Below, piece after piece: positions 1 through 64,000 of a DNA stretch of 64,000 nt. The stretch spans positions 3,773,501 through 3,837,500 of the forward strand of contig NC_070560.1 in the NCBI RefSeq assembly GCF_026914185.1. Reading direction: 5' to 3'. The notes under the pieces were generated by a model that saw nothing but the letters and a program-made list of their open reading frames with translations, made no database searches and was not told the origin of the DNA. This stretch comes from Puccinia triticina (lineage: Eukaryota; Basidiomycota; Pucciniomycetes; Pucciniales; Pucciniaceae). Position numbers and translations under genes: made by a program. Positions within the stretch are counted from its first letter, which is position 1. Each line of letters starts with the position of its first letter.

Positions 1-1200
1 TAAACAGTGCTTTCATTCTCACCCATCTTTCAATTCAGGAATAACATCAACTCTTGATTAGCCTTACCTTTCTGTAGGTAAAACCACGAACCCAAGTTGA
101 GTTATTCCTTGGATGCCTATTGACACCCTGTGTTGATCTGGATGCGCCTTCATTGAGCAAGCCTCTCAGTCAAGATTACTGATAGAGTGAAACCTTTTAC
201 AGGTCTTACCACAAACCCATTAGGGGGGTTCATGATTGAATTTCATTGAACTTTAGAGCCACATTTAAGGCCTTTGTGAACAGAATTTTGAAATTTTGGG
301 AAAATGCACAGCAGCAGGTGATACTGATCAATTGGAGTAACTAATCAAATTTTTTTTAAAATGTTCATAAACACCTTAAAATGTGTCCCAAAGTTTTGTA
401 AATTTCAATTGTGAACCCCCCTATTGGCCCATCCTTGGCACTTTACACCATCATCTTGCTAGTAACAACCCTCTCAGAAACAGTTAGTCACCTACAGGCT
501 GACACTGAGAAAGGGACAGGGGAAGCCCATGATCCCAATTTCCATAAAAGTGTGGATTCAATATACTTAGATGAATTCAAGGTCCCCAAATCATAATGAC
601 TGTACTTGTTTTGTTCCACAATGAATTCTTTCAGCATACAAGCAAGCTTCAACAAACTCCCACAAAATTCACAGAGTACAATAAAAAGCCTGTATACTGA
701 TTTTTCAAAAAAAAAAAAAATTGAACAGGTTTCTTCCTTCACTTCATATATATATGTATTTGTTTTGAAAAAAGTAAAATGAGGAAGAAGCAAGTCTGGA
801 TGGTTTGTGTTGTAGGTAGACACATTTGATTTCAGCATTGGCCAAGATTCAAAAGCACTATTTAGGTCAAATTACAGCAATAAGTGTCTATTCAAAGATA
901 AATATTACTTTTAATTTGTCCTTTATGTTCTTTTGATGAGAAGCCATGGAAAGTTTGAAATTTTGCGGAAGATGTCATGCTGAAACCGTTATGGTAATTC
1001 CATCAAGCGGTTTCTTCGGATTTGTGTCTGAGCGACTTGAATGAAAAGTGGAATTGTTTGGCTTTCTTTGTGGTTGATTTGGTGCTCTTTGAGAGCTCCC
1101 TGGAAGTCGACCAAGCTTGATACAAAATTCCCAGGTTGATAGAAACCCCATAAAACGCAAAAAGGACTCTAGTTACATGAGAGATTAGATTTCGGCTTGA
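1..1200. other. Gene-free stretch
   Basis: AT-rich sequence with only short ORFs (61-116 codons) that have no recognisable motif and no supported splice partner. I see no gene here. It holds the 3' flank of the minus-strand membrane-protein gene that ends at 1201. Confidence 0.5.
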
Positions 1201-3028
1201 TTAGATCTCATGCGTTTTTCCTTTGAAATGTGTGGTGACTAACAGAAGGATACCAATGAACCGCATTCGGACCTTTCCATCCTTCAAAACGACGTCTGGA
1301 GAGATCACACCCCAAAGTGTCAAGCAAAGTGTCCCCAGAGTGACAATTGTGTAAGAAAGCGAACTGAAAATCAAGGCCCGATCTGCGGTGCATCAAATGT
1401 AACGTTTGGCGTTCAACTATTAAGATCATTTGAGGATGGCAATGAACACGTGACTTACATGAGTTATTCTTGCTAATACTTGTCTGTGATCGCTTCCTGG
1501 GCTGTTTCGAGCGTAGTTGGCCATGTTGAGCAGGGTTAGGAGAGTCGAGATGGACGACAGGATTACCACTGAGCTCTAGCGGCAGGCTGATTTGAAGGGG
1601 TGAGGGCTTATCGCTCGGCGGTTGCGGACTGAAGTAGTTTTCATCGTCCACCTGCTTTTTAAATATTTTGAGCTGAATGATAAAACATGGTACCCAGATC
1701 AAAAAATTGATGATTCCGCCTAGTGACCAGCATGCAAAGCTGATTTGCATACTGCTGGTCAGGTTTAGGGAATCGTGATGCAAGTCGAGCAAGAGTGGGA
1801 AGAGATCAGACACCGAAGAGAAGGTCGGTGTGCTTGTTGGAGGTGGGCTCTGGAAGCATTGCTGGGAGTCCGATGCGAGTATTTTCAAACTTTCCATCCG
1901 GACGAAAATTTCCCGTGCCCTAGCTTGCAATTTGTTCGCGATTGTATTCGCATAAACATCGGAGGTGATGAGAGCAGAGGAAACCAGAAAGGGCAGGCCG
2001 AGCACCAGACAGTTCCATATTCTGGATGACATCTGAATCGTTTTCACGTTTTCTAACCCGAGAGTGCTATTCCTAACCTCAGGTTGGTTGAACAAACTTA
2101 AGGCAGCAATAGCGGCCCCCTGAAGAAAATGGATAAATTTGTCAAACGGTGACTTCGAGTTTCTCTCGTCGATAAATTGATTGGTCTCGTTGCTCACCCA
2201 AACCATACTATATCGGGATTTATCGACCATCAGAATGTGATCACTCAACGCAGATGGAAGGAAAGATGCTCACCAGAAACTTCCTAGCCAGACAGGGTAC
2301 CAAACCATAGTTTGTATGATTAAAGGGTTGGGTAGAACCTAATTGGCATTACGAATTAGCCCACCGAGGTCAGCACATTTTTCCAGTTGAACTGAGGAGT
2401 TTCCAAGAGGAATCCATCCCAACCTTGCCATCCCATAAGTTTATTTCATCTGCAATCCAGTGGATTTGGTTAGTTTCTGACTATGAGCTTGTTGTTTATG
2501 AAGCAGAAAGTTGGCATACAGAGGATGAGAAGTCCGATACCCAGAGCTGAAAAGATCGAAGTCAAAGCAAACATGGAGCCCACTGGAGACAAAAATTCAA
2601 GTGCTCTTGTCATCAGGATTGCTCCCGCATCCAAGAAAATCGGTGATCAAAGCTACTCACCATGTGGGGTGAAGTATGCACCGTCGCGTTTGTGAACACT
2701 TCGTACGAACCACAGCGTACCTTTGCGCCATCTGATAAGTATGCTAGCACAACAAATAAGAATTACCCTGAGGGGAAATAACCAGGCGATTAACGCGTGA
2801 CTACTACCTCTTGGATCTCGAAGAATCGAACGGACAAGCTGAGCTTACTCACCAAATCATTACCACAGCGATAAAGCAAAACATCACCCGCACCGCGAAG
2901 CTGGGCGTGTGCCTTACGATGAACGCGGCAACTCGCGCTTCGATGGAAGGTGCCGTTTGATGTAGGATAATGAATCGACATATGGTATCAAACAATTCTT
3001 CCGGGCTGAAGGACGGGTCGGTAGTCAT
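1201..3028 (-). CDS. Orphan multi-pass membrane protein
   Basis: Hand-spliced gene. The start codon is at 3028. Exons 3028-2853, 2767-2661, 2582-2520, 2207-1459 and 1382-1201 (stop TAA 1203-1201) join in phase through GTGAGT or GTAAGT donors and CAG or TAG acceptors. The part between 2520 and 2274 has more than one possible splicing. Six or seven hydrophobic helices are visible: one across the first splice (FCFIAVVMIW then VILICCASIL), one in exon 3 (MFALTSIFSALGIGLLIL), one near 2300, and others at WNCLVLGLPFLVSSALI, GGIINFLIWVPCFIIQL and, after the last intron, SYTIVTLGTLCLTLWGVI. A hydrophilic loop rich in Pro and Ser separates the last two. The topology recalls a 7TM protein, but no receptor motif is recognisable. 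I do not know the family. It could be one of the rust-specific membrane families (inference). Confidence 0.62.
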
Positions 3029-4515
3029 GGTGAGTTAGCTTGCGCTTGCGTACCATACGTGAACTAATTCACGGGAGAAAAAACTTGATCAGCTGACAGG
3101 CTGCGTTAAGCCTTGCGTCTTCGCATGCTGGTGAGTGAAACAATTAAAAAGTTTGAGGATATGTATCTTAATTCTTTACTGAATTGACTAATCCTAATAG
3201 AGCAGAGCTTCTGTCGTGCAGGCATCCGATGACCCGGTACAGACAGCACTCTTTGGGGTCCTGAACACCCACTAAGGGCCCCGACCACTTCATCCTTAGA
3301 GACGGTTGGGTATAGCCCCTGGTCATATTTTTCGCCTCAATTATCTCTTCAGGGAAAACGTCACGAGTGAACGGCAGTCGCTGGCATGGCATTTTTTTTT
3401 TTCTTTCAAGAGTCGATAAAATGTAAAACTGTACAAATCTCAATCCCCCCGCGACCGCACAATGAAAATCTTCAGCAAACCTTGGGCCTGTAAATGAATC
3501 CGTTGGCTGAAGGTGTATATATGCTGTATCCAGTTCTAGAAGGCTCGGGAGCATTGCTACTCGAAGTGTTCAATGTCGATCCTACATAGGCACCCTGAGT
3601 CCGGATACCGTTTCACTTTGGGAGATGACTTCCATCAGAGACAGGGTTTTAATCTGTAATTCGCGGCCCTGCCCCGCCCTGCTCAATCCTTCGACCTTTG
3701 GTTGCAAGAATTACTTTGGGGGCGCCGGACACGAGAGTAAAGAACGCGTCAAGTTGATTGAATCTTAAAAAAGCTGTCATAGAAACGCGCCTGCCGCCCA
3801 AGAGTGGGTTTCCCTCAAAGCATCTTATCCTACCTTCTAGAGTAGATGACTAGGTATTGCGGGAAACATGCAAGGTATCATTACTGCACGCAGAATCGAT
3901 TTCCTTTGGGAGGCTGAAGTTTCCTTTTCGCGACACCAGGCCACGATTGGCTTCATTCAAAAGAGAAGTGCATCCAATCCATCACTAGAATTCATCGAGT
4001 TAATGAGCTTGAAAGCCTAAAACTGGGATTGCCATTAAGCATTCTGACTCCCTGGTCTATCATAATTGTGTAGCTTATGATGATTTGAATCCACTAGGGC
4101 TGTATCAAAAAGGGCCAAGTGATCATGATGCAAAAGTCTCACCCAAGTGTTGCGCCAAGCGAATTGCGATGCAGCGATGCTCAACTCGTAGCATTCTGTT
4201 CCAACAAACAGCAGTCACCGGGAAACCTCTTTTGATTACCGAGTATAAATAAATGTCTATATCGTTTTGGTCGCATATTTGTGTAGAAGCAGGAGGCATG
4301 CGTATACGTTTGGCTTAAATTTTGTGGATGTGGATTTATATTTGGTGTGGAGCTGAAAAGGAGAGCAGAAGAGGGTGATTGTCAATTTGGTGCTCTCCTG
4401 GGGTTGCTTGCTGATTACGTCATCCCACCCATCATCCTCCACTGCGACTCCGCCTCGCAGGAGAGAACAAAATTTCCTTCACCCTCAAGCACAACAGCTC
4501 TACTCACACTCAACC
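3029..4515. promoter_or_regulatory. Divergent intergenic region
   Basis: This 1.5-kb space lies between two divergent genes, so it must hold both promoters. A TATA-like box (gagTATAAATAaat) lies near 4242-4250, about 265 bp upstream of the FHIP start codon. ORFs here (for example 3168-3554 on the minus strand) show no domain. No further element is recognisable. Confidence 0.35.
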
Positions 4516-7500
4516 ATGTCCATCTTCAAGGCAATCAACAACGTCCTGGGTGTGGGTCCGAAAGCCTCAAGTACCCCTCGAGTCTCATCCCCTTCGACCG
4601 ATCGATCGCCCGACTCTGCCCAATCTCAACTATCCACCTTCCAAAACTCATGGCATATCATCAAGGTCAGGAAATACAGCGCCATTTTATCATTTGGATC
4701 CAGAAAACAAGAAGATGAAGATGAAGAAAATCAGCTGATATCTTCCGCAATTCCCGCTCGGGCCTTGCTTTCTACAGAACTCGCTGTCTTCGCCCAGGCA
4801 GCGCCACCAGCTCCTCGAATCAACCTCTATCAAGGAAAGACTTGAGCTCATGTGGGAGTGTTTGGCGGTCGAGAACAACATCCCGATCACGAACTTGAAC
4901 CCATCACTCTCTCCTGTTGCTTCTCAAACTCCTGAATGTGTTGAATATTGTAAGTACATTTCCTGCTGTATCACTCAGACAAGCCGATACTGAACCTTGG
5001 TTCTCTCTATATTGTAAAGTTCTTGAAAATGACGTACCGGGGAACCTCGTCGCACTGTCTTTGCCCGATCAGCCGATCGGCGTCAAGGGCTTGGTCATCA
5101 AATTCTTCTTATCACTCGTCGTCTTCATGGACGAGAAATTCGTTGTTCACGCCAAAGTCCACAAGCCACTGGTCAGACTCTTGCGCAGCTGTGTCGAGCC
5201 AGAGCTGGGATCAGATGCAGGGGATGATGCCGGTTGGGGCACTGGAGGGTCGAATTATGAAGAGGCTGTCGTAGAGCTGATGTGCCGTGAGAATTATACT
5301 TATCCTCTTGTTTCGTTGAATCTCACTTGAATAGGATGTCTTCTTTTTATTGATTTTTCAGCTTCCGTTTTGGCCTTCCCCCATTTTTCTGAAAAACAGA
5401 TTTATGTGCTCGAATTAAAACATATCCAGAACTTTTGCTTGTCTTTATCCACAATCGCTCTCGCTCCTCGCAGGTGCAACCCGCCGAAGCAGTTCCTGAA
5501 CCGTCGACTGTTCAGCCTATGCCAATAACGACGTCCAGCTCCCAGTCTCCTGTTTCCTCCGGTCTTGCCATCCAACCAATCGCACGCAAATCAGTCCATT
5601 TCTCTCCTGTGCCCCGTCCGCCTTCGTCAATAACGTCAGAGCTCTCAGCCACCGGCAACACGGCCAACAGTCCTACTAGCCCTACTCACACCACCCTCAG
5701 CTCCTCATTCTCATCTTCAAGCCAGCATCTGTACAACGAAGCTAACAGGAAATCGGGCTCCAAGCTGGCTGCAATCGGCAATGCGCTCAAAGGAGACTCA
5801 GACATGCTGATATTCTCCTATCTCTTGCGCTTCCTTCATCGGGAGGGTCGGACCGGGGACCTTGCACGAGCTGGTTTACTGTTCCTGATGGAGTTAGCGA
5901 TGGGCCGATGTTCCCACCTGCCAGGAGACGCCTTCCTCAACTCCCAGCCATCTCAAACAACTGACGATGACCAACCCACTCCCGCTGATACAATCTCCAT
6001 GGCATTTGGTGAATGGGTACTCGACTCCGATTTTGCAGATGTCTTGGGCGCTAGCTTAGGAGCTGCGTATGGCTTGCTCCCAAGCAAACTGGTTATCACT
6101 CCTCGTGACCCAAGTAGTGAGGACTCGACTGGAAGAATGGTCCTGGGGGGTATGGGCATACATTTTTCGGAAGGCTCGGCGGAGAACGCCCAGGCAATTC
6201 AAGAGAAGGAGAGGGAAGAACGACGCCAGAGACTTCTGATAGGCCTGGGGGTCTCGGGATCGGCTGAGTTTAGGACACAGATTGATCTTTTCTTGAAGAT
6301 GATCGAGTTTGCTCAGGACGTGATGAGGAATGTGAGTCCTAGTACGTTGGACCATTACGTATCACCAACCGAGCTACTCTTGGCCTCACAACCACCTAGG
6401 TCGGCTTCCCTTGGTTCCGCTCTTCCACCACGACTCAACCCCACTAGCCATTTACCGGAACCAGTGCGAGATGAATCTGGGCCGAGTCCGTCCGAAATCG
6501 TGGCTTCAGCTGTCTCCTCAACCGTCCTGCTCTCAATTCGGAAATCCTTCCTCTCCGGCATCATCTATCCCTCTCTTCTCGAATGCTCCGAAAATGATGG
6601 CAGCGCGGTGGCTGTGATGAGTTACCTTGAAGCAACCTTGTCACTGTTGGAAACTGACGGCGAACTGAGTGATAGCGTGCTCAGATTTTTAATGGCAGAG
6701 GCTGATGAAGATTTTGAATTAGATGCTGGCCACTGTGTTCGTCATTTTTCTTTTATTTTTGAAGACTTATTTTCAGTTTCTGATCTCTGCTCTCATTTCA
6801 GTCTGTAACCTCCAACCAGACCGAAGTCATGCAACTGGGACCTTCATCCCCGTTCATCAATCCGAACCGACGAAACTCCGGGGCGATCTCGATCATTAAG
6901 GCTGACTTCAACAAAGCCAAGCCCGGACGCCGGGTCCGCAATGAAGAGGATACGTTGATGTCTGACACGGGGATTACCTACTTCAATTCCCTGGGTCGAT
7001 TCACGTTGAAAGACTTGCTAGTAAACAATATCCAATCCACCGACAGCCCAACAGCTACGGCAGCTCTGAAGTTATTACATGTGATCCTAGTCAGGCATGA
7101 TCGATATGCCCTCACCTTATTAGACATTATTCCTGATCCGACTGCGACGGCATTCCCCTTTCCTCACAGCATGGATGTCAACCAGAAAGAGAACGGGGTT
7201 GATTCAGATTCACAGGAGTCCGACCAAGAAGAATTTGTCTATCCTACAGGTGGTGATAAAGTTGATTCAAATGATGAACTGGACGATGGTGATGAAGAGT
7301 TTGAATACCCCGGTAAGAGCGAACATGTCAAGTCGGCTTCCAATGAGGACGAAGAGTTCAAGTATCCAACGCCTACGAAACCCCTCTCAACAAATGCTCT
7401 ATCTTCGTTTACCCCAGGTACCCAGACGCATGCCCAAAGCACGAGTACAGGCCGGTCTCATTGCTTAAAGCCCTCATTTGACTTAGTTAAAAGCATCCAC

Positions 7501-9036
7501 TGTTCGCCATGTCCAACCTACCGAGCTCACCGAGATGAAATCGAGTTTCTATCAAACTTGGTCGAGCTGATTGACCCCTCTAGTATGGTAATGAAAGCCG
7601 ACTCCGTCCCTGGATCTCTCAGTACCGCCTTTCAGCATTATCTGCTAGACGCCGAGGCTGAATTGACCGGAACAGCTACATTCCGTCGTGGATTGTTGTT
7701 CGACTATGTTTCAGCCTCAGTGATTCCAAGCTCCCAACCTGCCGCAGACAAGCGCCGAAGTATGCGCCCGAGTAACTTCACTCCTAATCAACCAACGTCG
7801 AGGTACGAATCAACACTGGACTTCATCGATCATCCAGTAATCCGGCACCGGCTTTCTGCCGAAAACCCTCTCATATCTAGCATCTTAGAATCACTAGCGA
7901 AGTTTTTTGTCCAACCACCGGCTCTGAACTTGATTCTCACGGGATGTGTTGCTACGCTGGCCTCCTGCCCAACAAGATCTTTAGAAGGATGGATGCTGCC
8001 CACTCCTAACCCAGATGATGATGAATCTTTTGACCAATCAATTCTAAGCTCATGCACTCCCCGCAATCCGATAGTTGATTATGACGAAGGAGACGACCGA
8101 TCGATCGACTTTGCTGTGGACGAATACGTCAGCAGTCATCGAAAGTCGAGCTCAAGGAGGACCTTTGAATCCTCTTTTAGCCGGCCCCAGGGCGCAGGTG
8201 GGGCGGATTGTCTGTTGGAAGTCTACCGACAACTTGCTGAGCAAGTGGCGGGCTATCGGAACACGATTACCAACTTTAACAAGTACTTGAAAGAACGTCG
8301 TCAAGGTTTAATCTTTGTTGAGAACCTGGAAGACGCACTGGATACGTTGACAGGAACGATGCCCAAATCCGAAGCTGTTGTCGACAAAGAGCATCGGATG
8401 GTCAGTCCGGCCAGACCATCAGTCCAAAACTCTACTAAGGCGCCCGTCTCGCCGAATGAACCGCCCGCGAAGCCGAAAGATTCTTCGTTTTTTTCCTCCT
8501 TCTTCAAGAGCAGTAACCCTTCTAAGTCGCCCTCGCCGACGGCGTCCAGTCCACGAACACAGGCCGGCAAGCCAATGGATTCCGCTGGGGGACGAGCGCA
8601 TCGGCCGGTGGCCGTGAAGCCGTTCTCGGACCATTATCAGCAAACCGGCTCGATCAAGCTGACCATCGTCCCCGTGAGCACGCCTGGCTCGACCAAGAAG
8701 CTGCAGCGGTCGCTGCTCAAGATCGACTTTTCGGACGAGGAAGAGAGCGACAGTGACTCTGAGAATCCCGGGCCGGACACCCCAACAAAAAAGACCCTCC
8801 ATGGCTCCCATCTGCCCTCCATCAAACTCTCGCAACCCTCCAGAAAACTCAGAACTGAAGACGTTCAGGATCATCCTGCTCAGCGCGATCCCCCTCCTCC
8901 TGAGGATGAGAAAACTGTAATCAGCTTGTCCATGCTCCTGGATAATGTTGTCATCTTGGAGGAGTCCATTAAAGAATTGGGTGCAATCATCAGCGCTAGA
9001 AAGTCTCTGGGTATCGATCCCGTCCGGATTCTTTGA
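4516..9036 (+). CDS. FHIP: FHIP/RAI16-like protein (FTS-Hook interacting)
   Basis: Homolog of the FTS- and Hook-interacting protein. In animals and Aspergillus this joins FTS and Hook to link early endosomes to dynein. Exons 4516-4665, 4778-4949, 5020-5286, 5400-6736 and 6802-9036 join in phase and give about 1386 residues. Family landmarks: the N-terminal FxxSWHII segment; a helical block with CVEYFLENDVP, the DQPIGVKGLVIKFFLSLV stretch and KVHKPLVRLLRSC; RIKTYPELLLVFIHNRS, restored only by splicing exons 3 and 4; GRFTLKDLLVNNIQ near 7.0 kb; and the C-terminal block LSMLLDNVVILEESIKELGA. The central and C-terminal linkers are acidic or Ser/Pro-rich. One of these linkers repeats the pattern EFxYP four times (about 7230-7370). 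The exon 4 donor (TGT|GTTCGT) is weak and least certain. It is a cytoplasmic adaptor, and the gene looks intact. Confidence 0.85.
7225..7375 (+). repeat. Short acidic EFxYP repeat in FHIP
   Basis: Within the FHIP coding sequence the acidic motif (D/E)EEFxYP occurs four times in about 50 residues (EEFVYP, EEFEYP, EEFKYP and a related Asp/Glu-rich spacer unit). It is probably a disordered linear-motif segment. I do not know a binding partner. Confidence 0.5.
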
Positions 9037-10212
9037 CGCTCATAATCTCATCTTGTGCTTTGTTTTTTCTGGATCGTTCCTTCTCTCTCTTTTTCACTGT
9101 ACCTTCGTCCCTCTCACGTCAACATTTTTGTTCGTTTGTTGGTTTGGTCGGTTGCTGCCGCTGAGGCTAATGGACTCTTATGACACGTGCGCATACTAGT
9201 TGGTTTCGACTCTTTTTTACTTTGCATACATTTCTTCACTCAATTATTTGTTGCATTTTGTTGTTTATTAAGAAAAGAAACGCTCAGATTCTACTAGCTC
9301 TTTCTCCATGTTCATGTCCAAACATCCTTCCTTTTCTTTTTCTTGCTGCCCCCCTATCTCCCTTATTTTCCTTGGAGTGACAACGTTCTTTTTGTTCTTG
9401 TTTTCCGGACATTAGAGACTGAAGGATTACATTCACACATAAATCAAAACTAAAATTTCCACTGGTCATTGCAGATTAAATCAATCAATTTTTTACAGGG
9501 CTGAAACAGATTTGTTGTACATGGTTTGGGACAAAGTAGCTATCAGAGCTATGTGCTGTACATATAACGTTTCCAGTTGCCAGTACCTGAAACAGATCCG
9601 TATCATCATGGCTCTCAATTGGTCACAGACAACACTTCAGAGCTGATTCACGGATCTTGGATCATCTTGAGACTTCATGTTGCAGATTCAACATCAGTAT
9701 GAGAAGGTATGAGAGTCGTCGAGTTGACCATGCTGTATTTACCCCATGTTGAATTGAGGAAGCTCCCATTGCACAAATCCTGAGGCCCAGGGAAATTGCA
9801 CACTTGCCCCCCACTTTAGACTTGAACACCCTCTGAAGTATCAACGCAAAGAATTCAGACCGGCTGCACCCAGGGAGCTCCCTACTGATTGTAAGCACTC
9901 CTTTGTTTCTACATCTCCACAGTCATCTCATTTTGCATCACCGCAAACTGGACCTGAGGAATTGGCCTTTTTGAGAAGATTTAATTCAACAGTCATAACT
10001 TACATCTCAAAGTTTATGGTTCTCTTCTGTTCTCTTATCCAGTTTTTTTTCTCTTGCCAAGAGCAGACTGAGTGAGACGCACATAATTTTCGACTCGGCC
10101 AGTAATTCTAATGACAAATCCCTCTGATAACACATCTGGCACGTGTACATTATTTACATGCAACACCTCAATTGTATTTGGCAGATTTTTCAACCTAGTG
10201 CTGTGATAGATC
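9037..10212. other. Gene-free stretch and 5' flank of the disrupted gene
   Basis: AT-rich, pyrimidine-rich 3' flank of FHIP, then the promoter side of the orphan gene whose start codon is at 10213. Small ORFs have no recognisable motif. I see no RNA gene. Confidence 0.4.
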
Positions 10213-10222
10213 ATGGTCTTCC
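10213..10222 (+). pseudogene. First codons of the disrupted orphan gene
   Basis: ATG at 10213-10215 opens a frame that is cut at 10222 by the Copia element. The frame resumes exactly at 15766, after removal of one CTTCC copy, with the same codon phase. This identifies the 10 bp as the separated 5' end of the gene at 15761-16930. Confidence 0.7.
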
Positions 10223-10475
10223 TGTTGTAGCCTGTTACGTAATGTACCATTACGTTACATTCCACACTGTCATGGTAAGTCATACTGTCATGACTTACCA
10301 TAGACATGGGACTTTCCCATGTTTTCCTCGACTTGACAGCGCTCATCCATTGCATACATACTACATATTAGCATGTATATATATAGCCTATGTTTCAGCT
10401 TTTGTTGTATTTTTCTCATTCATCCTGTTTGTTCTCTTCTCTTGAAATACATTCTCCCGCTGTCAGACTCTATTA
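10223..10475 (+). repeat. 5' LTR of the Copia element
   Basis: 253 bp, TGTTGTAG to CTATTA. It contains a TA-rich core (TATATATATAG) that may serve as the promoter. It differs from the 3' LTR at four sites, all transitions. Confidence 0.93.
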
Positions 10476-10745
10476 GGTTATGAGCATTTTATCTCGCAAT
10501 TTTTCATTTACACAGTTATAAAGAGTCTTTATCAGTCTATCCTCCGAGAAAACCTTATTGAAAGTTTACTTTAGAGTTTTTTGTGTTGTGTCGTGTTGAC
10601 AAGTGTGCAGTGAAAGAGTGTAGTGTGAATATTCTTTAGTGTAATTTGTGCCCGTTGTTAGCCTTAGTATATAGTTGTTTCCGCCTTCCTACCTCGATAC
10701 CCCAGAAATTTTTTAGCTCGTCATCCTTCATCTATTCTTTCCGCC

Positions 10746-13700
10746 ATGGCTCCAGTAAACCGATCCCCTAGCTCTATTGCTACTAGATCCACCAACGCTG
10801 CGGCGGCCACTTCCAGCAGCAACGCGGCCGGCAAACGAGTCGCACGTAGTCCACCGCCAACGTCAGACGACGAAATCGACACTGTCAGAGCACCACGGGA
10901 AGAACCGCCGCATCAACCTGCTCCCAGAGTCAATTTACCGGACAACGATGCCCCCCTGCCTCCCGATTTCTCATATGCATTGGACTCCAAGAATAAGGAC
11001 CAGATCATAAAGCACGCACATCATTTGTTCCCCGAGTCTAAGAAGCTTCTACCGTCCGGCTCGAACTTCCGAACCTGGCTGATGAAGATGGAGGAACTGG
11101 CTGATTTCCCCCTTGACTATCATAATTTTTACTTTGAGGATTTCTCTCGTCACCCGGTCGACCACATCGCCCGAGTGATCTTTTGCATTGCCCTATCTGA
11201 CGAAATTAAGGAGGACATCAACCATTGGGATTCCTGCTACGCAATTATGATCTCCATTCGGCGGTGTTTCACCACATTTAGCCGTGCAGCCCAAATCAAT
11301 CGATGGGCAGCTCTGAAGTCTATCAAATGTGACCAAGGGGTCCCTGCCACGACGATTTTGGCTACCTATTGACGTTGTTTGTTGGATCTCAAAGAATCGG
11401 GTGCTTCCTTGACCCAGGACTCGATTTTCGGGATGATGCTTCAAGATTCAATCGCTCAGGGTTCAGCCTTGCGGCAAGAATTTGACTATTGAGTCGACCA
11501 AGAGCTAGCAGCACGGCGGCAAATCCCGCTCCTATTTGTCGAAATGATTGACTTGTTAAACGATTGTCAAGAGAAGGTCCGCGGTCGGGAAGCAGCCCAT
11601 TGCGGTTCGGTGCCACCTTCTATTTTTCAAGCCAAACCTCAGCCCACGCCGGTCCGGGGGAATTCCATTGAAAGTCACCCAGACAACGTGTACACATTGG
11701 CCGCTTGCCCTACAAAGTTCAAGAACTCTCCCTCTCAAACCAGACATTGTTTCCGTTGTGGATCCAGCGCGCATTTAATCAGTAACTGCCCTGTCCCCCC
11801 GGAAACTGCCCAAAAGAGCTCGCCGGCCAATCACCCAACTCAGAACCGTCTGCAAACCCCTCAATACCAGGCTTACTACCCGATCCTTGCTCCACCGGTC
11901 CCGGGTTATGGCTTCCAGCAATTCTATCAACCAATCGTACACACAGGTAACAGTCCAGCAAATACCGGTCGACCTGCCGATAATTATCAACCGGTCTACC
12001 CGCAAAGTCACCAACCACGACCCGCGGCGCGCGAAGCATTGGCTGAGGTTCCACCGGATGGCCCGCAAATGTTTGTTATGCAGCCGACACCCCAAATGTT
12101 TATGCCCCAGGAGGCTCCTCCAATGTTCGGCATACATCCCGCACCACAGATGATGTATACAATGCCTCAGGGCACACCTTCGACAACCAACTTGCAACCA
12201 TCGGCTCAGATGTTTGAGATGGATTGAGATGTTGGTTTGACCAAACCTTCTTTCGGAGCTTTGTCCTTCTCCGCCGCATCTCCTGCTCCTTATGCAGATT
12301 TGCCGGCTATTTTCGATACCGGCGCTACTCATCACCTGACTGGTGACAGGTTAGCCCTGACCAACTTCACTCCGCTAAGTAAACCCATACCGCTTTGGGT
12401 AGCCACTAATGGCCCTCCCCGTTTCATTACAGCAAAGGGAACGCTGACTTTTCCGGGGTCAACTTCAACCCCTACACTGATCAATGATGTATTGTTCTGC
12501 CCTGAGGCGGCGCACACGCTCATCTCCCCGGCAGCATTGCGACTCGCTGGCTTTTCCCTTTCCTTCCAAGCTGATTCTTTCTTCATATCTCACGGACGAC
12601 ACTTCTGGACACGGTCGTCTCTCAATCCGGTTTCCAGGAAATGGGAGCTCCCCTCACCTATTCACTTGTTTACTTGTTCTTCTGGTCGTCCATTGATGTC
12701 TCATCCTGTTGTTACCCGGTCCTTTCCTGCTGCTCCTCTTGTTCCTCCTGTCTCAACATACAATGTTGGTGCTGTCCCACCCGTTTTGTCTCCATCATCC
12801 ACTCCTCAGCCCACTGTTTCTCCACGTTGTTATCCTACCGTTTCACATGTACCGCCAGTTGATGTATCAACAGTGATTGTAAATAAGGAATACATTCCTT
12901 TTGAGTACTCTGTCCCCGTCGCAACCAATCGACCGTTTGAAATGCCTCACCTCACCGCCGATGAGGCATTGCTGCTCCATGTCCACAGACGTTTTGGACA
13001 CGTTAGCCTTTGCACCATACGCCGTATAATGTCTCTAGGCGTGGCGTTAGGTCTACCCAAGACGCTACCTAGAGGGGAAATTCAATGCCCTTCTTGCGTG
13101 ATTTCCAAGAGTGTGAACCGGAATACCCTGACGTCGGATCGTCGGGATTTCCAGCCTGTGGACGCCTGGAATGTTGATCTAGTTGGACCTTTTGAACTTG
13201 CCGCTCTCAGGGGTGGACTTTATGTGTTAACTATTCGGGATATCGGCTCCGGATACGCTGAGGCTAAGGTATTAGTAAAAAAAAGTGAGGCGTGTACGGT
13301 CCTCCAAGACACTATTTTAAAACTAGAACGCCGTACTGGCCGTTGTCTGAAGATCCTATGTTCCGATAATGGGGGTGAATTTAACAGCAAGATACTTGGT
13401 GACTTCCTTACAAAAAAGGGTATTACCACTGAGCGTTCTGTTGCTTATCACCATTATCAGAACAGCACTATCGAACGTTTTGATTGCACACTTCAAGACA
13501 TGGGTCGTACCATCCTATTGGACAGCACCCTTCCGAAAGAATTCTGGGGCCTCACTTTTGTATGGGCCTGTTACACTCTTAATCACATTCCCAACGCGGC
13601 GAGTGGCGATGTAACCCCTTTTGAACGTTTATTTGGGATCAAGCCAAACGTGGACCGTCTTTGACCTTTTGGCTCGTTGGCTTTTGTACATGTACCCGCC

Positions 13701-15515
13701 AAGAAATGACGGAAACTAGATGAACGTGCTCTAAAAGGTTACGCGGTGTTTTATCTCCCCGACTCGAAAGGGTGGGGATTTTGGATTCCGGAGATTGGAT
13801 CCTACTGCCATTCAGCTGTGGCCACCTTTCCGGATTTCCCCAGTTCTATTTCTACCTCACCGTCTTTCTCTTTCGCCTAATCTCTTGTTCTACAACTCGG
13901 TAGTTTCGAAGACGAAGTTTTGGTTCAATCTCAGGATAACATGGTTGATATTATTTGTAATACTATTCCGGAAATCTTGGACGCCTTGGTCCCTACAACT
14001 TACAAACAAGCGACGAGGGATGCTGATAGTGCCAAATGGCTTGAAGCCATTAAAGAAGAACTGTCAAATCTACGGCGTCTTGGCGTATGGTCAGTAAAAC
14101 CAATACCGAAGGGAACGAAAATCCTCCAAGCTAAATGGGTATTCAACAGGAAACTATCTGCCTTAGGAGTGGTGGTCAGGTTCAAAGCTCGCTACGTGGC
14201 AAAGGGATTTGCTCAGATTGAAGGGGAACATTTCAACGGCACTTTTGCCCCTACGGCTACATTCGTGTCCATGCGGCTGGTGTTATCTATAGCGGCCATG
14301 AACGGCTGGCCTGTCCATACTTTCGATTTCGTCGCTGCATATCTGAACTCGCCTATCAATGAAGAGGTCTGGGTGGCCCCCCCTGAGGGTCTAGATGTAC
14401 CGGCGGGACATGCCTGTCTGCTCCATAAAGCGCTTTATGGCACTTGGCAGGCAGCCCGATGCTGGTGGCAACACCTATTGGCGACTCTTGGACGGCTCGG
14501 GTATGAGAGCTCCCAATTCGATAGCAGCGTGTATGTACTCCGCAGACGTGACGGCCCCTCCGTTATCTGGATACACGTCGACGACGGTATCGTTACCGGG
14601 TCATCTACCCAAATCCTGCATGAGCTGGAATCAGCTTTATTGGACAGTTTGGAGATCAAGTGGTCATCTTCTCTGTCTGACATTGTTGGTCTTCAAGTGT
14701 CTTGGGACCAACAAGGCTTCAGTCTTGGGCAGCCAAAACTAGTATCAAAACTGCTTTTGTTGCACTGGGATGGGGCCAGCCATGCTAAAACCCCTCTACC
14801 AATCGGAAATCTGCCGCTTTCATGTGATATGGACAAAGTTTTGGAATTGTCTAAATACTTCTCCATTCTTGGGTTTCTCAGTTAACTCTCCGCCGGATCT
14901 CGGCCTGATATCACGTTCGGCGTGAATTTCTTGTCCCGGTTTTCAAAAAATCCCAGCACTGAACATTGGAAATGTCTTCGCCACCTTATCAACTACGTGG
15001 CGGCAACTAGGGACCAACAATCAGTCCTGAAACCGAACCCCGCCAGTCCTCGCCTTGTATGTTTTGCGGACGCTAACTGGGGGGGCGAATTTTTGCGGTC
15101 TAACTACGGCATCCTCGTCTTATTTCATGGTAGTCCCATACACTGGGTAGCCCGCCGACTGGCCACCATTGCGTCATCCACAGCACACGCCGAATATATG
15201 GCGCTAGGCCATGGCACGAAGCAGCTGCTATGGATTCGTCATCTGATTACAGATATGACTGGTTCCGAAACAACCGGTCATTTGTTCTGCAATAATCAAG
15301 CAGCAGTGAAGATCTGCTCCGATGAAGCATCCAACAAACGGACCCGTCACACCGACCAAGAATTCTGCATTACAAACCAAGCCCTCTTTCGAAAACAAAT
15401 ATCATTATCCTGGGTTGATACCAAGAACCAATTCGCGGACATATTTACAAAGAACCTCCCAACCCTCACTCATCAGTATCAGGTACGGGTAGCGTCGAGT
15501 GGGGGGGTGTTGTAG
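10746..15515 (+). pseudogene. Copia gag-pol, interrupted
   Basis: The frame starts at 10746. Gag (10746-12227) ends with a CCHC zinc knuckle CFRCGSSAHLISNC. The protease motif DTGATHH lies near 12322. Integrase (about 12960-13660) has the HHCC motif (HRRFGH ... CPSCVISK), then NVDLVGPF and SDNGGEFNSK. Reverse transcriptase (about 13990-14800) has the catalytic HVDDG. RNase H (about 15050-15250) has FADANW and the STAHAEYMAL segment. In-frame stops lie at 11370, 11490, 12225, 13662 and 13707 (all TGA), near 13880 (TAA) and near 14884 (TAA). The reading frame is otherwise kept across the whole element, so the damage is by point changes. Confidence 0.9.
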
Positions 15516-15760
15516 CCTGTTACGTAATGTACCATTACGTTACATTCCACACTGTCATGGTAAGTCATACTGTCATGACTTACCATAGACATGGGACTTT
15601 CCCATGTTTTCCTTGACTTGACAGCGCTCATCCATTACATACATACTACATATTAGCATGTATATATATAGCCTATGTTTCAGCTTTTGTTGTATTTTTC
15701 TCATTCATCCTGTTTGTTCTCTTCTCTCAAAATACATTCTCCCGCTGTCAGACTCTATTA
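15508..15760 (+). repeat. 3' LTR of the Copia element
   Basis: 253 bp, same ends as the 5' LTR. It is followed by the second CTTCC copy. It now lies directly upstream of the truncated orphan gene in the same orientation and could drive a chimeric transcript. Confidence 0.93.
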
Positions 15761-16930
15761 CTTCCGACTCTTGGCCGTTGCCTTGGCTTGCAGCATCACC
15801 CGCGCCTGGGGAACGTTTCCACACATGTCGCTCAAACCCTCAAGTGACAATAAATGCCTCGCTGTGTATTATTCGATGAATCCGCCAATTGGCAAAATGG
15901 ACGTAAGATACAGAACTTTGGACCTGGAGCAAGTACGTCTCGCCTTGGAGAAGGAAACATGGGGCTGGGTCGCTATCTCACACCTCAAAAGCCTATCGCA
16001 ACAGCCGGACGTTCATCAGCTCGTGGTGGATTGGCCTGTAAATGAGGACATATATTGGGCCAAGTGGCACAGATACAATGCAATCCACATGGCAGAGTCA
16101 TCAATTGCGTTTATGCTCAACATGGTGTGTACTCAGCAACTCGAAGCCCAACAATCCATCATCCTCCAATTACCATACATGATGGTCAAACCTTCAAGGG
16201 ACAATCAATCTCTCACCGTGTTTTATTCAATGACACCGCCATATCGCAACAATCTGGAGATAAGAGAGAGGCGTTTGAATCTGTGTGATGTACTTCTTGC
16301 CTTGATGGAAGAATCAGACAGAGAAGACGCTATTGCAAAAATTAACAGCCGCCCTGAAGACGTCCAGCTGGGTAATCATCAGTTGGTGGTAGATGAGAGT
16401 CAAAAGGAGCGCGGATCTTGGGATGTATGGAGCAACATCCGACGGTGCGACCATCAAGGAACCTACTGGGCAAATGCAAAAATAGCGGATGTGATCAATA
16501 AGGTCTGTACCCAGCAAATCGACGGCCAACCATCCATCATCCTCGTTCCCAACGCAAAAGATGTACACATCCAATATCCGGTGATCACCTTGGGTCAGAA
16601 AACAGAAAGCTACATAATAGGCCCAATCCAAAAGTCGCAGAGTTATCCTGTGCCTTGGGGCGCGTTCCAGGTACTGAGGAGGTTGTTCAAAAGTTTTTCA
16701 AGGCCGTCTGTTGGAACTCAAGACATCTTTTACGTTCAATTGCACATCTACCAGGCGACGAAATAATACAGATGACCGAAAGGTACTGGTCACATCAAGA
16801 CACAAAAATGGAGTATTTTGAGATGGATAATCAATTGGCACAAGTAATCCGTGAGGTATGGTCTTTGCAAGTGGGAATTCTGCCTGATATCCCTGTGTAC
16901 ATAGGGACCACACCTGACCCAGAATCTTGA
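15761..16930 (+). pseudogene. Orphan repeat protein, 5' end cut off by Copia
   Basis: Coding sequence of an unrecognised protein. The first residues after the Copia insertion form a short hydrophobic stretch (LLAVALACSI) followed by AWG. Joined in phase to the ATG at 10213, this would be a typical secretion signal. The body holds three diverged repeats of about 118-125 codons. Units 1 and 2 (from about 15834 and 16188) share KPSxDN, YSMxPP, LVVD and VCTQQ; unit 3 is weaker. Around 16.62-16.66 kb the coding potential moves by one base, from the frame ending at 16766 to the frame ending at 16930, where WSHQDTK and QVIREVWSLQ continue unit 3. The gene therefore carries both an insertion and a probable frameshift. 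A short intron at the second site cannot be fully excluded. Confidence 0.65.
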
Positions 16931-18225
16931 TCTGAATGCCTATTAAACTTAAATCACCAAATTAAATGAATATTATCTCATTCTCTGCCTTACTCCATGT
17001 TACAACATTGAAGCCACTCTGTTTTGCTGCAGAAATGGCACTTTCTGCAGCAAGCCCCCCTTCATTTGAGTGGCTTAGTTAGGCAGCTAGATGCCAAAAT
17101 GTGTGGGTCCCCAAGCTCTGGGGTACATTGTTGGGTAAGCTTAGCACACGAGGTGTGCCACAATGTGCAAGCCCTGTTGGGGGCCCCTTTAGGAGGTTTT
17201 CTTTAGACAAATGGTCCACACCACAAGTTTCCGCTTGGGGCAAGCTTCTCTGCAAGACAGAGACCCAGTGGGGCTCTTCTCCAGAGAAGCTAGCTTACCT
17301 CCTACTCCCCTTCCAGTAGGCCTCATTTGGCCAACTGGTTGTGCTGAACTGCACGGACCCCCGGCCCCAAGCTACGGGCTGCAGATTCCTGTGCACATTG
17401 TTGGATAGCCCCACATGAGGTGTGCCACAACAAGCAAGACCTGTTGGGGGTGTGCACCCCTTTGAAGCCCCTTTGGAAGATTTTCTTTAGACAAACTGCT
17501 GTGTTCATCTAACCAGCCTCTGAGGTAGCCTGGCATGAAGGTTGTGTTATGTTTCCTGAGAAAAGAGCTTGCAATGGTACTGCCCAGATTCTGTCAATTT
17601 TGAGCAAACTCTGAAAAACTAACAGAAGTGGACATTTTTTTTTCTTTCCGGGGGGGGGGGGGGGGGGGGGGGGGTTATTGTCCCAGCAAGGGTATCGGGG
17701 GGGGGGGGGGGGGGGTTATTGTCCCAGCAAGGGTATCCTGGGCCACCTTAAACTTAGACCCCAATGGAACCATCCAATTCTGTCTGATCAAGGATGGTGA
17801 GGCCAGATCACATATTGACTTTGCCCTGGTTATGTGAGCTTAAGCCAATACTGTACACAGTCCACCAATCTCTGAGATTGTTCAGGTTACAAATTTTTAT
17901 GCTGATTGATCAAGAGAAACCTACCAAATACACCCAGATGGATCATTGGAGGAGATTGCTGAAGAAACCGTACACATACTGAAAAATTTTAGTTTATATT
18001 CAGAGGCATGGCAAGTGTTGCAATAATAGTATTATTAGTAATATGGCTACTGTATGATTTTTTTGTTGATCATAAGCTGCATTTCAGCCTGAAAGGTTTT
18101 TCTAGCGTATGTAGGACTGCTTCATGACCCAATTCCTTGTGGAAACATACACTTTTTTAAAATCCTTTGAATAATCTTAGCATTCTTATCAAGCCTTCTG
18201 GCGCCTTTTCCAATCATCATATACA
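16931..18225. other. Gene-free stretch with local duplications
   Basis: No gene recognised. It contains two imperfect copies of a 100-bp segment (about 17116-17215 and 17380-17500, sharing CATTGTTGG, GAGGTGTGCCACAA and TTTTCTTTAGACAAA) and a doubled poly-G segment at 17650-17738. Confidence 0.5.
17650..17738 (+). repeat. Doubled poly-G tract
   Basis: 25 consecutive G (17650-17674) are followed by TTATTGTCCCAGCAAGGGTATC. Then 19 G (17697-17715) are followed by the same 22 bp. The unit is tandemly duplicated. Such runs can form G-quadruplexes and are also prone to length errors in sequencing. Confidence 0.85.
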
Positions 18226-19080
18226 ATGTTTTTCACAGAATCCAAGAATCATAGGATCAACTTTGCCAAATGGCATCTGGGATTTTTCCTTCTTGCTTGG
18301 GTTTTTGTAGCTTCCCTCAAATCTTCTCCAGCGGGTTTATCTGGTGGTGGACCGGGTGTAGTCACAGATGGCAGGGGCTATGGACTTGGCGGAGGTTTTC
18401 AACTTCATCAACAAAATGAAATAAGTATGAGTCATCCAGTGACAAAATGTTGGTTTAATTAAGCTAGAAATTGATTATTGGGGTTAAGTTGACATATATA
18501 ATCAATTTGAACCAAAGCTAGCAGCCACTCAAATCTAGGAAATGTGCAAACAAGCAGTGATACCAGCTCACATACAACAATGATTCCTCAGCCCCACCCT
18601 TGGGAGTTGGGATATGTGGGTACTGGTGGAGCTTGTGGAACAGCTTATTGCTTAGACTCATCTAGGACAACTAGAAGATCACGATTTACAACACGCTTTT
18701 CAACAATCCAAATCCGGGGAAGAAAGAATCAAATGAGACCAAAGAATGAAAATATTGCAAGCGAACCAAGTCCTTTATCAAAGAATTCCAGGCAGTTAGC
18801 TGACATGAAAACCCTTGGTGGTGAAGAAAAATTACCAACAAGACCTGAAGTGATTATGATCCAGAAACCACCTTTAGTCTGCGGTCTATCTGAAATTCCT
18901 GAAAAGTCAGAGCAGAAAGGTGCAAAGCAACAAAATCTGGAGGAGGAGTGTCAAATGAAAGATTCCAAGCAATGGATGGATTTTTTGGGAGAACTTGAAG
19001 GACTAGCTGATCAGGAGGAAGTCGTTCCTGTTCTAGGGGAAGATGCTGTTCAAGTGCCTGAATTCTGGAGCAAAAAGTGA
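18226..19080 (+). CDS. Orphan protein with signal-like N-terminus
   Basis: Two exons, 18226-18424 and 18539-19080, join in phase 1 (A|GTATGA donor, TCTAG acceptor) and give 246 residues. The N-terminus is FFTESKNHRINFAKW followed by the hydrophobic stretch HLGFFLLAWVFVASL (residues 17-31), which could be a signal peptide or a signal anchor. A Gly-rich segment (SGGGPGVVTDGRGYGLGGG) follows. The rest is polar and Lys/Glu-rich with four scattered cysteines and no recognised domain. It is isolated among repeats. It could be a secreted rust protein (inference). Confidence 0.5.
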
Positions 19081-20153
19081 ACAATTTTGAAAATATCATC
19101 ATCATCATCACTTGAGATACAATTGTGAATAAATACTAATATTTGGTTGGTGGAGATTTTTTGCATGTAGCATCATCAAAGAATCCAACTTGCGTCAGTG
19201 GTTTAGTCGTGGAAAACGGGCAGGAACGGCAGTGGTAACCACCAATTCATACCAATAATTCTCTCATTGGCCTCCAATAATGTTACTAGGTGGAGTATAA
19301 TTCTGTGTTGATTCTGACTGAAGAATTTGTTCCTTGTGGTGAACTGTATATTCAGTTATATGATCTCCAGCTTTTTATAGCATCAGTCCCTGTATTGAGA
19401 TCATTTATTCAGATTCACTCTCCTTTTTTATTGCTCAAAAATCTGACTCTCCTCTTATAATCTCATGATTAATGGCTCTATCTTCTACTAATTTTCAGAA
19501 TTGAGATGGTATAGTTCAAGGTGTCTCTCCATCATATTTTATCACAATATTGGGACTTTTATCTATCAAATAATATACAATTGTCTATCAAAAGTACCCA
19601 GGGAGGAATAGATTCAAAATCTCATGAGTAAAGGGCAACCTGAAGTCAAGACAAGGTTAAACCTAAATTTTAAAAAAGATATAGGATAAATGAGTTGAAA
19701 ATAAATGATAAAGGCAGGATTTTGGCAAGCTGCACTGGTTCTAAGGCTGATATTGGGCCATAAACATCTATTTTTGAAAGCACAGGAAGGACTGTCATCT
19801 TTGGTCAGGCTGTAGCTTCTATACTGGTTTCAGCCTGCCAAAAATGGTGTGTGCATATTGACTGCCTTTGAAACAGGCACATGATTGTTTTTTGGGTGGC
19901 ACAACTGGTTTTGGTCCAGGCCCACTGTATCCTTCATCTCTGGTAACCCAGATCCACACATATGGTGTTGCAAGCCCGCCTGGGCATGCAACAACGTTTG
20001 GCCAAAAAAAGGCCAAGCCCACATGGCCAACCTTAAAGCCCGCTTGTGTGGCACAATACCAACTCCACTTGGCACAGCCCAAAGTTGGCAAGTTTGCGAC
20101 AAATCCTGGGCCAAGTTCAAGTGAGGGAGCCACACCACCAGAAGCTGTGCTGG

Positions 20154-20232
20154 CCATCAAGGAGAGAAGTTTCCCTCCTTGATGGTTGTTCTACAAACCA
20201 GACATCAAGAAGGGAAGACTCCCTTCTTGATG
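20154..20232. repeat. Two related tandem hairpins
   Basis: Hairpin 1: CCATCAAGGAG (20154-20164) pairs perfectly with CTCCTTGATGG (20175-20185). Hairpin 2: CATCAAGAAGGGA (20203-20215) pairs perfectly with TCCCTTCTTGATG (20220-20232) over a 4-base loop. The stems are related, so one is probably a duplicate of the other. Confidence 0.85.
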
Positions 20233-20429
20233 ATTGCTCAAAAGAGAAGATATTGGCCCTACGCTGGGAAAGTATAACTATGATGATGATACAAACAAAG
20301 AGAGAATCCCTATGCTGGGCAGTGAGAATTGATTGATAGAAGACTAGTATATTTTGAGAAAAGGGCTTATGACCTGAAGTGGATTGCATCATGACAAACT
20401 CACACACTCTAGTGTCTAGTGAGCCTCAG

Positions 20430-20560
20430 GGTGTAAATGGGTCAGGCAAACCCAAATTTTGGGTTGGGGCACATTCTTAAAGAAATGACATGACCCAAAC
20501 CCAACCCAACCCAACTTGTAAAGTTGTTGGGTTGGGTTTGGGTAAGCCTGCAACCAAACT
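20430..20560. mobile_element. Decayed hAT-like terminus
   Basis: GTGTAAATGGGTCAGG plus several direct and inverted copies of GGGTTGGGT resemble the ends of the hAT element at 21461-24275 (GATGTAAATGGGTCGGGT). CG is replaced by CA or TG. No partner end or target duplication was found. Confidence 0.45.
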
Positions 20561-21460
20561 ATGAGGCCTCAAACAGTCAATTTGGGGTATAAATACATAA
20601 CCTGTAGTAAGATAGCACATGAAATATAATACAAAAGTGATGTGTCACAAGCTAAACTAGCCGCCCCGGTGGTGGTAAGGATGCTCTACTGGTCTATACT
20701 GATAAACCTGGATAGACAGCAGCATACCATTAAGCACACTCTTCTCATTTTTGCCAGGTGCTAAACAACAAATATAACATATGGAGGATTTGAGGATAAA
20801 ACAAATAGCCAGCAACCCAAAAAAAAAAAAAACAGAAAGAGCTGGATGTGTGTGTGTGAGGGGAGGAGAGAAGAGACCGGAAGCGTAATTACGCCGATAG
20901 CCATATCAAGGTCTAATAAAGAGAAACTTGGAATAAATTTATACGTAATGAGGCAGATAGACAAAAATAATTACATAATGGCTTCTTAAACTTTTGAAGC
21001 CAATCTCTGTTTTGTTTTTAACAGAACCAAGAGCAAATGGAAGCAGGCCCGAGCAAGCCAATAAAAAAAGCAGACAAAAATGAGTAACAATGGTGATTGA
21101 AAGACAGTTAATTAGTATTCCTTGTTGCATTGAACTAAGAACAAGGTAATTGGGGGGAAGGGGGTAAAACAGAGCTGAGAGATAAGAAGGAGGCACTACT
21201 GACTTGAATTTCTTGAAGAGTTAAGTGCAAGATGACGCCCAAGACTTTCACCAAATGGGGCTACGATCGCCACCGCCGTCGAAAAAAAAGTCAGGATCCC
21301 TTTCCAAAAGACGGCATCTGTGGAGAGAGAGGGAGAGGATGTCCGCGCGTTTCTTTGTGTTCGAGGAACTGGAGGAGTGTGTTTCGGAGATACTCGAAGT
21401 TGAGTTGCGCTTCGTCGTCGAGCGCCGGGTTGTCCAGACTGACAGACGAGGAGGCGGGGT

Positions 21461-24275
21461 TAGGGATGTAAATGGGTCGGGTCGACCCGCAAAGACCCGA
21501 GACCCGATGGGTTTTGGGTCGGGTTTGGGCAGCCTTCAGGCCTCTGTTAGAAAATCCAACCCGACCCATTGAGACCCAATTAGATTTTTGGGTTGGGCTT
21601 GGGCAGGGTTTTTCCCATTCGGGTTGGCCCATGAACCCGATTGCGACCCGACTAACCACGCTTTGGGTGGGACTAAAGATCAGTCCCACCACCAAGTACC
21701 TTCTCAACCACCGATGGCGCGCTCGAAAAGAAACAGAATTGTTCAATCATCGGCATCCTCGGAAGCTGCCGATATCGAAGTGGCTGAATCTGCCCCCATC
21801 AGTCAGAAAGAAGTAGCTACTCCAGCAGAATCCCAGAAAACCCCAACGGAAAATCAAGTTCTTGATCTCACTACCAATTCCGATCAAGCCAAGAAGAAGC
21901 GCAAGGCCACCAGCGATATCTGGGCCCATTTCCAGAAGAAGGTGCAGGGTCTGTTAAATTTTTCTGTTTTTTTTTCGGCCTGGTCTCCTGGAATACTAAT
22001 TTCATTGAATTATTATTACCCCAGCAAATGGCGTGAAGGCAGCCTGTGTTTATTGTCAAGCTCAGTTGGATGGGAAAAGCTCGAACGGAACCAAACACCT
22101 TTGGCGCCACCTAGAGCAATGTACCTCCTTTGCAACATCGAGCAAGCAATCTTTGCTGAAACTTGCGGACGGGTCGTTGTCGTCATCAACTTGGAACTTT
22201 TCCCCGGAGAAATCTCGAGAAATATTGATGCAAATGATTATCGCGCATGAACATCCTTTCACTCTAGTCGAGCAGCCCCTCTTCCAAGCATTTGTTAACT
22301 CGTTGCAACCAAGATTCAAACTCCTTAGCCGTGGTACCGCCAAAACCGAGATCATCAATCTCTATAATTCAATGAAAACCCAACTCATGATCAATATTCA
22401 AGACGTTGATCGTATGGCCTTGACGACTGATGTCTGGACATCATCCAACCAGACACCTTTCATGGTGATCACTTCTCATTTCATCGACTCCAACTGGAAC
22501 CTCAACAAAAGAATACTTTCATTTAAGCATTTTCCGACTCCTCATACTGGTCTAGCCATTGCTGAGCAGTTGCTTACCACTATCGCCGAATGGAAGATAT
22601 TCAATAAGGTTGGCTTTATAACCGTGGACAATGCGCTTGCAAATGATGTCAGCCTAGCTCGAGTCTGCTCTGTTCTGAAAGATCGAAGCAGTGATCCACC
22701 CGATATGAATGGACAATTTTTCCATGTCCGTTGTGCTGCTCATGTAATCAATCTGATTGTGAAGGACGGCCTCAAGCACGTCTCCTATTCCATCAACAAG
22801 ATTCGGGATGCCGTTTGATATGCTAGAAGTACTCCTTCTCGCAAGCAGCTCTTCAGGGAGGCCATCGAGCTAGCTAGCATAGAAGGAGTACAAGCCCTCC
22901 CCTCGCTCAATGTTCCGACCCGCTGGAACTCGACTTATCTGATGTTGAAATCAGCTATTCCTTACAAAGATGCATTTGATACCTTGGCCTTGCAAGATGC
23001 CAACTTCACCGACTGCCCGACCCCCACCGAGTGGCAGGAAATATTGACTATGAAGGACTTTTTGGCCATATTTAATTCTGGTGAGGATTATTTTCCAGTT
23101 AGATTTTATTTCAATGACTTTCCGAATCATATTCTAAAAGGTCCTTCTGTTTTACTACCCACTTTGTAGCCACAAATAAACTCGCTATGACCAAATATCC
23201 AACGGCTCCTGCGGTTTATAAATACATGAAAAAGATCGATGCGCAGCTCAAATCAAGTTTGAACAACGGCCAAGCAGACCTTATCGACCTAATCAATCCA
23301 ATGAGAGAGAAATTTGACAAGTACTGGGAAAAAATGAAGGATTTTGCCGCAATCAACCTTGTTTTCGATCCCCGCTGTAAACTGGCTATGATAGAATTCC
23401 TTCTCGCTGATGAGCTCGGTACCGATGAAGCAGAAAGTAGTATCAATTCTATCAAAAAGACCCTCTTGACCTGGTTTAGCAAAATCTTATCAAAGAAAAC
23501 AAAGCCACATGGGGACGGACAATCCGCAGATACGAATCAAGCCCGAGTTGATAAGCTAACTTTGACTCAAGATGACGACGATGTTGACTTGCGTTTCAAA
23601 AAATATGTTTCTGCAATGCACTCTGCCCAAGTGGTATCAACAACCGCCGAGCTTGACCTCTACCTTCAAGAACCCCCGGTCGTGAACGATTCTCGGAATT
23701 TCTTGATTCTTGCCTGGTGGAGCACCCACTCTGGCAGATTTCCAAATCTTGCCAAGCTTGCTAGATTGTTATTAATGGTCCCAATGACATCAATCGCTTC
23801 CGAGTCTGCATTCTCAACCGGCGGGAGAGTACTCTGCGACTATCGAACCAGGTTGAAGCCAGAAACACTCGAGGCCCTCATTTGTGCGCAAGATTGGATC
23901 CGCTGCAAGGAGGGTCTATACCCTGACCCTGATACCGAGGTGGAGGAAATTGATTAATAACTAAATACTTCCTTGATTTCATCTCTTTAAATTCTACAAA
24001 AATAAACCCAGCTACTATACACAATACTAGTCTATTGTTTTTCTTTCTCTATGAAAATTTACAGTCTAATTCTCATTTGTGAGATCGGGTCAGCAAAAAA
24101 GTCGGGTCGGCCCGAGACCCGACCCGGACCCGACCCGGACCCGACTCTTCATTAATGGGTTCGGGTTTGGGCAGTACATTTGCAGTTTTGTCCCGACCCG
24201 ACCCGACCCGGTGCTCACGTCGGGTCGGGTTTGGGCACCATTTTCCGACCCGAACCCGACCCGTTTACATCCCTA
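21461..24275 (+). mobile_element. hAT DNA transposon
   Basis: 2815 bp, flanked by the perfect 8-bp duplication GGCGGGGT (21453-21460 and 24276-24283). Terminal inverted repeats: TAGGGATGTAAAYGGGTCGGGT. Sub-terminal regions (21473-21640 and 24090-24270) are packed with direct and inverted GGGTCGGGT words, typical hAT transposase-binding regions. It carries its own spliced transposase gene on the + strand and sits inside the GRIP golgin gene on the opposite strand. Confidence 0.95.
21714..23957 (+). pseudogene. hAT transposase, one in-frame stop
   Basis: Exons 21714-21948, 22025-23080 and 23170-23957 join in phase. A BED zinc finger spans the first splice (IWAHFQKK then CVYC and KHLWRHLEQC). 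The RNase H-like core follows (LTTDVWTS, FITVDNALAND, RCAAHVINLIVKD, PTRWNSTYLM). The C-terminal hAT dimerisation domain is DLYLQEPP ... LAWWSTHSGRFPNLAKLARL ... TSIASESAFSTGGRVL. A single TGA at 22816-22818 (RDAV*YARST) interrupts it where the family usually has Arg. Otherwise it is intact, so the element was active recently. Confidence 0.88.
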
Positions 24276-25500
24276 GGCGGGGTCGACAAGCGCCGAGGAC
24301 TGGGGAAGAGGCGGCGTGATGGGAGGGATGTGGGAGGCGTGGGGGGAGGGAGAGCAGGATGGGGCGGGGGCGGGGTGTTGCTGATGGGTCGAGAGATCGG
24401 GCTGGGCAGCATCGAATCCAAGGGCCGGGTTCCTCGTCGTTGTGGGTGTGGCCGGTAGTTGAGACGAGTCGGTGGGCGGTTTCGGTGAGAAATTGGCAAA
24501 GTAGCCGACGCCTTCTTTGCGCACGTTCTACTCGATGTTCCCGCGCATGAACAGGCCCTTTACCTCGTCCACCTCCCGGATCTCGTTCTCCCGCAGCGAT
24601 TTGTTCTCTGCTCTCGTTCTGAACTCTCTTCCATCTCCACTCTCGTTTGTGCGAGCTGTTCCGTTGCTGTTTTCAGCTCGGTTTGCACCTCTTCCTGTCG
24701 TCGATTAAGACATCGTCCGGGGGATTTTTTTTAGGTTTCAGAAATGTGTTAGGGGAAGAAAGAGTGGGAGAAAGACACGAACCAGTGGTTGTTTTAAGCT
24801 GGCGATGGAGTCCGTCTGCGAGTCCCGAGCCAGAAGGGCGGCTTTGAGCTGAGTTTTCAGGGGATCGATTTGGGCGTCACTCTGCAAGATTTCCTGATTT
24901 CGTTTGAGACTATCGTGATATTCGATGGATGTAAGCCGGGCCTGGTTGCGCAGATGTTCGATCTGTTCGGGCCGTTCTTTCGAGCTTTCGCTGAGCTTTT
25001 TCTCGACATCGATCCGCTCCTTTTCGAGCTGCGCGATCCGGATCTCAATGAATTGACTGGGTTGCTTGCATCACAGACCTTCAATCGGTCCAAATGATCA
25101 TGTCGTTCTGAAATCGGACAATCGTCAACAACATTCGCTCTTTGTTGGAGAGCAGACAGGGTGCAAGCTGACCGACTGGGGAGTTGAGCAGTTGGCTGGT
25201 GGGGTCGGTCAGGGGGGTATCCGCTTTCTGCGCGAGTTCGCTGAGGGTCTGGTAGAGTGCCAGCAAGGTATTCTGGCCAGATATGTAGGATGGGTAGCAG
25301 GGCCTGGATGATCGCACCCAGCGTTGATGGTTCTGCTTCGATGTGCTGGTTGTTTTCGGCTGGGTTGTGTGCTGATGATGATGGTGGGATATTCCCGGCC
25401 ATCGTGGTTGGTGGTCGCCTGCCAACCTCGGCCCACCCAGGCCCACCCCCAAGAATCCCTTCTTTCTCCAAACCGGACACGACGCTGCTCGACGGCCGAT

Positions 25501-26731
25501 ATGGAACACACCTCGAGCCTACCCAGTGGTATGTAGGTCTGCATTCTTGGCAGGGTTCCACGCATCAACTGGATGAACAGCTCATTTCTTTCTTTTTCCC
25601 ACAGATTCGGCCCTACAGGCGCTGGAGGATCGGCTGCCAAAATACGACACCGGCCCCCCATCGGTCAAGCTAAAAGATGTGCTGACGCAGGATGAGCTGG
25701 ACGAGAAAAACAAACTGTTGGATGAACTGGAGTCTCGCCTTCTACCTTCCATCCAAGAGCAACTCGGGCCTCTTGTGGCTTCATTGGGCCTACGATCCGA
25801 TTCAAAACGAAACTTCGAATTGACTTATAACATCCTATCGACTCTTGAAGAAACTTGCTGGAACACTATACTGTGCATTGAGTCGATTTCAGGCGACATG
25901 AATATGACCAGCACCCACGACTATCACTTTAAACGATGCAAATTTTACAGATGTTGCGAGCTAATGCTTATCCCCTCGACTCTTTCAGACCATCTCCATC
26001 CGCTGTTCATGCGCTCTATTGAACTGATCAAAGCATCAAAAGTCTCAAGTAACTACGCAGTAACCCCTGAGTGTCAAAACCTGGAGAGGCGTCTTCTCCG
26101 GGATGCAGCTGAGTTCAGTGATTTCACCCGGCAAACCATCAAGTGGCTTCAAGGATCCGATCTTTATATTATTCAAGAAGAGTGGCGAGAGAAAGAGGAC
26201 CAGCTCGATGTCCTACTCCAAGTTTTCACCGACTTGACTCATCCTACGTCGGTCAGGCAGCCCAACAAGACAAGCGCTCTCAGGAAACATGTTAATAAGC
26301 TAGCCGACCTCACCATTCCTCTGGTCAAATTGACAAGAATATTCTCCAAAAAAGTATCGAATACGGCAACCACCAAGCTGCCGTTCACGTTGGATACCAA
26401 TCTCAACTCCCGGACACTTTCCACTCTGCACGAACTTCCTGAGTCCATAGAACGATATTTTTATCAAGTCGTGAAGGCGTTCAGGGAGGCTTATACCACC
26501 AGCGAACTGGTTGATCTTCGAATTGTGATAGGGCACCCGCTCCGCCATATCTCACATATTCTTGAAACCACTTTGGTTCTGCTAGCCCTGTATCTCATCC
26601 CTCTGCCGACGACCGACACCAGTCGTGATTCGCCTGAAAGTATCTACAAGGCTTGGTTTTCTGCGTGGCAAGAGGCGTGGCACGGCGCCTTTAACAATAT
26701 CTCCTGTGCCCTTCAAACATTTGAAGGTTAA
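25501..26731 (+). CDS. Orphan helical protein, rust-type
   Basis: A 10-codon first exon (25501-25528, ending AGTG|GTATGT) joins in phase 1 to 25605-26731 after CCCACAG, giving about 384 residues. The protein is mostly amphipathic helix. It begins with ALEDRLPKYDTGPPSVKL and DELESRLLPSIQEQLGPL and ends in a hydrophobic helix ETTLVLLALYLIPL and a Trp-rich tail (WFSAWQEAWHGAF). No catalytic motif is visible. The segment after the start resembles a lineage-specific protein family common in Puccinia genomes (recalled, not checked). It is divergent to the golgin remnant. The start is supported by the splice phase; a longer 3' end by further splicing is possible. Confidence 0.6.
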
Positions 26732-26918
26732 CATCAACAACTACCTGGACCGCAGCAATAAGAAGAAACATGTGCGGTCAATCGCGAGGATCCTTGATAT
26801 CAGAAACATGAGTCGCGATTCACATAGCGCATTGGTCACGAATCAATTATCCTTTTATCATCTTATGCTCACATTTCTATTACTTGTCTTTATTTCATAT
26901 TTATACTATTTTCTTTTT

Positions 26919-27213
26919 CAGGTGTGTGAGAATCAGAGTTGCCGTCTATTTCTGTTGTGATAAGTTTTTTCATTAGAGTTGTTATTGACATTTCATCTTC
27001 AAATTTAAGGTTAGCTATTGCTAACAAAATTTATGCGTTTACATTTCAATTGTGAAGAAGAGACTAATGAAAATCTCTCTGTGCGCGTCCTTCACCCAGA
27101 ATCTTCATCCTCACTTTCACTGCGTTTACGCAGGTGTGTGAGAATCAGAGTTCCTGTTTGTTGCTGTCTTCATAAAAGTTGTCACAAACATTTCATCCTC
27201 ATCTTTAAGGTGT
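26919..27213 (+). repeat. Imperfect direct repeat
   Basis: Two units of about 85-90 bp, 26919-27007 and 27131-27213. They share CAGGTGTGTGAGAATCAGAGTT, the segment GTTGTxAxxxACATTTCATC and TTTAAGGT. Function unknown. Confidence 0.7.
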
Positions 27214-27392
27214 TGTTCTCATTTGGTTCCTGGTCAAATTATATCCAAAATTTACAAGGATGGCTTGTAAAACTCCCCATAGGTAATCACATTGTTACTT
27301 TTAAAATGCTATTTTCACATGGCCCCCCTTTGCAAGGGGACAATTCAGGCGGCATCAGTGTAAAACTACACATAGCCCCCTCAAATGTACAC

Positions 27393-27449
27393 TTTTACCA
27401 AGTCCTGACTTTACGGGGCCTTGTACCCTGTAAAAAGGACTTGGTAAAA
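27393..27449. repeat. Strong hairpin
   Basis: TTTTACCAAGTCCT (27393-27406) pairs perfectly with AGGACTTGGTAAAA (27436-27449). The inner parts GACTTTACGGGG and CCCTGTAAA extend the pairing imperfectly, so about 25 bp of stem is possible. It may be a small foldback element. Confidence 0.8.
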
Positions 27450-30174
27450 ATCATCTGCCCCCTATTTCCGTGGCACAATGGTCAAAAAAAAATATATGCC
27501 TATTTGGTTGTTAATCAATTGTTAGCTTGGCAGGTATATGTAACCCCCAACCAATGTTGTAAATAAATGTGAATGGAGTGAACTGTTTGCAGAGCAAAAA
27601 TTGGATAGGAAAAGGGAATGTGAAGGTTCCAGATTATGGGAAAATCAAAGCTGTTTGGAGACCCTAAGGCAGCATTTTGGTGATGTGAACAAAAGAAATA
27701 ATGCATACCTGCGTAAAAGCAGTGAAAGTGAGGATGAATATTTTGGTTTTGGTTTTTTGGGTGAAGGCAAACTAAATCAGTCCCTTGAGACTTTGTAACC
27801 CCAGGAGGTAGGCTGGACTCACAAAGCAAGCCTCTGTCAGGAGGGACTTACACTGTACCTCCCCAAACTGTCACAGCAAGAATCTGACTTTAACTATTTT
27901 TTCAATGATCAATGCTCACATCTGGTGAGCAAGTGTTATCTTGTAGGGCTTGCGCCCTACTCTGAGGGAAGGCTACACAAAATGGGCACGCTAGTTAATC
28001 AGTGCCACTTTCAAATTACCCCCTTCATGGAAATACAGTGGTTTAGGGATTTTTGGTGAATTTCTGGGGGTGGCAGTATTCATATGAAACACCTCAAATT
28101 CTATAGGCTGGAAGAGAAAACTCATGCCTACAAACTAAGATATTTCATTTCAACCCATGATAAGAGGGAAAGTAATTGTATAGCTTCAAAAATTCCTCCC
28201 ACCAAAACTGAGAATCTTGGCCCCGCAAAACGGGGTGATAGCACCCAAGTCCCTACTGCCAAGGGCTATTGGAGGCTTGGTTTGAAAGACACACACCCCC
28301 ATCAGAGGGAATTTTTTAAGTTTGGGGTGAAGGAAGCGCACAGAGAGATTTTGATCTACAGAATTTTAATGTGGAAAAATAGGAAAAAGAATCTGATTGT
28401 TAGTTATTGGTCTTGATGTTGTTTGTGTTGTTGTTGGTGATGATGAGTGAGGAAGAATTATTACTAGTCTCTTCTTCATGATTGTAAAAACATGGAGATG
28501 AAACTAGTACATGGGGGTGAAACACATTGGAGTGAAGACAATCAAATGGAAGGCTTTGAGGTTATTGTGAGGCAATCCGTATGAACAAGGTTATGGAAGA
28601 TAAGAAACAGAATTTGGGACACTGAGATAAAGAGAGATTTCAAGTGGTTTGATGATAAAGGTAAGGCTCAAGGGTTGTTTGCTTGATCAGTAGAAGTTTT
28701 CAGGGTATCTTGAGAATTTGGCTGCTGGATGAAAATGATGGAGCCAACAAGCCAGAATAACCCTTGGGCATGAATCTCAGCTTTTTATAGACTCTTGGAA
28801 GGGCCAGGACTCATTTCAGATTGTGAATGGCTAGGTCATGGCTCCAGCACAGTGTCTGTGGTTCTATACAGGGTTTAAATCAGGTTTAAAAGTCCAGGTT
28901 AGCTATGTAACCTTCTAACAACAAAGGGTACTGGCAAGGTTTTATATCCGGTTCACACTTCAGCAGGGACATGGAATTTGACAAGTTTGTGGTGAATGCT
29001 GGGTGTTGGATCTCTTTGAAATCCCAGACCAACTTCTCCCAATTTAGCCCTAGGTAGCCTGATTTGGCTGTACTTCAACCAGAACTTTCCATTGGTTATG
29101 CCCAGCCAGCCTTTCTTCTAATGTATAGCGCTCAGTCTTGGTGGCCCCAGGCACCCTTGCAAACATTCCAGAGTTTTTCACACAAGATTTACTGGAATGT
29201 TGTGATCAAGAAGTCACATCAGTCCTTATTCTTGACCGCGTGTTTTCTGTCCTGGAAATTTGTGCAAGAAGATTGTGGACATGTTTTTCCCAGAGGCTGT
29301 CAAATTGGATGTACACCCAAAGGCATTCATTGCAAGAATATATTTAGGCCAGCAATATATTCATGGAAGGTATGTTCCAGCTCATGTCCCTCTGCAGAAT
29401 TCAGATTGAGGTGTAGGAGCAGACTGAATCTGACCTTCATGCTTTTTGTAGGACCACACCTCACAGATTCTTCAGTACTTACATTTTTGCCTCAACTGAA
29501 ACAAAAGCACGGAGGCTTGACTTGCCAGTAGAACAGGACTCATGATGTCAAATTTTTACCCCAAAACATTCAATCAACCAGCCTCCTCAGCATGTACACT
29601 CACAAAATTGGCTAGAGGCGGGTCAACTAATCTGACTTCAGAGCCTGCAAATTTTACTTCATCTTGGTTGCTGTGGTGTTGAGAACCAAGTTTTCACATT
29701 AATTACCATATTTAAGGGACACAGATTCTTGGCCTAACGGTGCTCCTCTCGCCGGCCCGGGGCGTGCTGTGATCTGGCTTCTTTATGTGTGATGGCTTTT
29801 GGGGTTGGCAGTCAGGGGTTTAGTGTGATGGGCACCAAGGTTTGTTGTGTGTGTAATTAGCACCCTCTAATATCAGCCGGGTTGGGTGTTTTGTGTTATG
29901 TAACCTGTCCAGCAGAGAGGTAACAACCCCACATGGGCTGTATTTAGCGGGAGCGGTGGCCGGCGACCGCTGGTGAGGGTTCCCCGCCCGCCATGATGTA
30001 GTACGGCTTGAGTGAGAAGAGATAGAGCGGTTAGCTATGAGGGGAGGAAGTCGAGGGAGTATCGTCTGTTTTCTTATGCCAAGGTGTAGATAATCTGGAA
30101 ACCTTCCTCAGGCACGCAGCTGATGTTCTCCAAACATCGTCTGTGGGCCCTACGATCTATAAGAGGCACGGAAA

Positions 30175-30329
30175 CTGCACGGTACAGTCCGGCGGCGGTC
30201 AGCTCTCCACGTGTCAATCCCGGGTGTCCAATCTTGGTCTACATTGCTGAATAAAGTTTACTAACCTGCACGGTACAGTCCAGCGGCGGTCAGCTCTCCA
30301 CGTGTTGATCCCGGGTGTCCAATCTTGGT
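30175..30329 (+). repeat. Duplicated 64-bp unit
   Basis: Copies at 30175-30238 and 30266-30329, starting CTGCACGGTACAGTCC and ending CCAATCTTGGT. They differ at three positions only, all explained by change of a CpG site (CCGG/CCAG and TCA/TTG from TCG). Function unknown. Confidence 0.85.
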
Positions 30330-30493
30330 GAGGAAAGAGAAAGGATCCCGGGCACGGGAGAACCAGAACTGTAGGTGCGCGTCGGTGACAGTTAAGGTTG
30401 GTACCTGTCACCGACTAGGTTAGATACTATGTACATATGAGGTAAGTACATAGATAAATACACTAAAGATTGCATAAGTGTATATCAGCTCTA

Positions 30494-31373
30494 AGGCCCC
30501 AATTATAAATGGAATTTTGAGATTATTTTGAGATTATTTTGAAATCGTTTTGAAATCAAAACCAACTTTGTTTTGAGTTCTTTTCATTTCAAAATAATCC
30601 CAAATCTCTTCAAACACACCCGGGAGGGGTGTTCAAGATTCCAGAATCTCAAAATCCAAGGAATCAAAATTTTGAACAGGCAGTATGCCTGTATGGTTTC
30701 CAGGCCACTGGTGCCTCAGACCCCCCCCCATTTAATGGCTGTATTGGGTCGGCGGAGTTCACCAGGCGGGGGTCGGCTGGCACATGAAAAAAAACTGCTG
30801 CTGCAATTGTGCAATATACCAGATTGCATGATTGCACTCACTGAGAAAAAAACAGATGGCCTACCCTTACAAACACCTCCAGGCAGCCCGGGACCACCAG
30901 GGGCAATATGATCCTGCCCTTGGCGGCGGGACCACGGGACAAAACGTACGTCAATACGGCTACGATCTCGCCGCAGATGATCCGAACGCGTTATTCTGCT
31001 TGTTCCAAAGCCAAGTGGCGAGGAGCTGATTTGTTGAGTCGATCATTGGGAGGGGGATCATTGTGTGCGTGTTGGCCTGGCGAGGTGTGGCGAGGTGTGC
31101 GGGTCCTTTTTTGGTTCAGACAGCCAAGGCTGAACAGGCAAGCTGTATTCTATCCAGCTTGCCCGTGTCACAGACATATCGCCCCTGCCTGCCCACTCCG
31201 GCAGGCTACTTGCTCAGGGATGCACAATTGTTTATATGTGCACCCTATTGTTTGAAGTTTTTCCGAGAGGATTTTGAAATCAAAAATCTTTCATTTTGAT
31301 TTCATTTCCGTTTCAAAATTCTCTTCGAATACTTTCAAAATATAACTCAAAATTTTGTTTATAATTGGGGCCT
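30494..31373. mobile_element. Non-autonomous DNA transposon-like unit
   Basis: Terminal inverted repeats AGGCCCCAATTATAAA (30494-30509 and reverse at 31358-31373). They are followed on both sides by related TTTTGAAAT-rich sequence. It is 880 bp long and has no transposase. No clear target duplication could be read, so the superfamily is open. Confidence 0.7.
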
Positions 31374-31605
31374 AACACGATCCGCTGGGAGCCAAGATCA
31401 GGAACCGCCACTACACGCGCGAAATCGTCCTCCAGAGAGCACATTTCGGCGTAGCCTGAGTCGTCCATGGATTACAAAATCAGGCCAAACTTACCTCCTG
31501 GTCACTCTCATCATCATCCATCCAGCAGTACTTCCTTGTATCCAATCAAATCCCTCTAACTCGACATTGCCCACTCCACAACACCATCAACACCAAGCCA
31601 TCACC

Positions 31606-32040
31606 ATGCACTTTGTGCTCGCCAGCTTGCTTGCTCTCGCCCTCTTCCAGGGCAGCCTTGCCGTTCCAGCCACCACTAGTAGTCCGGCGACGCTGCCCTC
31701 ACTGGAAAAAACCGAGCAACCGAATATGTTCCTGCACAAACGCCAGGTTCTCAATAACGCGCTCAGCGGCTACGGCGGCTACGGCGGCTATGGCTTCCCC
31801 CGTGGCGTCGCTTCCGGAAGCTCGACCGGATACAATGCGCAAAACTACCGCAACACCGCCACCAGCTACTCGCCCTTCGGCGTGTCTAACAGCTTCAATG
31901 CTGGGAGTAGCGCTGCTGGCTATTCTAACAGTTATATTGGCTATTACGCTAAAGACGCCGACGCCAAAAAACCTACCAATGTCATGTCTTTTCTCTTCGC
32001 CAAAATCCTTCTCATTCGCAATGCTACCCCTATTGACTGA
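31606..32040 (+). CDS. Small secreted Gly/Tyr-rich protein
   Basis: 144 residues. The ATG at 31606 (caccATGc context) is preferred over the in-frame ATG at 31567 because it starts directly at a clear signal peptide, MHFVLASLLALALFQGSLA, with cleavage expected before VPA. A Thr/Ser/Pro pro-region follows, then a dibasic HKRQ site typical of Kex2 processing (residue about 46). Next come the repeat SGYGGYGGYG and a Tyr/Ser/Asn-rich region without cysteine. Gly/Tyr-rich secreted proteins are common in plant-associated fungi as wall-associated or candidate effector proteins; a function here is not known. The last 15-20 codons change character (MSFLFAKILLI) and may be intron read-through, so the 3' end is uncertain. 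Confidence 0.7.
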   Translation: MHFVLASLLALALFQGSLAVPATTSSPATLPSLEKTEQPNMFLHKRQVLNNALSGYGGYGGYGFPRGVASGSSTGYNAQNYRNTATSYSPFGVSNSFNAGSSAAGYSNSYIGYYAKDADAKKPTNVMSFLFAKILLIRNATPID

Positions 32041-33325
32041 TCGACCCTTGATGCTTCACAGGATTCATAACCGCGATTCTTGTCTCAAGTGTCCTCCTGC
32101 TCTGATCTGTATCTCCCTTCTGTTATCCCTCACATCTCAATCAGTTTTTAATGCCTTGGTTCGCGTGTATATATTGTCCAGAAAGCCTAGCCACCTTCCT
32201 CCTCCTTCAACACAACCTATGCGACAACTTATGTATCACGCCTCTTATCTCCTATAGATCTCAAGCTGTATCCTATCAATACTTAATTTATGACCAAAAG
32301 TTTCAACCTCGTCAATCTAAACATAAAATGATACTTCGCGCGTGTAATTTGGTCATCCGGACATTGCGAGCCTCGTGTACGTATCTCTCAAAACACCTGA
32401 GAATGGCCTGCCACACGGTGATTTCCAGGCCAGTTTTTTGTATTGCTTCTTCTCGAAATGCAAACAGGGCTCACAAAAGCCCACGAGAATTACGGAACTC
32501 AGGGAGGGTCACCACGGCAGGTTGCTTAAAACAAGGCGTGTTGCTTTATCAATTGTATCAATTTTCCCCCCACCGTGAAAAGGAAGGGACAAAGGGGGAG
32601 CACGAATGCCTACCGGTGTTCATGATTATGTTGTTTACGAACTATTCTAGGTTCAAGTCTCAGTCATGCTCAGGCTGATGCTCAAATGTAGCACATGCAA
32701 GTAATGAGATTCAAAGGATTGAATTATGAAAAGTGGCTGCATTCTTTGTGCCCTATACACAACAAGAAAAACCTTTCACATGTGTATTTATCTTGATCAA
32801 AAAAAAAACAGCCGGGCGGCGGTCTTGCTAGGAAGGATCTAGGCAGTAGCTGGCTACCCAACGATTGGCTTTTCCACAGTCGGGCTGAGCGAGAGATAAA
32901 CGCAGGGATCCATAAATAAAAGCGACGACGGGGAGTTACTAGAGAATGTGTGCTACTGACATCAGTGGTGGGCATCCCAGTTCCTCGGACGTGACAGCAA
33001 TGTGGGCTGGCCTTGGAATTGCAGGTACCCGGAGTGTCGGGGTCGTAGACTTTAGGATATGAGCGGGAGAGGAATTGGGAATTTTGTTGATGTCAACTGA
33101 CGCCTGTTCACTTCCGCAAACACAAAACTCCCCCGGCAGACTCACTGTAGCATCTGTTGACTCTGGTATCGAGCCAGAGACATTTTTCAGTAGGATGGCT
33201 TCCCCCTCCATTGCATTGAAACGATGCGATGGGGGCGATCAGCCAGCTGCACGATAGCATAGCCACCACCGCAATCGCGTGGATGAAGCGGTGCATTTCG
33301 GACAGAGACACGCCTAAGCTCTGTG

Positions 33326-33701
33326 AAGCCGCCGGCTTACACTTCCTCTTAAGGTAATACTCCCTCTCCTCTCTTGACCGCTCTCGGTCATTCTTCTTCC
33401 CTTATATGCCGGCTTCGGCACTATCCCTTTCTTGCTTATGTGTTGAACTATAACTCTCTTACTGCCGCTCTCGGCTAAGACTCTGTATGTAGCCGTTCGC
33501 GGCATGCTCACATTATCATCTCCACATAGTTATATCCTAAACCGTGTATATCAGTTGTCTATCGCGACCGGACTTCTCCAAGTCCGGCCACTCCTTTTGT
33601 ATCCTCTTAAGACCTTATATAGCTCATCCGATGAGCCTCTCTTGTATTCTCTTTTGTCTCCTCTCGTCGAGCCGTTCCATCCCTCGGTCTATAAATAGAC
33701 C
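33326..33701. repeat. Array of short hairpins
   Basis: At least eight short perfect stems follow one another in 376 bp, most with 4-base loops: AAGCC/GGCTT (33326-33338), TGACCG/CGGTCA (33375-33390), TGCCG/CGGCA (33407-33420), GCCG/CGGC (33464-33475), GCCG/CGGC with TTCG loop (33492-33503), CCGGACTT/AAGTCCGG (33568-33587), GCTCAT/ATGAGC (33622-33636) and GGTCTA/TAGACC around TAAA (33686-33701). Linkers are pyrimidine-rich. It may be the transcribed part of an LTR, but no LTR ends were found. Confidence 0.8.
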
Positions 33702-34990
33702 CTTCCTCCCTGCAATGGAACACCAACTAAGTTCGCTCGCATATTTCCCGCTCTTGAAACCGGCGAGCATCACAGCTCGGCGGTTTTCAATAGCTTCAAG
33801 GGTGTGGTGTAGGCTTGGGCAGCACTGAGAAGAGCCAGAAAGATAGCAGGACGAGATGCATCAGTATAGCCTCGATGAGGAAGTGAATATGTGCTGGTGT
33901 GGGCGCCTTGCAGGGAATCCGAGAAAGCAGACTATGTAAGCTTACAGAGTTGAGGCCTATTCGAGATGTATTCCAACCAAGTGCTGAGGAAATGCGGCAC
34001 ACTATGCAGAAGATGTGGGGAGCAGGAGAAGCAGGGAACAAAGAATGGATACTGATGGATGCCGATGTTCCTATTTAACGTTGTATTTATGTATCCGGAC
34101 TCCAGTTGATTGATCAGCACATTATCTCCAAGAGAGATCTTCCAGATGAGCGGACGTGCGACAAGCACCCCTGAATAAAACTTCTTTATTTGCTAAAAAA
34201 ATGGCCTGAGAACCTACACATTGCTGATCTTGCAATGATTGTCCCACCCAGCCTCACTCTTTCAAAGAAGCTTGCAAAAGGTGTTCAAAGTCCACATTTT
34301 GCCTGCCCGGCACAAGAATGCCTCTTCGGGTTTCAGGAACCCCTCTTGATGGCCGCCGATGTAAGCGGTCATGAAGTGGAGAAGGGAGTATGTACTCCAT
34401 TTGATGGCCAGTTTCCTTGGCAGGCATGTACAAGCGTCGAGAATTCTGTCCGGTGGGAAGGAATCATCCTCGGCAAGCGTGCATGTGCAGGTGGTTGCTG
34501 GGGAGCAACCTCCCCCGGGCCCGGCGAGCCAAGACACCTTCTGTTGTCCGGCCAGCCAATACACTTCCCTGCCGTCCGCCAAAAGCAGCCTTTCTCGGCT
34601 AGCTGGTACGGACTTCTCCATAGTGAAATCCCTCCTGGTGGGCAGGTGCTCACCGAAGAACACACATCCCAGTGTTGATGAGGTGTACCCGCTGGCCAAG
34701 CCGCGAATTCAGAAGGTGCAAGAACCCAATATGCTCTACAACGTAGTTAAGTTTTTTTACGCTGTTGTGGTCCTGGTGGATGATCAACCGTTGCTGATTG
34801 TATCATCGTGTTAGGAGTTGAGGGTGCCACGATTACAAACTTGGCAAATCTAACCTAAATCTACATTATCTAAACCATAATCATCTTGTAGTTTAGAGTT
34901 CGCCACGTGTCTACTAGTCACTGCGTATGCGCAGCAGTTGTATGTACATAGTCAGTCAGGCCGCGCGGTACCGGTTCAACTCTTTTCCTC

Positions 34991-35129
34991 ACCGAGTTGG
35001 ACCGATACCGAGCGGACCTGAGCTAATCAGTGACGTGGATCTTTTCGTCAGGTTAGTAATCAATCCTTACCGAGTTGGACCGATACCGAGCGGACCTGAG
35101 CTAATCAGTGACGTGGATCTTTTCGTCAG
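34991..35129 (+). repeat. Exact 61-bp direct repeat
   Basis: 34991-35051 and 35069-35129 are identical (ACCGAGTTGGACCGATACCG at the start, CTTTTCGTCAG at the end), separated by 17 bp. Complete identity suggests a recent duplication. Confidence 0.95.
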
Positions 35130-35445
35130 ACCACATTGTGCCCCAGCTTCTAATACATCGCAACTGCCTCTCTTTTCGGAATTAAAGAAGTTTTATTCAA
35201 TTCCTCGTGCGACAATTGTAAAGAGCCCCCAGACTCAAAGGAAGGGGCACGGGATACCGGAGGAGGGACGTGTTATGACACATGATTTCATGTGTCATTT
35301 ATTTCAGACACTTTTATGGGGTTTGGTTTCTCACCAACCCAATCATGTACATATTTTTGGCCCATAAATAGTGATGCCTATCAAATACATTTCCCCTTGG
35401 GGGAGTTTTCATCTCATTCTTGCCATATCCTGATATCTCAGCTCT

Positions 35446-35700
35446 TCAGGATGCGCCCAGGAGGGGCCGAAGTTGGCCACTCAGCCGGCGGCGGCTGGGC
35501 ACTCGGGATGGGCGCTCCCAACTGGGTCGGCGAGCGATCTCCTCCAGCAGGTACAAGCAGGGCGAACAAAGGGCCACCCGTGCGTATGGGCGGAGATCCC
35601 CGAATAACACTTGCATCTTCTCCAACAAACGAGCGGTGTACACCTGCACTTCCTCGCCAGAGATTCATGTATACCCGACATACTACTGACGACGGGCGGG
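35446..35700 (-). other. Possible isolated exon
   Basis: Open frame with plausible protein composition (EEVQVYTARLLEKMQVLFGD) between the secreted-protein region and FOL1. No start, splice partner or domain is recognised. It may be a remnant of another gene. Confidence 0.2.
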
Positions 35701-35923
35701 CATCGGCGTCCATGGACCAGTGCAAGGCCACTCTCCCTGAAGCTTATCTCTCTGTGTGTACCAGCTCGAGGGCGTCTCAAGAAAGTCCCGGGATCGGTTG
35801 CGAAAGACTATTTTGTTTGACAAAGAGAAAAAAAAAGCGTGCTTGTATTATGCTCGTACTCATTTACAAAGTGTTTGGTCATCAGGGGGAAGTTGATCCG
35901 GGTACACAAAGAAAAGAGGAAGG

Positions 35924-37517
35924 TCAAGAGAAGGAGCGGATACCGTCGAGAGTAGTGATGGCTTGTTTGATAGCTTTCGTGTCATGCGCGCGGATGATGT
36001 GAGCGCCGTTACGGACGGCGATAGTAGAAGCGACGATGGTCGGGACCAAGCGTTGGTCGGGAGGGGGGAGGGAGGAGTTGGAGGGCCGTGCGAGGAGTTG
36101 GGCGAGGAAACGTTTGCGGGAGAGGCCGACGAGGAGCGGGAATCCGTGCAAGATGTTGTGGTGGTCTTCGGCGGAGGAGGGGCGTTGGAGGGCGTGGAGG
36201 GAGTGGAGCAGCTGGCAGTTGGCGGCAAGGTCCTTGGCGAAGCCGAAGCCGGGGTCGATGATCAGGTTCCAGCGCTTGATACCCGCATCGAGGGCTCGCT
36301 GGACCTTGGCGGCAAGCTCGGCACGGACGTCTTCGACGACGTGGTGGTAGCTGGTCAGCTGGCCCATCGTCCGGGGGTTTCCGCGCATGTGCATGAGCAC
36401 GTAGGGCACGTCCAAGCGGGCGACGGTGGGGAGCATGGCGGGGTCGGCGTCTCCGCCGGAGACGTCGTTGACGATGGTTGCGCCAGCCGCGACGGCGGCC
36501 TCGGCTGTCTGGGCACGGAAGGTGTCGATGCTGATGTGGCAGTCGAGACGGTGGTGGTGACGGAGGGCGCGGATGGCGGGCAGGGTGCGCTGGATCTCGG
36601 TCTCCAGGGAGACCTCGGGCGCCCCGGGCCGGGTGGACATGCCGCCGATGTCGAGGATATCCGCGCCCGCGGCCGCGTGCTCCAGCGCCCTGTCCACCGC
36701 ATCCTCGGCCGCCAGACACTCCCCCCCATCGGAGAAGGAGTCCGGCGTGCAGTTCACAATCGCCATCAGATGCGTCCGCTCGCTCAGGTCCAGCGTCCGG
36801 CAGCCCGCGCCGCCCACCAGATGCGTCTTCCGCACCATCCCCGCCGCGCCGCTCTTCAGCTCGAGGTCGGCCAGGAGCGATTCGATCGACGTCTGGGTCT
36901 CTGGATGGATCGTCCGCCGCGCCACACTGCCCAACACCCAAAACAAAACGCAGTTTTTTTTTTACCGCCTGAGTGGACCGGGTCATGGATCAGTGAGCAG
37001 GGGAGGGCGGTACTCAGCAAGCGGGGCCAGGACGAACTGGCGCTCGACGATGCCGATGTGGGGGATGGTGAGGTCCGGGTGGCGGACGATGTCGGAGTTG
37101 TAGAGCAGGATGTCGATGTCGATGGGCCGGGGGCCGTTGCGGGGCTGGCCGTGGAGGATCCTGCCCTGGGCGGCCTCGACCGTCTTGACGAGTTTCAAGA
37201 GTTGGAGGGGCTCGAGGGGGGTCGAGATCTGCGGACGCGAGAGAGGGGATGAGCGGGATGGCGGATGATTGGGCAGCAGAGGTGGAAGGACGGGCCTTGC
37301 AGGCGGCGTTGAGGAACGGGGGCTGGTCGAGGAGGTACATGGGCTTGGACTGGTAGAGGAAGCTGGCGTCGAGGACGCGGGTGGCGGGGTGGAGGGCGGC
37401 GAGGTGGCGGAGGGCATCGCGGATGTGGGTGCGCCGGTCGCCGGTGTTGGAGCCCAGGCCGAGATAGACGGTGTTGGTCGCGTAGCCTCGGGCGATGGTC
37501 CGGGCGAACCTGCTGGA
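35924..37517 (-). CDS. FOL1: Folate synthesis protein, HPPK-DHPS part (FOL1)
   Basis: HPPK makes 6-hydroxymethyl-dihydropterin pyrophosphate; DHPS joins it to p-aminobenzoate to give dihydropteroate. HPPK: from 37517, VYLGLGSNTGDR, SFLYQSKPMYLLDQPPFLNAAC, then after an intron ISTPLEPLQLLKLVKTVEAA and RPIDIDILLY. A GA|GTACCG donor (37013) and GGGCAG acceptor (36927) join LAPLA to DVARRTIHPETQTSIESLL. DHPS (36926-35924): MAIVNCTPDSFSDGG, DIGGMSTRPGA, SIDTF, NDVSGGD, MHMRGNP, IIDPGFGFAKD and LVGLSRKRF are all present. Fungal Fol1 normally begins with a DHNA aldolase domain, which is missing here; only a possible short C-terminal remnant is seen at about 37580-37690. The intron after FLNAACK has no GT donor in the right phase (AAG|GC). 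It is either a 5'-truncated copy or a rearranged gene. Coding sequence is very GC-rich. Confidence 0.8.
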
Positions 37518-37579
37518 CTGGCGCGGCCCGGCTGGGCGTGGTCAGCGTGGTGTGGTGGGGTGGATGGGGGATGGGACTG

Positions 37580-37690
37580 ACCATCTCGGCGCCGGCTGAG
37601 GATCGCCGTCGATCGCGACGGTCTCCGGAGTGGGCCTTGGAGGCAACGGGGGTCGGCCGGCGGGCCCCGTCGGAGGACCCCGGCGACCCC
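37580..37690 (-). pseudogene. Possible remnant of DHNA aldolase C-terminus
   Basis: GC-rich segment upstream of the HPPK exon. The frame RRPTPVASKAHSG loosely resembles the end of fungal DHNA aldolase, and a GTCAGT donor (about 37583) precedes the HPPK acceptor at 37518. Upstream of 37.69 kb the composition turns abruptly AT-rich and the homology ends. Confidence 0.3.
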
Positions 37691-37699
37691 CCGTGGAGG

Positions 37700-39713
37700 C
37701 TGAAAAATGTGGCAAAAACCCAAACTTGATCCTGCAAGTGCACTGTGAATGTTGGCACACAAAGAACTTGCCAAATTCCCAAATTTTTCAGTATGTAATG
37801 TGCCAGTTCCTCCCTCACTTGAGCAAATTCTTTCCTTTTTGACCAAATGAAAGATCTCCATGTTGCGGAGAGGCCCACATTTTAATAATAATCTAATTTC
37901 TTCAACCAGTAAACAGAGCCGTAAATCATCCAACTCCCTTCTTATAAGGGGGAGGGTTGAGTAAATCTATAGAGTGCCCTTGGATCCTTTTTTTGACCTT
38001 CAAGGTTAGGTTATAGACCTGCTTCTTGCCACCCAACCTATGAATTTGGGGTGGTTCTTGAAAATCCTGCCACCCACAGAAATCTCACCAAAGTCCACAA
38101 ACAGCTGGATTTACAAGCAGTGGCTAACTTGACAGCTGCACTTTCCAGCGTGTTGGTGGCTGGCTTTTTGTGTAGCTTTCTCTCTGAGGATGCTACAAGC
38201 CCCAAAACACCACGCTTGTTCACCAGCTGTGAACATAACTGGAGGAAAAAATAGTCAAAGTGGTATTCTTGCTGTGCCAATGTGGGGATGTAGGCTTGCT
38301 TTGCAAGTTCAGCCTACTCCCCAGGGGCCCAAGTTCTTGAGGGACTTTGCTAATTTCTTACAATACATGGAGCATATATGTTAATTTTTTTTTTGATTGA
38401 AGATGTATACCTACATGTCCAATTTTTTGTTTTTAGTCATTATCATACAGATAGTAGCTAAATACAAAAAATTGGACATGTAGGTAGGCCTCTTCAATGA
38501 TAAATGTTTACCATATACACTTCAGGTATTGTATTTTTTTCAGTATTTGTTTCTGGCAAGAGTCAGGTCCAATGTTTTGGTGGGAGCTGCCTTGTTTCCA
38601 TCACAACACCTCCAACACCTTGCAGAACATTTCTAGGCTTGAAAATGCAATACATCTACATATTCTTGATTTTTCAGTATTTTTTTTTTGCTACAAAATC
38701 TCGATTGCATCCAGTGAAAATAATTTACTGAAGTTCAAGATTTTGAACTTTGATTTGGCTTGGACCTGGTATATTGACAAGGACCATGCGCAGTCATACT
38801 GCTTCTTGTTGTCAAGTTTCAAATATGATACATCCCACAATGTGATGAAAATTGCTGAGATGGACAGGGAGTTTGACATTAATCAGAGTGATGGAAAAGA
38901 TGAATAAGCATGTGAGCAGAGAGGAGGTCCGGAATCCTGACAATCCAACTCCAACAGTGAAATAGGGGGTATCAAATATAGGAAATCTACAATTGGAAAG
39001 CACTCAATTAGCCAAAAAAATAAAATTCATCCCCAGTGGATCTTAAAACTGGGCAGATGAAGGAAAAACATGTTTTAACAATGGTGGGTTTTTTCAAACC
39101 TTTTAATTACATAATGGTGTCATATTTGATACCCCCTCTAAGGCTCCAGTGGGGAGGAAGTTATCCCTCTGGGAGGCACTTAGAGTATCTCCAATGGTCC
39201 TACTGATGTGTGACCTGCACTCAACTCCAGCAGGCCACAAGGTGTTTTTGATCAGTAGCAGGGCTGGGATGGGAGCTGCCACACAGTGGATCAATGATGC
39301 TCTTGGCCGCTACATACTTTTGGCATCTTTGGATGTGATTGATCAACCGCTGCTGACATTTACGGTGAGTGATCTGGAGTAGTGTGGCAGATCATTGATC
39401 TATGTAGGCCACACACTTCTATCTTTGTGTTATAAGCTCCCTCTACATTGAGAATTAGGATGATTGGCTATCTTCTGCCATCTTCTTGTGTCTGCCCAAT
39501 CAAATAATGTGATGAATGTGTGTGTGTGGCTTTTGAAATTCATTATTGAAGCAGATGAGACTTGTGATAATCCAAGGGAATCACCAATCAGCAAAGTAGT
39601 TGCTGATGTAAGATGGCTGCGCAGTCAGTCGAGCCCACCTTCCCGGCGGTCTTCTCTCGCCTCGCCGGCTGCCCAGCCAGACCGACACCCACCAACGACC
39701 ACCACGAACGACG
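37700..39713. other. Gene-free AT-rich stretch upstream of FOL1
   Basis: No DHNA aldolase domain and no other gene is recognised. It contains a foldback with 21-bp perfect arms at 38410-38484. The sequence resembles transposon-derived filler. Confidence 0.5.
38410..38484. repeat. Foldback with 21-bp arms
   Basis: The segment from 38410 (CCTACATGTCC...) to 38430 is the exact reverse complement of 38464-38484. Outer flanks (GATTGAAGA and TCTTCAATGA) continue the symmetry. It is probably a small MITE remnant. Confidence 0.85.
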
Positions 39714-42700
39714 ATGAACACTGTCTACCACCGTTCAGCACCCCGGCCGAGCATCCAGCCCAGGGAAGACGCCCAGCCGAACGAGCAGGGCTGGCTGCCC
39801 CCACGCCTCCGCCGCCCCGCACAGCCGCCAGTCATCCGGCCAGCAGCAGCCCACCACCAGCAACAACACGCCTACAGCCAGTACCACTACCACAGACAGC
39901 CCCAGGACCACAGATACCCAACCGCAGACTGCTACCGCCCACCAACCCACGCCCAGCCACCCTATCGGAGGCACTCTGCATACGGTATGAAGCAGACCCC
40001 TTCAACTAAAAAAAAGAAAAAAAAGAAAAAGAGAGAAAAACCCTAACCCATTTTTCTGACTGCCTCAACAGAAAACTGCCAGCTGCCCATCTTCCCCAGC
40101 CACTCCTTCAACTTCACCCCAGACTTAGGCTATGCCCGTCAGTCCCTCAAAAATTAAATACTACTGTACACACAGCCAAGCACTAACTTAATCTTAACCC
40201 AAACCGAAACTCTGAAACAGACGCCTCTTCTTCTGCCGTTTCAAGCCACCGGCCCATCGAACAACACTACCCCCTGCCCATGCCCATGCCCATGCCCATG
40301 TCCATGCCTATGCCCATGCCCATGCCCATGCCCGAGCGAGCCCCCATGGAGCCCATCTCAACCAGGTTCAAGCGCACCTTCCGCGCCTACAGCCAAGAAC
40401 CAGCCTCGCCCTCCACCTCCACCATCCCCGCCCCCGACTCCAACCCACAACACACCAGCCATCCTGCATCGACACCGAGCACTACCCAACAGCAGCAGCA
40501 GCAGCAGGCCCCAACAGATCGGGGGGACCATCAGCAGAGCCAGCCCCCGGCCAAGAAACCCAGACTCAACAACTCCTCCAGACAGCCTCCCCCAGCCCAG
40601 CAGCAGCAGCAGCAGCAGCGCCAGGACACCGACAACTCATCCCCTGAACCCCCATCCGACCCGCCCCTCATCCCGCCCGACTTCATCAAACACTACCAGC
40701 TCGGCTCAACCCCATTCCACCAAGTTTTTGCCTGCAGCGTCATCAACAAGGCCGCCAACAGGGCCGATCTCGTCGCCCTCACCTCGTCCATCCTCGCCCA
40801 CCTCGGTACCATGTCCGTCGCTCCCGATCCCTCTCCCTCTCATCCCCCACTCATTTTTGTTTTTTTGTTTTTTGGGTAGAACGGCGGTGGAGATCGTGTA
40901 CTTCAGCACGGGCAAGAAAGCCGCAGAGATCGTCATGGCCGTCAGCTTCCTCGACCCCGCCGTCGCCAAGACCGCCTGCGCCAGACGGCAGTTCATGGTC
41001 CCCTCCCAGTTCAGACACAAGGGCAACAAGCTGATTGTTTATCCCAAGCTGTCTGAGGCCGAGCACCCCGCCTCCGAGGATGGCTGCCCCAAGGCCTCGT
41101 CTGGTAAGTCTGCTTCTCTCAGTCACCCGCGCGGATCCACTGGACCCCGCCACGCAGCCTCTGACTCGTTTTCTGTTGTTTGTATTCAGATAAAGCATCC
41201 GCTAGCTCGGCCTCGGGAGGCCCCACTCAGGACCAGCCAAGCTCCCAGCCAAGCTCCCAGCCGCACCAAGACAGCGACCACAAGGTGGGTCTACTCTCTC
41301 TCACCGAGAGAGGGCCACTCAGCAGCTGACTTGATGGGCTTTTGCAGATCGACCCGAGTCCGTCCAAGCCCGACGAAGCCGCCGACACAAGCATCGAGTC
41401 CTGTGCACAAGCGTCTAGCAAAGCTTCCGGGAGCCGATCCGCTTCCGACCACGCCGCCCAGCCGGCAGATCAACACTCCATCCACCAGGCCTCCTTGCCG
41501 CCGCCTAGGAAAGCCAGGAAACTGAAGTCTTCCTCGCCCGTTGCTTCGCCCAAGAGAGAGTCCCGCCGCCGGCCGTCGTCGAGTTCATCACGCTCCCGCC
41601 ACGTCATCGCCGTCGCTACCATCCATTGCTCTACGACGCGCAGCGACACGGTGGACATGGCCCACGAGATCCTCGGTGCTGTAGGTCACATGTGAGTCCC
41701 CCACCCTCTTTCCTCTCGAAGCTTCCCCTGCTGATCACGGCCGTCTGGTTGCAGATCGGAGCTGGAGGTGCTCGCCTTCGAGCGGCGCAAATCCATCGAC
41801 GTCGTCCTCCGCGTCTCCTTCGATCGCGCAAGCGCCGCCAGAGAAGCCTGTGCGAGACGCAGGTTTAGGGTGCCCTCGGCCTATCACTACCATTGCTACG
41901 ACCTGCTCGTCTTCGAGGGCTCTTCCAGGAGACCGGAGATCACCCCCACCCCGCCCGACTCTCCGAGACCTTCCTCTGAGAGGGATGGCCGGTCGAGGGT
42001 TAGCCGGCGGGATGCTCGACCCCCCCACGACGAGGAGACCGTCCGCAGTCGGCCGGCCACCCCCGCCCAGGAAATCGACCAGCTCAGCTCGAGCCCCGAC
42101 CGCAAACCCATCGACATGCTGTCCTCCGATCCGATCGCCCCAGAACCGTCTGCTCCTCAGCCTTCAGCCTCCTCGGACCCGGGCCAGTCGGGCCTCGATC
42201 AACTTGACGACCCTCAGGAGCCGCCGCTCAAGAAGATCAAGACTCGGCGGCTCGACGCTGACAAGAGCCCCGCAGAGGCTCCCCCTCAACAGGCCCCCTC
42301 ACCCATCCAATCCCCGCCAGCTGCTAGCTCCTCGCTGCCTGGCTCCGTCGACCAGGTCTTTGCCACAGGCCTGATCCACCAATCCTGTACGCGTGAGAAG
42401 ATACCGCAAATGGTGCGCGACATCCTCGGCTTTCTCGGCCCCATGTGAGTCCTTATGTCTTTCCCTCCCTCCTCTACCGTGTAAGAGCAAGAGAGAGAGA
42501 GACTGATTGAGGGTGTGTTCAGCTCGGAGGTCGAGGTGCTGAGCTTTGTCGGCCGCAGGATCAGCCGTGAGGTCCTCCTCGCCATCACCTTCGTGCAAAT
42601 AAGCGCCGCCCGAGAAGCTTTCTTCCGCCGCACCTTCGACATCCCCTCGCCCTACAGCTTCCACAACACCCCTCTCACCGTCCACCGCACCAATCCGGCG

Positions 42701-45700
42701 GTGCGCGTCCAGAACCCGCCGGCGAGGCCCCAGCCCCCGCCGGAATCCCCGCGCCAGACGTCCCCCCAATCGTCCTCGATCGAGCTCGACCGGCCTCTGG
42801 TCGCTCCGAATCCTGCATCCGAGGACTCCCAACCGGCCGTCGACGAAGACCTGCCTCACGATGGCGTGAGTGTTTTGCATACCCTCCAAAACCAAACGGG
42901 CCCGCCTCAACTCATCAGTGCTCTCTACAGACGAGGCCCAAAAGCTCGGCCGAGGCCTCGGTCGAGCAGCCTCCTTGTGACTCGAGGAGCGACTCGGCTC
43001 AGATGCAAGAGTCGTCGGTTGAGATGCAAGAAGAATCTGGCTCTGAAGACGTCCGTGTACTTTTAGATTTCTCATGATAATCAGAGATAGGAGGAACTGA
43101 ATCTCTTTTGGATGCAGGAACCTCTCTGGCAGCGTGTGGTGAAGGACGGGCCGCCGGCCGATAGCGCCGCGCCCCCGACGCAGCGCTCTGCGAGCCCTCT
43201 GACCGTCAATTCCGATCATCCTAACATACACATCGAGCCGCCTGACGAGCCGCCTGTCGCTCAAAAGGATTATCACAGCACGGGTATCGAGATCATCAAG
43301 CGGCCCGTCCCTCGGAAAAGAGTGCGCCATAAGACTGTCTGGATCAAAGGATCCTTCCCTCGGAAGATCAACAATCAGAAGGTCGAGAGGTTTATCCGAG
43401 AACTCTTTGAGCCTCTTGGCAAGATGTGAGAGTCTCTCTATACAAGATCTTGGTCGGGTACAGAAGCTCACGTTTGTTTTGTGCTGATTGATGGCCAGTT
43501 TTTCTCTCAATGTTCACGCTCGTCAAGGAGGTCTGATCGACCTCAAAGTGACCGTCGATGAGCCTGTGGCCGAACAAGCCGAGAAAGAGTTGCATGGTCG
43601 TGTGTTTCCCCAGTGTAATTCATGGCCGCTCTTCCTCAACTCTCGCTATGTTCAAGGGGTCCGAGTCTTGAAGTCGCTCCGGGCCAAGCTCAAGCAGGAA
43701 GCTACCGACAAGAAAAATCAGGAACAGGCCGCTCGAAAGGAACGTCTTCTGCAATGCAAGAGCCGCGAGTCGCCCGACGCGCCCTGCCCATCCGATGCTT
43801 CCGGATCTCCCCCGCCGCCAGAGCCCGACTCGTCTTCTCAAGTCGACCCACAGGTTCAAGCGTCATCATCTCGTCAGAGTAGCCCATCCAGAACCCAATC
43901 TCGCTCATCATCGTCCTCGTCGTCTCACAACAACCAGGACGATCAGCCGATCCCCCCTCAAGAAGAAGAAGAAGAAGAAGAAGAAGTTGGCCTGCCCCTC
44001 CGCACCATCCAATTCCCGATCCCCGACAATTGCAAGTCCGATCATCCCTCCTGCTCGGTCAATCGTCTCCACTACAAGCTGGAGAAGATCCGGCTGACAA
44101 CGAGCAAGAACCAGACTGTGATCGACTCTTCGTGGGAGGGAGAATGCTTGACGCTCCATGTAGTCCCCAATTCGGACGAGCATTCTCAGCTCCCTGAAGA
44201 AACCGAGCCAGACAACATCACAACAGCCGCGTCTGAATCGCGCCCCGTCGCCTCTACCTCGAGCTCCGCAACGCGTCATCGCAGTCGGTCGAGTGAAGCA
44301 CCGCCGAAGCGATCGCCGAAAACTCACCGGTCGTGGCCCTTTGCGCCCGCGCCCATGTACCTCGATGAATCCACTTCATCGGACTTCCCCCGGACACTCA
44401 ACGACTTCTTGACGACCTTCTTCCGGCTCTGGGAGGAGTCGCGCGAGGACCTTCGGTACCTTTACGACGACTCGGCCGTCTTCTCCAACATCCTTGCCAA
44501 GCAGGGTCGCAAGGCCTCGGCGATCACCAAGAGCACCGGCTGGACGAGCATCCTCAGCAGCATCAGCCGGCTCCCTGCGCTCTCTAATGATCCGATGTCC
44601 GACCTCATCATCGATGCCAGTCCGATCTCGCTCCTCCCTCTCCGCGTCATCTGCAGCATCCACGGCTCGTTCTCCGAATTCCCCAACAAGGTCCGCAGAG
44701 CTTTCGACCGCTCGCTCATCCTCCGCCCCGTCGACGTCCATCTGCACCCCTCTGAAGGCTGTCTCGGACTCTTGAAGTGGATCATCCTCAGCGATACCCT
44801 GACGATCCGCAAACAAACCTCCCGGGCTACCGCCGTCACCGAGGGCTTCCGCGATATCCAAAAGAGCCGCGCCTGTCGCGAGATGGGCTCCGATTACCAC
44901 CAGGCTCGCGAGGTCTTCCAGCAGAGCCTGCGTTCCTCGCGTCGCCAATCGTCCCCAGCCGGGGAGCCGTCGAGGGCCCGACGGAGCTCGTCGATCCACT
45001 CGATCCGCGACTCGCCCCGTCCCCCTATCGTCCCATCCTCCTCCGTGCTCGACTGCCCCCCGGGAACCAGTCTGCGCTCGGGCTCCGAAGCGGTGGCCGG
45101 CCCGGACCTGGCGCTGCTCCAGTCGCAAGTGAAGGTCTTGCAGGCGGAGATCGAGAGTCTGAAGACGCAGACACGCATGCCCGCGATGATTCCCGGCGGG
45201 GACGACTCGCTGGTGTCGGGCAAGAAAGCGCAGCGGGCGAAGGGCGACGAGTGGGCCAGCGGGACGGGGCGGCCTCGGAAGACGCACGTCTCGCTGGTCG
45301 CCAGCCGGACCACCAGCCATCTCGGCTTCGGCGTCGCCAAGAAGCGCCTCCTCTTGCCCACCGACGACGGCCGCTACCTCGTCCTCTCCATCCGCGGCGA
45401 CATCCTCGCCTGGGACCCCGCCCCCGCCCCCGGCCTCCACCCTCTCCAGCTCGTCCTCCCCGGCGCTTCCCCCACCGACATCGTCGACTCCGCCGTCTTC
45501 GATCTGCCCTCCAACGCCCTCGTCGTCGGCGCGAGGACGTCCAAGGCCGCGAGGAATACCCCCACGTCCAACGTCTCCCTCGTCAAGATCTTCAAAACTA
45601 AAGTTTGTCCCTTTTTTTCTTGTTCATTTTTTGACGGGGGGTGGGGTGTTCATGGTTGTGAGTGTTTTGTATAGAAAGGGACGACGATGTATGACCGGCT

Positions 45701-46826
45701 CTTGCTGGACGACCCGATCCACGAGCACGGCGTGCTGGCCACCTGTCTAGCCCCGCCACCGGGGCCGGCCACGCTGGCCGTCGACGAGCCGCCCAGCCGG
45801 ACGCACACCCGCTTCCTCACCGCCGGGCACGACAAGTTCTTGGGCCTCTGGAAGATCTCGCATTCCGTGCACAAGAAGAAGGCCCTCCTCGCCGCCAAAG
45901 ACCTCGTCAAGATCCCCGCCTTCCATGCCGGCGTCATCCAGTCCTTGTGTCTCTTCGACAAACGTAATTGGGTGCTCTCCGGCGGCCATGATGGAAAGGT
46001 CTCCCCCCCCCCCCCCCCTTCTCTTCCTCGTTTCGCGGAGAGCAGTCGCTCATCTGTTTTCTTTGGTGCAGGTCTTCGCTACCGATCTGGGCCAGGCGTT
46101 CCACCATACCCTGTGTCTCGAAGAAAACTCGCGGATCTTCGATATCCAGACCAAGTATGCTCTCGTCCTCTCTCACCACTGAAGAAATGACAGGCTGATG
46201 CTTTCGGCGCTCTTCGCAGTCCGGTCGGGAGTGACACGGTCATGGTCACTACGGGGAACAAGGCTCCCGGGAGTCAAGTAAGCCCAACCCGCCCTCCCGA
46301 GCCCGCCTGCGGTCCGCTAACCCTGTGTTTATATTTTGGTAGTTCCGGTATTGTGATCTGAGGACGCCAGCGCGACCGGTGCTCAGCTTCGGCTTCGGAA
46401 GCAGCTCGGCCATGGTCGGCGGGGGGATTGCAGGCGGAGCAGGGGGCGAGAAAGGCACGCGCAACCACCGCAGAGGCGGCCTGCACGACTACCTCTTCTG
46501 CTACCCCAACCCCGAGCCCGCCGCCGAGGTCCTGCTCTGGGACCTCCGCTTCCCCGCCTCCGCTTTCTCCCCCCATCCCTCCTCCTCGTCTTCCTTTCCT
46601 GCCGCCTTCGACGGCCCCCTCCCCCAGCCCTTCGGCTTCGGAGCCGGCCAGGGCGCACTCGCTTCCCAGGTCTGTACCCCCCCCCTCTCTCTGCCCAACT
46701 GAGACCGCCACTGACGCTTCTCTTGGCCTCGCTTCGGTGCAGACTTATCTCGAAAACCTCCACTCCCTCGCCGTCTTGCACAAGGAAGTGCTCGCCAAAA
46801 TCGACTTCGATCTCATCGTCCGATAG
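39714..46826 (+). CDS. Four-RRM, NTF2-like, WD40 protein
   Basis: Sixteen exons join in phase (39714-39984, 40072-40137, 40221-40812, 40880-41103, 41190-41284, 41348-41691, 41755-42444, 42523-42865, 42931-43050, 43118-43425, 43499-45602, 45675-45998, 46072-46154, 46220-46277, 46343-46669, 46743-46826): about 2010 residues. The N-terminus is Pro/Gln-rich with Met-Pro and poly-Gln runs. Four RRM-like units follow (residues about 275-350, 497-575, 727-805, 985-1060), with Ser/Pro-rich linkers. A domain like the NTF2-like part of Mex67/NXF1 follows (about 1310-1440): FLTTFFRLWEESREDLRYLY, VICSIHGSFSEF, RRAFDRSLILRP, SDTLTIR. Then come a short coiled coil (LLQSQVKVLQAEIESLKTQ) and a WD40-like C-terminus (ILAWDPA, GHDKFLGLWK, LSGGHDGK, VLLWDLRFP). 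A role in mRNA handling is inferred. The start could also be the ATG at 39612. Confidence 0.75.
40273..40337 (+). repeat. CCCATG microsatellite coding Met-Pro
   Basis: Hexanucleotide run (CCCATG) with a few changes; it encodes alternating Met and Pro inside exon 3 of the RRM-NTF2-WD40 gene. CAG runs for poly-Gln lie at about 40491-40508 and 40601-40619. Confidence 0.9.
43962..43987 (+). repeat. GAA microsatellite coding poly-Glu
   Basis: A run of GAA triplets codes for eight to nine Glu between RRM 4 and the NTF2-like domain. Confidence 0.9.
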
Positions 46827-47868
46827 CCCCCCCCCCGCCTCCGGCCTCGCCTACACGCTTCTTTCTGCTCGATTTATCTGCCGCGTAGTGTTGTGCTCTT
46901 GTCCCATCCATGCTCTCGCCTCGTTCCCTCCTCTTCCAGTCTGCACGTCTGTTTTTTTTTTTTTAGTTTATATCAGCATGTCTTGTTGTTTTTGGTGGGC
47001 GTGGGGCATGCAGTTTTCGTTCATGGCCCATCATTCTTCTCCGCCGGGTATATGCTCTTGTCCCCGTGTGGTTGTTGAGGCAAGGTTGAGCCCGGGCTTT
47101 TGCAGGTTTTTGCCCCCTTAAAAAAGCCGCGCCCTGGGCCCTATGGTCTGCCCCTGGTCCCGCACGCTGACCAAGAGCCTCTCGAGTGCTACATATTTGT
47201 TGTGCTTGCGGCTGTAGGGCTTCTGCACGTGTGCATGTATGCTTTTCCGGCTCTGCGCGTCTGAAACGTCGCGTCCCGCCCCGTCGAGCGACTCTGCAGC
47301 CTCGTCTCCGCCGGCGTCCGCCAAACTCATCCCATCCTCCTCCGGTGGAGGCGTGTTGAAGCCCTGGGTTAAGTTTCGGCCATATTACATGGGCTGGGGC
47401 ACCGATGGACAAACTGTACACACGCACACCCTTATCCTCCCTTATCACCTCCGCCATCACAACCTTGGATGTGTCATATGCTATTCGTATTACATAACCC
47501 ATCCGACAAGTTTGGTCTTCGATCCCCAGGGCTCTACGTAGAAAGTTTGACAGAACTCGTGTCGGGGGTTGCAGGCTCTGGATGGTGAATAATAGAGGCC
47601 GAGAGACAGGCAATGTTTTATGCAGGTGTAAGCCTGTACAAAGTCGGTCGACACTGGACAGGATGTCATGAGAGGTATTTGAGAAACACTTGGCAGCTCT
47701 CCTCGCACACCTTGTTGGAAATCCCTCCTAAACTTAAAAAGTCTTCACAACCATCTGAACAATCATTGGCTTTTTGCCAAAGCTTCTTACAGTGCCTAAT
47801 TCTGTAGCCCTACTTATTTACATGCAATGTTTTTTCCAAACTTCAGTACAACCCCTAGCAACCTACCG
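46827..47868. other. 3' flank and promoter region
   Basis: Pyrimidine-rich 3' flank of the large gene, then the upstream region of the secreted repeat protein. Several overlapping ORFs exist, but none has a motif or splice partner. Confidence 0.4.
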
Positions 47869-48764
47869 ATGAGTCAATTCTTGCATGTTCTCCTCCTCAC
47901 CCTCAGCTTCATCACTGTGCTCAATGGGCTTCCAATGAATTGCTTCAAATACCAGGCCTGTGGAGGGATTGAAGCCGATGTGCCAGATGTCAAATTTTTG
48001 ACCAGCAATTCGGGGCCGTTGATATGTGAGGATATAAGACTTGTATTTCCTCCTGGTAGAAATGCTGAGAATCAAAAGTAAATTAACCTGATGTCCGCGT
48101 TTCTATTTGACTCGCAGCTTCCCGGTCCACTTCTTCAAGGGGTTCGTTTAGAGATCTTTCTTCTCCATTTCCGAATTTTGCCATTACCCAGGTGCCAGTG
48201 GTCGGCGCTCAGGACACAGGATGCGGGCTGTTTATGGGATTGAAGAGGAAAGGCTCCAAGCGAGAGCCGAAAGTTGGGAGTGTGCGAGCCAACCAAAGCG
48301 GGCGCCGCTCGTTCAGAAGCCCAAAACCCATCACCCCCGACCTAAAAGAACATCCGGAAAAATATGGCCCCGGACCAACTGGTCCTGCTCTTTTGCATCA
48401 AAAATCGTCTCATGATGAATATGCTCCAGACGGAAAGATTCCTTCAAAGGAGGATCTGGAGGGATCTGGCCCTGGACCAACTCCTGCGCTCTTGCATCAA
48501 GAATCGTCTCATGATGAACATGGCCCAGACGGAAAAATTTCATCAAAAGAGGACCTGGAGGAATCAGGCCCGGGAGCAAGTCCTCCTATTTCTCTTAAAG
48601 ATTGGTCTGGTGATCATGATTCGGATGACGAACCTGAAGTGATGTCATTCGAGGAGCGAGGAACAAATCTCAACGCGGATACACCGCACCCAGGCGATCC
48701 ACACGAGTTCTGTTTCCGGACAGGACCATCACATGAGACGCAGCCGCAAGCTGTTGAAGCTTAG
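47869..48764 (+). CDS. Secreted protein with 34-residue repeats
   Basis: Exons 47869-48025 (ATA T|GTGAGG) and 48118-48764 (CTCGCAG acceptor) join in phase 1: 267 residues. The ATG at 47869 is chosen over the in-frame ATG at 47827 because it starts at the signal peptide MSQFLHVLLLTLSFITVLNG. Two Cys (NCFKYQAC) follow shortly after the cleavage site. A basic Ser/Arg-rich region leads to two acidic tandem repeats of 34 and 33 residues (48366-48467 and 48468-48566; shared core LLHQxSSHDE and DGKIxSKEDLE) and a diverged third start. The C-terminus is acidic. No known domain. Repeat-bearing secreted proteins of this kind are common effector candidates in rusts (inference). Confidence 0.65.
48366..48590 (+). 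repeat. In-frame tandem repeat
   Basis: Units of 102 bp (48366) and 99 bp (48468), about 85% identical at the DNA level, plus the beginning of a third (48567). The frame is kept, so repeat number can vary without breaking the protein. Confidence 0.88.
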
Positions 48765-49367
48765 ATACTCCACTACAGACACAGAGGTGAGCCCTTTGGA
48801 ATCTACTAGCTGGAATGGGATGCTCTTGGATGCTGATTAAGAGTGCGGCAAACATTAGCGCAGGATTCTGCACCACAATTATGTTCCGGCGGCATTCATT
48901 GCTCCTTGGTTTAATAATCACTACCATCAAGAGGGCTTGTAGTCTTTCCCCAATTTCATGTGCTTTGTCGTCTTTGCAATCACCATCTTCTGGTCTCATA
49001 GCTCAACATCGAGCCTAAACTTCCACTAGCATCTCCTCATCCAGCGGCTTGGTTGCCAAAGAGCGTTTCCTCCCAAATTGCATTCTTCTCTCTTTTATGG
49101 CTTCGTAAAGCAATGCCCGACGTGACGGGACATTGGGAGACCCGCTTGGGGCCTGTCTGGGGACTGCTCTGGGACCAAAACATTGGTCCGGGATGTGTAT
49201 TTTGGGAGGGGTCCTGGAAGGAGCCCAGCAAGCCCCCCACGAGGGGGGTGTTGAAAAATACAGGGTTTGCCCAAAACTAATACCCTTGGATGGGGCAACT
49301 AACACCTTTATTCAAGAGTACGGTAGGGTGTCTTTTGAGAAATCCATACCTTTTGAATGAGTACCAT
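48765..49367. other. Gene-free stretch
   Basis: No gene recognised. A segment at 49220-49265 (AGCAAGCCCCCCACGAGGGGGGTG) is repeated in inverted and diverged form near 50385-50422. The MITE at 49368 may therefore sit inside an older inverted-repeat element. Confidence 0.4.
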
Positions 49368-49999
49368 CAACACCGCAAGAGCTACGCTACGCAAAGCGGT
49401 AAGCGTAGCGAAAGCGTAGCGATTTGGGTCCCACTTCGCTGCGCTTTTAGTAGCGGACTGGGCGCTACGCTTTTCGCTTTTTTTTTCAAGCAGAAAAGAT
49501 CCGCAAAAATAGCGAGCTATTTTCAGCGGTGAACAGCGGAATTCCGCTACGCTTATTGCTACAGTAGCGGAAAAAACGCTACTTTAGCGATTTTGCTGCG
49601 CTACTGTAGCAACATTCCAATATCAATCCCCAGCATCATAATTGATGGAGGATTGATGATTAATTTTCATCTAAGGCAGTCTCCACAGAAAGGCGGACTG
49701 GCCCGCTACACTTTTTCAAGAAAAGCTGCCCCATTCGCTACGCTTTGGGCGCTACAAGGCGCTAATAGCGCCAAAAAGCGCCGATTTCGCCGCTACGCTC
49801 AGCTTTAGCAAAAGCGGAAAAAAATTCGCTGCGCTATGGACTAATCATATTTAAAGTAGTGGTACTGGCGCTTCGCTACCGCTTTAAGTAGCGGCCTTCC
49901 GCTCGTGCTATCGCTAATTGTCATTTGAAAAAGCGGTACCCCCGCTTCGCTACACAAAAGCACCGCTTTTTGTAGCAAAGCGTAGCTCTTGCGGTGTTG
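49368..49999. mobile_element. Self-complementary MITE
   Basis: 632 bp with terminal inverted repeats CAACACCGCAAGAGCTACGCT and flanking 7-bp duplications GTACCAT (49361-49367 and 50000-50006). The interior is built almost wholly from AGCGTAGCG or CGCTACGCT and AAGCGG or CCGCTT words in both directions, so it can fold on itself throughout. It has no coding capacity. Confidence 0.88.
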
Positions 50000-50006
50000 G
50001 TACCAT

Positions 50007-52760
50007 TGCTGGCAGGGGGGAGGGGGGGTGCGGGAGGCAGGAGGGTATGTATCTGGAGAGTCAACCTGGTGCAGCCTTTTCCTTTGAGCCCAAGAAGTCC
50101 TGTCACAATTTTCAAAGCAAGCCATTGGAACTCTCAGCAAACTGTCCCACCCCGCCCCGCCCCCCTGCAGAAGATGGTCCTTGTTTCTCATGAGAAGGCA
50201 GTCTGATACCAGTGTGTCAACCAACCCAAATGACTGAGCCAACACAAATCACATACCTACTACATAACTACCCCCCAAGGTCTGACCAAAGATGCACACA
50301 TTTTCTATGACCACCCTAAAAGGCACTTTGGTGCTTTCATAACTTTTTCAAGAGTACCTTCCAGAGATTTTGTCCAATTTGCCATACCTTTTTCAACACC
50401 TCCCTCTTGGGGGGCTTGCCAGGGTTGTGTCCTTCCACATCCACTGCCGGGGAAGGGTGGAGACTGACATGTTTGGCCTGCTTTTTGTGGAAGGAATTGT
50501 CTGCTTGTTTGGGAGTCAGCCAACCAAATTGCCCTGCAGGCGGCTCCTCCCCAGCTGGGAGGTATAGACTGTGCCTACCGGCCAAGGGTGGATTATCCTG
50601 CCCATGTGGACACAGCCTGTGCCCACTCACCTAGGAAAAATTCTCCCCAGCAGCTCAATACATCAGGCTCATCTTCTTGAAGTGTGGCTTGCATTCACTT
50701 TTGCAACTCAGCGTTCAAGAACAAACTTGAACACCAACTTGTAAAAGTGCATGCAAGTTGCATCTGGCCAACTTTGAAACCCCCTATTATGTACTCTACA
50801 TTTTGTGAGTCAAATTTACCATTGACATGTAAGCAAAGTTGGAGCTTACTTGGTACCAGAAGGTCTGGCTCCAAAGTGTCTGGCAATGGAATTTGGTGCA
50901 CCTCCTTTGGCCTGGCAGATAATGGTTGTATTCCAGAAACAAAATCCAAGGTCAATGTTTTCAGTCAGCTGATGCATAGTCAATTGTGAAAGCCCACAAA
51001 AAATTCTTGTCATTGGGAGATCTGTCCATTTCATTATGAAAGCTGACCAGCAAATTTGACACTGCCAGACCAGACCTGTGACAGGTGATGCAGTCAAGTG
51101 CTCTACACATGTCAAAATAAACTGCATCCAGTGAGAAAATCTAGTTCTCACTAGTATTTTTGGCCTGGATATTTTTTTGGAAAATCATCTCCTTCAAGCT
51201 AGAATAGAAAATATCAGAGAATAAAAAATAGGTTGGTTTTTTTCTCCTCCAGTCTACTATATATAGCACTAAAATAAAAGAAAGCCACTTTCCCCCCCCC
51301 CCCCCCCCCTCCAAAAAACAGAGAAACAGAAAAACAGTGCTATATAATAACCTCGGGCGCTTCCTATGGCATCAGTGGATTGTTTCTGCGGTATGTCATG
51401 GCTATGATAGCTCCAAAGAAGCAAAAGCTGCGTGCTCCGGCCAAATAGTGTAATTGTTGACTCAAAAAGCGTGCAGCGCAGCTGGGCCAAAAAGTGCTGC
51501 GCTGCGCTTCACGTTGCCTGGAACACCAATATTTTTGGCATGCCCAAGACTTGCATACCAAACCCAGCGCGCTGGCACAATTCTAGCTTGCCAATACATA
51601 CCTCTTGACAAACTGGATTTGTACCAGCTCGGCGGCAGATATAACTCTCAACGAGCTGGTCAAAGCCTAGCGCGCCGTGATCAGGTATGCAATTTTCCCG
51701 GCGAGCTGGTACAAATCCAGCTCGCCAAGGGGTATGCGTTACTCCCGGCGTAAAATATTGGTGTGCATTTAGCACGGCCCTATTCTTACACCCTCCCTCA
51801 GTTTTATTGGAGATTTCAATGCCTTGATACACCAGGAAAATTTAGAAATACATGAGCAGCCCCCCCTGCTGGTGCGCGGTGGAGTTTGCGTCCCCAGTCC
51901 CGTACGCCAAGTATGCAGGCGTACGGGACTGGGGCTTCCGTTTTTCTTGGCGTTCACGTCCCTGCAAGGCAACAAAGGATGGTGTACACGCCTGTGCATG
52001 CCTTTTTTGGCTGCACCTAGTCAACATTTGGCGTGCATTTAGCCACACCCTAAGAATAACCCCTCTGCTGTCTGACTGAGAAACAAATTTACAACTTGTG
52101 TTTGCTTAATCCGCAGTGCTCAATTTATCTTCCAGAACCACGTACTGGGGTTGCAACGTTGGGTTGCCCACCCGCGGTGCACAAACAAAGCGCTTTTTGC
52201 AGTGCACAAAGGAAGTCTGTTTTTCTTTTGTGCTCACAAGACAAATTGAAATGAATTGACGAAGAGAGAATTTGAGTAACATAAAGTTGATAAAATCAAG
52301 AAATATTGGAGCGAGATTTCACATAATTGGTCCAAACATCTGTGACTTGGCTGAGTATAAAGAAATTTGTATGTTATTTGGTCGTCCACGGAAAATGATG
52401 GGAGCAAGAGCTAGCGACCAATAACATTTTGAGGTGATGGTGTTATGAAATCACCGCAGTACGCCACTGATCACAGGATTGAAAGGTGCTGGATGAATTG
52501 TTGACACCTGATCGTCTACAATTAGATAGGAAGTGCTTGGATGTAGTGTGTAGCGAGGAGTGAGGGATCAGGTGTGCCGTGGAGATGACCGATGATGCGT
52601 GCGGTGAGCGATGAGACAGGAGGAATGAGGACAATGTGCAAGATTCTTGCTGATGGTTTTTTTGACTTGATAAATCCTTGCATATGAATTGTATGTATTT
52701 ATTCATTTTGAAGAGGCCTATGGTTGTATGTCGCATATACCTCACGAAGGACTGCATATG
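50007..52760. other. Gene-free, repeat-rich stretch
   Basis: No gene recognised. It contains a C17-18 homopolymer near 51293-51310, a small unit with CACCAATATTTT inverted termini (about 51526-51765) and a 17-bp hairpin (51892-51934). GTGCATTTAGC followed by a CCCTA-like end occurs twice (about 51763 and 52032), suggesting related element ends. Confidence 0.45.
51892..51934. repeat. Perfect 17-bp hairpin
   Basis: CCCCAGTCCCGTACGCC (51892-51908) pairs perfectly with GGCGTACGGGACTGGGG (51918-51934) over a 9-base loop. It is probably inside a small transposon; no terminator role is known in this context. Confidence 0.9.
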
Positions 52761-53753
52761 TTAACTGAAATTCCTCAAAACCCTGATAAACTTATTCGCC
52801 ATGCCAGGTTTGATCAGCGCATTTCTGGCCACCTTCCACAATGGGGGAGATTTTGTTTTCACTTGCTCATTGCACTTCGGGCAATACCTGCGTTTGAGGC
52901 AGTGGTGATGGTAGTGTGTAGAGCATTTGTCGCAATTATAAATCCAATTCCATCGCACTCCTCCTTGGCCGTTCGTGGTGGGGTTTCGGTAGCCTTCAAG
53001 ACACACTGGGCATGTTGCACCCGCCTCGAGTATCCTAACCTGCTCGTAGGATGGCTCAGATGCTTGGGTTTGTTCAATTTCGGATTTTGAAGGCGTTGGA
53101 GTAGCCGAGCCTTGACGCCTATCCTCGATGAACGAATCCTTGTCCTTACTGAACGGCTGGTCAGCAGACTTTCCACTATCTGGTCCGCGTGAACCCCCAC
53201 GTTCGCCCTCCTCGACTATACGAACCGGTCGAAGTCTACCCGACTGATAACCGTAACGATACATTGCCTCAAGGTACTGCTTGACTTTGTCGGTACAAGT
53301 TGAACTAGTTGGGTTAGGATATTCGTGTCCCATGAAGGGTTGATCGCAGACTGGTTCCTTCCCCTTCCTCAGATATTCTACGGCACGCTTTGTAGCATCA
53401 GCTATCTTCATAAAAGTAGGCTGGCCATCGACTATTTCCTTTCCGCTGATTTTTTCTGACATATATCCTGTGAGATAAATACCAGGTCCTGATTCGACTC
53501 CTCGTCGGAATATTTGATGAGACGCTGACGCAAACCAAGGTGCACCTGGCGGTGGGTAGCTAGAAAGAATCACAACGGTACCGAGCTGTTCAGTTTTGGC
53601 AAACAACGAGAATATATCAGTTAATGTCACATCACCACTCGGAATATGAGAAAAAAAAGCGGATAATTGAACCCAACTAGGACGGGGATCAATGAGAAAA
53701 ACATTGCTGGCCAGATGTGGGAACCGAAGAGGAGATCGGAAGCCGGTATGCAA
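52761..53753 (-). CDS. RING-like zinc-binding protein, 5' end unresolved
   Basis: Open frame of 330 codons with the stop at 52761. The C-terminal third holds a RING- or PHD-like metal site: CPVCLEGYRN, then YNCDKCSTHYHHHC, then YCPKC. That gives the spacing C-x2-C, C-x2-C, H/H-C, C-x2-C. A polar, low-complexity segment rich in Ser, Asp and Gln precedes it. The N-terminal 150 residues (LIDPRPSWVQLSAFFSHIPSG, then TVVILSSYPPPG) are unrecognised; a degenerate caspase-like fold is only a weak thought. The first codon of the frame is TTG, not ATG, and a TAA lies just upstream in frame. A 5' exon is therefore missing from this model or the gene is truncated. Possible role: E3 ubiquitin ligase (inference). 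Confidence 0.55.
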   Translation of the reverse strand: MHTGFRSPLRFPHLASNVFLIDPRPSWVQLSAFFSHIPSGDVTLTDIFSLFAKTEQLGTVVILSSYPPPGAPWFASASHQIFRRGVESGPGIYLTGYMSEKISGKEIVDGQPTFMKIADATKRAVEYLRKGKEPVCDQPFMGHEYPNPTSSTCTDKVKQYLEAMYRYGYQSGRLRPVRIVEEGERGGSRGPDSGKSADQPFSKDKDSFIEDRRQGSATPTPSKSEIEQTQASEPSYEQVRILEAGATCPVCLEGYRNPTTNGQGGVRWNWIYNCDKCSTHYHHHCLKRRYCPKCNEQVKTKSPPLWKVARNALIKPGMANKFIRVLRNFS

Positions 53754-54750
53754 TGGAATGATTTACCCAGCCAGGGATCAGCACGTGAAGGGACTGGTTG
53801 CTTCTCTACCCCAAAGCACTACAGACACCGTGAATGAACGGGCATTTTATCTTCCCCGCATGAGCCTTGCGTTACAGAATCCCTTCTGGTTAATTCTATA
53901 AGTACCAGGATTTCATTTGTATTTGATGAAGGTTATATACACATTTTAGGTCAGCCGCACCATGCGATTCTCCTCCGCGTCTTCTCGTGCAGTCAGTGTG
54001 AGGGCCAAAAATGTATATGTATCAAGTAAAACTTCCAGGATGTTCATTTGCAACACGTTAGAATTTGAAAGAGCTACATATCATTGCAAACAACACTGAA
54101 TTGCTCTGACTTGTCACATTCTTCTCCCTCTCAGAGTCTCACCTTTTTGACCAGAAGTGCGCTTGTAGATTCATAGATGTTACAGGAGTGCATCAGATGG
54201 GGGCCAGGTCCATGGAACAACGTCAAATGAACCCACTCACGCGCCAGCAGCCGCTGCGCAGCTTAGCCCCGGCCCGTAGGGGGCGGGGACAACGTGGAAG
54301 AAGGAATGCGGCTGCGTCAAGCAGACCCGCGGTCCACAGAGGTACCGACTAGATAACCTAATCTGCCAAAGTTTGTACGCCGGAAACCTGCTGATTTGCT
54401 GTCGAAAATCCTTCACCGCCGGACCAACCAGCTGGAAGGAATTTGATGCCCCACCTGACCACCCGCCTGCGGGTTCCGGCCTGTTGGAGATGTTTCAGAG
54501 AACAGAAAACCTACCCTATTTGAGAGTTTAAGTTTCCAGGAGAGAGGTGACCAACCCTCTGCCCCAAACCCTAACTTAATTTCCACTCTCCTCGTAGATT
54601 AGAGTGTAAAAAAACTTGTTGCATTGCGCCACCCGGAGGGAGGGACTTCTAGGCTGATAGCTCTATCAGTCTTGCCTTCACCCATTCCTTTATTTGCGTG
54701 CCAACGGCAGCAAATAAAGTTTCATCTTAAGAACCATCCCACCCACCCAT
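53754..54750. other. Gene-free stretch
   Basis: Should contain the 5' exon and promoter of the RING-like gene, but I could not place an exon with correct phase. No other feature is recognised. Confidence 0.4.
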
Positions 54751-54758
54751 TGTTTTTA

Positions 54759-55725
54759 GGGTCTTGGTTAATCGACTACCCTATTTTCGACTTCCAACTA
54801 CCAAACGCGGTTTCAGTCGGGAGGACCGCTACCCGACGTTGTGCCCGGGTCGCGCAGACCAAAAATTGACCCGGGCACAATTTGGTAGTTGGAAGTCAAA
54901 AATGGAAATACAAACGGTAGTCGGATTTACAATTTTTGAAAAATGGCAAAAAAAAGTCACAACTCCTCACGGCGGGGCCCAAGCCCCACCAAGACTTTAA
55001 AGAGGTCAGAAAACCCTCTCAAGAGCATAAGGTGAGCTGCACGGCATTAGCACACCTCAGGAATGGGGTGTGCTACTGTGCGCGCATTTTGGCTGGTGTC
55101 CTACTAAGGAATACCACCAAAACCTTAGCCAAACCCATCCCTGGAGTTTTCTAATGGAATGAAGCTCATAATATTTTTTCCAGAGCTTAATATGTGCACT
55201 GTAAAGCTTTGGGACCCTTTGGGGCACCATGGCTATGGACACCAGCCAAAATGCGTGCACAGTAGCACACCCCATTCCTGAGGTGTACTGATGCCATACA
55301 GCTCATCATATTGTTTTCAGAGCTTAATCTGGGCACTGTAAAATTTTGGGACCCTTTGGGGCACTGTGGCTATGGTTTTGGTGGTGTTCCTTAGTAGGAC
55401 ACCAGCCAAAATGCACGCACAGTAGCACACTCCATTCCTGAGGTGTGCTAATGCCGTGCAGCTCAAGATATGCTCTTGAGAGGGGTTTCTGCCCTCTGTA
55501 AAGTTTTGGCGGGGCTTGGGCCCCAATGTGAGGAGTTGTGATTTTTTTTGCCATTTTTGCAAAAATTATAAATCCGACTACTGTTTTGTTTTTCCATTTT
55601 TGACTTCCTACTACCAAATTGCGCCCGGGTCAATTTTTGGTCCGCGTGACCCAGGCGTAACGTTGGGTAGCGGTCCTCCCAACTTAAACCGCGTTTGCTA
55701 GTTGGAAGTCAATTAACCAAGACCC
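54759..55725. mobile_element. Foldback hAT-type element
   Basis: 967 bp, flanked by perfect 8-bp duplications TGTTTTTA (54751-54758 and 55726-55733). Termini GGGTCTTGGTTAATYGACT. Each arm is about 400 bp and the arms are inverted copies of each other: CGCTACCC, CCCGGGTCAATTTTTGGTC, GGCTTGGGCCCC and GTAGCACACYCCATTCCTGAGG occur in mirrored order. It has no transposase. The 8-bp duplication suggests mobilisation by a hAT transposase. Confidence 0.92.
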
Positions 55726-55733
55726 TGTTTTTA

Positions 55734-56476
55734 TTCACCTTGAATTTAACCAAGGAAACGGGGGAGGGGGAAGGGGAGATTAACGTGACATACAGAGGGG
55801 TTGGTTTTGCCTTGCTTACCCTCCTCACTTATGTTCACAAAAAAAGCAATCTGCAGATACTCCTCTAGCCTGATTGAGTGCAAAATTACAAACTCAATCT
55901 TTTCCCTAGACTCGGGTGATTGTGAAAATTACCTGATTTTCCTATACATCCTAGAGGAAATAGTGAATAGAATGTATTGATCTATGATCAATTCAGTTCT
56001 ACACACTTCCTTGACACAATTACTAGAAGTTTAGCACCGCGCGCAGAATGGACTCATGGTCTAAAGGGAATGCATGTGGCCCTTTGAGAATAGGGTCAAA
56101 ATTGAAACAGCACAAAATCCCCTGCAAAAGTTCATATATTGGAAGATCTGAATCTCTTAGTTCAGTTGGGGGACATTAGTCCCAAGTCCCTCCTTTGGGG
56201 GCTCGTGCTTTGCGCGAGGGGCGCTTGGGCCCTCCGAAGCGAGGGACTTGTGTTAAGTTAGGGTTGCACCAGGGTCCTCCGAAGCGAGGGTTAAGTTAGG
56301 GCAGGCCAGTGGTGAGCTCGGGCGGCAAAGTTCGTAGCGCGGGCACCCCGCCCGCACTTTTCGAGGGACCCAACCACAACTCGGGTGTCCTGAGTTAAAC
56401 AGCTGCGTTTGGAAAAAAATATCCAAAATTGTAGCCAAGAATTCCCCAGTCGGACGAAAGCGAAAGAGCAAGCAAG
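55734..56476. promoter_or_regulatory. Upstream region of NAN1
   Basis: No gene. It includes a doubled GC-rich word (TCCGAAGCGAGGG followed by TTAAGTTAGGG, at about 56234 and 56278) shortly before the NAN1 start codon. No standard promoter box could be assigned. Confidence 0.35.
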
Positions 56477-59400
56477 ATGAAGTGGCAGACGTTGCTCCAA
56501 CCCAACCATCCCAGCTGTCAGCCAGTCATCTCAGACGACTCAAAGTAAGTCTACCCTTACAAAAAAGGAAACGGACATTGGCTAACACCAGCGTATTTTA
56601 TTTGTTTTTAGACTGTGTTTCCTCGCTGGACTACCGCTCTCCATCCACGTCTATTCCACTCAATCAAACCTGCTAATCTCAAGCCTCAGCATACCCGATC
56701 CTTCCCAAAAATCTAAACTGATCAAGATTCTCCGACACCCTATCTCACCCCAACGACTTCTCATCCTAGTATCATCTTCGGGCCAGATTTACCTCTACGA
56801 TTTCATCGAGAACGCCATTAAAGCCACCTATCAAACTAGCCTTTCAATCACCCATGCCGTCATCCGAAACTCGCTCCGGCCTTCCTGTCCATCGTCCACC
56901 GATCAATCAACTACCACATCATTAACCCTGCTGCTGGTCACTAGAAAGGCACCCCAAGAGCCCAAAAATCCCAAGTCTAAACGTCCGCCTCCAGGCACGA
57001 GAAGCAAGAATCGTGAACAGGCAGTCCTCTATGCTGTCAAGCTCCCCGATCCATCATCTCCCGATCCAACGAACCAACAGATCCAGAAGATTCATCTCCT
57101 CAAAATCAATCCTATCTCTGCTTTCTCTTCAAGCCCTTGTGGAAATTGGCTGGGTCTTGTTACTGGCCTGAACATATGGATCATCAGGTTAAAGCCGATC
57201 GATTTGTTTGACAAAGTCAAAGATCAAGAACTATCCAAGAAAGTGAAATTCGAAACGCTTCATTTGTCAGCCCCCGAGCCGATCACTTGCATTGCCTTCC
57301 CAACCAAAACCCATGCCGACCACTTCGATTCCTCGCAACCTCCATCGATCGACGTGTCCTGTGTGCCGTGCGATTTCTTTGCAACGGGTTCGAGTTCAGG
57401 AAAGATCGCACTGTGGCATGCCTTATCCGAAGCCCAATGGAAGACTCTTGCCGAATTAGCTACTCAGAAGCCAGGTGTCGCTCTTCCCTGTCCTACATCG
57501 CTCTCCCACTGGCATTCTCACGCTGTGGCTGATCTCACGTTTACTCGCAATGGATCCCACCTACTGAGTGGAGGAGAAGAGGCCGTGCTCGTCCTATGGA
57601 GACTGGAAGACTTCAGCGGGATCGGATTGGATTCAAAGACCTTCTTGCCCCGATTAGGCACACCCATCTCGAGTATCTCTCTAATCGAGAAAGTGGACGT
57701 CAACGAGCCCGGGGCATTGGTCACTGGTCTAGATGGAACCCTGATGATCGTCAACATTGCAACCATGAGTCTCTCGAAAACTTTGAAACTACCCAAGATG
57801 TATCAATTGCCCAGCGTTTACAAACAAGCCACCCAACAAGCTATTATATCACCTATTTGCTCGCCAGAATCCTCTCAAGGTCACAACAAGCCATATGGTA
57901 ACGTGCTCGTCCAGTCCTCTTATCCATGTGGGCTACAGGTCTTGGATGGTTGCTCGGGAAGGGTGTTGAGTGAGATCTTTGTGAGACCGAAGAATACCGT
58001 CAGTCGACGAAGCGACCGGCCCATCGTTGAGCCCAAGCTACTGTTTGCCGAGTTGGGTGGGATCAAGGATCAGTACTTGGCTACCATCGATAGCTGGGTC
58101 GATGAAGAGCGTGGATTTTCGCTTGAAATCACTCTGAAGCTTTGGCAAAGAGTTCAAGAGCGGAATTCGGATGGGTAAGTCACAATCGCGCTTCAGCTAT
58201 CCAACAGTTACAGGACTTAGCAAGACTGAGATGGTTAATCCGGCCTTTCTTTATGCGGGCAAATATATTTAGATTCCATGTGATAGCACGAGTAGACAAT
58301 CCACACGATGACTCTCAAATCACTTCGCTAAAACTATCGACGGACCGGGTCCCGAAAATAATCACGACTTCGCTCGATGGGACGATCAAGATATGGACCT
58401 CTTCCTCAATCAGTCCGCATCTGATAACCGTTCCAACCGCGGTCACGCCTATGACGACTTCGCTACCCAAAAGTACAAAAATTCACTCATCATTTGGAAA
58501 AGAATTCGAAAACCTGAAATCGATCAAACTGAAGCTCAAAAATTATGGCGTTTCCAAGACGGTGATCGCCAAGGATAACTCGATCTTTGTCGTATTACAT
58601 AATAGCTCCGGGCGGAACATCATATCGATTTGGGACTTGAAACACTTCACGTTTTTGAAGAGCTTTAATCTGAACTCTTTCGGTTCTCTTAGTCATCGTC
58701 TACCGCAGAAGTTCTTCATCAAAGATCTGGAATTCATGGGCGATAAACATCAGTTCATCTTTTTGCTCGGTAACTTTGGTTGTGGGTTATTGGATTTATT
58801 AACCGGCTCTGGTACGTCCTGCTCGAAAATTCTCTCTTCGTGAGGTGACGTCCTTTGCTGACTTGATCATCTTGTTACATGCACTGCGATCGCTCTAATC
58901 GACAGAAATCGGATTTTGGTCTTGTGCGCCTCAGTTTATGGTTAAGACGCCCGACAATAACAAAGTGGTGCTCATACATCGAAAGCCCTCTGGCGATGAC
59001 GATGCGAAAGGGGAAAAATCCGGCAAGAAAGATGTAGACGCAGAGGCAGAGAAAGAGGTAGACGAAGGGACAGAAAAGGGGGGAAAGAAAGAGGAAACGA
59101 AATCGAAGCACAAAGAAAGATCAAATGTTAACAGGTTGGCGATCATTGATGTCGTCTCGAAGAAGACGATTCTGAACAATAAAATCAATCACGCGCCTTA
59201 TTCGGGTCGATTCATCGCCACCAAAGCCGCAGCAGAGCAGAAGGAATCGTTGAGGAAAGATGAAATCTTGGACGGCTTGGTTTTGATCACTGCTAGCTCA
59301 GGCCTGATCCGGGGAGGAGAGGCGGTTGATGATCACGCTTCTTCGAGTATGGATCAGGCGCTACGGATCGAGCAAGAGCTTGGGATCTCGACCCAATTGC

Positions 59401-59639
59401 CTTTCCAAGACCTTTTCCAGACCAAGATAGATCTTCACCGATCTCTCCTGGAACCTATCGAGCCCAATCGCGGCCAGACCAACGACCGCGAACTGGACTT
59501 CGAGTTCAATCGATTAATCGACATCTCGCCCCACCTCGTCCCGCCCAGTCGACTACTCTGGTCCTCCCTCATTCGTCCATATAAGCGACCCACCGATACC
59601 TTAAATCAACCCGCTCAATCTAATGGGGTGCTTGTTTGA
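56477..59639 (+). CDS. NAN1: NAN1/UTP17 (WDR75), U3 snoRNP component
   Basis: WD40 protein of the t-UTP subcomplex of the small-subunit processome, needed in the nucleolus for rRNA transcription and early 18S processing. Exons 56477-56544, 56612-58174, 58273-58811 and 58906-59639 join in phase: 967 residues, close to the family size (830-900). Visible WD-repeat signatures: IYLYDFIENA, FATGSSSGKIALWHAL, HSHAVADLTFTRNGSHLLSG with VLVLWRLED, ATIDSW with LKLWQRV, TTSLDGTIKIWTSS and IISIWDLKHF. A Lys/Glu-rich insert (about 59000-59110) lies before the C-terminal helical tail. The first exon is short; its donor (AA|GTAAGT) and start ATG give the only consistent phase. The gene looks intact. Confidence 0.88.
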
Positions 59640-62600
59640 TATCTCAACATTTTAGCTTCATTCATCCTTATCCCTTTTTGTCTTTTTCTTGACATGTTCA
59701 CTTGCCAGAGGATTTTTTTTTTTTTGGACTGCAGCTTGATTTGACTTTGCACGCTATGTAATGACAAGCTTAATCTAACACTACTCAGTACGTCGTGAAC
59801 CGTTCTGATATCTGCTTAGGCGTCAAGGTTTACAACCAATATTTCAATGGTGGAATGAGAAGAAAAAAAAATGAATAGGTACAGCCAGGACAAGAAAAGA
59901 GAAGTGAGGAAGAGATGTCCAACTGTAATTTAAAGCACTGCAAAAAAAACTTGGTCAACTGCTTGCAGATGACATGCAGGATACTCAAGCCAAGCTACCA
60001 TTGTAACTCCACCTGAATGCACAAGTGCCTTTGTTGGCACAGTCACTGTGCAAGAAGCACAGTGACTGTGCATTGAAGCTTGGGTTGAGTCAAACCTTGA
60101 GTAAGGCTGGTGTAACACCACAAACTTCAGAGTTACTGCATGTCAACTGCTCACACTTCACACATTTTTCTTTTGCAGTGAAGGATGAAGATCTTTGGTT
60201 CTCACTTAATTAGTGGTCTTGGTACGCATGTATGAGTTCCAATGAAATCTTGAGTGTTGGATATTTAGATTGGCATTTAAACATTCTTCACTCTCAGAAA
60301 ATTATCTTTAAATATGCTTTATAAGCTCTCCTCTTATCTTTGACAGGTACATTTATGTCAGGGGTAGTCTCTTTGGTGACTACCACTGAATAAGATTCTT
60401 GGGCGTGCTGTAGTATTGGAGGGTTTAAAGAGTACACTACAAGAGCTTGAGGACTAAGAATAATGAGTAAAATAGATAAGAATGGATGAAATGTTGAAGA
60501 GATATGGTTGATAAGGCAAAAAGAGAATAGGGATGAAGGAATATAGAGAAAAGGAGAACTATATAAAAGCCCAAATCACAGCCTGTGTTGTAATCACTTG
60601 GGCTTGGTAGGTATGAGACAATCTAACTTCTTAATCTTCAGTTAGGTATAATCTGGGGGATCCTCCTCAAGGCGAGGTCCCCTAGCTTTTAAGCGCTCAC
60701 TCTTGTATTTGCTACACTTGAGCCTTCATTTCAGTAAGGACAGGTGTTTGTCCTTCAGGGAATAATTATTCCCTTTAAGAATGTATACTAGTCTCAATAG
60801 AGCTAGTATCCATGTTGCGCTCCTTCTGGCGCAGGGAGGTCTTCCCTTGCTGGGCCAGGTGGTCTATAGTTGCCTTATGGCGCATGGGTGTTGTAGTCTC
60901 ATGCGCTCAAGGCTGACAATTTAAGAACAGGCTGTTTAAAGTTGAAATCATAAAATTCTCAATACATAAAATCATGAAATCATAAAAATTTATGTGATGA
61001 TTTTTTATGTACCATTTTGGAAATATTGCTCTACTATGAGTGTTTGAGTTGTACATATTTTTTTCAGCTTGAAATTTTATGATTTTATGCAACTCAACCT
61101 TGAACACATCTAGAAAAGAAAAACAATTGAAAGAGTGTAAAGTGCCTTGGATGGTCCAATGGGTTTGTCACTGGTATAAAATTTTTCACTCTAACAGTAT
61201 TGTTCAATTTCTGTCTCTACCCGCTCATCCCTAAGAGCATCTCTACCGCGGGAGCCAAATTGAGGGACTAAACCAAATTTAGCTCCCCAGATCCAATTTA
61301 GCTCCTCCACCGGAGGCGGTAAAGGCTAATCTAAAGTAGGAAAGCCCATCTGGGGAGCTAAACCAAGACCAGATTTAGGACACTATAGCTCCCCACATAG
61401 CTCCTCTGGCTCACATATCACACTGCCGGAGGCCTGTGATACTCCACTCCTTCCCGCATACAACCCTCAATATCCCCAACCCTAGACATCCATGGACATA
61501 CATATGTATGTATATATATTGATGGCCGTCCTGGCCAAACCAACTATTGTACACAAAAACATTACAAACATAAATGTGTATCAATGGCCAGTACCAGAAA
61601 TTGAGGGGACTCAGCAGTACAGTACCCTCCTCTTGATGACCGGTCTGTGCCAGTCATTGAGGGGACTTGCAGCTCTCAATGACTGGTCACTGGTCATTGA
61701 GGGGACTCACCACCTCTTGATGACCCGCACAGACTGGTCATTGGGAGGATGCACAGCTCTCAATGACCAGTATATACCGGTCATTGAGGGGACTCCCGTC
61801 TCCTCTTGATGACCTGCTTGACCGGTCATTGAGGGGACTCCTGTTTCCTCTTGATGACCGGATTGACCGGTCATTGAGGGGAGTCAACACCTCTTGATGA
61901 CCACATTGACCAGTCATTGAGGGGAGTCACCACCTCTTGATGACCGGCACAGACCGGTCCTCAGGAGGACGCACTGGGCTTTACCAGTCATCAAGAGGAC
62001 TCACATCTCTTGATGACTGGATTGACCTGTGTGGTAGACGGAAAAGTGAAAAATCAAAAGTTTTTTCTATAACTTATATTTAATCGCCCTAGGCCTCAAG
62101 TTACCATCAAACAGACCTCAGATTTGGATTCTCAGGCCAATTTCACCACTAGTCACCACTGGAAGCGTCACTGGAACCCCTCTGAATGGAAAGGTAACTC
62201 TCTTGGACCCTCATGAACACGGCCAGCCCCAGTCATTGACCTGTCACACCCCTCAAGTCACCTTTCCCAGGTATATGCATACTCAGCCCCAGCCAAACAC
62301 ATACTATTTTCTATCCCTCTTATCTCCACTGCATATGCAGGGGACCAACCCCATTTATTCTGTATTTGACATGTTCCCGCCTCATTTATGCACCCCTTGC
62401 AGCTGCATGCAGTCTTCTGACCCCATTTCTGCATTTCTTGCATTAGTCTGACATCTTTCATGCACCCCTTGCATGAGGTACCCCTGTATTTGACATTTCC
62501 CCCTTTGTTTATGCACTCCTTGCATTAGTATGACATCATCTTTCATTTCTCACCCCACTTTTTGCCTATATGTAGTATCTTCTGACACCACTTGTATGCA

Positions 62601-64000
62601 GCCGCCAGCTAAAATCCCTCATCCAGGGTCCTCCTTGTAGCTAAAATGCCTCACGCTTGTCTATGTAAGGAGCTCTCTCCTCCAGTTGTTTTTCCCTCAG
62701 TTCAGTACCCACCAGTTATACAGATACCACCCATAGCCATCATCATCCTTACACTTGATAACAACCCTTATTACATACCATATCTTCCCTCATATCTGCA
62801 ATAACCACTGAGCTCACTCTCATATCTCTTGATTGACATATCACATACCTGTCACGAGTTACCCAGTTCCTGGTTCAACTCCTAACTGAGACATATACCC
62901 TTCTCAGCCTAGGCACTCTTCTCAACTCTATATATCACCCTCTTGATGACCTCTTTTGATTCCCCACCAAAACATCAAGTCAACCTTCACCCTTCCCACT
63001 CCTCATAAACTCTCTCATCTTTCACATACCTGTCATTGAACAACTTCATCTGGAACTTGTAGGAATACAGACCAAAGCCTGCAGCAACCGTCCAGGAAGC
63101 TCGCGCGGCCAGACAAAGGCGCAAGCCTAAGCCCAGCCGCAAAGAAAGGTTAGCCCTCCTTTGCGGTCCAGACATAAGCCCTAACCACGGCCAAAAGCTA
63201 ATGCAAAGTATCGCCTTGCCAATTACAGAAGCGCAGACAGCGAGAACCTTGAAGGTCGAAGCACAAAGACAAGAACAGACAAGCTCAAGAACCTTGTACG
63301 TCCCAAGACTAAACGAGAAGTAGACTTAGCAATAAGACTGACCTGATCGTGTTCTTTCCACAGAACTCTTGCGGAATGACTCGGTCTCAAGAACCAAACA
63401 GACCTCCTAGCCAGACTATCGGAAGCTCCCGCTACCCGTAAGTAAAGATCAGCTCTTATAGAGTCCAAACCAAGACAAGCTAACTGGGATGAACTTTGTT
63501 CAATCAGTGCAAGACACGTCAGAACTCTTCAGAAAAGAGAACACAAAGTTGATACGTTGACACGTTTCATACTTGTGAGTAGAAAGACAAAACTAAAGAC
63601 AAGAAACAGAGAGCACAGCCACTGAAGCCAAGACTACGGTCGACTGGCCAAATGAAGCTCGTACCGTAGATCGCACGGCTAGCAAAGCCGTCGTAAGAGC
63701 CTTACATCCCCGCAATACTCACACTCACTCAGAACAGACCCAGGGCATTTCCAGCCCTGCTTTCAGGTTCATCTCACTGCTATTGCTTGAACCCTTAAAA
63801 CTTGTAATTAGGACTATAATCTGATCTTAGCAATAAACTTTCAGTTGTCCAAATTCTTTTAGAACTAGACCAGACCTATCACTTGATTAAAACTTGCCAA
63901 GCTTAGCTTGGTGGGTCTTGTTATCTGATATTATAGAAGGGCAGAGTTTGCACCTCCATCATCCCCATCTCCATTCAGCAAAAGGATTTCACAATCACTT
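59640..64000. other. Gene-free 4.4 kb
   Basis: No gene recognised. It contains a minisatellite (61598-62030), a region of consecutive short palindromes (60736-60850; e.g. AGGGAATAATTATTCCCT and ATACTAG/CTAGTAT), and a small inverted-repeat stretch near 61240-61400 (CAAATTTAGCTCCCC and GGGGAGCTAAACC). ORFs are short and motif-free. Confidence 0.5.
61598..62030 (+). repeat. Minisatellite of hairpin units
   Basis: About ten copies at roughly 45-bp spacing of a unit made of CTCTTGATGACC(G/T)G followed by ACCGGTCATTGAGGGGACTC. The two halves are partly complementary (TGATGACCGG against CCGGTCATTGA), so each unit can form a hairpin. Copies differ by a few bases; the last ones (about 61958 and 61987) are more diverged. 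Confidence 0.88.

What the first reader, a model, noticed from the sequence alone, without database searches (positions are those of the whole stretch)
39714..46826. New-looking architecture: four RRM-like units, NXF-type NTF2 domain and WD40 propeller
The NTF2-like part resembles that of Mex67/NXF1, which pairs with Mtr2/p15 in mRNA export. Here the leucine-rich repeats and UBA-like tail of NXF are absent; RRM-like repeats precede it and a WD40-like region follows. I know of no described mRNA-export or stress-granule protein (G3BP is NTF2 plus RRM) with this order. It could be a rust or basidiomycete scaffold joining RNA binding to a beta-propeller.
Basis: partly seen in the sequence, partly recalled or inferred. 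Interest (0 to 1): 0.85.

Follow-up and report, generated by a model that had tools for sequence, protein, structure and literature searches.

The report
Rust-fungus RRM–NTF2–propeller protein
A leaf-rust gene appears to encode one long protein that joins four RNA-recognition-type folds, a module like the dimer-forming core of the mRNA export factor Mex67 and a beta-propeller; the named relatives found are all from rust fungi, and what it does is untested.

Summary
Window 39714-46826 reads as one 15-exon gene, 1988 codons, of Puccinia triticina: four RRM folds, an NXF/Mex67-type NTF2-like domain (53.9 bits, E 3e-14) and a C-terminal WD40 propeller. Relatives: five named rust proteins (one is this gene) and three unnamed metagenome proteins; none else in three capped searches. 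NTF2L is the best-kept folded module (62-73% identity; propeller 39-61%, RRM 22-44%). RRM number varies (1, 2 or 4); all four here share a phase-2 intron position. Genuine Mex67, NTF2 and G3BP-like genes lie elsewhere. RNP1 aromatics are missing, so RNA binding is unsupported. AlphaFold supports RRM and most of the propeller but gave no usable NTF2L model. Best guess: a nuclear mRNP scaffold using an NXF-like dimer module. Architecture near-certain from sequence, transcript and function untested. No description was listed.

The parts
39714..46826 (+). whole coding region, 15 exons: 39714-39984, 40221-40812, 40880-41103, 41190-41284, 41348-41691, 41755-42444, 42523-42865, 42931-43050, 43118-43425, 43499-45602, 45675-45998, 46072-46154, 46220-46277, 46343-46669, 46743-46826; 1988 aa
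   Evidence: deposited protein PtB15_3B423 (P0001, 1649 aa) is a shorter model of the same gene
39756..39845 (+). N-terminal motif (residues 15-44), pattern [KP]RED-x-QPNE...W-x-P-x-RLRRP-x-QPP; missing from the deposited model
   Evidence: pattern found in 4 of 8 database proteins (P0002-P0005) and in the joined reading; the other 4 (P0001, P0006-P0008) start downstream of it; 60-73% identity between four sequences; one place in the genome
40553..40564 (+). basic NLS-like KKPR (residues 202-205)
   Evidence: KK[APL][RK] also in P0002-P0005 between N motif and first RRM; NLS reading is inference
40712..41057 (+). RRM unit 1 (residues 255-347), split by intron 40813-40879, phase 2
41600..41920 (+). 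RRM unit 2 (residues 479-564), split by intron 41692-41754, phase 2
42347..42691 (+). RRM unit 3 (residues 707-795), split by intron 42445-42522, phase 2
   Evidence: AlphaFold pLDDT 93.2; Foldseek and VIA RRM matches
43328..43685 (+). RRM unit 4, divergent type (residues 964-1058), split by intron 43426-43498, phase 2
   Evidence: Austropuccinia counterpart modelled E-H-E-E-H at pLDDT blocks 74-82 for its first 60 ordered residues, last strand at low confidence (36-41)
43992..44174 (+). conserved block of unknown kind (residues 1161-1221), modelled E-H-E-E in the Austropuccinia protein
   Evidence: no family or solved relative of note
44325..44852 (+). NXF-type NTF2-like domain (residues 1272-1447)
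45102..45173 (+). short conserved helix, perhaps a coiled coil (residues 1531-1554)
   Evidence: helix at the same place in the model, low confidence
45288..46823 (+). WD40 beta-propeller (residues 1593-1988)
46352..46363 (+). first motif, CDLR, of the pair of D-x-R motifs (residues 1856-1859)
46538..46549 (+). second, WDLR motif (residues 1918-1921)

Best explanation
Shown by sequence: one open reading of 15 exons encodes a long protein with an N-terminal motif, four divergent RRM folds, an NXF-type NTF2-like domain, a short helix and a WD40 propeller, joined by Ser/Pro-rich linkers; the same core with 1 to 4 RRMs is present in four rust genera, and this genome also has an ordinary Mex67 gene. 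Inferred: it is a nuclear scaffold of messenger ribonucleoproteins (mRNPs) that arose by reuse of an NXF-type RRM-NTF2L protein. NTF2L would pair with an NXT1/Mtr2-type partner or meet FG repeats, as in NXF1; the RRM array would hold partner proteins more than RNA; the propeller would dock a further complex. It would work beside Mex67 rather than replace it.
For: NXF_NTF2 over cut-off; the 8 solved hits are Mex67, mRNA export protein or NXF2; profile match to this genome's own Mex67 over 46 columns (hhalign 96.5%, E 8.5e-10 for the single comparison). NTF2L is the best-kept folded module between four sequences: 62-73% identity, against 39-61% for the propeller and 22-44% for the first RRM. Ordinary Mex67 with NTF2L and TAP_C lies at C4:4358245-4359367 (one NTF2L match there contains a TGA, presumably an intron edge), with LRR-like frames beside it read by eye. 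RRM folds. Propeller. Same order in P0002-P0005. Conserved basic NLS-like site.
Against: No partner, localisation, expression or RNA-binding evidence. No Mtr2 profile match in the genome (no control genome rang either, so inconclusive). The only NTF2-family (PF02136) places found look by eye like NTF2 and a G3BP-like gene; no clear NXT1 was seen. RNP1 aromatics are absent in 6 of 6 type-A units. The RRMs are the least conserved folded module, odd for a dedicated RNA reader. AlphaFold gave no usable NTF2L model. LRR and UBA, parts of the known export receptor, were not found.
Confidence: 0.42

Rival explanations
1. Substrate receptor of a Cullin4-DDB1 ubiquitin ligase (a DCAF): the propeller docks on DDB1 through its two D-x-R motifs, and the RRM and NTF2L modules select nuclear RNA-processing proteins as substrates.
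For: A [CF]D-x-R motif followed 52-62 residues later by WDLR in P0001-P0005, 5 of 8 database proteins (P0006 keeps the first only, P0007 and P0008 end before). DCAF5 is the best solved hit after the RACK1 group (E 2e-7, 60 of 92 rows shown). Paired WDxR motifs are called a DCAF signature and were tested in fission yeast Raf1 (passages of PMC3271066).
Against: The first motif has C or F in place of W in all five. The loose pattern also hits once elsewhere in the second half of P0001, P0003 and P0004, and such motifs are common in WD40 proteins that are not DCAFs (recalled). RACK1 scores better. DDB1 and Cul4 were not looked for in the genome.
Confidence: 0.2
2. Protein scaffold at the nuclear pore or on membranes: the propeller is of the open Sec13/Seh1 kind and neither RNA nor export is involved.
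Confidence: 0.15
3. Competitor of Mex67: the extra NTF2L binds the shared small partner and so lowers or redirects ordinary export, with RRMs and propeller as localisers.
For: Second NXF-type NTF2L in the genome; the family marked two places only; no LRR or UBA found.
Against: Nothing tests partner binding; conservation of the N-terminal motif and propeller suggests more than titration.
Confidence: 0.1
4. Artefact: two neighbouring genes read as one.
For: No transcript evidence here; all related proteins are themselves predictions.
Against: One 2104-base open exon spans half of unit 4, NTF2L and the propeller start. Four separately predicted proteins (P0002-P0005) keep the same order.
Confidence: 0.03

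Closest known systems
NXF1/Mex67 mRNA export receptor
   Same: NXF-type NTF2L preceded by an RRM fold (order from passages of PMC8583845 and PMC5095910)
   Different: no LRR or UBA/TAP_C found, several RRMs, short helix and propeller added; an ordinary Mex67 exists in the same genome
G3BP / Bre5-type NTF2 plus RRM protein
   Same: NTF2 and RRM folds in one chain (recalled for G3BP)
   Different: opposite order, other NTF2 family; a G3BP-like gene lies near C2:4766870 (naming by eye)
RACK1 / DCAF5 type WD40 propellers
   Same: best sequence matches of the propeller
   Different: matched stretch is about 100 residues only; no NTF2L or RRM in those proteins (recalled)
Split-end (SHARP/Spen) RRM array
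   Different: no NTF2L or WD40 there (recalled)

Membership tests
NXF/Mex67 export receptors | NXF-type NTF2-like domain | tested here: met
   PF22602 53.9 bits, cut-off 27. By sequence only: the structure model failed there
NXF/Mex67 export receptors | RRM fold N-terminal to NTF2L | tested here: met
   Pfam's Tap RNA-binding family is not among the 4 families that any of the 6 type-A units matched at E up to 10, so descent from the NXF RRM is open
NXF/Mex67 export receptors | leucine-rich repeats between RRM and NTF2L | tested here: not met
   no LRR family at E up to 1 on the joined protein, scanned as two pieces
NXF/Mex67 export receptors | C-terminal UBA (TAP_C) | tested here: not met
   no TAP_C on the joined protein; the only one of 3 genome matches over cut-off is at Mex67 on C4
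NXF/Mex67 export receptors | heterodimer with NXT1/Mtr2 | not testable with these tools
   no Mtr2 match, but no control rang
RRM | beta-alpha-beta-beta-alpha-beta fold | tested here: met
RRM | RNP1/RNP2 aromatics that stack on RNA | tested here: not met
   type A: aromatic at RNP1 positions 3 and 5 in 0 of 6, at one beta-1 column in 2 of 6 (register read by me). The divergent unit keeps a beta-1 Trp in 3 of 3
WD40 propeller | repeated four-stranded blades | tested here: met
DCAF (Cul4-DDB1 receptor) | two WDxR motifs | tested here: inconclusive
   second is WDLR, first is [CF]D-x-R, in P0001-P0005
G3BP | NTF2 domain N-terminal, RRM C-terminal (recalled) | tested here: not met
   order is reversed and the NTF2 type is NXF

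The most novel reading that the evidence does not exclude
Rust fungi have kept a second NXF-class factor for messenger ribonucleoproteins, in which the LRR and UBA were dropped, the RRM was multiplied and a propeller was added, and which serves its own set of RNAs or its own dock at the pore beside Mex67.
Probability: 0.22. Interest if true: 0.75.

Novelty: new variant of a known kind. Interest (0 to 1): 0.5.

Why it matters
NXF-type NTF2L domains are known from the general mRNA export receptor. A conserved protein, seen so far in rusts only, that sets this domain among RRMs and a propeller would show how an order of obligate plant parasites has extended its RNA-handling machinery, and it gives one defined gene on which to ask that. 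The RRM array with a shared intron position also records how the repeat grew from one unit to four.

Tried and rejected
Deposited model PtB15_3B423 (1649 aa) taken as is: rejected, since it lacks the N-terminal motif found in P0002-P0005 and the second half of RRM unit 4.

Unit 4 as a copy of units 1-3 by plain sequence: not shown pairwise (444, 430 and 5 of 1000 shuffles reach the score); kept on profile and intron evidence.

Conserved block 43992-44174 as a fifth RRM: not supported by profile (hhalign 0.4%), no solved relative better than E 0.27, Pfam best 0.18 in 1 of 5 members. Its model has only E-H-E-E.

AlphaFold on the 1041-residue Austropuccinia piece: mean pLDDT 44.1; usable for most of the RRM, the block and the middle of the propeller only. 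An earlier alignment (A3) was dropped because one row was misplaced.

Relatives outside rusts: none named in three searches, each of which scored only the 7972-7994 candidates sharing most words within a length band, so absence is not proven. Foldseek and VIA rows without an NXF RRM or NTF2L say nothing. The search of the plasmid collection was a blank with no bearing.

Chance-like Pfam rows for the type-A RRMs (ComJ 0.036, Glyco_trans_4_4 0.038, one member each) were set aside.

Papers: the listings (an open-licence library) named nothing that describes this protein; most listed papers were not opened. Opened: PMC8583845, PMC5095910 and PMC3271066, and only the passages shown were read.

Full report
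What the sequence holds. The window lies at G000:C3:3773501-3837500 of a genome of 122.8 Mb in 18 contigs. A database protein named PtB15_3B423 of Puccinia triticina matches the joined exons at 100% identity over 79% of the query part searched. About half of the protein (968 of 1988 residues outside the modules I drew) is linker rich in Ser and Pro. The deposited model starts at residue 133 and lacks half of the fourth RRM; the N-terminal motif that it omits is present in P0002 (Austropuccinia psidii), P0003 (unnamed metagenome), P0004 (Melampsora larici-populina) and P0005 (Cronartium quercuum), which supports the longer reading.

NTF2L. Pfam NXF_NTF2 scores 53.9 bits against a cut-off of 27. 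A profile of six copies finds 8 distinct solved sequences at E up to 1 (1q40_B best at 2.5e-6): five named Mex67, two 'mRNA export protein', one NXF2; the single stretches are weak. The same profile matches a frame of this genome's own Mex67 over 46 columns. In the whole genome the family marks two places only, searched exon by exon: Mex67 on contig 4, where TAP_C also matches, and the window gene. PF02136 marks two other places, which by eye are NTF2 itself (C17) and a G3BP-like gene (C2). AlphaFold on an Austropuccinia piece gave pLDDT blocks of 24-38 over this domain, so the fold rests on sequence. Against the reading: no Mtr2 match was found (no control genome rang), and no clear NXT1.

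RNA binding is not implied. Reading the strands of the model on the alignment, no aromatic stands at RNP1 positions 3 and 5 in 6 of 6 type-A units, and one beta-1 column has an aromatic in 2 of 6. The divergent unit keeps a Trp in beta-1 in 3 of 3. In NXF1 the RRM is listed as a pseudo-RRM and the main mRNA-binding part lies before it (passages of PMC5095910).

Conservation, like for like. Between the joined reading, P0002, P0003 and P0005 (6 pairs): N-terminal motif 60-73%, NTF2L 62-73%, propeller 39-61%, block before NTF2L 24-51%, short helix 33-52%, first RRM 22-44%. The RRMs are the least kept, which speaks against a strict RNA reader.

Other conserved parts. The N-terminal motif occurs once in the genome. 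A block of about 61 residues before NTF2L is kept in the five sequences aligned; P0006 lacks most of it. It is modelled E-H-E-E, with no relative found. A short helix with the look of a coiled coil lies between NTF2L and propeller.

Range. Three protein searches returned 3, 4 and 3 proteins, 8 different in all: five from named rusts (that the genera other than Puccinia are rusts is recalled) and three unnamed metagenome proteins. The searches score only candidates that share exact words within a length band, so 'rust-only' is what was seen, not proven.

Mechanism. The best-supported reading is a nuclear mRNP scaffold built on an NXF-type dimer module. Shown: the modules by sequence, their order, conservation across four rust genera, and a separate Mex67. 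Inferred: a single transcript, nuclear place (basic sites), an NXT1/Mtr2-type partner, RRMs as protein docks, and the propeller as a dock for another complex. It is not filed as an NXF family member, because LRR and UBA were tested and not met.

Noticed in passing
window 36983-37966, minus strand: Neighbour with an HPPK (folate synthesis) match, E 4.3e-16. 36000-38000 has GC 0.64 and the finding's gene 0.61, against 0.47 for the window outside that gene.
   Followed up: partly
window 5393-9036, plus strand: RAI16-like (PF10257, E 5e-31) and DUF5917 (PF19314, E 4.5e-11) matches in neighbouring frames.
   Followed up: no
window 12228-14885, plus strand: Retrotransposon pieces, by recall of Copia type: reverse transcriptase (E 4.2e-48) and Pol_BBD over cut-off, integrase and pre-integrase matches below it.
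   Followed up: no
window 56586-58178, plus strand: WDR75-type propeller match, E 1.2e-17, perhaps a ribosome-assembly factor.
   Followed up: no
window 40280-40333: Met-Pro dipeptide run (eight MP and one MS unit) in the N-terminal linker, not far from poly-Gln runs.
   Followed up: no
window introns at 40813, 43051, 45603, 45999, 46670: Five of 14 donors have a pyrimidine at intron position 3 (GTCCGT twice, GTTTGT, GTCTCC, GTCTGT); the other nine begin GTA or GTG.
   Followed up: partly
P0006 (Puccinia striiformis protein): Looks mis-spliced by eye: part of NTF2L and several propeller strands are missing against relatives, and no precomputed Pfam domain is listed.
   Followed up: no
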